Notes: a model not told the origin generated them from the letters alone. A stretch of 38,920 bases of DNA from Bacteroidota bacterium (GCA_021825585.1 JAKAGT010000014.1:87129-126048); one strand, 5' to 3'. Counted from the stretch's first letter, positions 1-38,920 are shown. Translations and numbers: made by a program.

Positions 1-1173
1 GCGGTTGTTGTGTCTGCTTACTCCGGGATTTATGAGGTCCAGGCATCTGAGAAGGTATTGTTCGATGAAGTCCTTGCAAACGTTGCGGATCTACCCGCAT
101 TGCGAGCCAATCTGAACGCAGAGAGGCTGGATATTGCAATGCTACTGGAAAGTGATCGTTCGGAGTGGAGCAGTTGGTTGGACGACCTTTCAAAGAGGTC
201 CAAGAAAGACTACGAAGTGATTAATAGGCTCATTCTCAGGTTCCGCAACGATCCTTATAAATCCTTCAGATTTGGTGAGTTCATTGACATGAGAGACCAA
301 TATCAGAGGGAACGAGACGAGCAAATAAAAATGCTGCGGGATGAGAACCGAAAGGGGGACGTAAGAGCCGAATTCCTCGGTATCCAGGAAACGCGGTACA
401 AGAGAATGCGCGCCATTTTGAACGAGCTGGAGAATCTCGAAATGTCGCAGGCGCGACAGATGGTGAATCAAGCTGAAGCAACAACGCAGGCACGTGCAAG
501 AACTTTTGCACTGTTCAGCGTCATCATGGTGGTCTTTTCGGTCGCCCTTGCGAGTTTCGTCAGCGGAACAGTCTCATCTTACTTCTACAGGGCAAAACTT
601 GAGGAGACGGCGCTCGCGCGTGCCACCCGCTCGCTTAAAATGATGAATGCGTGCAACAGCGTCGTGATGCTCGCGAAAGAGGAGTATCAGCTTCTGCAGG
701 ACGTTTGCCGGGCGATTGTCGAAGTGGGCGGCCACAAGCTTGCCTGGGTGGGGTATGCCCAGCACGATGAAAAGAAGAGCGTCAAGCCTGTTGCACTGGC
801 GGGCACGGATGGGGATTATGTCGATCACGCGGACATCTCATGGGAGGATACGGAAAGAGGACGCGGGCCGACGGGGACAGTCATTCGGACAGGCAATCCT
901 GTTATCGTACGCGATACAAGAACGGAACCTGGCTTTGATCCGTGGCGGTATCGCGCGATCGAAATGGGATTCAGATCATCGGGGACCTTTCCCCTGAAGA
1001 ATGAGTCTGAGGTGTTTGGGGCGTTGATGGTTTATTCAGGGTCATCGGAGGCATTTGATGAAGAAGAAATCCGTCTGCTGGGAGAAGTTGCCGATCTCAT
1101 GGCGTTTGCTACCACGGCCCTGAAGACGAGAGGAGCCGAATCTGAAACGGAGAAGGACTCAAAGGCGATTTAA
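1..1173 (+). CDS. Membrane sensor protein with GAF domain (5'-partial)
   Basis: The reading frame is open through base 1, so the true start lies outside the window; the first start-like codon inside is GTG at 10. The visible part has a charged, helical region (about residues 1-160, resembling the four-helix-bundle sensing domains of chemoreceptors and kinases), one hydrophobic membrane segment (about 165-190), a short linker, and a GAF domain (about 215-375) with the segment CRAIVEVGGHKLAWVGYA typical of GAF modules in hybrid sensor kinases. No histidine kinase, GGDEF or PAS domain follows the GAF domain; the protein ends in a polar tail. It probably senses a signal at the membrane, but its output is not visible. 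It could be a truncated kinase or a partner of a separate kinase. Confidence 0.7.
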   Translation, partial: AVVVSAYSGIYEVQASEKVLFDEVLANVADLPALRANLNAERLDIAMLLESDRSEWSSWLDDLSKRSKKDYEVINRLILRFRNDPYKSFRFGEFIDMRDQYQRERDEQIKMLRDENRKGDVRAEFLGIQETRYKRMRAILNELENLEMSQARQMVNQAEATTQARARTFALFSVIMVVFSVALASFVSGTVSSYFYRAKLEETALARATRSLKMMNACNSVVMLAKEEYQLLQDVCRAIVEVGGHKLAWVGYAQHDEKKSVKPVALAGTDGDYVDHADISWEDTERGRGPTGTVIRTGNPVIVRDTRTEPGFDPWRYRAIEMGFRSSGTFPLKNESEVFGALMVYSGSSEAFDEEEIRLLGEVADLMAFATTALKTRGAESETEKDSKAI

Positions 1174-1227
1174 CTACGCTTCGTGGAACCCGGGTATGCC
1201 CGGTACGAAAGTAAGAGATACAAGCAA

Positions 1228-1261
1228 AAGCCGCGGCCCGAATTTTCCCGAACCGCGGCTT
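1228..1261 (-). terminator. Intrinsic terminator of the lysine-catabolism/purB block
   Basis: A perfect 9-bp inverted repeat (AAGCCGCGG at 1228-1236, CCGCGGCTT at 1253-1261) encloses a further partly paired loop. Read on the minus strand, the stem runs into TTTTGCTTG. It lies 34 bases past the stop of the lysine aminotransferase gene and also sits behind the convergent GAF gene, so it may act in both directions, though only the minus direction has a clear T run. Confidence 0.75.
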
Positions 1262-1294
1262 AATTGGTAAACTGACTCCCGATAACGGACGAAA

Positions 1295-2695
1295 TCAGAT
1301 TGCGCTCATCTCGGCAAGCGATTCTCTTATGATGCCGATGCCCTCATCGACTTCGGATTTGCTCAGGTTGAGAGGCGGTCTGAATCGGATTGTCCGTTCG
1401 CCGCAACCGATAAGAAGAAGATTTTTCCCGAACACTCGTTGTCGCAGCTCGAGTCTCTTTTCGGGTGAAGGAAGGTCAAATGCGCAGAAGAGCCCGATTC
1501 CGCGCGAGTTGGCGACCAGTTTGGGAAATTCCGTCTCGATCTCTCTCAGTTTGCCGAGCAAGTGATTCCCGACTTCTGAGGCATTCTCGACCAGTCTTTC
1601 TTCGCTGATTATCTGAAGGAACTTCGTGAACCGTACCATGTCGACGAGGTTTCCGCCCCACGTGCTGTTAAGTCTGCTGGGTGTATTGAATGCGTTATCT
1701 TTGACTTCGTCGAACTTGTTGCCCGCGAGTACACCGCAAACCTGCGTTTTCTTTCCAAAGGAGATCGCGTCCGGTTTTACAAAATGCTGGTGTGCCCACA
1801 TCCTGCCGGTTAATCCAACTCCGGTCTGGACTTCATCCATTATCATGATGATGTCGTTTTCGGAGCAGATCTCCCTGAGCCGTACAAAAAATTCCTTCCT
1901 GAAGTGGTTGTCGCCGCCTTCCGCCTGAATCGGTTCGATTATGAGAGCCGCAATGTCGTTGTGAAATTCGGCTACTGCCTGCTTCACCTGGTTGAGCGCA
2001 ATTTCTTCTTCTTGTTTGACAATCTGAAGATTCTCATCGTTGAGCGGGAATCGGACCGACGGGTTGTGTATTCTGGGCCAATCAAACTTCGGGTAGTACT
2101 TCGTCTTTGCGGGATCGGTATTGGTCAGGGAAAGCGTGTAACCGCTCCGTCCATGAAAAGCCCTCCTGAAATGGATAATCTTCAACTTGTTCTCGTCACG
2201 GTCCGACCTGTAATAGCCGCTTTCCAGGTTTTTCCTCATCCTGTAATCGAAGGCCGCCTTCAAGGCATTCTCAACGGCAAGTGCACCCCCTTCGATAAGA
2301 AAAGCGTGTGGCAGATACTCTGGGATGGCGATCTTTGAAAAAGTGTCCATGAACTCGGCCATCTCGACGGTGTAAGAGTCTGAGCTTGACGGCTTGGACA
2401 GCGAAACGTAGGCTAGTTTCTCCATGAATTCAGGCGTCGTCATCTTCGGATGGTTGAACCCTATCGGCGAAGAAGCGAAGAAGGTGAAGAAGTCGAGGAA
2501 ATACTTCTTCCGCTTCGAGTCGAATACGTATGAACCCTTGCTTCCCTTCAGGTCGAAAATCACGTCAAATCCGTCGACCAGCATGTGTTTCCGCAGGACA
2601 TCCATGACCTGGTCAGGCTTGATCTGGGATGAATATGCCAGCTCACCGATACTGCTTGTGCGTTCCTTTGTTTCCTGAGCTTTGATTATCGTCAT
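1295..2695 (-). CDS. lat: L-lysine 6-transaminase (lysine epsilon-aminotransferase)
   Basis: This is a class III PLP-dependent aminotransferase of 466 residues. The lysine 6-aminotransferase family moves the epsilon-amino group of L-lysine to 2-oxoglutarate, giving 2-aminoadipate 6-semialdehyde (which cyclises to piperideine-6-carboxylate) and glutamate. Visible motifs are the substrate/cofactor segment EPIQAEGGDNHFR (about 254-266), the Asp of MDEVQTG (about 287-293) that binds the PLP ring nitrogen, and the PLP lysine in SFGKKTQVCG (Lys315 or 316), a sequence diagnostic for this family rather than ornithine or acetylornithine aminotransferases. It is the last gene of a minus-strand block, 18 bp after the aldehyde dehydrogenase that would use its product, and a terminator follows. 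Cytoplasmic. Confidence 0.9.
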   Translation of the reverse strand: MTIIKAQETKERTSSIGELAYSSQIKPDQVMDVLRKHMLVDGFDVIFDLKGSKGSYVFDSKRKKYFLDFFTFFASSPIGFNHPKMTTPEFMEKLAYVSLSKPSSSDSYTVEMAEFMDTFSKIAIPEYLPHAFLIEGGALAVENALKAAFDYRMRKNLESGYYRSDRDENKLKIIHFRRAFHGRSGYTLSLTNTDPAKTKYYPKFDWPRIHNPSVRFPLNDENLQIVKQEEEIALNQVKQAVAEFHNDIAALIIEPIQAEGGDNHFRKEFFVRLREICSENDIIMIMDEVQTGVGLTGRMWAHQHFVKPDAISFGKKTQVCGVLAGNKFDEVKDNAFNTPSRLNSTWGGNLVDMVRFTKFLQIISEERLVENASEVGNHLLGKLREIETEFPKLVANSRGIGLFCAFDLPSPEKRLELRQRVFGKNLLLIGCGERTIRFRPPLNLSKSEVDEGIGIIRESLAEMSAI

Positions 2696-2713
2696 ATTAC
2701 ACCTTAAAAGAGT

Positions 2714-4225
2714 TTAGTTTGTGTTCCCTTTGGATTCTCGATAAGTGTCTATTTGTGCTCGCTGCAGCTTGTCGCTATAGTCGACATAAACTGTCTTTAT
2801 CTCTGTGAAGAAGTCGAACGCGCCTGCACCGCCCTCCCGGTGGCCGTTGCCGGTTTGCTTCACGCCGCCGAAGGGCATGTGAGTCTCGGCTCCGATCGTG
2901 GGGGCGTTTATGTAGGTGATACCTGCCTTTATGTCGCGAATCGCCTTGAAAGCATCGTTTATGTTTCTGGTGTATACGGCAGAGCTCAGTCCGTAAATTG
3001 TTCCGTTGAGTATTTCTATGGCATTATCCATCGACCTTGCCTTGAGAACCGAGAGGACCGGGCCGAATATTTCTTCGCGCGCGATTGTCATGTCGGGCGT
3101 GACATCCGCGAAAATAGTCGGTTTGTAGAACCATCCTTTGTCAAGGTCGCCTCCCTTTGCAAACTCCCCGCCTATCACCAATCTGGCGCCTTCTTTCTTC
3201 CCGATCTCGGTGTAAGAGTGCACTTTCTCCCGTTGAGCCTCGTTGACGCAGGGACCGACCTCGACCGACTCATCGAGGCCGTTGCCGAGCTTCAGCCGGG
3301 AGGCTCTTTCCGCCAGCATGTCGAGAAACTTATCGTAAATCTTCTCGTGAAGTATCAGCCGGCTGGTGGCGGTGCATCGCTGTCCTGTAGTTCCGAATGC
3401 TCCCCAGAGAATCCCGTCGAGCGCGAGTTCGAGGTTTGCGTCGTCCATGACGATCTCGGCATTTTTCCCGCCGAGTTCTAGCGATACACGCTTGAGAGAC
3501 CTGGAGGAAATCTCCGAAATCTTCTTACCGACCGCCGTCGAGCCTGTGAAGCTGATCAGTTCCACATCCGGATGCTCGACGATGGCCATGCCGACTTCAT
3601 TGCCGCCTCCATGGACAATATTGAGGACTCCATCTGGTACGCCCGCCTCGACCAGGATTTCAACGAGCGTCGCGGCCGTTTTCGGCGTGTCGGAAGCCGG
3701 TTTGAACACGATAGTATCGCCGGAGACGAGTGCGGGGAATATCTTCCATGTGGGGATAGCCATGGGGAAGTTCCACGGACTTATGACTCCTGCGACTCCG
3801 ACGGGGACCCTCACGGACATCGTAAACTTATTTTGAAGCTCGCTCGGTGCGGTTACGCCGAACATCCTGCGCCCTTCGCTGGCGGAGTAGTAGGCGGTGT
3901 CTATTCCTTCCTGCACATCCCCGCGCGTTTCCAAGACGACCTTTCCCATCTCACGCGTCATTTCACGGGCCAGATCCTCTTTTCTAGCCACCATTATGTC
4001 TCCGGCCTTTTTCACAATGTCGCCCCGCTTTGGTGCAGGGTACAGGCTCCACTCCCTGTATGCCTGCCTGGCGGCATCGACCGCCGCATCTACGTCACGC
4101 TTGTCGCTCTTCGGGAATATGCCGACAACTTCACTCCAGTCGGCGGGATTTCGATTCTCAAAGGTCTTTCCCGACTCGGCGTCTCTTTCCTTTCCGCCGA
4201 TAAAATTCTTGAAAGCTTTCGCCAT
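2714..4225 (-). CDS. Aldehyde dehydrogenase, probably 2-aminoadipate semialdehyde dehydrogenase
   Basis: A complete NAD(P)-dependent aldehyde dehydrogenase of 503 residues. Catalytic features are PWNFP with the oxyanion Asn (about 151-155), the glycine motif FTGSTAVGKK (about 226-235), the general-base Glu in LELGGKN (Glu250) and the catalytic Cys in GQRCTATS (Cys284). The superfamily oxidises aldehydes to acids. The substrate cannot be read from the sequence alone, but the neighbouring lysine 6-aminotransferase gene 18 bp downstream makes 2-aminoadipate 6-semialdehyde the likely substrate, with 2-aminoadipate as product. It starts 9 bp after the small membrane protein gene. Alternatives are succinate-semialdehyde- or generic betaine-aldehyde-type dehydrogenases. 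Confidence 0.88.
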   Translation of the reverse strand: MAKAFKNFIGGKERDAESGKTFENRNPADWSEVVGIFPKSDKRDVDAAVDAARQAYREWSLYPAPKRGDIVKKAGDIMVARKEDLAREMTREMGKVVLETRGDVQEGIDTAYYSASEGRRMFGVTAPSELQNKFTMSVRVPVGVAGVISPWNFPMAIPTWKIFPALVSGDTIVFKPASDTPKTAATLVEILVEAGVPDGVLNIVHGGGNEVGMAIVEHPDVELISFTGSTAVGKKISEISSRSLKRVSLELGGKNAEIVMDDANLELALDGILWGAFGTTGQRCTATSRLILHEKIYDKFLDMLAERASRLKLGNGLDESVEVGPCVNEAQREKVHSYTEIGKKEGARLVIGGEFAKGGDLDKGWFYKPTIFADVTPDMTIAREEIFGPVLSVLKARSMDNAIEILNGTIYGLSSAVYTRNINDAFKAIRDIKAGITYINAPTIGAETHMPFGGVKQTGNGHREGGAGAFDFFTEIKTVYVDYSDKLQRAQIDTYRESKGNTN

Positions 4226-4234
4226 GATGGTCTC

Positions 4235-4552
4235 CTAATTTGGACTGAAGAAGAGAATGATTGACAGAATTAGAATTAATATAGGCAGCAGGGAGAAAAA
4301 CAAAATGTAATGCAGCGGTCTGCTCAGAAGCAGCTCATCTTCGTGGAAAAGATGTCTGCTGACTAAATGAGATCCCGCCACAGACGAGCCCCCGGCAAGA
4401 ACTATCAGTGTTATAGACTTTATCGGACCGAGTGAAAACTTGAGAAATGTTATCTGTGCCGCCATTGCAATGGTCAAACCGGCCAGAAGCCCGTAAAAAC
4501 CTCCGAGCCATACCAGGAACGATTTGTTTTGCAAGAGCGCAGGCGCTTTCAC
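4235..4552 (-). CDS. Small multi-pass membrane protein of unknown function
   Basis: I do not recognise a family. The 105-residue product has three hydrophobic stretches (about residues 13-35, 44-62 and 82-103) separated by short polar loops, so it is probably a three-pass inner-membrane protein. The start ATG overlaps the purB stop (4-bp overlap), and it ends 9 bp before the aldehyde dehydrogenase start. It is therefore almost certainly translated as part of the htrA-purB-aldehyde dehydrogenase-lat message. The tight packing supports it as a real gene. The context does not tell whether it serves transport or envelope functions. Confidence 0.7.
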   Translation of the reverse strand: MKAPALLQNKSFLVWLGGFYGLLAGLTIAMAAQITFLKFSLGPIKSITLIVLAGGSSVAGSHLVSRHLFHEDELLLSRPLHYILFFSLLPILILILSIILFFSPN

Positions 4553-5847
4553 TCTTTGAGCCCTAATGTTTTGTAGACGTAATTGACATTCCTTAGAAGA
4601 GCACTCAGGTCGAACACTTCTTCCAGCTCCTGGCGTGTTAATTTCTCGGCTACCTCATGGTCGTTCGCCAGGGCTGTCAGGAAATCTTCTCCTGTTTCCC
4701 AGCAGTGCATTGCATTTCTCTGAACCAGCGCATACGCCTGCTCTCTGCTGAGCCCTTTTCCGATCAGCTTCAGCAGGACGTCTTCTGAGAAAAAAAGTCC
4801 GTGCGTGATATCCAGGTTCTTCTGCATCTTCTCCGGATACACGACAAAGCTCTTGAAAATCTTCTGGGATTCCTTGAGCATGAAATCGAGTCCGAGCGTG
4901 GCGTCGGGGAAGATGACCCGCTCCACCGAAGAATGAGATATGTCGCGTTCGTGCCAGAGTGCCTGGTTTTCAAGCGCCGACATGGCATACGACCTTACGA
5001 GGCGGGCCATTCCGCAAATTCTTTCCGCATTCACGGGATTTCGCTTGTGGGGCATTGCTGACGAGCCTTTTTGTCCTCTGGTGAACGGCTCTTCGGCCTC
5101 AAGGACCTCAGTCCTTTGAAGATGTCGCACTTCCAGCGCCATCTTCTCCAGCGTACCCGCGATAACCGCCAGAGTCGTCATGAATTGGGCATGCCGGTCG
5201 CGCTGTATGACCTGTGTCGAGGCGATAGACGGTTTAAGCCCGAATTTCGCCGCAACATATTTTTCGACCTCCGGCGATATATGGGAATAGGTCCCCACCG
5301 CACCTGAGATCTTTGCGACGGATATCTCCTCGTTCGCGCTCTTCAGTCGGCTTACATCTCTCCCCAGCTCGTCGAACCAAATGGCGAGCTTCAGTCCGAA
5401 CGTCACCGGCTCGGCGTGGATACCGTGCGTCCGCCCGATCATCGGCGTATCCTTGTACTTAACGCTCAGTTCGCCGATCATCTTCTGAAGGTCCGTTATG
5501 TCTTTCAGTATGATCTCTCCGGCCTGCTTCAGCTGGATTGCCGATGCCGTATCGAGTACGTCCGAAGAAGTCATCCCGAGGTGGACAAACCGCGCAGCGG
5601 GCCCGACATTCTCGCTGACATTTGTCAGGAATGCGATAACATCGTGTTTTACCGTCCGCTCTATTTCTTCTATTCGATCGACGTCGAATTTCGCTTTTGC
5701 TTTTACTTCCTGCACAGCCTCAAGGGGGACTCTCCCCAGCTCGGCTTGAGATTCCATGGCTGCGATCTCGACCTCAAGCCAAATTCTGAATTTATTTTCT
5801 TCACTCCAGACGGCGCTCATCTCGGCCGGCGAGTAACGCTTTATCAT
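4549..5847 (-). CDS. purB: Adenylosuccinate lyase
   Basis: This cytoplasmic enzyme of purine synthesis releases fumarate from SAICAR and from adenylosuccinate, giving AICAR and AMP. The 432-residue length fits the compact PurB type. Visible are GMTSSDVLDTA (about 91-101), the His-containing RTHGIHAEPVTFG region, and the superfamily signature GSSAMPHKRNPVN on the mobile catalytic loop. It starts 3 bp after the htrA stop codon and its own stop overlaps the next gene's start, so it is co-transcribed with both. The combination with lysine catabolism genes is likely positional rather than functional. Confidence 0.95.
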   Translation of the reverse strand: MIKRYSPAEMSAVWSEENKFRIWLEVEIAAMESQAELGRVPLEAVQEVKAKAKFDVDRIEEIERTVKHDVIAFLTNVSENVGPAARFVHLGMTSSDVLDTASAIQLKQAGEIILKDITDLQKMIGELSVKYKDTPMIGRTHGIHAEPVTFGLKLAIWFDELGRDVSRLKSANEEISVAKISGAVGTYSHISPEVEKYVAAKFGLKPSIASTQVIQRDRHAQFMTTLAVIAGTLEKMALEVRHLQRTEVLEAEEPFTRGQKGSSAMPHKRNPVNAERICGMARLVRSYAMSALENQALWHERDISHSSVERVIFPDATLGLDFMLKESQKIFKSFVVYPEKMQKNLDITHGLFFSEDVLLKLIGKGLSREQAYALVQRNAMHCWETGEDFLTALANDHEVAEKLTRQELEEVFDLSALLRNVNYVYKTLGLKE

Positions 5848-5850
5848 CTC

Positions 5851-7071
5851 TTATTCTTCGCCTTTCTTCTCAACTGTCAACGAAATTGATATTAGTTTGT
5901 TTTTTCGAAGTATTTCAAAATTGACCTTTTGTCCCGGGCGCAGATTTTCAAGCAAAGACTGCAGCGCGGCCGCGTTCCTGACGGGCATCCCCTGATATTT
6001 CAGTATAAGGTCGCCGGGTTCGAAGCCGCTCCTGGCCGCAGGACTTCCTTCTTCCACATTGCTGACTAACGCGCCGGACTGTTCGCTAAGACCGAAGTAC
6101 TTGGCCAGTTCCTGATCTATCCTCTGAATCTCCAGGCCGATCCATGCGTCATTGACGACCTTGCCGCACTTCCTCAATTCCCTTACGACTCGCCTTATTT
6201 TGTTGACCGGTATTGCGAACCCGTATCCTATATAGGAATTACTGACGCCGCCGGTGTATATCATGGTGTTCATCCCGATGACCCTGCCGTTCGCGTCGAC
6301 AAGGGGTCCGCCTGAATTCCCGGGATTGATTGCCGCATCAGTCTCGATCATGCTGCTGTAATTCCTGGAGCCGATCTTCGCCAGATTCATGCCGACAGAG
6401 CTGACCACGCCCACCGTAACCGTAGGTTTGTCGTTTATGTTAAACAATCCGAACGGGTTGCCGAATGCGATTACCCATTCGCCGACGAGGATGCTGTCAC
6501 TGTCCCCGAGCTTGCAGTAGGGGAGTTTGTCGCCGTCGATTTTCAGCAGAGCGATGTCTGCCTGGGTGTCGTGACCGATCATCTTTGCGCTCCGTTTGCT
6601 CCCGTCTGTCATGGTAACAATTATCCTGGTGGCGCCTCTCACGACGTGTTCATTAGTCACGATGTAACCATTCGGCGAGATTATGAAGCCGGACCCGAGA
6701 CTCTGTACCTCGACTCTCTGCGGACCAAGGAGCTGGTTGAGAAATGGGTCATTCTTGAAGAATTGCCTGAAGAACGGGTCGTTGAATCCGAGGGGGCTCT
6801 GTTGTTCCTGAACAGCTGTCACGTTTATTCCCACTACGGCCGGGCTGATTTCCTGGACCGCCGTAGTTATTGCATTCCTGCGGCTTGATGTCGGATCATT
6901 TTCGGCCCGGCTCGAATCCTGGGCAAATCCTCTGGCCCCCCATGTGCCAAGCACGGATAATAGCGTCATGCCGACAACCAGCTGAGCGAACTTTGATGGG
7001 GCTGTTCCCTTACAAGATCTCAAGTGAAATTTTCCTGCATAACAATGGCGTCTAAACATTACCGGACTCAT
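5851..7071 (-). CDS. HtrA/DegP-type serine protease with one PDZ domain
   Basis: A 406-residue envelope protease of the HtrA family, which degrades or chaperones misfolded exported proteins. The N-terminus has a hydrophobic segment (about residues 31-50) that looks like a signal or anchor sequence. The trypsin-like domain carries the catalytic triad: His in TNEHVVRG, Asp in ADIALLKID and Ser in NPGNSGGPLVD. One PDZ domain follows (about 310-400, with GSPAARSGFEPGDLI). One PDZ domain, rather than two, matches DegS/HtrA-like forms. The 5' end is uncertain; no strong ribosome binding site precedes the ATG at 7071, and inner starts are possible. It is the first gene of the minus-strand block, 3 bp before purB. 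Confidence 0.92.
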   Translation of the reverse strand: MSPVMFRRHCYAGKFHLRSCKGTAPSKFAQLVVGMTLLSVLGTWGARGFAQDSSRAENDPTSSRRNAITTAVQEISPAVVGINVTAVQEQQSPLGFNDPFFRQFFKNDPFLNQLLGPQRVEVQSLGSGFIISPNGYIVTNEHVVRGATRIIVTMTDGSKRSAKMIGHDTQADIALLKIDGDKLPYCKLGDSDSILVGEWVIAFGNPFGLFNINDKPTVTVGVVSSVGMNLAKIGSRNYSSMIETDAAINPGNSGGPLVDANGRVIGMNTMIYTGGVSNSYIGYGFAIPVNKIRRVVRELRKCGKVVNDAWIGLEIQRIDQELAKYFGLSEQSGALVSNVEEGSPAARSGFEPGDLILKYQGMPVRNAAALQSLLENLRPGQKVNFEILRKNKLISISLTVEKKGEE

Positions 7072-7310
7072 TTCTGTATTGAGTTTGGATCATATTGGTG
7101 AAAAAAAAAGGCTCATGGCTCGATGAGCGTCATACCTCAACTAACAGCTCAACTACAAATGCTGCAATATTTGACGTTTTCCCCTTGCGGATGTCACGGC
7201 GAGCACACGAATATCAGAAAAGTCCAGGAAACCTACTGCTTTCCAAAGGTCTTCATTTCTTGATTTCGAGTGCATTTAGCGTTCCCTTGAGATTTGGCTC
7301 GTTTTCGAGG

Positions 7311-7946
7311 TCACGGATGAACTCCTGTGAGAACTCGCGCACGTCCAACGACTTTTCCGCTTCTGCTTTTTTGCGCACAATTTTTCGAAGAAACAACGAT
7401 ATCACGCCCTGGATTGTGCTTAACCGACCCATTCCCATCAAAGGGGAAGAACCGACAGATCGCGATGGCCCGGGGCGAGGCGTAACACTTAACATTATAG
7501 CCAATACCCGACATAGTTTCAATTGCCCCTTCAGTTGTCAGGGAGCCTCCGAACCAGAGGTAAAGCTTCCCGTCCGGGCTGAAAGTCACAGTGCCACCGG
7601 TGACGACGGGGAATATCTGCTCACCGGTATTCTGGGAATTCGCGCTGTTCCATATTGGAATTGCGGGCAAGAAGATGATAGTGTGGCCTTCACCGTTGTG
7701 GAGTTCCACCTTTTCGGGGAACGATACTGAGACTTTCGCACCCGGCTGGCCGGTTATGGTGAAAGATCCCGCCCCCGGATCCGTCGGGAGAACCATATGC
7801 ATGCCGCTCCCTGTCGTGATTTCCCCGAAAGACAAGTCGCTGGAACTCGTGGTAGAGATCCCCCGGACAATTGTACCGGATGTCTTGAGGCCATCGGCTG
7901 AGGAAAAACGGGGTGGGGATCCGAAAGCTAGAAATTCAGAAGTACT
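7311..7946 (-). pseudogene. DUF4402-domain secreted protein, broken remnant
   Basis: The minus-strand frame that opens just after a stop at 7947-7949 reads a segment with GTIVRGISTTSSSDLSFGEI, which is the characteristic entry into a DUF4402 domain (a small beta-sandwich found in secreted proteins), followed by FTITGQPGAKVSVSF and FSPDGKLYLWFGGSLT. No methionine or signal peptide precedes it; the frame has only a TTG at 7835, already inside the domain, and the upstream bases are the last codons of rho. The C-terminal end also departs from the family after IETMSGIGYN, where a final beta strand is expected. I read it as a gene that has lost its 5' end and probably its 3' end. A live gene with a non-standard start is less likely. 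Confidence 0.5.
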
Positions 7947-9067
7947 TTATAGTTGTTGGGATATCTTCGGACGAGTTTGAGAACATTCTGCATGGCGTCG
8001 CGCGGAGACATTCGGGCAATCGATCTGCGCAGAAGCTGGTACTGCTGCACATCCGCGCCGAATAACAGCTCCTCTCTTCTTGTCCCGGACATTGAGAGGT
8101 TTATGGCCGGGAAAATTCTCTCGTTGGCGAGGTCCCTGTCGAGCACCAGCTCCATGTTTCCCGTGCCCTTGAACTCCTGGAATATCAATTCGTCCATTCG
8201 CGAGTTTGTGTCGACCAGCACGGTGGCGACTATAGTAAGGGATCCGCCGTCCTCCAGCTTTCGCGCGGCGCCGAAGATGCGCTTCGGAATTTCCAGCGCC
8301 CGGATGTCTACTCCTCCGGACATTGTTCGCCCGCTGCTCTTCTGGTGTGTGTTGAATGCACGACCCAGGCGGGTCAAAGAATCGAGGAGGACGACGACAT
8401 CCTTGCCTGTCTCGACCTTCCGCTTCGCATACTCCGGAACGAGTTGTGCAAGCCGCACGTGGCTGAGGTGGTCGCTGTCGTTGGAGCTTGCGAAAACCTC
8501 ACCCTTTATAGACCTTCTCATATCAGTCACTTCCTCCGGCCGTTCATCGATGAGGAGGACTATAAGTTCAATTTCGGGATAGTTCGAGTTTATGGCCTGT
8601 GCTATCTGCTGAAGGAGGACGGTCTTTCCCGCTTTCGGCGGGGAGACTATGAGCGCGCGCTGTCCCTTGCCCAGCGGGCAGAACAGATCGACGACTCGCA
8701 TGGCCGGATCGGAACCGGGCCCCTCAAGCCGAATAATCTCGTTCGGCGAAACTGCCTCATGTCCCGAGAATTCCTTGACGTCTTTCCATTTCTCGGGATC
8801 CATTTCGTTGACTCTCTCGATGATCCTGGCTTCAAGGCTTTTTTGGTTGCGGTGGGACTTGTCAGGGGGCGGTATTGCAGCCGTACCCGTCACGAGCGCC
8901 CCCTGTCTCAGATTGTATCTGCTTATGATCGAAGGCGGAACGAAAATATCGGACTTTGTTGGGCTGAGGGTCAGTGAAACCGGTCGGACAAACCCGTGTT
9001 TTCGCCCATGCAACCCCCGTTCGAGCCGGGGCTGCTCTATTTCTAGAATTCCTGAAAATGATGACAT
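7928..9067 (-). CDS. rho: Transcription termination factor Rho
   Basis: Rho is the hexameric RNA-dependent ATPase that ends transcription of untranslated or uncoupled RNA. The 379-residue protein has the RNA-binding cold-shock-like domain (about 15-90), the P-loop PPKAGKTV (143-150), the Walker B region VVVLLDSLTRLGRAFN, the Q-loop SGRTMSGGVD and the R-loop FKGTGNMELVLDR. The usual N-terminal helical domain is almost absent, giving a compact Rho compared with the roughly 420 residues of the E. coli protein. It is transcribed alone; the DUF4402 remnant follows. Its leader (9068-9183) contains a tRNA-like half-sequence. Confidence 0.96.
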   Translation of the reverse strand: MSSFSGILEIEQPRLERGLHGRKHGFVRPVSLTLSPTKSDIFVPPSIISRYNLRQGALVTGTAAIPPPDKSHRNQKSLEARIIERVNEMDPEKWKDVKEFSGHEAVSPNEIIRLEGPGSDPAMRVVDLFCPLGKGQRALIVSPPKAGKTVLLQQIAQAINSNYPEIELIVLLIDERPEEVTDMRRSIKGEVFASSNDSDHLSHVRLAQLVPEYAKRKVETGKDVVVLLDSLTRLGRAFNTHQKSSGRTMSGGVDIRALEIPKRIFGAARKLEDGGSLTIVATVLVDTNSRMDELIFQEFKGTGNMELVLDRDLANERIFPAINLSMSGTRREELLFGADVQQYQLLRRSIARMSPRDAMQNVLKLVRRYPNNYKVLLNF

Positions 9068-9478
9068 GGTCAGACTTTTACTCTGTGGTTAATCTCTAAA
9101 ACTTGGGTGTCGAGTATAATAGTTGAGAATGTGAGAAGAGAACCGCTTATGATTGCTGCTCACCCAACTGAGCTAATACGCCCTGTACTCTTCAAGCATA
9201 CAAATTTACCTTAGTTTAAAGTATATAGCAAGCCGGTTTTCCGAATCGCATGGTCCGCAACCGCCTCACCGTTCCTCGTCAGATATCTGCTGCGGCCAGG
9301 TATATGGATCTGCTCTCCCCCCATGCGCTGGAGAAGTTGCTTCGATTGCAATTAGAGAATATTTTGGTGGGTAACATCATATGTGTCGGAGATGATAGTG
9401 GAGACCGTCTCAGGATAAGCTAATTCTGAACGGAAGACTCCGCCACAACTACAGACTCAACTGAAAAGCGAGGAGAAC
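9068..9478. other. Intergenic region between rho and aldo/keto reductase
   Basis: This 411-bp divergent region must hold the promoters for rho (minus) and the aldo/keto reductase (plus). The rho-proximal part contains the tRNA-like half (9155-9183). A 57-codon plus-strand reading frame (ATG 9250 to TAA 9423) exists but lacks a ribosome binding site and family resemblance, so I do not call it. GAGGAG sits just before the GTG start at 9479. No clear -35/-10 pair was found. Confidence 0.5.
9155..9183 (-). pseudogene. tRNA 5'-half-like sequence upstream of rho
   Basis: Read on the minus strand this begins GGGCGTATTAGCTCAGTTGG and continues into GGTGAGC, so it matches the acceptor 5' strand and the full D-arm of a tRNA (GCTC loop GAGC). 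Past this point no anticodon stem, T-arm or matching 3' acceptor strand follows, so it is not a working tRNA. It may be a tRNA gene remnant, or a tRNA mimic in the rho leader. Confidence 0.45.
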
Positions 9479-10465
9479 GTGTACCAGCCTGATGAACATC
9501 GATACGACAGAATGAAATTCAACCGCTGCGGAAGAAGCGGGATTCAACTCCCCGCGATATCCCTGGGTTTATGGCATAATTTCGGCGGAGTAGACACGAT
9601 AGAGAACGGGCGAATCATGCTGCGCCGGGCATTTGATTTGGGAATAACTCACTTCGACTTGGCTAATAATTACGGTCCGCCGTACGGATCGGCAGAGCAG
9701 ACCATGGGGTATGCGATGCAACACGACCTTTTTCCGTACCGCGATGAGCTGATTATATCTTCTAAGGCGGGATATGACATGTGGCCCGGTCCTTACGGCA
9801 ATTGGGGATCGCGAAAATACCTGGTGGCGAGTCTCGATCAGAGCCTGAAGCGGATGGGAATCGATTACGTGGATATCTTCTATCATCACCGTCCTGACCC
9901 CGACACTCCGCTTGAAGAAACGATGGGGGCGCTGCGTGATATCCTCCGAAGCGGAAAGGCGCTCTACGTTGGAATCTCGAACTATCCGCCCGATCTTACG
10001 GCTCAGGCGGAGCAAATCCTGAACTCCATGGGAACTCATTGCCTCATTCACCAGCCCAAGTACAGCATGTTCGAGCGGTGGGTCGAAGACGGCCTGCTGG
10101 ATGTACTGAGGGACAAAGGCATCGGATGCATCGTCTTCTCTCCTTTGGCCCAGGGGCTCCTGACGGACAAATACCTGGAAGGAATACCGGAAGGTTCACG
10201 AGCCGCAAAACCCACCGGCTTCCTGAAGCGCGACCAGGTTACAAAAGAGAAAGTAACGAAGGTACGCAGGCTGAACGAGATGGCAATGGCCAGGGGTGAA
10301 TCGCTCGCCCAAATGGCTCTGGCCTGGGTGCTTCGTCACAAAGAAGTCACATCGGCGTTGATCGGAGCGAGCAGGGTCGAGCAAATCGATGATGCCGTGA
10401 AGGCGACAAAGAGTGCGGCGTTCAGCTCGGAAGAGCTTAAGAAGATCGATGACATTCTCGCATGA
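9479..10465 (+). CDS. Aldo/keto reductase, L-glyceraldehyde-3-phosphate reductase type
   Basis: A complete NADPH-dependent aldo/keto reductase of 328 residues resembling E. coli YghZ/Gpr and the potassium-channel beta-subunit group. The catalytic tetrad is present: Asp60 and Tyr65 (FDLANNYGP), Lys96 (SSKAGYD) and His at 136/137 (FYHHRPD). GIDYVDIFYHHRPDPDTP and the late nucleotide-binding segment with SALIGASRVEQI fit this group. Members reduce small aldehydes such as methylglyoxal or L-glyceraldehyde 3-phosphate, so a detoxifying role is plausible; the actual substrate is unknown. The GTG start at 9479 is supported by GAGGAG about 7 bases upstream. A downstream ATG at 9491 is possible. Confidence 0.9.
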   Translation: MYQPDEHRYDRMKFNRCGRSGIQLPAISLGLWHNFGGVDTIENGRIMLRRAFDLGITHFDLANNYGPPYGSAEQTMGYAMQHDLFPYRDELIISSKAGYDMWPGPYGNWGSRKYLVASLDQSLKRMGIDYVDIFYHHRPDPDTPLEETMGALRDILRSGKALYVGISNYPPDLTAQAEQILNSMGTHCLIHQPKYSMFERWVEDGLLDVLRDKGIGCIVFSPLAQGLLTDKYLEGIPEGSRAAKPTGFLKRDQVTKEKVTKVRRLNEMAMARGESLAQMALAWVLRHKEVTSALIGASRVEQIDDAVKATKSAAFSSEELKKIDDILA

Positions 10466-10857
10466 CCGCCAAGTAACGGACCCGGCGGTGAAGCTTCAAA
10501 CGCGCACGGGGAAGTCAACAACGAAAATCGTCTCGTGGCAGTGCTGCTCTGGTTATGCCCTGACAAGAAAGGCATCAGAAAGGGAAGAGACCCGGAGCGA
10601 CTTGTTCTGGCAAGGGGGGTGCGCCTGCATTCCGAGGACAGGATACTCGTTCATGGCAGGAAGACCGTCGTTTTCGACTAGTGCCACTGAAGTGAAGATT
10701 CAGAGAAGGCGGCAGAGCACTGTCGGCAGGGGCGGCTCCGCCGTCGAGACTCTGTTTCAGTCAGTGTCGGGCTTGGGCATTGTTCGAGCAGGATATTATC
10801 TTAGTGAAGTGAATGAAACTCAAACAGGCACACCTAAAGCAATCTGCGGAGAGATAA
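10466..10857 (+). other. Intergenic region, nothing convincing
   Basis: This 392-bp gap lies between the aldo/keto reductase and the mannose-6-phosphate isomerase. A plus-strand open frame (10413-10886) spans it, but it overlaps both neighbours in another frame and reads as low-complexity, Arg/Ser-rich translation of non-coding DNA. I see no RNA gene, strong hairpin or promoter pair. Confidence 0.4.
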
Positions 10858-12087
10858 TTGGCAAAATTCATCCCGCGTCCCTATAAGCTTCATAACAAGA
10901 TACAGTATTACGACTGGGGCACGAAGAACGATGACGCCTTCATACCGAAGCTTCTCGACGCAGAAATCGAGCGAGACAGACCCTACGCTGAACTCTGGAT
11001 TGGCGCACATCCAAAGGCTTCTTCCGAGATCGAGCTGGACGGAAGGATGACCCCCCTGAATGAGATTATTTCGGGAGACACAATTGACAGCCTGGGTGAA
11101 TATGTGGCTGACAAGTTCTCCGGCACGTTCCCGTTTCTACTGAAGGTGCTTTCCGCAGGCAAAGCCCTTTCTATTCAAACCCATCCGAACAGAAGTCAGG
11201 CCGTTCGTCTCCATGCCTCGAGCCCGGAGAACTATCCCGATGATAATCACAAGCCCGAAATCGCCGTTGCGATAGATTCATTGACTGCGGTCGTCGGTTT
11301 CAAACCGGCGGCTGCAATAGCCTCTAGTCTGAGGTCAATTCCTGAACTGCGAGAGTATGCGGATGCCCGCTTACTCGAGAGTGTCCTGTCCGCAGCAGCC
11401 GCGACTGACCTGAATAAGTCGGTGAGCAATTTATACGCCGATATTATGCGGCGCACCGTAGAGAAGGAGAGGCTTAATGCCTGCGTCAAGAAAATTCACG
11501 ATCGGTTATCCGCCAGGACTTCGCCGGCCCTGGAGGAGGCGCAGTTCCTCAGGCAGTATGATGAGTTCGGTCCGGATGTAGGGCTCTTTTCGCTCTTCTT
11601 TTTCAATCTGGTCCGGCTGAAGCCTGGGCAGGCAATCTTCACTGATGCAGGCGTCCCGCATGCCTACTTGTCGGGGAACATAGTAGAGTGCATGGCCAAT
11701 TCCGACAACGTAGTGAGGGCAGGATTCACGAACAAGTTCAAGGATGTGGAGACTTTACTGGACATCGTAAGGTATGATTTTGAGAAGTGCAATATCATAA
11801 ACTCCGAGCAGAAAATGGATGAGGTTACTTACGAAACGAAGGCGGAAGAATTCAGGATCACCCGTTTTCACAAGCGCCCTGGCTCAGACAGGAGATTCGC
11901 GTCAAACGGGAGGCCGTCGGTTTGCCTTGTAATGGACGGAGAAATTGAAGTCCGGTGGGTCAATGGAAATAACGACAATTCCCAAAGGTTACTCAGAGGT
12001 GAGTCGTTCTTCGTCCCGGCGTTTCTCCCCGAATACAACGTCTCCGCGGTTCGAGACGCCGATTACTTTGTTGTGGATATACCGTGA
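10858..12087 (+). CDS. manA: Mannose-6-phosphate isomerase, class I
   Basis: This zinc enzyme interconverts fructose 6-phosphate and mannose 6-phosphate, supplying mannose for GDP-sugars and surface glycans. The 409-residue product shows the N-terminal YDWG motif (18-21), the zinc/substrate region LSIQTHPNRSQA (Gln107, His109), DDNHKPEIA with Glu134, and the family block GVPHAYLSGNIVECMANSDN with the following Arg-Gly-like turn VVRAGFTNKFKDV. The start is a TTG at 10858 preceded by GGAGAG, which puts the conserved N-terminus in the right place. It is followed by a membrane glycosyltransferase, which fits use of mannose in glycan synthesis. Confidence 0.93.
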   Translation: MAKFIPRPYKLHNKIQYYDWGTKNDDAFIPKLLDAEIERDRPYAELWIGAHPKASSEIELDGRMTPLNEIISGDTIDSLGEYVADKFSGTFPFLLKVLSAGKALSIQTHPNRSQAVRLHASSPENYPDDNHKPEIAVAIDSLTAVVGFKPAAAIASSLRSIPELREYADARLLESVLSAAAATDLNKSVSNLYADIMRRTVEKERLNACVKKIHDRLSARTSPALEEAQFLRQYDEFGPDVGLFSLFFFNLVRLKPGQAIFTDAGVPHAYLSGNIVECMANSDNVVRAGFTNKFKDVETLLDIVRYDFEKCNIINSEQKMDEVTYETKAEEFRITRFHKRPGSDRRFASNGRPSVCLVMDGEIEVRWVNGNNDNSQRLLRGESFFVPAFLPEYNVSAVRDADYFVVDIP

Positions 12088-12332
12088 GCCGTTATGGAAG
12101 ATTGCCTCTTCAGTCTCTGCCGGTCCCTGTAGTTCTGATTTCGAAGGCATCCTGCCGAAGACGGGCTGACTCAAGCGATGTCTTCAGCGAGGACCTCCTG
12201 TATGCTCCCGGTCCTTTCTGTATTGATTTGCGGAAATGTCGAGGCATCTGGGAGCCGCGCAAACTCGACACTCTTGTGGGTCAGAATACGCTTGATTATC
12301 TTGGACTCGCTATAACGGTCAAGAACAGATGA
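12084..12332 (+). CDS. Possible small protein linking manA and the glycosyltransferase
   Basis: An 82-codon frame starts at a GTG that overlaps the manA stop and ends with a TGA that overlaps the ATG of the next gene, so it would be translationally coupled on both sides. That geometry is its main support. The sequence is rich in Arg and Leu at the start, has no recognisable domain and no membrane segment, and lacks a clear ribosome binding site. It could equally be a 240-bp spacer that happens to be open. I do not recognise it. Confidence 0.28.
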   Translation: MSRYGRLPLQSLPVPVVLISKASCRRRADSSDVFSEDLLYAPGPFCIDLRKCRGIWEPRKLDTLVGQNTLDYLGLAITVKNR

Positions 12333-13621
12333 AGCCCGCGCAAAGGATCTATTTTGTTTCGCTTATTGCCGTCTTTGCCTTGCTCTTCCTGTTAATCCCG
12401 CTGCTCCAGTACAAACCGATCATCGTTTATTCACTCGTTTATATCTCCGCGTCGCTGCTGTTCATTCTGATTTGCGGCTTCATTTTGAAGCACGATATTC
12501 CCGCCCGGTACGTTTGGGTGACGCTTGGGCTATCGGTGCTGTTGAGACTGTCGCTTATTGCCGTCAGCCCGACAGGTTCCGACGACTATTACCGATACGT
12601 TTGGGACGGCAAGGTGATGGCGCATGGAATTAACCCTTATAGATACGTTCCAGATGATCCCGCGCTTGCGGGGCTGCATTCTGAGACACTGCCTGCACGC
12701 GTAAATTTCGCCGGTATGAGGACCATTTACCCGCCTGTCGCGGAGGCATTGTTCTACGTTGCCTATAAGATTGCAGGCGCAAATTTCCTGGGCATCAAGG
12801 TGCTCCTCTTCGTCTTTGAGATGATGACCATTTATGGGATTTACCTGATTATAAGGAAGCTGAAGCTGAGCGGAAAGAACATACTCCTGTATGCGTTATG
12901 CCCGCTTCCGCTTTTTCAATTTCTCGTCGACGGTCATGTCGACGGGTTTGGAATAACGTTGCTGGTTTTTTCTGTTTTTTTCTACCTTGACGGCAAAAAG
13001 ACTCTTAGTTACCTCTTCATAGCACTCTCAGTCTGTGTGAAACCGACGGGTTTGATTCTCATTCCCGTATTGTTTTTCCTGGAGAGAGATTTCCGCGAAC
13101 GCATCAAGGTGGTCCTCGTTCCTGTCGGCATTTGCGCTCTGCTCTATATACCGTTTGTCTTTTCAGGCTACCCTTTCCAGGCCCTGTTGAAGTTCACTGA
13201 GAATTGGACTTTCAACGGAATCGTCTTTGACATCCTTAACGCGTTGATTCACGATAACCAGATTTCGAGATCGATATGCGGCATTATGTTCATATTGGCA
13301 TTCCTGCCGGTTCTCTTCAGCCGAAAGGACCTGGCGACTAAAATCTACAATTCGATTTTTCTTCTCCTGATCTTCTCCCCGGTAGTTCATCCATGGTACC
13401 TCAGCTGGCTGGCAATACTGTTGCCGGTGAGAACAAGATGGAGCGGTATACTCTATGTGAGCCTTGTGAGCCTGACGTTGATTACAGTAATGAACTACCA
13501 GCTGACGGGGGTATGGAAGGAATATCCGGTGATCCTTTTTCTCGAATACGCCCCCGTGCTGACGGCATTTGTTATTGAACTGGCTGGAATGCGTCGCGAC
13601 CATGGCGTCGAACCAGCCTGA
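12329..13621 (+). CDS. Integral membrane glycosyltransferase (GT87/DUF2029-like)
   Basis: A 430-residue protein with about ten hydrophobic segments spread over its whole length. After the second or third helix it has a periplasmic loop with SPTGSDDYYRYVWDGKVMAHG followed by NPYRYVPDDP; the paired acidic residues and the NPY element are typical of GT-C fold enzymes that use polyprenyl-phosphate-linked sugars. The central TIYPPVAEALF and late FSPVVHPWYLSWL segments also recur in mannosyl/arabinosyl-type membrane transferases. It probably transfers a mannose-like sugar to a lipid or glycan at the outer face of the inner membrane; the sugar is inferred only from the neighbouring manA. It starts 4 bp inside the small frame before it. 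Confidence 0.75.
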   Translation: MKPAQRIYFVSLIAVFALLFLLIPLLQYKPIIVYSLVYISASLLFILICGFILKHDIPARYVWVTLGLSVLLRLSLIAVSPTGSDDYYRYVWDGKVMAHGINPYRYVPDDPALAGLHSETLPARVNFAGMRTIYPPVAEALFYVAYKIAGANFLGIKVLLFVFEMMTIYGIYLIIRKLKLSGKNILLYALCPLPLFQFLVDGHVDGFGITLLVFSVFFYLDGKKTLSYLFIALSVCVKPTGLILIPVLFFLERDFRERIKVVLVPVGICALLYIPFVFSGYPFQALLKFTENWTFNGIVFDILNALIHDNQISRSICGIMFILAFLPVLFSRKDLATKIYNSIFLLLIFSPVVHPWYLSWLAILLPVRTRWSGILYVSLVSLTLITVMNYQLTGVWKEYPVILFLEYAPVLTAFVIELAGMRRDHGVEPA

Positions 13622-13921
13622 CGGACGCTCTCATCCAATTTTTGATATTTTAAGGTCGGGCTTGGAACCGGCAATTTGGTGCTTTTGTTTTTGAACGTAA
13701 GAACGCGATGATACGAACTAAATGAGAGTTGAACTGAAAGGGGTATAAAGGACCTTGAATGCCATACCGTTGTGTGGAACCGCCCGTCTTCGCTTTCTGG
13801 CTGCATGCCCGCCTAAGACCGCGCTCGAATATGGACGCAGGTTATTACAGGATATGCATGTGCCGGGAGTTGCCTGGAAGAAAGACCCGCGGGATGAAGT
13901 AACAAGCAGAGAAGGAATGTC
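13622..13921 (+). other. Intergenic region, no gene seen
   Basis: About 300 bp between the membrane glycosyltransferase and the WecG-like gene. No open frame with protein character, no strong terminator and no RNA gene is visible. The last bases contain AGAGAAGGAATGTC, which supplies the ribosome binding site for the ATG at 13922. Confidence 0.4.
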
Positions 13922-14751
13922 ATGAGTCCTCAATCAGGCGATATTCACGAAACCCGTGATAAGTCCGGCGAAAGCGTGGAGATCCTCTCCGTCAGAATTG
14001 ACTCGCTCGATTTCAGTGGCATCATGTCGAAGATTACTTCCTTCCTAAAGGACGACAGGTTGCATCAGATTGCCACGGTTAATCCGGAATTTGTGATGGC
14101 CGCACAGAGTGATGGAGAGTTCTTGAATATTCTTAATTCTACCGATTTGAATGTTGCGGACGGGATTGGGTTACAGCTTGCGGCGAAGATTATGCGCGTC
14201 GGGATCGGGGAACGAGTTACAGGCGTCGATCTGACCCGGGCGCTTGCCAGGCTCGCCGCCGAGAAAGGGTATTCGCTTTTCCTTCTTGGGGCCGCAGAGG
14301 GGGTAGCCCAAATAGCTGCCGATAAGCTGTTGGCGACCTTTCCCGGGCTGAAGATCTCCGGCGCCTATGCCGGTTCACTGGCGAGAGAGGGATTGTAGAG
14401 CGGATTAACGGCTCCGAAGCCGACATATTATGTGTGGCATTCGGTTCGCCGAAGCAGGAGAGATTCATATTTGAGAACAAGAACAGGCTGAAAGCAAAGG
14501 TGGCAATGGGTGTGGGAGGGACCTTTGATTACATAGCCGAGGTGGTTCCGAGGGCGCCTGGCTGGATTCGGAAGATCGGGATGGAGTGGCTGTTTCGTCT
14601 GGCACGGCAGCCGCAGCGCATAAACAGGATTTTCACTGCGGTGGTTAGATTTTCTCTCAGAGTGCTCGTGTCGACAGTCCTGAATCCAGGCGGAAAAAGG
14701 AGCGAATCGGAGAAGGATGTGAAGCCGCACGGGAATGCCCAAAGCGGATGA
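13922..14751 (+). pseudogene. WecG/TagA/CpsF-family glycosyltransferase, interrupted by a frameshift
   Basis: GT26-family enzymes add N-acetylmannosamine(uronic acid) or a related sugar to a polyprenyl-diphosphate-linked acceptor in teichoic acid or exopolysaccharide synthesis. The first part (13922-14398) has TVNPEFVMAAQ, VADGIGLQLAAK, GERVTGVDL and FLLGAAEGVAQ, all in family order. It then meets TAG at 14396. One base out of frame, the family continues without loss as VERINGSEADILCVAFGSPK, then MGVGGTFDYIAEVVPRAPGW and WLFRLARQPQRI, to a stop at 14749. Re-reading a single base near 14392 joins the halves perfectly. So this is either a one-base deletion in the cell or a sequencing error; no classical slippery heptamer is present. 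The repaired length of about 276 residues is slightly long because of the tail. Confidence 0.85.
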
Positions 14752-15122
14752 TGAGATAAAATGGTTGAGCTGCAGCCGGTGGAAATTAAAATGGGGAGAT
14801 ATGGCGGCAGCAATGGTCACGAGAATATGTCCGCCATGAGTAATGAATCAAATGTCTTGAGGCTGAGAATTGAAAATCTCTGAATTTGTCCGGCGGGCCA
14901 GAAAAAGGCTTGCCAATCATTCGCTTCTCGAACATGTGAGAGGGCTGTGGTTCGCCCGGAAAATGACACACCATCGGATTGTAATGGTGACCGGCAGAAA
15001 CCCTGCCCCCCGAATAATTGGAGTTTGAACAATTTTCCAGGACTGAATGTTGTTATGAATACATAAATAAGGGACACTCGACTGAACGAACCCCATCCAA
15101 GCACCAAAACAGGTTGTAGCCG
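14752..15122 (+). other. Intergenic region, no clear gene
   Basis: This 371-bp stretch has only short frames (for example 40 codons from ATG 14761) without family resemblance. No tRNA or strong hairpin is seen. The promoter for the thioredoxin-like gene probably lies here; no convincing -35/-10 pair can be named. Confidence 0.4.
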
Positions 15123-15707
15123 ATGAACCATTCTCACAAAATCAACGATACCGCTGTGGAGGGCCCTTTCGATATCAGTAAATGGTTAGAACTGGGTCTG
15201 AATTGGGATGAATATCTCAAAAGATGCAAGGAGAATATTGCAAGAATGAAGTCGATATACCGCACGGTCTCCATACCGGAGAGAATTCTGGAATCCTTCC
15301 GGCAAAAGGGACCGATGACAATCGTCTGCATTTCAGAGGACTGGTGCCCGGATTGTGCCCAGAACGTGCCGTTGCTGGTCAAGTTGGCAGAGATCTTGCC
15401 GGGGACCAGTATCCGGCTATTTTTCAGGGACCGAAACGCGGCCTTAGTGAACCGCTACCGGACCGCCGGGAAGAGAATCGTCCCGACTGCGGTTTTTTTC
15501 GATGCCGATTTCAATGAGCTGGGGAGATGGGCGGGTCCCAGCAGGAAGGCCAAGGAGTGGACAAACGCCACACTTATAAAAGACCGACAGGTGAGCGATA
15601 TTCCCCGAAAAGAACTCGACGAGTTTGGTCCGCTCTATGACGAAAAATTCCTCAGCGAATTTTATCTTGACTCACTTGACGAGCTAAGCGCGGCAGTCGG
15701 GTTGTAA
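15123..15707 (+). CDS. Thioredoxin-fold protein with CPDC motif
   Basis: A 194-residue thioredoxin-superfamily protein of the thioredoxin_9-like kind. After an N-terminal helical section, the beta strand TIVCISEDWCPDCAQNVP carries the redox pair Cys75/Cys78, and the cis-Pro segment KRIVPTAVFFDADF follows at about 115-128. There is no signal peptide, so it is cytosolic. Related proteins sit in Bacteroidota and Firmicutes as stand-alone thiol reductases; partners are unknown. The segment WAGPSRKAKEW after the cis-Pro strand is typical of this subgroup. It is a single-gene unit; the ATG at 15123 follows GTAGCC without a strong ribosome binding site. Confidence 0.85.
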   Translation: MNHSHKINDTAVEGPFDISKWLELGLNWDEYLKRCKENIARMKSIYRTVSIPERILESFRQKGPMTIVCISEDWCPDCAQNVPLLVKLAEILPGTSIRLFFRDRNAALVNRYRTAGKRIVPTAVFFDADFNELGRWAGPSRKAKEWTNATLIKDRQVSDIPRKELDEFGPLYDEKFLSEFYLDSLDELSAAVGL

Positions 15708-16041
15708 GAAGCAATCACAAGACAGCACATCGGACCGTGTGAAGGGAAAAAATTCGATGCGGCTCAGTCAGTCGCCCTTCCGGAAATTTGAAATGTTCCC
15801 ACCTTCGACGCTCGTTGCGGCGAACCAGGGAGCTTAGGCGCTTCCAATGGCGGAGCACACTCTTGCTATGATCCTTGCAGCCGGCAAGCGTTTGAGACAC
15901 TTTTCTCCAAATTGCTCTTTTATTCATTACAATCCGGAAATCTATTCTCCCACAGCGCGACCGGGGCGTGATGACAACCGGCGGTGAGCTACCGGGAGAT
16001 GTGGGAAAGTTGAACATTATAGAAATCTTAAGAAAGGAAAC
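15708..16041 (+). other. Intergenic region with a possible dehydrogenase fragment
   Basis: This 334-bp gap has one curious short frame (ATG 15847 to TGA 15987) that begins MAEHTLAMILAAGKRL. That is close to the AEHTLALxLA helix of D-2-hydroxyacid dehydrogenases, but the match stops after about 16 residues, so at most it is a scrap of a lost gene. The end of the gap contains AAGAAAGGAAAC, the ribosome binding site of the pyrophosphatase gene. Confidence 0.3.
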
Positions 16042-16569
16042 ATGCCTAATTTAAAGGAACTGCCGATCGGTGAAAATGCACCTGATGAAATAAATGTAGT
16101 AATTGAAATACCGAAAGGGACTCACACCAAGATAGAGTATGACGCCAAGCTGGAAGTCTTCAGGTTGGACCGTGTGTTGTATTCAGCGGTTCACTATCCC
16201 ACCGCCTATGGGTTTATTCCACAAACGCTCTGGGATGACGGGGATCCTCTCGACGTACTGGTATTGAATGAAGAACCGCTGCAGACGGGGCTTCTGTTGC
16301 GAGCGAGGCCGGTCGGGGTTCTTGTCATGACGGATGAGAAGGGATCGGACAGCAAGATACTCGCAGTGCCTTCGCTGGACCCACGGTACAACGACGTGAC
16401 GGAGATAACGGATGTTCCGAAGCACTTTCTGCGGGAAGCGGAGCACTTCTTCGAGACGTACAAGGAACTGGAGGGTAAATTCGTGAAAAGCTTCGGCTGG
16501 GAACCGAGCCACTCCGCCAAGCAGGCGATCATGAAATCATCCGGGACGTTCAAGCTGGCCCACGACTGA
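16042..16569 (+). CDS. ppa: Inorganic pyrophosphatase, family I
   Basis: A cytoplasmic Mg-dependent enzyme that splits pyrophosphate into two phosphates and so drives polymer synthesis. The 175-residue protein shows the complete family pattern: the early EIPKGTHTKIEYD, YPTAYGFIPQTLWDDGDPLD with the metal-binding aspartates (about 53-72), and DPRYNDVTEITDVP in the second half. The C-terminal helix has FFETYKELEGK and the Trp-containing GWEP. The length is normal for the hexameric bacterial form. A good ribosome binding site (AAAGGA) lies 6 bases before the ATG. Single-gene unit. Confidence 0.97.
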   Translation: MPNLKELPIGENAPDEINVVIEIPKGTHTKIEYDAKLEVFRLDRVLYSAVHYPTAYGFIPQTLWDDGDPLDVLVLNEEPLQTGLLLRARPVGVLVMTDEKGSDSKILAVPSLDPRYNDVTEITDVPKHFLREAEHFFETYKELEGKFVKSFGWEPSHSAKQAIMKSSGTFKLAHD

Positions 16570-16772
16570 AGTCGCGCGACCGCCTTTCGGCTCCATCGGG
16601 ATTTGATCGAGTTGACTTTGTCTCCTGCAATTGATCCGGCGGTAGTGTCTCTTCGGGATTATGCTCAAACTTGTTGCCATTTTTGAGCCTTACCCGCAGA
16701 TTCGCTTGTCAGGCAAATGGCTCTGCAGCCTTTGAATCGCTGAGGGGCACATTCCCCGCCGCTTGCAACGTT

Positions 16773-16838
16773 GTCATTCCCGCATGTTTTTAGCGGGGAT
16801 CTATTTATGGATGCCCGACAAAAGCACTCGGGCATGAC
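16773..16838. repeat. Palindromic GTCAT...ATGAC element (REP/MITE-like)
   Basis: The ends GTCAT (16773-16777) and ATGAC (16834-16838) are inverted. Inside are two hairpins: ATTCCCGC pairing with GCGGGGAT, and ATGCCCGA pairing with TCGGGCAT. The whole can fold as a three-way junction. Such GTCATTCCCGC-type elements occur dispersed in many bacterial genomes as non-autonomous repeats. A related one lies at 37642-37738. Confidence 0.65.
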
Positions 16839-17065
16839 ACGGTACCTCGCCGCTGCGTCGACGTGGTTCATTCAGCACGGAACTCGTTTACGGCAGGTAC
16901 GCATGGACCTCCGCATCCGGACAAATGCGGGAATCCCGTGCTGCCTGCACGTGCAGTTGCCCGCAGGGCGATCAGTATCCTGCGTCTCTGGGACCGGGTA
17001 CCCAGCTTAATTCTGCCAGGGCATCGCATTTCAAAACGGAGGCACAAGCCATTGGTGGGGGCAGA

Positions 17066-17254
17066 CAAGCCTTTGGAAAGGATGCTCAAGTCTTTGGAAA
17101 GGACGGACAGGCCTTTGGAGAGGAGGCTCAAGTCTTTGGAAAGGACGGACAAGCCTTTGGAAAGGAGGCTCAAGCCTTTGGAGAGGAGGCTCAAGCCTTT
17201 GGAAAGGAGGCTCAAGCCTTTGGAAAGGATGCTCAAGTCTTTGGAAAGGACGGG
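17066..17254. repeat. 21-bp tandem repeat (minisatellite), 9 copies
   Basis: Nine back-to-back 21-bp units, each beginning CAAG(C/T)CTTTGGA(A/G)AGGA, start at 17066, 17087, 17108, 17129, 17150, 17171, 17192, 17213 and 17234. Two alternating end types occur, GGCT/TGCT and CGGA/CGGG. Decayed partial copies flank it (about 17045-17065 and 17255-17275). As the unit is seven codons long and free of stops, all frames read heptad repeats, for example QAFGKEA on plus and LSLLSKG on minus. Confidence 0.9.
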
Positions 17255-17466
17255 CAAGCCCATTGAAGACAGGAAAAGAGCCGTCAGAAACAAGACGAAT
17301 GTCATCCGAGTTGAGGGGCAGGCGATCGCCAGGGATGTGGTCGCCTCTGTTCTGTGGATTGTGTCGGAATAGTCCGCCTCCATCCGCCGCAAGATTTATC
17401 ATCCAATGATACGATTTCAATGTCACCGAATGACTATATATCCTTCGCAAAAAGGAGAATGATAAA

Positions 17467-18028
17467 ATGGCTGAATACTGCGGAGTAGTACAAAGCATGG
17501 TCAGGGTTAGAAGGGACATGTACAACCTGACATTCAGAGTCCATGAGGCCGGTGCGGAAGAGAATAACAGTGCAAATGAGGCGCGGCTGGATCGAACGGT
17601 TTACACCGCTGAGATCCAAATGAGGGGAGATGGATTTACCGTTATTCCGGAGGAGAAGCTCGATGAATGCATGAAACTCCTGGATGAATATCCCGACCAG
17701 GCTCTGCTCGGGATTGACCTTTACAAGAAGCGGATCGTCGGCATGATTGCCGATAAGATATTCGGCCGGATACGTGACGACAGGACGCTGCAGGTCCGCA
17801 GCTTCATAGAAATCGCATCCGTCGAAGAGGAGGGCAGGGCGAAGAAAGATGTAAGAGGAGGGGAACCTTGGCGAATGTGTAAAGCTCTACCGCGACAGTG
17901 AGAACATGGATGACCTCCCCGCACCCGACAGGGTGAAATATAAGATAGGCGTGCTCGCAGACGACGTAATGACGTCTCTATCGGACCGTGGGTTCATGAC
18001 AGCGTGGTGGATTGAGGAGGAAGAATGA
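17467..18028 (+). pseudogene. Unknown protein gene with a +1 frameshift near its 3' end
   Basis: I do not recognise the family. The first frame (ATG 17467, ribosome binding site AAAAGGAGAA) encodes about 130 mixed alpha/beta-like residues with no membrane segment, including VIPEEKLDECMKLLDEYP and KKRIVGMIADKIFGRIRDD. It then runs into a short nonsense tail and stops at 17901. One base over, from the GGGG run at 17860-17863, the reading continues as NLGECVKLYRDSENMDDLPA and a further 37 plausible residues ending WWIEEEE, with a stop at 18026-18028. Removing one G gives a single protein of about 186 residues. It could be a sequencing error in the G run, real decay, or a programmed shift helped by the GAGGAGG just before it. 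Confidence 0.5.
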
Positions 18029-18184
18029 ATAACCAGCCATTGCAAGGATCGGACGTTTCGCGACGCAATGCCGCATTCCCGGACTTTGCCGGAGGAACTA
18101 ACGGGTCTTCACTGCGTGCTTCCGCATCGCCAGGAGTCAGAAAAGTCGCGGGGTGATTGTGAGCCGGGTTTTTATTTCCCGGTT

Positions 18185-18412
18185 CTATCGGCTTGGCAAG
18201 CGCTGCAGTTTTGCGTTCTTGAAGTCGTCGTCGCACGTCAGGACAAATCTGCCTTTTATTCCTCCCGATGTCACGTATTGCTGCAGCAACGACGCAGGGA
18301 ACTGTATCTTCAACCCGTTTGCAAGCTGCACGACCGCCTGTTTGGCAGTGCCGCGATAGTAATTCAGAAACTCTTCAGAGGATATGTCCAGATGGAACTC
18401 AAAACGTTTCAT
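18185..18412 (-). CDS. DUF2835 family small protein
   Basis: A 75-residue protein matching the DUF2835 family along its full length: FEFHLDISSEEFLNYYRGTA, VVQLANGLKIQFPASLLQQY and GGIKGRFVLTCDDD. The function of the family is unknown. I chose the ATG at 18412 rather than an upstream one at 18433, because GGAG lies about 10 bases before it and the family begins at this point. It is transcribed toward the frameshifted 17467 gene, and a short GC hairpin with an A/T loop (about 18161-18185) overlaps its stop codon and may act as a weak terminator. The family is best known from Gammaproteobacteria, so transfer is possible, but this is from memory. Confidence 0.8.
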   Translation of the reverse strand: MKRFEFHLDISSEEFLNYYRGTAKQAVVQLANGLKIQFPASLLQQYVTSGGIKGRFVLTCDDDFKNAKLQRLPSR

Positions 18413-18717
18413 GATCGGTCTGCTCCGAAACATTCATTGATAAATAAGAGTTAGTGCATATTTCCGAATTATACTCAAAGTATCCGGAGGCTGTAGCGGA
18501 ATACGAAATCGGGATACCCTTCTATGTTATGTCAGTTATCTCAATTAATTGGAAAGCACCGAGATATTGTGAAACCCGCCCGGGCCTCTTGACTTCACTT
18601 CCTATCCCGCATAAATTCTCTCTGTCGGGCCGGCGCTGGAAAGCCGGGAATGGTCGTTCAAGCGGGGATCTGGAGCACCATGGATGAATCTCTTCTCGTT
18701 AATTAAGAGGCAACATC
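18413..18717. other. Intergenic region between DUF2835 gene and AKR-like gene
   Basis: About 305 bp of divergent spacer. A GTG-started frame (18454-18687) begins with SELYSKYPEAVAEYEIGIP, faintly like the helix of DUF1858 proteins, but then dissolves into arbitrary sequence. AAGAGGCAACATC at the right end is the ribosome binding site and spacing for the ATG at 18718. No promoter pair was identified with confidence. Confidence 0.4.
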
Positions 18718-19530
18718 ATGTCTCCTGGATTTGAACTGCGTCCGTTCGGCAGCACCGGCATAGGCGTCGCGCCGCTCGGGATGGCCGCAACTTACCGGCC
18801 TGGAAGGAAGGCCGTATACACCGCGTTCGACGAGGGAATTAATCTTTTCTTCGCATTCGGCATCGACAGGCAGATGACCCGTGCGTTGAGTGAAATCATG
18901 TCGGCAAACCGCGACAGGGTTGTTCTCGCGACGGGCGCATACAATTATGTCTGGCGGGCGCAGGACATTCGAAGGACGTTCGAGAGGCGCCTGCGGCAGT
19001 TCATGACGGACTACATCGACATCTTTCTGTTCCAGGGAGTCATGAAGCCGGAGCAGTTCACGCCAATGGTTTACGAAGCCATGCTTAAGCTTAAGGACGA
19101 AGGAAAGGTGAGAGCGATAGGAATTTCCTGCCACGACAGGAAGTTTCTCGGCAAGCTCGCATCGGACGGCGGCGTGAACGCGCTTATGCTCCGCTATAAC
19201 GCGGCGCACCGTGGAGCTGAACAGGATATCTTTCCGTATCTCGGTGTACATAATCCCGGCGTCATCAGTTATACGGCAACGCGCTGGACATATCTGCTTC
19301 GCCGTCCGCGGAATATGCCTGAGGACACCCGTGTGCCCACCGCGGGCGAATGTTACCGGTTCGTCCTTTCGGATCCATGTGTTCACGCTGTTCTCACTGC
19401 TCCGCGGAACGAGCGTCAGCTTCGCGAGAACATCGAAGCGGCGCGCAAAGGGCCTCTGGACGAGGACGATCTGCGGTTCATGAGAGGGTTTGGCGACGTC
19501 GTGCACGATCAGCGGAAATGGTTCATGTAG
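18718..19530 (+). CDS. Aldo/keto reductase-fold protein lacking the catalytic tetrad
   Basis: A 270-residue protein with the AKR barrel layout: RPFGSTGIGVAPLGM at the start, YIDIFLFQG in the centre, GKVRAIGISCHDRKF and a late LTAPRNERQLREN segment. All four positions of the usual Asp-Tyr-Lys-His tetrad are replaced. The Asp site in GINLFFAFG is Phe45, the Tyr site falls on Asp50, the Lys site in VVLATGAYN is Gly73, and the His site in IFLFQGV is Gln106. So it probably does not perform the classic carbonyl reduction; it may bind ligand or cofactor only, or use other residues. It precedes the phn transporter by 113 bp, with a Pho-box-like site in between, so it is likely a separate unit. Confidence 0.8.
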   Translation: MSPGFELRPFGSTGIGVAPLGMAATYRPGRKAVYTAFDEGINLFFAFGIDRQMTRALSEIMSANRDRVVLATGAYNYVWRAQDIRRTFERRLRQFMTDYIDIFLFQGVMKPEQFTPMVYEAMLKLKDEGKVRAIGISCHDRKFLGKLASDGGVNALMLRYNAAHRGAEQDIFPYLGVHNPGVISYTATRWTYLLRRPRNMPEDTRVPTAGECYRFVLSDPCVHAVLTAPRNERQLRENIEAARKGPLDEDDLRFMRGFGDVVHDQRKWFM

Positions 19531-19554
19531 CATCGCGCGAGCCCACCGGGCCGG

Positions 19555-19584
19555 GTTAACATAAACTTAACCGTAACGCAACGC
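19555..19584 (+). promoter_or_regulatory. Pho-box-like triple repeat upstream of phnDCE
   Basis: Three 8-bp repeats with 3-bp spacers, so an 11-bp period: GTTAACAT (19555-19562), CTTAACCG (19566-19573) and CGCAACGC (19577-19584). The arrangement matches PhoB-type binding sites, especially the CTTAACCT repeats described for cyanobacteria. It lies 60 bp before the phnD start, where an activator site would be expected. The third repeat is weak and no clear -10 box is visible. Confidence 0.45.
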
Positions 19585-19643
19585 TCATTTCTTTGTACCA
19601 CACCTTCCTGCTACTGATATTTGGTGTGCCTAAGAAATGACTG

Positions 19644-20567
19644 ATGAAATTCATTAAGTACTTTATCTACCTGTCGCCGATAATCGCCTTTGTGATTGCC
19701 CTTTCCATTCGACAGGCGAATGAGGGGGCGCTCGGATCTTATTCCAATCCAATCAGGTTCTATTTCACGCCTTCGGTGGATGCAAAGACTATCTCGTCGA
19801 ATGCCAGGGTATTGACGGATTTTTTGCACAGGGAAACGGGCTACTATTTCACTACCGCAATTCCGGCGAGCTACATCGCTGTCGTAGAGGCCTTCGGTAC
19901 CGACAAGGTTGACGTTGCCGCGATCAATACATTTTCTTACCTGATGGCAAATGCAAAATACGGGGCGGAAGCCAGGCTCCGCGTCGTGCGGGAGGGGCAG
20001 ACTTCATATTGCGGTGAGATCATTACACGCGATGGTTCGGGGATAAATTCTCTCAAGGACCTGAACGGAAAGAGCTTCGCTTATGTCGACCCATCCTCGA
20101 CTTCTGGATACATACTCCCGAAAGCGTTGTTCGACAGCCTGGGGATCACGCCAGGCTCGACTGTTTTTGCGATGCAGCATCCGAACGTCGTCACGATGGT
20201 TTATCAGCGCCGCGTCGATGCCGGAGCATGCTACTATGCACCGCCAGATCCGAAGACCGGCGCCATAATGGATGCAAGAGCCAGGGTGCTGAGCCAGTTC
20301 CCGGATGTCGCAAAGAAGGTCAAGATAATCGGTTTCACCCAGTACATACCCAACGACCCGATAGTGTTCAGGAAGAATCTCAGCGGAAAACTCAAGAGAG
20401 ACATTACCGACGCCCTCTTGAAGTTCGTCGCTACGCCGGAGGGAAAGAAGGCATGGGAGGATATATACGACGTCACCGGTCTGGTTAAGACGACCGACAG
20501 CGATTACGATGGAATCAGAGCGCTGCTGGGAAAACAGCATATCGATTTTGAAAAATTGGTGAAATGA
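19644..20567 (+). CDS. phnD: Phosphate/phosphite/phosphonate ABC transporter, substrate-binding protein
   Basis: A 307-residue exported binding protein of the PhnD family. It has an N-terminal hydrophobic segment (about residues 5-24), probably an uncleaved anchor or signal peptide, with no lipobox Cys. Family features are RFYFTPSVDAKTI near the start, VDVAAINTFSYLMA, the ligand-loop sequence AYVDPSSTSGYILPKALF (about 147-164) and FTQYIPNDPIVFRKNL. PhnD proteins bind phosphonates, phosphite or phosphate; the exact ligand cannot be read. It leads the operon: phnC starts 3 bp after its stop, and phnE overlaps phnC. No phosphonate-degrading gene is near, so the transporter may serve phosphate or phosphite, or feed enzymes encoded elsewhere. 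Confidence 0.9.
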   Translation: MKFIKYFIYLSPIIAFVIALSIRQANEGALGSYSNPIRFYFTPSVDAKTISSNARVLTDFLHRETGYYFTTAIPASYIAVVEAFGTDKVDVAAINTFSYLMANAKYGAEARLRVVREGQTSYCGEIITRDGSGINSLKDLNGKSFAYVDPSSTSGYILPKALFDSLGITPGSTVFAMQHPNVVTMVYQRRVDAGACYYAPPDPKTGAIMDARARVLSQFPDVAKKVKIIGFTQYIPNDPIVFRKNLSGKLKRDITDALLKFVATPEGKKAWEDIYDVTGLVKTTDSDYDGIRALLGKQHIDFEKLVK

Positions 20568-20570
20568 AGC

Positions 20571-21332
20571 ATGCTTCTCACTGTTCGGGATCTGCACAAG
20601 ACATACAAATCGGGCACCCACGCCCTCAAAGGCGTGAGCCTCGATGTGAAGGAGGGTGAATTTCTTGTGGTGATCGGGCTGAGCGGGTCGGGGAAATCGA
20701 CGCTTCTCAGGTGCATCAATCGCCTCGTTGAACCGACTTCCGGCACGATTTCTTTTCTCAATCAGGATATTGCGCATCTGAAGGGCGATCAATTGAGGAA
20801 AGCAAAGCGGCAGATCGGTATGGTCTTCCAGCAGTTCAATCTGGTAAAGAGAAGGTCGGTTCTAGCGAATGTCATCAACGGCAGGCTCGGTTCTCTGAGG
20901 ACGCTCGAGTCGATTTTCCGGAGCTATTCGGATGGAGTTCTCGCTGATGCGAATAAGTGTCTCGAGACAGTCGGAATAACAGATTATGCGAATGTCAGAG
21001 CCGATACTCTCAGCGGCGGTCAGCAGCAAAGGGTCGCAATCGCAAGGAGCCTCATGCAGAACCCCAGGCTGCTCCTGGCCGATGAGCCGGTTGCGTCGCT
21101 CGATCCGGCAACGTCGAACTCGGTCATGCAATACTTCGAGAAGATCAACAAGGAGCTTGGGACAACCGTGATTTGCAGCCTCCACTTTCTGAGCCTCGTG
21201 AGAAGATATGCTTCGCGTGCGATAGCATTGAAAGCCGGAGAGATCGTTTACGAAGGTTCTCCTGACGACATCGACCAGACGTGGTTCAAGCGAATCTACG
21301 GCGAGGAAGCTGAGGAGGTCGAGATAGTATGA
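20571..21332 (+). CDS. phnC: Phosphonate-type ABC transporter ATP-binding protein
   Basis: A 253-residue ABC ATPase that powers uptake through PhnE. The Walker A motif GLSGSGKST lies at about 36-44, the Q-loop in GMVFQQFNLV, the ABC signature LSGGQQQR at about 144-151, Walker B LLLADEPVASLDP right after, and the switch His in CSLHFLS. The PhnC subfamily is shown by the long insertion after the Q-loop (VLANVINGRLG and following). The gene starts 3 bp after phnD and overlaps phnE by 4 bp, so the three are translated together. Confidence 0.94.
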   Translation: MLLTVRDLHKTYKSGTHALKGVSLDVKEGEFLVVIGLSGSGKSTLLRCINRLVEPTSGTISFLNQDIAHLKGDQLRKAKRQIGMVFQQFNLVKRRSVLANVINGRLGSLRTLESIFRSYSDGVLADANKCLETVGITDYANVRADTLSGGQQQRVAIARSLMQNPRLLLADEPVASLDPATSNSVMQYFEKINKELGTTVICSLHFLSLVRRYASRAIALKAGEIVYEGSPDDIDQTWFKRIYGEEAEEVEIV

Positions 21333-22405
21333 ACGAAATATCTGCGATGGGCAGCGACCGGGCCGTCCCTGTCGCTGCGGGAGAGAAAGCCGGACGGCGG
21401 ATCAAGTATATCAAAGCAACCTTCCTGGATATCTTCCTGGCTTTTTACAGCATACTCGTAGTGCAGCGTGCAATTTATGACAGGTTTATACTCGACCTCA
21501 GGGATTTACCGTTTTCATGGACCGAAACCGGTGCGATATTCATACTGAGCTGCGTGATAGGCGCGTGGTGGACGTACACCAGGACTTCGCTGTCTTGCAG
21601 ACTTTTCGGGATAGCGAAGAACAACAATGTTGCCGAGTGGACCGTCGAAATATTCGGCTGGTTTCTGTTCGACATCACATTCATCGCCGGATGGATTACG
21701 ACAAAAATATCGATCGTGAGTCTGTTCAGCGGCGAAGGAGTACAGGGTGCCGCGAGGTTGTTCGGGGCGCTGTTCACGCCGCAGTTCGGGATTCTCAACG
21801 ACGCTCTTTTTGCGATGATCGAGACGATCTATATAGCGCTGATTGCAACTCTTCTTTCAATTCCTCCCGCGTTGATCCTCAGTTTCTTTACGGCGAGGAA
21901 TCTGATGAAGGAAAACAAGTTTACCTATGCCATCTATTACATTCTTCGTATCATTCTGAATTTCGTCAGGTCGATCGAGGCCTTGATCTGGGCCATCATT
22001 TTCTCGGTGTGGGTGGGAATCGGCCCTTTTGCGGGGATGCTCGCGCTGCTCGTTCACACGATTGCGTCAAACGCTCGCCTTTACTCGGAAGCCATCGAAA
22101 GCATAGACCAGGGGCCGGTCGAGGCCATTTCGGCTACAGGGGCGAACAGGATTCAAATCGTGTGGCATGCGATCGTTCCTCAGATTGTGCTGCCGTTTTT
22201 GTCCTACACAATCTACTGGTGGGACATAAATGTCCGGATGGCGACGATTATCGGGCTCGTCGGCGGGGGCGGGATAGGAAACCTGCTGATGCAGTACCAG
22301 GGGCTCGCAAGGTGGCGGGAGGTCGGCCTGATCGTCATCATGATTGCATTTGTGGTCTGGGTCATGGACTACGTGAGCGGGCGAATCAGGGAAGCAATTT
22401 ACTGA
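21329..22405 (+). CDS. phnE: Phosphonate-type ABC transporter permease
   Basis: A 358-residue inner-membrane permease with about seven hydrophobic segments. The coupling (EAA) loop is EAISATGANRIQIVWHAIVP at about 263-282, and the C-terminal GLVGGGGIGNLL is typical of PhnE. It is about 100 residues longer than the E. coli protein, because it has an N-terminal extension with two or three extra helices (about 25-115) before the conserved core. The ATG overlaps the phnC stop (ATGA). No second permease is present, so the channel is probably a PhnE homodimer. Confidence 0.92.
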   Translation: MNEISAMGSDRAVPVAAGEKAGRRIKYIKATFLDIFLAFYSILVVQRAIYDRFILDLRDLPFSWTETGAIFILSCVIGAWWTYTRTSLSCRLFGIAKNNNVAEWTVEIFGWFLFDITFIAGWITTKISIVSLFSGEGVQGAARLFGALFTPQFGILNDALFAMIETIYIALIATLLSIPPALILSFFTARNLMKENKFTYAIYYILRIILNFVRSIEALIWAIIFSVWVGIGPFAGMLALLVHTIASNARLYSEAIESIDQGPVEAISATGANRIQIVWHAIVPQIVLPFLSYTIYWWDINVRMATIIGLVGGGGIGNLLMQYQGLARWREVGLIVIMIAFVVWVMDYVSGRIREAIY

Positions 22406-22847
22406 ATGCCCGGCGGTCCGGTTGAGAACGAGACCGCACACAATTCTCACGGATTCGACAAACCCATCGCAAGGCTGCCGTTTCCCGACACGGATTGGAA
22501 CGCTGCTGAAATCCATCCCCTGTTCTCTGGCGCCATGCGCTTTCCGGTCGCTCATCTGAATTTGCATTTCCCCCTTCTCCCGGATAAATTCTTTGGCAAG
22601 GCCGTGCCGATGGTCAGAACCTCTTTTTGAAATTACCAACTAAACCCCTGGCTGCATCAAAATGGAGTTCGAGAGAATTGCCCCGCGCGCCAGGGTTACA
22701 CGGGATATGTTTCTGTTTACGTGTCAGAATCACCCGGGAGTCCACAGGCGATCCCCGCCGGAACGGGAAACGCACTTACGGCATTGCGTCAGGCCAGCAA
22801 AAATATTAGTGAGGGACAGAGCCAAATGTCATCCAGAGGAGGCTATA
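22406..22847 (+). other. Intergenic region, no clear gene
   Basis: This 442-bp spacer follows phnE. A frame beginning directly at the phnE stop (22406-22630) and a 5' extension of the ACT-domain frame (from 22662) are open, but neither has protein-like composition or ribosome binding sites. GC-rich short inverted repeats (CCCGGGAG/GATCCCCGCC area, 22731-22765) are present, but no terminator with a T run. AGAGGAGGCTATA at the end is a strong ribosome binding site for the ATG at 22848. Confidence 0.45.
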
Positions 22848-23237
22848 ATGAGCGATTTGAATCTCAGACTTTCCGTGTTGCCGCAGACACTTGCAGTATG
22901 CAGACTGGAAAATAAGAGCCCACTGCCGGAGTGGGCGCTGCGTGGCTCAAAGTTCAGCTCCATTACCGCCTCTTCAGAAGAAATCTCGATAGTATGCGAT
23001 GAATCAGTGGTTCCGGCGGACGTGAAGGCTGTGAAGGACTGGAGGGCTTTCAAGGTGGAGGGACCGCTCGATCTTTCAATGACAGGAATTGTTGCATCGC
23101 TTACCGCCCCCCTCGCGGATGCAGCGATCAGCGTATTCACTCTTTCGACGTACGATACGGATTACTTACTCGTCAAGACTGAAAAGTTCGAGGATGCCGC
23201 CAGAATACTCTCGGGGTTTTGCAAGGTTAACCGGTGA
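22848..23237 (+). CDS. ACT-domain protein (CASTOR/ACT_7-like)
   Basis: A 129-residue stand-alone protein built from two ACT-like halves. The first has LSVLPQTLAVCRLENKSPLP and SITASSEEISIVCDES; the second has WRAFKVEGPLDLSMTGIVAS, LADAAISVFTLSTYDTDYLL and ends with VKTEKFEDAARIL. These are the family marks of the ACT_7 group, in which ACT pairs sense amino acids. The open frame extends further upstream, but I take the ATG at 22848, because AGAGGAGG lies 6 bases before it and the domain begins there. What it binds and which partner it controls are unknown. Soluble, cytosolic. Confidence 0.88.
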   Translation: MSDLNLRLSVLPQTLAVCRLENKSPLPEWALRGSKFSSITASSEEISIVCDESVVPADVKAVKDWRAFKVEGPLDLSMTGIVASLTAPLADAAISVFTLSTYDTDYLLVKTEKFEDAARILSGFCKVNR

Positions 23238-23311
23238 GATCTCCAGATTGACAAAGCATCGATCCCGACACGAGTTCGGATCAATTTCATAATACAATAG
23301 GAGACAACATC

Positions 23312-24208
23312 ATGGAAACTCAAGACGGTCTTTCGTTACTCTGGATTCTTCTCGTCATTTTTATATTCCTGATCTTTCTCTGGGGAGTTCGAATCGTACG
23401 TCCGACTCATCGCGGGCTGGTCGAACGGCTCGGCAAGTACAAGGCATTTGCCCAGCCCGGGTTTCACTGGATAATTCCGATAATTGACAGGATGATCAAA
23501 ATCAACATAACCGAGACGATGGTAGGCGCGGAGCCCCAGGAGATTATCACAAACGACAATCTCAATGCCACGGTGGATGCTCAGATCTATTTCAAGATCA
23601 AATCCGATGAGGAGAGTGTAAAGAAGAGTCAGTACAACGTGAACAGCATCGAGTACCAGATTGTCAATCTGACGAGAACCACGCTCAGGAACATTCTGGG
23701 AACGATGACACTTAAATCCGCCAACAGCGAGCGCGGCAGGATCAACAAGGAACTCATCGACATACTTGTCAGGGAAACGGGAAGCTGGGGGATCGAGATT
23801 GTAAGAGCGGAATTGAAAGAGATCGATCCGCCGAAGGACGTCCAGGAGACGATGAACAAGATCGTGAAGGCCGAAAACGAAAAGATTGCCGCAGTGGATT
23901 TTGCAACGGCGGCGGAGACGACCGCGGACGGCGAGAAACGCGCCGCGATCAAGAGAGCCGAAGGTGTCAAGCAGTCGCAGATTCTTCAGGCCGAAGGAGA
24001 AGCTGAGGCCATCAGGCTGGTAAACGAGGCAGCCAACAAATACTTCGTCGGAAATGCGCAGGTGCTGAAGCGGCTGGAGACTGTTCAATCGTCGCTGCAG
24101 CAGAATACTAAGATAGTCGTCCCGGCCAATCAGGAGCTTGTCAACGTCATCGGAGACATGGCGGGAATAGTCCCGTTGAAGAAAGGTAAGGACGGAGGCG
24201 GCATGTAA
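23312..24208 (+). CDS. SPFH/band-7 (stomatin-like) membrane protein
   Basis: A 298-residue stomatin/prohibitin-family protein. One N-terminal hydrophobic segment (about residues 8-28) anchors it. The SPFH domain follows (about 28-190), with VRPTHRGLVERLGKYK and the typical PGFHWIIPIIDRM. A long alanine/glutamate-rich coiled coil comes next (KRAEGVKQSQILQAEGEAEA, about 220-245), and then a short tail with AGIVPLKKGK. Such proteins form oligomeric membrane rings or microdomains and often work with NfeD or FtsH proteases; no such partner is next to it. ATG 23312 has AGGAGA upstream. Confidence 0.92.
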   Translation: METQDGLSLLWILLVIFIFLIFLWGVRIVRPTHRGLVERLGKYKAFAQPGFHWIIPIIDRMIKINITETMVGAEPQEIITNDNLNATVDAQIYFKIKSDEESVKKSQYNVNSIEYQIVNLTRTTLRNILGTMTLKSANSERGRINKELIDILVRETGSWGIEIVRAELKEIDPPKDVQETMNKIVKAENEKIAAVDFATAAETTADGEKRAAIKRAEGVKQSQILQAEGEAEAIRLVNEAANKYFVGNAQVLKRLETVQSSLQQNTKIVVPANQELVNVIGDMAGIVPLKKGKDGGGM

Positions 24209-24266
24209 TGCCTCATCTTTTTCTAAGGGCCAAACGTGCGGAATAAATCTCTGTGAGGAGGGAATA

Positions 24267-24974
24267 ATGAATGGGGCAGATATGAAAATTCGGCATGAGA
24301 CTCGAGGAAGCAGGGTGAAATGGGAAAAGATCATAGCTGAAAATACTCCCGGGGCAAGCCGGTCGCATGATGCCAGGAAGCTCGAATATTCGAGAGAGCC
24401 TGCTTTCTTTCTCCACATGACCGACGAGTGGGACCTGGAGGAGTTTCCCGCGGTGTGGACGATCGGCAATGCAGAGATCCTCAAGTGCGAGCTCCTTGCA
24501 CTCTTCTGCTCGAGAAAGTCACCGGGAGCCGTTCTCAGGAAAAGTCACGACTTCGCGACCGAGCTTCGCAGAATCGGGACGCCGATAATCGGCGGGTTTC
24601 AAACCCCGGTAGAGAAGATGTGCCTCGAGATTTTCCTGAAGGGGGAGCAGCCCATCGTCGTCTGTCCGGCACGGGGGATTCAAAACATGCGGGTGGAACG
24701 AGAATGGGCCGTGCCTATCGAAGATGGAAGGCTGTTGCTCGTTTCTCCTTTCCCTGCGAGGCAGAGGCGCCCCACAAAGAGCACTGCAGATATGAGGAAC
24801 AAGTTCGTTGCTGCCGCGTCGGACAGACTCTTCATCCTTCACGCCGCTGCAAACAGCCGTACACTTACCTTTGCGGATGAACTCCTGGCGCAGGGAAGAG
24901 AGGTGCTGACTTTCGACATCAAAGAGAACGAGAATCTCAAGAGGCTGGGTGCGACGGCCTGGCATGCAAAATAG
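24267..24974 (+). CDS. DprA/Smf-like Rossmann-fold protein (short form)
   Basis: A 235-residue protein related to the Rossmann part of DNA-processing protein DprA. Visible elements are AVWTIGNAEILKCELLALFC, then PIIGGFQTPVEKMCLEIFL, QPIVVCPARGIQNMRV and ILHAAANSRTLTFADELLAQ. DprA normally loads RecA on incoming single-stranded DNA. This shorter form lacks the SAM-like N-terminal and the winged-helix C-terminal domains, so its role may differ. The first 45 residues are weakly conserved in appearance, and a start at the ATG of HMTDEWDLEEFP (about residue 51) is possible; GAGGAGGGAATA before 24267 supports the longer start. Confidence 0.7.
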   Translation: MNGADMKIRHETRGSRVKWEKIIAENTPGASRSHDARKLEYSREPAFFLHMTDEWDLEEFPAVWTIGNAEILKCELLALFCSRKSPGAVLRKSHDFATELRRIGTPIIGGFQTPVEKMCLEIFLKGEQPIVVCPARGIQNMRVEREWAVPIEDGRLLLVSPFPARQRRPTKSTADMRNKFVAAASDRLFILHAAANSRTLTFADELLAQGREVLTFDIKENENLKRLGATAWHAK

Positions 24975-25105
24975 GGAGTTCGTGAAGCCACGGGCCGAAA
25001 ATATGTATCAGAGCCTGCCGCTCCGGTCTTCGTCCGCCGCGATCGTTTCTTGAAGAAGATGTACGGATATGTTAGGATAGCAGAGAGTCAGGAGATTGGA
25101 TTCTC

Positions 25106-26269
25106 ATGAAAACGATACGCGAAGAAAATTCCCTTCTTATCAAAAGCTGGTGCAACGAACCCGGGGAGGGGGCGCTTGAACAGGCGAGGCACCTTGCTCG
25201 CTTCCCGTTCGCGTTCAAACAGGTGTGCCTGATGCCCGATACGCACCAGGGCTATGGGATGCCGATAGGCGGCGTGATCGCGACTGAAGATGTCATAATC
25301 CCCAATGCCGTCGGTGTCGACATAGGCTGCGGAATGTGCGCCGTCAGGACTTCGCTGACTGAAATCCGGCCCGAGACTCTGAAGGAAATAATGTCGGAGA
25401 TCAGGCGGGCCATCCCGGTCGGCTTTGCACATCACAAGGAACCGCAGGACAAGACACTGATGCCGGAGTTGAAGGGCAATAGCCGTATCGTGGAGCAGGA
25501 ATATGAATCCGCTCTTACGCAGATCGGCACGCTGGGAGGAGGCAATCATTTCATCGAGATTCAAAAAGGGGATGATGGCCTTATCTGGATAATGATCCAC
25601 TCGGGGAGCCGCAACATCGGCTTGAAGAACGCCGAGTTTTACAACAAACTTGCGGTTGCATTTTCCGAGAAGCAGGATCCGGCGATTCCGAAGGGATGGC
25701 AGCTGGCTTACCTGCCCGTCGATGCAGAAGCAGGTGATTCATACAGGCGCGAGATGCAGTATTGCATAGAGTTTGCATTCGCAAACCGAAAGCTGATGAT
25801 GGACAGGATAAGAGGGATTGTTCACGACTGCACTTCAGGATCTGCCTCGTTTGACGACATGATAAATATCGCCCACAACTACGCCCGGCTCGAGCACCAT
25901 TTCGGAAGAGATGTCTGGGTGCATAGGAAAGGGGCAACGTCCGCATACGAGGGGGAAATCGGTATCATACCGGGTTCACAGGGAACGCCGAGTTATATCG
26001 TGAGAGGGAAGGGTAATCCGGAATCGTTCATGAGCTGCAGTCATGGTGCCGGAAGAAAAATGGGACGGAACGAGGCGAGAAGGTCATTGAATCTCCGTGA
26101 AGAGCTGCGCAAGCTGGAAGAGCGCGGGATACTTCATGCTATCCGCGGAGTTGGGGATCTCGACGAAGCAAGCGGCGCGTATAAGGACATCGACGTGGTA
26201 ATGAGAGAGCAGGAAGACCTTGTCGAGCCGATTGTGAAACTGGAGCCGCTGGCTGTTGTCAAAGGTTGA
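25106..26269 (+). CDS. rtcB: RtcB-family RNA ligase
   Basis: RtcB joins RNA ends carrying 2',3'-cyclic phosphate or 3'-phosphate to 5'-hydroxyl ends, using GTP and Mn, in tRNA or rRNA repair. The 387-residue protein has the N-terminal PDTHQGYGMPIGGVIAT (about 44-60), the metal-binding Cys in VGVDIGCGM, GGGNHFIEIQ and MIHSGSRNIG with metal-binding His residues, and the active-site His that becomes guanylylated in SCSHGAGRKMGR (about 310-321). It is about 20 residues shorter than E. coli RtcB. CAGGAG lies about 9 bases before the ATG. No rtcA or RtcR regulator is adjacent. Confidence 0.93.
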   Translation: MKTIREENSLLIKSWCNEPGEGALEQARHLARFPFAFKQVCLMPDTHQGYGMPIGGVIATEDVIIPNAVGVDIGCGMCAVRTSLTEIRPETLKEIMSEIRRAIPVGFAHHKEPQDKTLMPELKGNSRIVEQEYESALTQIGTLGGGNHFIEIQKGDDGLIWIMIHSGSRNIGLKNAEFYNKLAVAFSEKQDPAIPKGWQLAYLPVDAEAGDSYRREMQYCIEFAFANRKLMMDRIRGIVHDCTSGSASFDDMINIAHNYARLEHHFGRDVWVHRKGATSAYEGEIGIIPGSQGTPSYIVRGKGNPESFMSCSHGAGRKMGRNEARRSLNLREELRKLEERGILHAIRGVGDLDEASGAYKDIDVVMREQEDLVEPIVKLEPLAVVKG

Positions 26270-26407
26270 GTCGGCGAATTCGCAGGTTGCAGATCTCCTG
26301 TATGCCGCAGCCCTTTCTCCGTTCCACAGTTTACGTCGACCTACCGCCAGCGCTTGACTTTGCGGAGGATATGCCGCTATCCTTCAGAGTGAAATCAGGA
26401 GTGAACG

Positions 26408-26953
26408 ATGAATGTTGAGGTGAAGTTCACATATAAAGATTTGCTCTCCGCACCTGACGACCGCAATCGGTATGAAATATTCGGCGGAGAACTAATCTTA
26501 AGCCCTGCCCCCAGTCTTGAACACCAGAGAGTGATTAAGAACCTTGTCAGGATTATGATCGAGTACGCAGAAGGCCAAAATTTCGGGAAGGTGCTCTTTG
26601 CGCCGCGGGACGTTTATTTCAGCGACACTACGGTTGTCGAACCGGATATCCTCTTCGTTTCGGATGCTCGCCGGGATATCATGGACAAGGACAAGGCGAA
26701 CGGCGCGCCCGATTTCATCGCGGAGATCATCTCTGAGTCGACCGAATCCCGCGACAGGGATTTCAAGTATAGGCTTTATGCAAGGGAAGGCGTAAAGGAG
26801 TACTGGATAGTTGACCCGAATGCCAAATCAATTGAGGTTTACCATCTGGAATCCGGCGGATTCAAGCAGGTCGGTAAATTCGTTGGAGAAAACAGGATTC
26901 TCTCACCGTATTTCAGCGGCATGGAGCTGAAGGCGAATCAGGTCTTCGAGTAA
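26408..26953 (+). CDS. Uma2 family (DUF820) nuclease-fold protein
   Basis: A 181-residue Uma2/DUF820 protein with a PD-(D/E)XK-type core: the N-terminal YEIFGGELILSPAPSLEHQR, then VVEPDILFVS (acidic centre), PDFIAEIISEST and VKEYWIVDPNAKSIEVY. The family is abundant in cyanobacteria and Bacteroidota, where its role is unsettled and often tied to mobile or selfish DNA. ATG 26408 follows AGGAGTGAACG. It is a single gene, convergent with the DUF2723 gene 69 bp away. Confidence 0.9.
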   Translation: MNVEVKFTYKDLLSAPDDRNRYEIFGGELILSPAPSLEHQRVIKNLVRIMIEYAEGQNFGKVLFAPRDVYFSDTTVVEPDILFVSDARRDIMDKDKANGAPDFIAEIISESTESRDRDFKYRLYAREGVKEYWIVDPNAKSIEVYHLESGGFKQVGKFVGENRILSPYFSGMELKANQVFE

Positions 26954-27022
26954 CCGATTTTCCTCATTTGCCTTTCAGTCTCCGAACTTCTCACCCGCAT
27001 ATCTCCTTCTCTTCTCGCTTTG

Positions 27023-29782
27023 TTACTTCATCTTGCCGGAATGAGGCACATCCTTCCTCTTCATAATCTCTTCGAGCCAGGCGATTCGCTCGTCGATCCC
27101 TCGCGCATTTGGATACATTTCCTTTGCCTGTCTCAGAAGCGCTATCGACTCACGATACCTTCCCTCCATTTCGTACAACCCTAGAAGCACGGCGTATGGA
27201 TTTGTCCCTCGCTGCTCGTCGAACGGATTGTCGGCTATTGCTGCAAGTGCCTCCTTCTCGCACAAGCTCGCATACTTTTTAAATGAGAGCGTGTCACCGG
27301 CCGCAAAATACAGCCTTGATATGTCGCTCATGGAGGAATAATCCAGCGGCACCGCCTTGACTGGAATTCTCTCTTCCATCGTATCCAGCGTCGCTACGCA
27401 TCGGCGGTTCTCTCCGTTTTCCTGATAGTGTGAGGCGAGCAGCATGAAGGAATCCCTTATCACCGAGATCAGACCTCTCGTGTTGTCGTCGTAATAAACT
27501 CCGCGCTTGTCGAGCCCCTCGTAGATGAAGCCGAAGTGCGGCCCTGTGCGGACAGCGTTGGAACCGTTGAACAGGCATTTGCATGTTATTGGGGCATCCA
27601 CGTTCGCGTAATAATAGCCGCTGTGAAATACGGGGGTGAGCTCATACACGAGTCCCTCCCTCACGAGAAAACCCTGCAAGCCGACCATGTCCGACGGGGC
27701 TACAGTTGCCGCAAAACAGATGGGGCGCTGCCACCTGTTCGTTTGGACTATGTTGTTGACGATCACGTCCTGGACTCGCAACGCTCTGAAGTCACCCTGC
27801 CCCAGCGTGGGATTGACGGTGTACCGGATGCAGCCCTTGCCGGTTACTGAAGTATCCGCAATGTCAAACCTCTTGTACACTTGCTTCGGTACATCGAGCC
27901 TCATGGATCTTTGAGCCCACTGCACGCCGCCGGCAGCAGCAATCTCTCTTATCTCCGTATCCGGCAGGCTTATAGGTACTCTCATTGCGTTGTGCGGTGT
28001 TTCATGTTTAAGCTGCAGAGGATACCAATCCGTGTTTGCGAGACTGAGGCAGACTATCCGGACGTCGGTTCTCACGCCTAGCGCCTCCTGCAGGTACCAA
28101 AGAGGGAACGTGTCGTTGTCCCCGCCCGTGAAGAGGATGGCGTTCGGCTTGCATGACTGGAGGATGTCGTAAGAAACGTCGAAAGGCGCATAGTCGTCAT
28201 GCCTGTCGTGACTGAAGAGATTTTGCCGGAACATGTTGAACGGCACTGCCGCGAATATTGCCAATGCGATAATACCGATACCCGCAGCTTTCAGCTTCTT
28301 GTTCCGAACAGCATCGGCCGCATAGTCTATCATACCCGAAGCGCCGATTCCGATCCAAAGGGCAATCGTGAAGAAAGCCCCAACGAAGAAGTAGTCCCGT
28401 TCCCTTGGCTGCGGATCCGCCATATTGAAATAAACGACCAGCGCAAGCCCCATTACTGCAAAGAGTATCAGGAATGCCAGGGCGAATTTCCAGTCTCGCC
28501 TGAAATGATACCATAGTCCGATCAACGCAATTATGAGAGGAATCGCAAAGTATCTGGTGGGGAAGCCCTTCTCGCCGCCCGTCCATCGCATCGACGATTT
28601 GAATATTGCAACTGGAGCATCTTTTATGTCCCCCGATCTCCCGACGAAGTTGAAGCCGACATAACGAAGGAACATGTGACTAAGCTGATACGACAGGAAG
28701 TAATCCCAGTCGGATGAATACGTCGCATAATTACGCTGGGCAGTCGGATCGGGGCTCCACCTTCGCGGCCAGAAAAGAGGCTGCTTTCCGTATTGCTCCC
28801 TGTCCAGATAACCCGCGAGGTTGTGCATACTGCCGGGAGCATTTTCGTTGATTGCCGGATGTGAGTTCGCGCGGATGTATACAAGTGCGTAAGTGGAATA
28901 GCCAAGCAGGACGAACAGTCCTGCCATGAGGGTCATGCTCAACGCCCATCGCCTCGCCCGTTCCGCCTTGTACGCGGAATATGCCGCTGCCGCGATTATT
29001 GCAAACGTTATCACTTTGACTAACGAGCTGTTGTTCATGTCGATCGGACCGAGGCTGAATTTCCCGGAAAGGCCGACCACAACCCACTTGACGATTCCAG
29101 GGTAGATTACCAGGAATCCGAGTATCATCGCAAGCGTGAACTTCAGAAATCTCTTCCACGCAAACTCGTAATATCTGAAGTAGATGAGGATTCCGATCGT
29201 GAAAAAGGGGAGCAAACAGAGCTGGTGAACCCCGATCGAAAGTCCCAGGAGGTAGGCGATAAGGAGCAAGTGTTCATGGCTGCCGCCTTTCCCGGATTTC
29301 TCGAACCAGACGAGAGTGAGCCATAGGACCAGCGAGACAAAGAGTATGCTTGAGGCGAAGAGGCTGGATTCGACGGCGTCGAACCAGAACGTGTCGGACA
29401 CCGCGTAACTAAGGGCCCCGATCGCTGCCGACCCGAATACTACCATGCCGTTTGTTGGATCGGAAGGAAATCCTTTCCATCTCGATAAAACCCTGACTTC
29501 TATGAGATAGAGAAACATTATCGTGAGGGCGCTTGCCAATGAAGAAAGAAGGTTATACCTGAATGCCGGGTTGCTCAGGAAGGGCACCATATCGGCGATG
29601 CGTCCGGCGAGCGTGAAGAGTGGAGCACCGGGCGGATGAGGAACCTCGAGAGCCGGAGCTGTTGCGGCGTATTCCGCACAATCCCAGTAGGCTACGGTCG
29701 GCTGAGCCGTCGACGAATACAAGCCGAGGGTCAGCAGGAAAACTCCCGCGGCGATATACCTGTTGATAGTCTTCCAGTTCAT
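27023..29782 (-). CDS. DUF2723 large membrane protein (putative O-glycosyltransferase)
   Basis: A 919-residue protein of the DUF2723 family. The N-terminal half carries about 11 to 12 membrane segments and the GT-C-like first loop YWDCAEYAATAPALEVPHPP (about 31-50), where the acidic DCAE pair is the expected catalytic element. The C-terminal half (about 540-900) is periplasmic, with LFTGGDNDTFPLWYLQEALG and a final TPR-like helix pair (LLGLYEMEGRYRESIALLR). The family resembles protein O-mannosyltransferases and is typical of Bacteroidota and their relatives, so glycosylation of secreted proteins is a reasonable inference. GGAG lies 7 bases before the ATG. It is transcribed apart from its neighbours. 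Confidence 0.88.
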   Translation of the reverse strand: MNWKTINRYIAAGVFLLTLGLYSSTAQPTVAYWDCAEYAATAPALEVPHPPGAPLFTLAGRIADMVPFLSNPAFRYNLLSSLASALTIMFLYLIEVRVLSRWKGFPSDPTNGMVVFGSAAIGALSYAVSDTFWFDAVESSLFASSILFVSLVLWLTLVWFEKSGKGGSHEHLLLIAYLLGLSIGVHQLCLLPFFTIGILIYFRYYEFAWKRFLKFTLAMILGFLVIYPGIVKWVVVGLSGKFSLGPIDMNNSSLVKVITFAIIAAAAYSAYKAERARRWALSMTLMAGLFVLLGYSTYALVYIRANSHPAINENAPGSMHNLAGYLDREQYGKQPLFWPRRWSPDPTAQRNYATYSSDWDYFLSYQLSHMFLRYVGFNFVGRSGDIKDAPVAIFKSSMRWTGGEKGFPTRYFAIPLIIALIGLWYHFRRDWKFALAFLILFAVMGLALVVYFNMADPQPRERDYFFVGAFFTIALWIGIGASGMIDYAADAVRNKKLKAAGIGIIALAIFAAVPFNMFRQNLFSHDRHDDYAPFDVSYDILQSCKPNAILFTGGDNDTFPLWYLQEALGVRTDVRIVCLSLANTDWYPLQLKHETPHNAMRVPISLPDTEIREIAAAGGVQWAQRSMRLDVPKQVYKRFDIADTSVTGKGCIRYTVNPTLGQGDFRALRVQDVIVNNIVQTNRWQRPICFAATVAPSDMVGLQGFLVREGLVYELTPVFHSGYYYANVDAPITCKCLFNGSNAVRTGPHFGFIYEGLDKRGVYYDDNTRGLISVIRDSFMLLASHYQENGENRRCVATLDTMEERIPVKAVPLDYSSMSDISRLYFAAGDTLSFKKYASLCEKEALAAIADNPFDEQRGTNPYAVLLGLYEMEGRYRESIALLRQAKEMYPNARGIDERIAWLEEIMKRKDVPHSGKMK

Positions 29783-29931
29783 GATTCTTCTCCAATCTGC
29801 ATTTCCGTGATACGGAGAATGCCGGTCAAGACGTTTTCGGTTTGGATGTGGTTTGACTGGAGGGAACCCGCTATATGAGTGAGAAGAGACATAGCCCTTC
29901 CGGTTCCCTGATCAGATGCTGGAGCTGTAGA

Positions 29932-30411
29932 CTATTTCCTTGTTTCGAGGTATTCGCGGGTGTGGGAGGGTGTATCCACGTGGACGCACGTCGAAAGAGA
30001 TGCACGGTCAAGGGAAGTAGGAATTGTGTTTGCCGCTGAAGCCGATCTGTTCTCCGATGCCAATCGCCCGCGGTGGTTATCCGATGTGACCGCAAGGCTC
30101 GGACTGATGGCCTGCAGCCCATCGTCCGGCTGCCTCGGGGAGTTTTGTTTTCTGAGCAGAATGTCATCGATCACGACGAGCGTGTAGTCCCGCTTCGCGT
30201 CGTTCAGCATCGCGTATCGGAAGGGAACCTCCCCGCCTTTTAGCGCAGCAAGATTCGGTGTATAGCTCCGAACATGCCCGATCAGGTCAGAATCCCATCC
30301 TTCAGGCAGATTACGCTGAGGATTTGTCCGAAGCTCCCTTGCGGACGACGGTACCGCCAGGAGGGTGAAGGCAACAAGCGACAATAAAGCCGATGTGACG
30401 TATCTACTCAT
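29932..30411 (-). CDS. Small secreted protein of unknown function
   Basis: I do not recognise a family. The 159-residue product begins with a good Sec signal peptide (MSRYVTSALLSLVAFTLLAV, then a likely cut after PSSA). A mature region of about 70 plausible residues follows, with LPEGWDSDLIGHVRSYTPNL and YTLVVIDDILL. The last 60 residues are Ser/Arg/Thr-rich and look less protein-like, so the real gene may be shorter or frameshifted late. It is divergent from the MarR gene, so the 124-bp spacer holds both promoters. Confidence 0.5.
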   Translation of the reverse strand: MSRYVTSALLSLVAFTLLAVPSSARELRTNPQRNLPEGWDSDLIGHVRSYTPNLAALKGGEVPFRYAMLNDAKRDYTLVVIDDILLRKQNSPRQPDDGLQAISPSLAVTSDNHRGRLASENRSASAANTIPTSLDRASLSTCVHVDTPSHTREYLETRK

Positions 30412-30472
30412 GCTTCTGTTTCTTCTATGTTACAGGAAAGCCTGGAGCAAGTCAACCCCATGCAATCGACTC

Positions 30473-30503
30473 TTGACATACTAGTACTAATTCGTTATAT
30501 TAG
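30473..30503 (+). promoter_or_regulatory. Near-consensus sigma-70-type promoter with inverted-repeat operator for marR
   Basis: TTGACA (30473-30478), a 17-bp spacer and TATATT (30496-30501) form an almost ideal promoter, 35 bp before the MarR start. Between and over the boxes lie the palindrome ACTAGT (30480-30485) and the inverted pair CTAAT (30487-30491) / ATTAG (30499-30503). MarR proteins commonly repress their own promoter through such sites, so this is the likely operator. Confidence 0.65.
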
Positions 30504-30535
30504 AATTCGAAAGATATTAATTAGGAATATGCGGA

Positions 30536-31003
30536 ATGAGTACGACGAGGAAATACGGCAAGAAGGCCGAGCAGGCGCTGGACCTCTGGGTCAAGCTGGC
30601 AAGGGCGTCAAATACGATGTCTACTCTGACCGTCCGCGACATCGCCACTTATGGCCTGACGGAGGCACAATTCGGCGTGATTGAAGCGCTCGGGCATCTT
30701 GGACCGATGAAGATCGGCGAACTCTGCTCCAAGAACCTGTCGTCGGGAGGGAATATGACCGTCGTGGTCGATAACCTTTCGAAAGAAGGTCTGGTCGAAA
30801 GGAAGCAGGCCGAGGACGATCGTCGAGCGTACGTAATCGAACTAACGGAGAAGGGAACAAAGCTGTTTCAGGACATTTTTCCCAGGCATGCGAAGTTCGT
30901 CACTGATCTGGTTCATTCCGCACTTAGTGACGAAGAGATGATGAAGCTCGCCGCACTCCTGAAGAAACTCGGTCTCACTCTCAAACAGAGACTCCAGGTA
31001 TAG
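30536..31003 (+). CDS. MarR-family transcriptional regulator
   Basis: A 155-residue winged-helix repressor. The helix-turn-helix region is TEAQFGVIEALGHLGPMKIG (about 42-61) with LSSGGNMTVVVDNLSKEGLV as recognition helix (about 67-86), and the wing carries the family signature ERKQAEDDRRAYVIELT. The flanking helices form the dimer interface. It resembles the MarR subgroup found before YceI and flavin or quinone reductases, which react to oxidants or phenolic compounds. The genes behind it, an FMN reductase remnant and a yceI-type gene, fit this. It probably controls itself and them from the promoter at 30473. Confidence 0.9.
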   Translation: MSTTRKYGKKAEQALDLWVKLARASNTMSTLTVRDIATYGLTEAQFGVIEALGHLGPMKIGELCSKNLSSGGNMTVVVDNLSKEGLVERKQAEDDRRAYVIELTEKGTKLFQDIFPRHAKFVTDLVHSALSDEEMMKLAALLKKLGLTLKQRLQV

Positions 31004-31032
31004 CTGGATATACACAGAAGGACAAATCAAAC

Positions 31033-31295
31033 ATGAGAGATGAACTGCGTTTTGTAGGAATTTCAGGAAGTCTGAGAAGAGAATCGTATAACACGAAGCG
31101 ATATTCCAGTTCCTGAACATGACGCCTGTAAATAAACCGGAAGTTCTCGTGGCCCGGGCCCAGCGCAAGTTCGATGCCAGCGGCCGTCTCACCGACGAAC
31201 CAACGATATTGATCGTCCGCCAGCAACTCGCAGAACTCAGGAAGCTGGCGAGACATGCGAAGATTGTGAAAGAATTAACAACAGAGAATAACTAG
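31033..31295 (+). pseudogene. NAD(P)H-dependent FMN reductase with internal deletion
   Basis: The ATG at 31033 begins MRDELRFVGISGSLRRESYN, the flavodoxin-like N-terminus with the FMN-phosphate loop GISGSLRRESYNT of this family. After 22 residues the frame goes off and stops (TGA). In another frame, starting within about 15 bases, comes the family's C-terminus: FLNMTPVNKPEVLVARAQRK, then FDASGRLTDEPTI and RQQLAELRKLA, ending at TAG 31293-31295. Intact proteins have about 180 residues; here roughly 100 residues in the middle are missing, including the second flavin loop. It is thus a dead gene made by an internal deletion that also changed the frame. It lies between the MarR and YceI genes. 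Confidence 0.85.
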
Positions 31296-31315
31296 CCACC
31301 GAAAGGACAAGCAAA

Positions 31316-31861
31316 ATGGCAGTCTGGAAAATAGACCCGGTCCATTCCGAGATTAAATTCAAAGTGAGACACCTTGTTGTCTCGAGCGTGACAGGACAGT
31401 TCAATAATTTTGACGCGACGGTAGAGGCTGATAAGCCCGACTTCTCCGACGCCAAGATTCAGTTTGAAGCGGAAGTCAACAGCATAAGCACAAAGAACGA
31501 ACAGCGGGACGGTCACCTGAAGTCCGCGGATTTCTTTGATGCGGCAAACTATCCGAAGATGACGTTTGTGTCGCGCTCCGTCGTGAAGAAGAGCGACGAT
31601 GAATATGAAATCGTCGGTGACCTTGCTATCCGGGGCGTAACGAAACCGATCAAGCTTACCGCAATCTACAACGGAACGGTGAAGGGCTTCGGCGGTACGG
31701 AAGTCTCCGGTTTTGAGATCAGGGGGAAGGTCAACCGCTTCGATTACGGTCTTCAGTGGAACGGATTGACCGAGACCGGTGGAGTGGTGGTCGGCGATGA
31801 GGTGAAGCTTGAAATCGAAGCCGAGCTGAACCGCGCGCAGGGCGCAAAACAGGCCGCCTGA
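31316..31861 (+). CDS. YceI family protein (lipocalin-like isoprenoid-binding fold)
   Basis: A 181-residue YceI protein: MAVWKIDPVHSEIKFKVRHL at the start (strand one with the family's DPxHS), then FEAEVNSISTKNEQRDGHLK, SADFFDAANYPKMTFVS, GDLAIRGVTKPIKL and the closing VGDEVKLEIEAEL. The family forms a beta-barrel that binds polyprenoid chains and is often induced by stress or high pH. There is no signal peptide, so this copy is cytosolic, unlike E. coli YceI. AAAGGACAAGCAAA precedes the ATG. It is read after marR and the dead FMN reductase, very likely in the same unit. Confidence 0.95.
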   Translation: MAVWKIDPVHSEIKFKVRHLVVSSVTGQFNNFDATVEADKPDFSDAKIQFEAEVNSISTKNEQRDGHLKSADFFDAANYPKMTFVSRSVVKKSDDEYEIVGDLAIRGVTKPIKLTAIYNGTVKGFGGTEVSGFEIRGKVNRFDYGLQWNGLTETGGVVVGDEVKLEIEAELNRAQGAKQAA

Positions 31862-31888
31862 AGAAAATCATGGAATCTATCCGCCCGG

Positions 31889-31952
31889 CCGCCGACTAAC
31901 CGGCGGGTGATTCCTCATAGCTCCGCCCGTCTGCGCACAACGCAGGCGGGCG
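31889..31952. terminator. Two GC-rich hairpins between convergent genes
   Basis: Just past the YceI gene lie CCGCCG-N6-CGGCGG (31889-31906) and a longer hairpin (31923-31952) with CCGCCCG and CTGCG pairing to CGCAG and CGGGCGG around a 5-base loop. The second ends close to the 3' side of the convergent beta-propeller gene. T runs are poor, so this may be a bidirectional stop or an mRNA-stabilising structure. Confidence 0.5.
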
Positions 31953-32031
31953 GCACTTCTTACGACATGGTTATCAACGGTAGGATAGCAGGAATCTCTG
32001 TCACTGGCCCGTCAACGCTCGAACAAGAGGC

Positions 32032-33330
32032 CTATTTCAGAAACAACATTCGCTTCACATCTGCGAACTTACCGGTCTTAAGCCGGTAGAAGTACACGCC
32101 GGAAGACAACGGGGATCCCGAATCACTCTTGCCGTCCCACTCGAACCGGTATGTGCCTTCGGGCTTCTCTCCCGAGAAAAGATTCCGGACCGCCCGGCCG
32201 AGCGCGTCATAGATTTCGACCTGGACGTACGAGCGATCCGCCAGGCTAAATTCGATCGTGGTCGTCGGATTGAACGGGTTGGGATAGTTTTGGAGGAGTC
32301 GGTAACCCTTCGGTCGCAGGCTTTCCGATGTTCTGACTCCCGTCTGAGTTGTCATTTTGTACGCGCGCACCGTGCCGTTGTAGGTATCAGTGACGTAGAA
32401 GCGCGAACCGTCAGGGGTTGCAGCGACGTTTGTTCCCCCCGCGGTGAATGTCTGTATGACCGAGTCGCCGGCAAGCGACACAACCAGCTTTTCGAATGCG
32501 CCTACAACGAACGCGTATTTGTCATCTTGCGAAATGGCGATATTCTGAAACGCAGTATTATGGGAAAGGGACGCTATCTTCTTTATTACGGATTTGGATT
32601 CAAGCGAGACGTGATCTACAGAATCGCCGTCAAAAAGAAGTACTTCATTCTTGTTATGGAACATGGCAACGCCGTACGAGCCGGAGATGCCGGCAATGCT
32701 CTGGACCTCTGACGTGCGTATATTCACCATCTTCGGAGAACCCAGAGTGTTTGTCGTAACGATGGCATACGTGGTGTCCGGCGAAAGTGCGATTCCATAC
32801 AGTTCGCCTGAAGTGCTGACTGGAATGAATGACGATCCTGAGGTCACCCCGGCAGCTTCAATCAGCCTCAAACCCTGGCCGGTACATGTCGAGCTCAGGT
32901 CGGGGAATACCGCGGTTCTGTCGTCCGGTGTCACGGCGATGCCGTACAATGTCGTGCCCGCGCAAGGGGCCGTGAATTGCCCTTTGACCGAATTGTTCGT
33001 CAGATCTATGAAAGCTACTTTGTGCGTCGTGGTCACTAATGCGGTAGAGTCATTCGGGCTTATCGCAACTCCTGTCGGGTAGTTTTCGATCGAACTGATA
33101 TCGATCCTGGATAGTGCGTAATCAGTTGTCGAGATCACAACCACTTCTCCGGGGTTCATGTTGTTGGTGACCACCAGTTTGTTCCCGTCTGAAGTTATGG
33201 CAATCCCCGTCGGATTTGTCCCGACTGTCATCACGGTGTCCAAAGCCCACTGTGTCTGTGAATGCGAGACGTTGTAGGCTGTGAACAGCAGCACGCATGC
33301 AACTGCTGGGATAAAAGGTAACCTGAACAT
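32032..33330 (-). CDS. Secreted YVTN-type beta-propeller protein with T9SS sorting domain
   Basis: A 432-residue exported protein. I take the ATG at 33330, because GGGAG lies 8 bases upstream and a Sec signal peptide starts there (MFRLPFIPAVACVLLFTAYN, cut near SHSQ). The body (about 25-330) contains repeated blades such as VGTNPTGIAITSDGNKLVVT and ATPDGSRFYVTDTYNGTVRA, as in YVTN/lactonase-like seven-blade propellers. The C-terminal 85 residues hold LLQNYPNPFNPTTTIEFSL, YDALGRAVRNL and SGVYFYRLKTGKF, the Por/type IX secretion sorting domain. It is therefore delivered to the cell surface or medium by the T9SS. The ligand or substrate is unknown. Confidence 0.9.
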   Translation of the reverse strand: MFRLPFIPAVACVLLFTAYNVSHSQTQWALDTVMTVGTNPTGIAITSDGNKLVVTNNMNPGEVVVISTTDYALSRIDISSIENYPTGVAISPNDSTALVTTTHKVAFIDLTNNSVKGQFTAPCAGTTLYGIAVTPDDRTAVFPDLSSTCTGQGLRLIEAAGVTSGSSFIPVSTSGELYGIALSPDTTYAIVTTNTLGSPKMVNIRTSEVQSIAGISGSYGVAMFHNKNEVLLFDGDSVDHVSLESKSVIKKIASLSHNTAFQNIAISQDDKYAFVVGAFEKLVVSLAGDSVIQTFTAGGTNVAATPDGSRFYVTDTYNGTVRAYKMTTQTGVRTSESLRPKGYRLLQNYPNPFNPTTTIEFSLADRSYVQVEIYDALGRAVRNLFSGEKPEGTYRFEWDGKSDSGSPLSSGVYFYRLKTGKFADVKRMLFLK

Positions 33331-34067
33331 TGTGTTTGCTCCCTTCGTCAAGGATGTTAAGTGCAATTATTCCGGCTACGAAATAGGTTGTTCGCTTATG
33401 AATCTCGATGGTGTGGAACGACGGCATAGATACCCGTTCCCTGTTTGGTCAAAGCCCGACTGATGGAAGAAATTAAATACTATGGTCGTGAAGTGCAACC
33501 GGAAGCCAGCTGTACAAGCCAATTCGCGGATGCAGGTTCAACAGCTCCGACAATTTGCGTGCTGATAATCTGTTTACTGCTGAACGCACCCCACTTGACA
33601 TTAACGATTGAATCCCCTAAAATTTGGTGTGTTTCGCGCCAGATAATTGACCCCCATAGAACCACTACCCTGAACAGAGTTCGCAACTGAGAATACCCCT
33701 GGACATGGTGTCGGACTGATACTTTGGTCAAGTTGGAATGATTGTTGAGCGAGCCCATCTGGGCTGGAAGAAATCATCCTGGGAGGCTTGAGGTATTGAG
33801 TCGTCTGCATGAGATTCCGGACTTTCGCGGGAAACCGGCCAATGACTGACCAGGCTGAGAAAGCGAGCCCTTTTCCCGGGTTTCCGGTTACCAAAAGACA
33901 CAAACCCGAGTCAGCCCATCTTACGATATCTCCTGTTTCACAGCTGGAAGGCGTTAGCACAATAAGCGGGGAATTTATTTCATTCATCAACGTGAAGGGA
34001 ACCCGTGCCGTATTAATCTTACTGATACAGTTGGGGCAAACATACGGAAGCGGCGGGGAGGGAATAT
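33331..34067. other. Long intergenic region before the peptide cassette
   Basis: More than 700 bp without a convincing gene. It has a good promoter pair (33595-33623), open frames on both strands without family resemblance (33601-33990 minus; 33809-34159 plus), and a stretch (about 33615-33660) with CGCGCCAGATAATTGACCCC that reminds me of the ends of some IS elements, which I cannot confirm. A short frame, SRLHEIPDFRGK (about 33798-33850), ends in a stop and may be part of a lost gene. Confidence 0.4.
33595..33623 (+). promoter_or_regulatory. Candidate sigma-70-type promoter upstream of the peptide cassette
   Basis: TTGACA (33595-33600), a 17-bp spacer and TAAAAT (33618-33623) match the bacterial consensus well and face the radical SAM cassette. 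It is about 445 bp before the first candidate start (34068), so a long leader would be needed; a nearer promoter may exist. It could instead be a relic of an inserted element. Confidence 0.35.
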
Positions 34068-34133
34068 ATGTCCAACAATTTTGGAAAGGAGGTCAATTTG
34101 CTTGTCCTATGGCTTCAAATAGCTGTCGGTTGA
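34068..34133 (+). CDS. Possible 21-residue peptide with strong ribosome binding site
   Basis: ATG 34068 lies 5 bases after GGGGAGGG, one of the better ribosome binding sites in the window. The frame gives MSNNFGKEVNLLVLWLQIAV plus Gly, then TGA at 34131-34133. It is polar at the start and hydrophobic at the end. It may be a leader peptide, a small membrane peptide or chance; it lies 70 bp before the precursor gene. Confidence 0.3.
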   Translation: MSNNFGKEVNLLVLWLQIAVG

Positions 34134-34203
34134 AGGCTTACATTTCTTTCGGCCGATGATAGTTCAATCAAAGAGACATCATCTTATTAGAAAGGATCCA
34201 AAA

Positions 34204-34425
34204 ATGGCAGTGAAACTTTCAAAAGCAGATATGTCAAGGTTCTCTAAGGATCCAAGGAAATTCCTCAGTGAACCGAAAAACGCCGCAAAACTTGCTGGCA
34301 TCACCGCTGCGGACAAGAACCGGCTGGCTGCCGAAATCTCCAAGGTCCAAAATGTCAGCAAGTCTGATATTCTGAAGCAACTTGACAAACTCGCTGTCGT
34401 GAGCGTTTCTGCAATCGATTGGTGA
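34204..34425 (+). CDS. Putative RiPP precursor peptide
   Basis: A 73-residue, cysteine-free peptide. Residues 1-62 are lysine- and aspartate-rich and helical, with FSKDPRKFLSEP, AAKLAGITAADKNRLAAEI and VSKSDILKQLDK; the DP...FL.EP...AAKLAGI pattern is like leader peptides of RiPP systems (distantly NHLP/Nif11-like). The last 11 residues, LAVVSVSAIDW, switch to hydrophobic and hydroxyl residues and end in Trp, which suits a short core peptide. I choose ATG 34204 because AAAGGATCC lies just before it; the frame is open from 34156. Two radical SAM genes follow at once, after a hairpin. That the peptide is modified by them is inferred from position. Confidence 0.65.
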   Translation: MAVKLSKADMSRFSKDPRKFLSEPKNAAKLAGITAADKNRLAAEISKVQNVSKSDILKQLDKLAVVSVSAIDW

Positions 34426-34438
34426 AGTGATAGATTCC

Positions 34439-34473
34439 TGGTAGCAGAGACCTACGCTCTGTTTCTGCTACCA
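34439..34473 (+). terminator. Hairpin between precursor and radical SAM genes (attenuator)
   Basis: A perfect 10-bp stem, TGGTAGCAGA (34439-34448) with TCTGCTACCA (34464-34473), and a 15-base loop lie 13 bp after the precursor stop and end 12 bp before the next ATG. Only a short GGGTTT follows. It would allow partial read-through or protect the precursor mRNA, so the peptide is made in excess over the enzymes, as is common in RiPP operons. Confidence 0.7.
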
Positions 34474-34485
34474 TGGGTTTAATGG

Positions 34486-35574
34486 ATGGTTACGAAAATG
34501 AATTCGGGCACGACCGTCGCAGATAAAATAGCCCTACGCATAAGGCATAATCAAAAGGGATATTTCAGCACACTGGGTATATCCGTAACGAACAGATGCA
34601 CGCTTAATTGTGCTCATTGCATTAGAGGGTCGACCGCGCACAGCTCGCAAATGGACACGAAGATCCTGTCCGATATCATCGACGGAATTCCATGCGTAAA
34701 AAGGTTGGTGAATCAAGTTGCAATTACGGGAGGAGAGCCTTTCCTATTCAAAGATGCAATCCATCGCATAACTGAAGCCGCAAGGAGTAGTGAGATCAAA
34801 ACGTCCGTTGTAACCAGCGCCTATTGGGCAAGGAGCCCTGCCGCTGCGAGAGAAACTGTGAGATCTTTCCCGTGGATAGACAAGTTTTCCATAAGCACCG
34901 ACCTTTACCATCAATCCAAAGTTCCATTAAGCACAATAAGACGGGCTTATGATGCCGCGAAGGCAGAGGGGAGACTAGTGAGAATTTGCGTAACGGTTAA
35001 TAGTAGGAACTCCGAAGAAGAAAAGGCGATGTTGGCGGGAATTTCTGAATTTGCGTATGATGCGGATATAAGAGTCCAGGAGCTTCTGCCCTGGGGCCGT
35101 GCCATCGACAAATATTCAGGACCAATTTCTTCGAGGGTTCCGCCGATTCCTTGTATCTCAACCGGTCCGTTCATAAGTGAGTTAGGAGTCATCTATCCTT
35201 GCTGCGGTCCACTGGTCACTGTTCCCTCAAGAACAGCCCTTCAGGAAACTCTCGATCATTCGCTATACAATTCGCTGAATAGAGTTAAGCTTAACCCGTT
35301 GTTCCACTTTCTGCGGATCTGGGGTTTCGGGCCCCTGTTCGAAAGACTTTCGATTGCAGGGTTCTCTTCTCTCTTGCCCAGGGAGCATTTGCCGGTGACG
35401 CCGTGCTCGACTTGTGCAGCCTTGTTCTCGGTCGACGAGATTAACGAATATCTGTTGGGCCTGTCAAAAGATTACGAATTCCTTCTGGAGGTTGTGGCTG
35501 GCAGCGTTCACATAATGGAAGACAATACACTTCTTGATGCTTATTTCCCGTGCGAAGAAAGGCTGGCAAAATAG
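34486..35574 (+). CDS. Radical SAM protein with auxiliary cysteine cluster (putative RiPP-modifying)
   Basis: A 362-residue radical SAM enzyme. The SAM-cleaving cluster is bound by CTLNCAHC (Cys38, Cys42, Cys45; CX3CX2C) and the SAM contact ITGGEPF follows at 80-86. Further cysteines, Cys223, Cys239, Cys240, Cys307 and Cys310, in IPCISTGPF, VIYPCCGPL and TPCSTCAAL, form a twitch/SPASM-like set that could hold one extra iron-sulfur cluster. Enzymes of this build modify peptides (crosslinks, epimers) or serve as maturases. It has no obvious peptide-recognition (RRE) domain. The start is uncertain: no good ribosome binding site precedes 34486, and ATG 34498 is an alternative. The next gene begins immediately after its TAG. 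Confidence 0.9.
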   Translation: MVTKMNSGTTVADKIALRIRHNQKGYFSTLGISVTNRCTLNCAHCIRGSTAHSSQMDTKILSDIIDGIPCVKRLVNQVAITGGEPFLFKDAIHRITEAARSSEIKTSVVTSAYWARSPAAARETVRSFPWIDKFSISTDLYHQSKVPLSTIRRAYDAAKAEGRLVRICVTVNSRNSEEEKAMLAGISEFAYDADIRVQELLPWGRAIDKYSGPISSRVPPIPCISTGPFISELGVIYPCCGPLVTVPSRTALQETLDHSLYNSLNRVKLNPLFHFLRIWGFGPLFERLSIAGFSSLLPREHLPVTPCSTCAALFSVDEINEYLLGLSKDYEFLLEVVAGSVHIMEDNTLLDAYFPCEERLAK

Positions 35575-37551
35575 ATGAAATCAACCTCCACAAGCGTCTC
35601 GAAGTCGGTTAGCATAGTCTCCATGCCGTGGGCGGATCCAACTCAGACCTCGATTCAACTCGGAATTTTAAAATCGGTTCTCACGGAGCTGAATCTCCCT
35701 TGCAGGTCCCTTCACTTCTACCTTGACTTCGCGGGCGTGCTGGGCCACGATTTGTACACTAGGCTCATAGCCAAACCGTCGCTTAACTTCTTCTGCGAGT
35801 GGCTCTTTTCAAAGGAAGCGTTCGGTGTCGATAATTCGAGAGAGTATATCAATTACCTTACCGAGCGAATGACTTCAGTGTACTCCAGGCTATATGATGG
35901 CACAGGCACCGAGGATGTGCTGACTTACGCCTTTGGTGCCGATAACGCATCCCAAATCGAACGGATCCAGAACCAGCTCGTTCCCGGCTACCTGCAAAAA
36001 TGCATGAGTGTGATCCTGGGGAATTGCGCGACAGATATCGTCGGGTTTTCATGTGTATTCAGCCAGATGGTTCCTTCGCTCGCGCTCGCGAAGCTCCTGA
36101 AAAGGGCGAGTCCATCGATGAAGATTGTACTTGGCGGCAATGCTGTGCAGGGCGAAATGGGGCAGGAATGTCTGAGGTCATTTCCCTGGGTCGACTATGT
36201 AGTTGACGGAGAGGGCGAAATATCGTTCCCCAGATTGATTCGCTACATCCGATCGCTTCATGGACAGGACGGCCGCGGAATACGATTTCCGGGAATTATT
36301 TATCGTGATCTTGACGGTAATGTTCGCCATTCCGGCATGCCGAGAACAGTGCCGAATCTAGACTCGGTCCCTATGCCCGATTACGACGATTTTTTTGAAC
36401 AGTCGGAGCAACTGCAGCAGCATACGTCGCACGATATGGTCGTTAGATTCGAGACGTCCAGAGGTTGTTGGTGGGGGGAGAAATCGCATTGTTCGTTTTG
36501 TGCGGTGAACGGACGCAATTTGCATTTCAGAGTCAAAAGTCCCGACCGCGTCGTTTACGAGACTTTCTATCTCAATACGAGATATCAGTCGCGGCATTTG
36601 TACGCAGTAGACTCAATCGCGGATATGGGGCTCTTATCGGAGGTGTTGCCGAAATTGGAGACCCTAGATGTCGACCTGGATCTTTTTTTCGAAATCAGGC
36701 CGAATACGAAGAAGGCCGAGCTGCTTCTTATGAGGGAGGCAGGCTTGCGTCTGCTCCAGCCCGGCATTGAGAGTTTTAGCTCGCCGGTTCTCAAAATCAT
36801 GCATAAGGGACTGCGCGGAATACAAAATATCCAGTTCCTTAAATGGTGCAGAGAGCTTAACCTTAAAGTAGGATACCACATACTGTGGGGATTCCCGGGT
36901 GAAAAGGCATCCTGGTATTCCGAGATGGAAAACTTGCTGCCCATAATTTATCATCTTGAGCCCCCGGATTTTCCGCCCCGACTCGTGAACTACCAACGTT
37001 ACAGTCCTCTTTCCGCAGAATATGGAAATGACAGACTGGTACCGCGCGCCGACTACGGTTTCATCTTCCCGGGAAATGTTGAACTGTCGAAGATTGCTTT
37101 CGCATTCGAGCATCCGCTCGAAGAGGAAATGCTCGAGCTAGGGTACATAAGGGGTCTGGCGCACAAAGTGAAGACGTGGCGTGAACTGTACTACAGCAAG
37201 GAAAGGCCCTACTTGTTTTACAGCAGAGGAATCGGCTTCGTCCAAATTTGGGATTCTCGCGATGGCATGATGAACCGAACGACATTATCCAGGGCATCTG
37301 CTAAGGTGTTCCTGTTTTGCGAGTCGATCAGAAACATTCAGCAAATATACCATCTCATTGAAGCGAGTTTCCCCGGCGAGTACAATGAAACCGAAAAGCT
37401 CGAACTCCTATCTCACCTGGAGTCCGAACATTTGCTTATCCGTGAAGGCAACTTATTCCTGACCCTGGCCATACCATTGAATTCAATCTATGACGAATTG
37501 CGCTACGTGTCGGAAATTGCATATGAAACTCAACGTAATACAAAAATCTAG
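35575..37551 (+). CDS. B12-binding radical SAM protein, RiPP maturation type
   Basis: A 658-residue enzyme. The N-terminal part (about 10-255) is a cobalamin-binding-like Rossmann domain with SVSIVSMPWADPTQTSIQLG, VGFSCVFSQMVPSLALAKLL, IVLGGNAVQGEMG and YVVDGEGEISFPRLI. The radical SAM domain has the unusual CX7CX2C motif CWWGEKSHCSFC (Cys298, Cys306, Cys309), then FCAVNGRNLHFRVKSPDRVV, LLQPGIESFSSPVLKIMHKG and YHILWGFPGE. These features are those of the RiPP maturation radical SAM protein 1 group (TIGR03975-like), whose members can C-methylate or otherwise rebuild unactivated carbons of peptide side chains. The C-terminal 150 residues are less conserved. ATG directly abuts the stop of the previous gene. 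Function on the upstream peptide is inferred. Confidence 0.9.
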   Translation: MKSTSTSVSKSVSIVSMPWADPTQTSIQLGILKSVLTELNLPCRSLHFYLDFAGVLGHDLYTRLIAKPSLNFFCEWLFSKEAFGVDNSREYINYLTERMTSVYSRLYDGTGTEDVLTYAFGADNASQIERIQNQLVPGYLQKCMSVILGNCATDIVGFSCVFSQMVPSLALAKLLKRASPSMKIVLGGNAVQGEMGQECLRSFPWVDYVVDGEGEISFPRLIRYIRSLHGQDGRGIRFPGIIYRDLDGNVRHSGMPRTVPNLDSVPMPDYDDFFEQSEQLQQHTSHDMVVRFETSRGCWWGEKSHCSFCAVNGRNLHFRVKSPDRVVYETFYLNTRYQSRHLYAVDSIADMGLLSEVLPKLETLDVDLDLFFEIRPNTKKAELLLMREAGLRLLQPGIESFSSPVLKIMHKGLRGIQNIQFLKWCRELNLKVGYHILWGFPGEKASWYSEMENLLPIIYHLEPPDFPPRLVNYQRYSPLSAEYGNDRLVPRADYGFIFPGNVELSKIAFAFEHPLEEEMLELGYIRGLAHKVKTWRELYYSKERPYLFYSRGIGFVQIWDSRDGMMNRTTLSRASAKVFLFCESIRNIQQIYHLIEASFPGEYNETEKLELLSHLESEHLLIREGNLFLTLAIPLNSIYDELRYVSEIAYETQRNTKI

Positions 37552-37641
37552 GATTTCCGATCAAATGTGTGACGTCTCATTCTGGCCGGACTTGGAAACC
37601 GAGGTTGTCTCAGAAGAAGAAAAAGACAATTCCACTATGCC

Positions 37642-37738
37642 ATTCCCGCGTGCTTTCCCGCTCAATTATTCTATACGGGTATGCGGGATCCAGCACCGCG
37701 TGGCGCGGTATCCACGACAAGGCGGAACAAGCGGGAAT
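37642..37738. repeat. Inverted-repeat element, relative of the 16773 element
   Basis: ATTCCCGC (37642-37649) and GCGGGAAT (37731-37738) form an 8-bp perfect inverted pair 81 bp apart. Between them ACCGCG-TGG-CGCGGT with outer GGAT/ATCC makes a hairpin (37687-37713). The CATTCCCGC(A/G)TG start is shared with the element at 16773. Probably non-autonomous. Confidence 0.5.
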
Positions 37739-37743
37739 CCAGT

Positions 37744-37759
37744 ATGGCGCATGCGCCAT
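37744..37759. repeat. 16-bp perfect palindrome
   Basis: ATGGCGCATGCGCCAT is its own reverse complement. It sits 5 bp after the inverted-repeat element and may be part of it, or a protein-binding site. Confidence 0.6.
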
Positions 37760-37917
37760 GGCTGTTCCACGGTCTTTGAAGCATCTTCGTCACAGACTTC
37801 CAGTGTCGTGCAAAGCAGTGTCAGTCCGTCGCGGAGTACTGTTCGGCTATCCCGGAGCAAGCTCCGGCAGTCGCGAAGCCGTCGGCATCGGTTCAAAACC
37901 GACGCCTATGTAAGAGC

Positions 37918-37944
37918 TTCAAACCCCTTGAACGGGGTTTTGAA
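37918..37944 (+). terminator. Terminator-like hairpin downstream of the radical SAM operon
   Basis: AAACCCC (37921-37927) pairs with GGGGTTT (37934-37940), with outer TTC/GAA closing around a one-base bulge; loop TTGAAC. A short T run is part of the 3' arm. It lies 367 bp past the radical SAM stop, so it may end read-through transcription or belong to the repeat zone. Confidence 0.4.
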
Positions 37945-38104
37945 CTCTGTGATCCCTCCGTTCCTGGCGCGCGTTCAACGGATGGCGATCCTTCTCAGGG
38001 ATTGAGAACCACATTCCCATCGGTTAACTCGGCGTGCGGTTTTGCTTCCGCGGAATAATTCCTCTAAGTTGTAGTCACAGGGCATTTGCTAAACAGGAGG
38101 CAAT

Positions 38105-38656
38105 GTGAAATCAAAGCCGGGTATTGTGCTGTCGGAGCTCATACAAAGCAAGATAATTCTGATTCGTGGCGAGAAGGTAATGCTCGATGCAGATCTTGCG
38201 AAACTTTATGAGGTCTCCACGAAAAGACTGAACGAACAAGTTCGGCGTAATCCGGGGCGCTTCCCTTCGGATTTCATGTTCCAGTTAACGAAGGAGGAGT
38301 ATAGAATCTTGAGGTCGCAGTTTGCGACCTCAAGTTGGGGAGGCAGGAGGTATCTTCCGTATGCGTTCACGGAGCAGGGTGTTGCCATGCTATCATCCGT
38401 ATTGGACAGCGAACGGGCAATTCTCGTAAATGTTGAAATCATGCGGACATTCGTGAGGCTCAGGGAGATTCTCGCGACGCACAAGTATCTCGCGCGAAAG
38501 CTTGAAGAACTGGAGAAGAAATACGACGAACAGTTTGCGGTTGTGTTCGACGCGATCAGGGAACTCATGAAACCGCCGGAGCCACCTCCCAAGCGCCGGA
38601 TCGGGTTCGGCGTGGAGGAGAAAAGAGCACGATACTCTTCGGAACGCAGTTCGTGA
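38105..38656 (+). CDS. ORF6N domain-containing protein (phage-type DNA-binding)
   Basis: A 183-residue protein. Residues about 10-95 form an ORF6N domain, with [51 protein letters not shown] and the end [16 protein letters not shown] helical region with a coiled coil follows (about 115-150, [20 protein letters not shown]), then a basic, proline-rich tail. ORF6N proteins come from phages and mobile elements but are also common as chromosomal genes of Bacteroidota, with unknown roles. GTG 38105 follows CAGGAGGCAAT, which fixes the start. It stands alone. Confidence 0.9.
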
Positions 38657-38920
38657 ACCTTCCGCAGCCACGACTGGTGAGGCTGGCGAGAGTCCGCCCA
38701 TATATGGAACGGGCGGATTGGAGTGGCATAATGGGGAGGTATATACAGGGGGTGAACACAATCTGCTTGACAGCAGAGCTCAAAGCAGTTTGATCTAGGA
38801 GTCTGTCGGGGAACAAACATTTTTGTGTACAAAGTTTGTTGAGCCGTAATCATGATATTTTGTTAGTTTAGAGTTGGGGCATTTTTTGTCTCGCTAAGAT
38901 CCGAAGAGATGATTCCTCCA

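Follow-up and report, generated by a model that had tools for sequence, protein, structure and literature searches.

Two kinds of peptide-modifying pathway are among the closest known counterparts of the locus analysed here. In the epeXEPAB (yydFGHIJ) operon of B. subtilis, the radical SAM enzyme EpeE (YydG) acts on Val and Ile residues of its substrate, and its Cys223 has been proposed to return hydrogen during the epimerisation of Val36 and Ile44 (PMC8326336). The 57 nt intergenic region between epeX and epeE also holds a terminator hairpin (PMC12871923). In proteusin pathways, such as those for polytheonamide (poy) and aeronamide (aer), epimerisation is joined with C-methylation by B12-binding radical SAM enzymes that carry a CX7CX2C motif. 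This motif has been reported for PoyC, an enzyme that methylates polytheonamide L-Ile and L-Val residues at the β carbon (PMC11285071, a review). Our favoured reading, which we hold with moderate confidence, is that a Bacteroidota contig carries a RiPP operon in which an EpeE-like enzyme epimerises, and a PoyC-like enzyme C-methylates, the Val/Ile-containing tail of a short precursor.

The window, meaning the whole stretch of 38,920 nt that was analysed (GCA_021825585.1 JAKAGT010000014.1:87129-126048), contains three consecutive genes on the + strand. These encode a precursor peptide of 73 amino acids (34204-34425), a radical SAM enzyme of 362 amino acids termed rSAM1 (34486-35574) and a second radical SAM enzyme of 658 amino acids, with a B12-binding-like domain, termed rSAM2 (35575-37551). 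The preliminary description had placed the three genes within the same span (34204-37551) and had read them as a compact RiPP cassette, a view that our analysis supports.

As was also stated there, the precursor is Cys-free, has 73 residues and ends in LAVVSVSAIDW. It furthermore lacks Tyr and His, and its sole Trp is the C-terminal residue 73. The peptide consists of a charged helical leader (residues ~1-62) followed by the tail L63-W73, and the boundary between leader and core probably falls near residues 62/63. Within the tail, V65, V66, V68 and I71 are the likely sites of modification, and are of the residue types acted on by EpeE and PoyC. A Shine-Dalgarno-like sequence, AGAAAGGA, lies closely 5′ of the precursor ATG (AAAGGA, 34191-34196, + strand), and the precursor frame has the best codon-usage score of the six frames (0.178 per codon, against 0.023 for the runner-up). 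Because of these two features and the strong hairpin that precedes rSAM1, the precursor gene is more than a chance open reading frame.

Searches for relatives of the precursor gave little. Nothing in Pfam or NCBIfam scored above any cut-off, and even at an E-value of 10 the only match was an IniB N-terminal domain (E 0.15), so that an NHLP or nitrile-hydratase-like leader was not matched in either collection. The source genome yielded only the precursor itself (the second match, E 0.76, is noise). The 395 phylum genomes searched contained no homologue (matches at E 0.02 fall within long frames), and for this reason the tail is a putative core whose conservation can only be presumed. The leader resembles that of a precursor in a congener (genome G006) weakly (shuffle p 0.008) and that of a related locus, L115, marginally (p 0.034); similarity to the L055 and L131 precursors was not significant.

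The 60 nt gap between the precursor and rSAM1 genes folds into a strong RNA hairpin (34431-34481, + strand) of -25.2 kcal/mol (z -2.9), and only 1 of 200 shuffled sequences was equally stable. This element is probably an attenuator or an mRNA stabiliser. The gap between precursor and enzyme in the G006 cassette has no significant hairpin of this kind (z -0.8), and an Rfam search returned no match.

The first enzyme, rSAM1, is predicted from sequence and structural models to be a peptide Cα epimerase of the EpeE type. Its best curated family is YydG (TIGR04078), at 67.9 bits against a cut-off of 300. When a profile built from rSAM1 and 18 homologues was compared with solved structures, EpeE matched over its full length (E 1.9e-41; next match 2e-12). 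The predicted model of rSAM1 (pLDDT 87) likewise has EpeE as its best Foldseek match (E 1.6e-15, TM about 0.72/0.82; next structure 6.5e-7), with EpeE chains matching at E-values of about 1e-15 to 1e-14 and sequence identity of ~20%. The CX3CX2C motif that the preliminary description had noted is present (C38/C42/C45), and the protein has eight further cysteines (70, 168, 223, 239, 240, 307, 310 and 356), not the five that were counted there. Invariant in the family are the three radical SAM cysteines and those of the auxiliary cluster (Cys 223, 239, 307 and 310). C240 aligns with the catalytic Cys223 of EpeE, a position occupied by Ala in the EpeE C223A structures. Gly227 of rSAM1 stands at the position of EpeE Asp210 (mutated in 8ai6), as Gly does in most homologues linked to TIGR03975 genes.

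The earlier suggestion that one enzyme introduces either a crosslink or an epimer is thus divided by these data: the EpeE-type match speaks for the epimer, and the absence of Cys, Tyr and His from the precursor, whose only Trp comes last, speaks against the crosslink. The same composition makes several familiar chemistries unlikely. The core Cys by which sactipeptides and ranthipeptides are recognised is absent, which disfavours a sactionine or other thioether; aromatic-X-X cyclophanes are disfavoured by the lack of Tyr and His and the placement of Trp at the last residue; and tyrosine excision is rejected for a precursor without Tyr. A cyclopropyl synthase was also dropped from consideration, as these are SPASM enzymes acting on repeat peptides (PMC9062424) and TigE is only the rank-34 fold match to rSAM1.

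Of the competing explanations, the one that survives best retains the RiPP cassette and the predicted role of rSAM2, and has rSAM1 carry out some other Cα or Cβ radical chemistry on the tail, for example a desaturation or the crosslinking of Trp73, Asp72, Ser or Lys. The missed YydG cut-off, the missing counterpart of Asp210 and the long branch on which rSAM1 is placed are consistent with such a role. Moreover, loss of the catalytic Cys is seen in L005-L011, the Chlorobi-like orphans among the relatives, and the wider rSAM1 family is therefore functionally mixed. We nevertheless regard this explanation as unlikely, since rSAM1 itself retains the catalytic Cys and every cluster Cys, and the tail argues against thioethers and the known aromatic-X-X cyclophanes. 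The catalytic Cys is also kept in all aligned EpeE-like homologues that adjoin TIGR03975 genes.

The second enzyme is clearly, by its sequence, a member of TIGR03975, the RiPP maturation radical SAM C-methyltransferases. It scores 553 bits against a cut-off of 281.85, over profile positions 1-606, which bears out the previous assignment to the C-methylating group of RiPP-maturation enzymes. The CX7CX2C motif reported at that time is found at C298/C306/C309, and all three residues are invariant in our alignment of the family (A5). The Pfam B12-binding domain scores slightly below its cut-off (30.7 against 32.1 bits), and the best fold matches to the predicted model (pLDDT 84) are the cobalamin radical SAM enzymes TokK, CysS, OxsB and TsrM (Z 19-20). 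Relatives on genome contigs, among the matches listed, are 30-36% identical. A C-terminal domain (residues ~547-638) is winged-helix-like and may bind the leader; as the match is weak (Z 6.8), we do not claim it as a leader-binding RRE.

The pairing of these two enzyme types recurs in other genomes. Our comparison set comprised at least 80 loci on genome contigs that include a TIGR03975 relative, and the tree had 86 rows. Among the matches listed (80 loci), rSAM1-like genes flank the TIGR03975 relative in L046, L050, L051, L055, L080 and L117. The tree groups rSAM2 with five of these six loci in a nine-member set supported at SH-aLRT 99, and in each of the five, two or three rSAM1-like genes lie alongside. 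The three remaining members are L119, whose gene is at a contig start, L105, which is on a short contig, and L115, which lacks an EpeE-like gene. An EpeE-like partner is consequently seen in five of the eight other members of the set and, among the matches listed, in 1 of 77 loci elsewhere (Fisher p 1e-5, a value that ignores relatedness and counts few, mutually related loci).

Across 391 genomes of the class, one other TIGR03975-like enzyme turned up, and no EpeE-like gene accompanies it on the same contig. Searches for rSAM1 covered 100 relatives along with 395 genomes of the phylum and recovered only the different cassette of G006 and the Chlorobi-like orphans, and plasmids and viral contigs yielded no match. 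The search for the precursor in genomes with the same enzymes, which had been proposed as a check, therefore had a mixed outcome: the enzyme pairing recurs, and a homologous precursor was absent from the 395 phylum genomes. Four of the partnered loci (L046, L051, L055 and L080) instead have in common a conserved peptide of 102-136 amino acids 5′ of the enzymes; that of L055, whose cluster also includes an aspartyl-protease-like gene, has no similarity to the window precursor.

The lack of a homologous peptide or a leader family match, together with a contig that stops 1.4 kb downstream, leaves some room for the 73-residue peptide not being the substrate, or being a carrier or regulatory peptide, with the enzymes modifying a peptide or protein encoded past the contig end. 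This seems improbable to us, given that the peptide gene stands ahead of both enzyme genes, has coding bias and a Shine-Dalgarno sequence and is separated from the enzymes by a hairpin. In related loci, too, the leading gene encodes a small peptide, and the weak leader similarity to the congener precursor points in the same direction.

The contig terminates 1369 bases 3′ of rSAM2, inside a ~127 bp repeat (38794-38920) that recurs at many other contig ends of the same genome, and this end is an assembly break at a repeated element. No transporter, protease or immunity gene, and neither an EpeP peptidase nor an EpeAB transporter, is visible beside the cassette within the window. Because the contig is cut so soon after rSAM2, absence of an exporter or protease cannot be claimed from this. 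A peptidase-containing (C39) exporter was not found in the source genome.

The chromosomal site provides further clues. The divergent upstream gene encodes a β-propeller protein that carries a type IX secretion signal; of 13 genomes of the genus, G006 and G008 alone have close relatives of this gene. The G006 copy and the region upstream of it share 75% identity with the window sequence, and a further, promoter-like block of 106 bp (33593-33698, + strand) shares 76%. The block holds TTGACA-17-TAAAAT (33595-33623), which has 11 of 12 consensus bases and is directed at the cassette. No similarity extends past the block: the G006 cassette that follows is oriented as in the window but is a different one, with genes for an 88-residue peptide, a radical SAM enzyme and a second enzyme that is EpeE-like and retains the catalytic CC. 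The leader of the 88-residue peptide is Os1348/NHLP-like (E 3.6e-7, below the cut-off). In these two congeners, then, what looks like one promoter precedes different RiPP cassettes, a lead drawn from the sequences of two genomes.

None of the other sampled genomes of the genus or class contains the window cassette. That it is a foreign island, either silent or in decay, from which no product is made today is nonetheless very improbable, because three intact frames and retained catalytic residues outweigh what might suggest it, namely a lower GC3 (0.51/0.51/0.59, compared with 0.58-0.68 for most neighbouring genes), no close relative in the genus and a position next to the repeat-broken contig end.

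On the favoured reading of a RiPP operon with an EpeE-like epimerase and a PoyC-like C-methyltransferase, the promoter-like block would drive transcription of the precursor, and the hairpin that follows it would probably reduce read-through into the enzyme genes, giving more substrate than enzyme. rSAM1 would take the Cα hydrogen from Val or Ile residues of the tail, and Cys240 would donate a hydrogen from the opposite face to produce D-residues. rSAM2 would methylate the unactivated β carbons of Val or Ile in a methylcobalamin-dependent reaction. The likely product would be the ~11-residue LAVVSVSAIDW with at least one D-Val or D-Ile and C-methylated, tert-leucine-like residues, and removal of the leader would fall to a protease whose gene lies elsewhere. 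The sequences and models establish the gene anatomy, the family of rSAM2, the fold and cluster residues of rSAM1 and the association of the two enzyme types in related loci; from these we infer epimerisation, the methylation sites, the order of steps, export and bioactivity. By analogy with epipeptides and polytheonamides, a membrane-active peptide may be the likeliest role for the product.

A broader proposal, which we offer tentatively and consider rather doubtful as a whole, is that the cassette represents a minimal RiPP class, with EpeE-type and PoyC-type enzymes acting on one short Val/Ile tail to give D- and tert-leucine-like residues in a peptide of ~11 residues, and that, within the genus, whole cassettes are exchanged at a fixed chromosomal promoter site. 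If this is true, the epimerised peptides of congeners would differ while coming from a single chromosomal address.

The features that mark the proteusin and epipeptide classes do not place the cassette in either of them, and we found no description of an epimerase and C-methyltransferase pairing of this type in the open-licence literature. Its resemblance to epeXEPAB lies in a small precursor, a hairpin, an enzyme of EpeE fold that has both cluster sites as well as the catalytic Cys, and predicted Val/Ile targets. In contrast to that operon, it adds a predicted B12 C-methyltransferase, its precursor is unrelated, and no epeP or epeAB is seen beside it on its cut contig; rSAM1 itself differs from EpeE/YydG in its score under the YydG cut-off and its lack of Asp210.

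The order of precursor, epimerase and TIGR03975 enzyme is shared with rhizobial Nif11 operons (for example on S. meliloti pHRB800), which, unlike the window cassette, have a PoyD-type epimerase and a Nif11 leader. rSAM1 has no BLASTP similarity to the PoyD-type enzyme (TIGR04517) of S. meliloti (E 3.6). EpeE-like genes adjoin TIGR03975 genes of the same clade in clusters of five distant genomes, from Nitrospira, Acidobacteria, Deltaproteobacteria, Alphaproteobacteria and Peptococcaceae (loci L055, L051, L046, L080 and L050), although these differ from the window cassette in having two or three EpeE-like genes and, in four of the five, the different conserved peptide. The presence of such clusters in other phyla suggests that pathways combining EpeE-like enzymes with C-methyltransferases make up a wider family, as yet undescribed.

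The proteusins share with this cassette the joining of epimerisation to C-methylation, which is predicted here, but have long NHLP leaders, many more enzymes and PoyD-type epimerases that are not detectably related to rSAM1 (PMC8326336). If our reading is true, the same pair of chemistries has been assembled more than once, with an unrelated type of epimerase. We predict that the cassette acts as a reduced proteusin pathway with an epipeptide-type epimerase, and it would offer a simple three-gene route to protease-resistant peptides with D- and tert-leucine-like residues, compared with the many enzymes of the proteusins.

At the site occupied by the window cassette, the congener G006 carries an alternative RiPP cassette (contig 29, L133:4145-7219), which encodes an 88-aa precursor of the Os1348/NHLP-like kind together with two enzymes, a radical SAM protein of 462 aa and one resembling the peptide epimerase EpeE. 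G008 is a second congener in which the same beta-propeller gene as that upstream of the window cassette has a radical SAM/SPASM enzyme nearby (contig 82, L154:206-1543), the two being separated by a gene judged histidine-kinase-like by eye. This enzyme resembles RiPP maturases (TIGR04463 score 201/525 bits). Downstream of the window cassette lies a gene for an ORF6N-domain protein (window 38105-38656), and its DNA recurs as partial copies at other places in the same genome. ORF6N-domain proteins are common on mobile DNA.

In a Chlorobi-like genome, an 85-aa peptide (L131:1591-1848) is adjoined by an EpeE-like enzyme (408-1505) that has lost the catalytic Cys, with ACxGP in place of PCC. A single gene run in Sphingomonas (L115:4116-8720) encodes an 86-aa peptide (TSVIAWDGYGVVIKG), a 500-aa protein, an enzyme of the C-methyltransferase family TIGR03975 and, by eye, a TauD-like dioxygenase.

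Four further loci (L055:3289-10275, L046:3370-9216, L051:3157-9020 and L080:3077-9000) share a conserved peptide of 102-136 aa with the pattern ELVQLRPG..V.D.Y.V.AVTDN....TS, followed by two to three EpeE-like radical SAM genes and one TIGR03975 gene; L055 additionally encodes an aspartyl-protease-like protein. These four loci look like an undescribed RiPP family.
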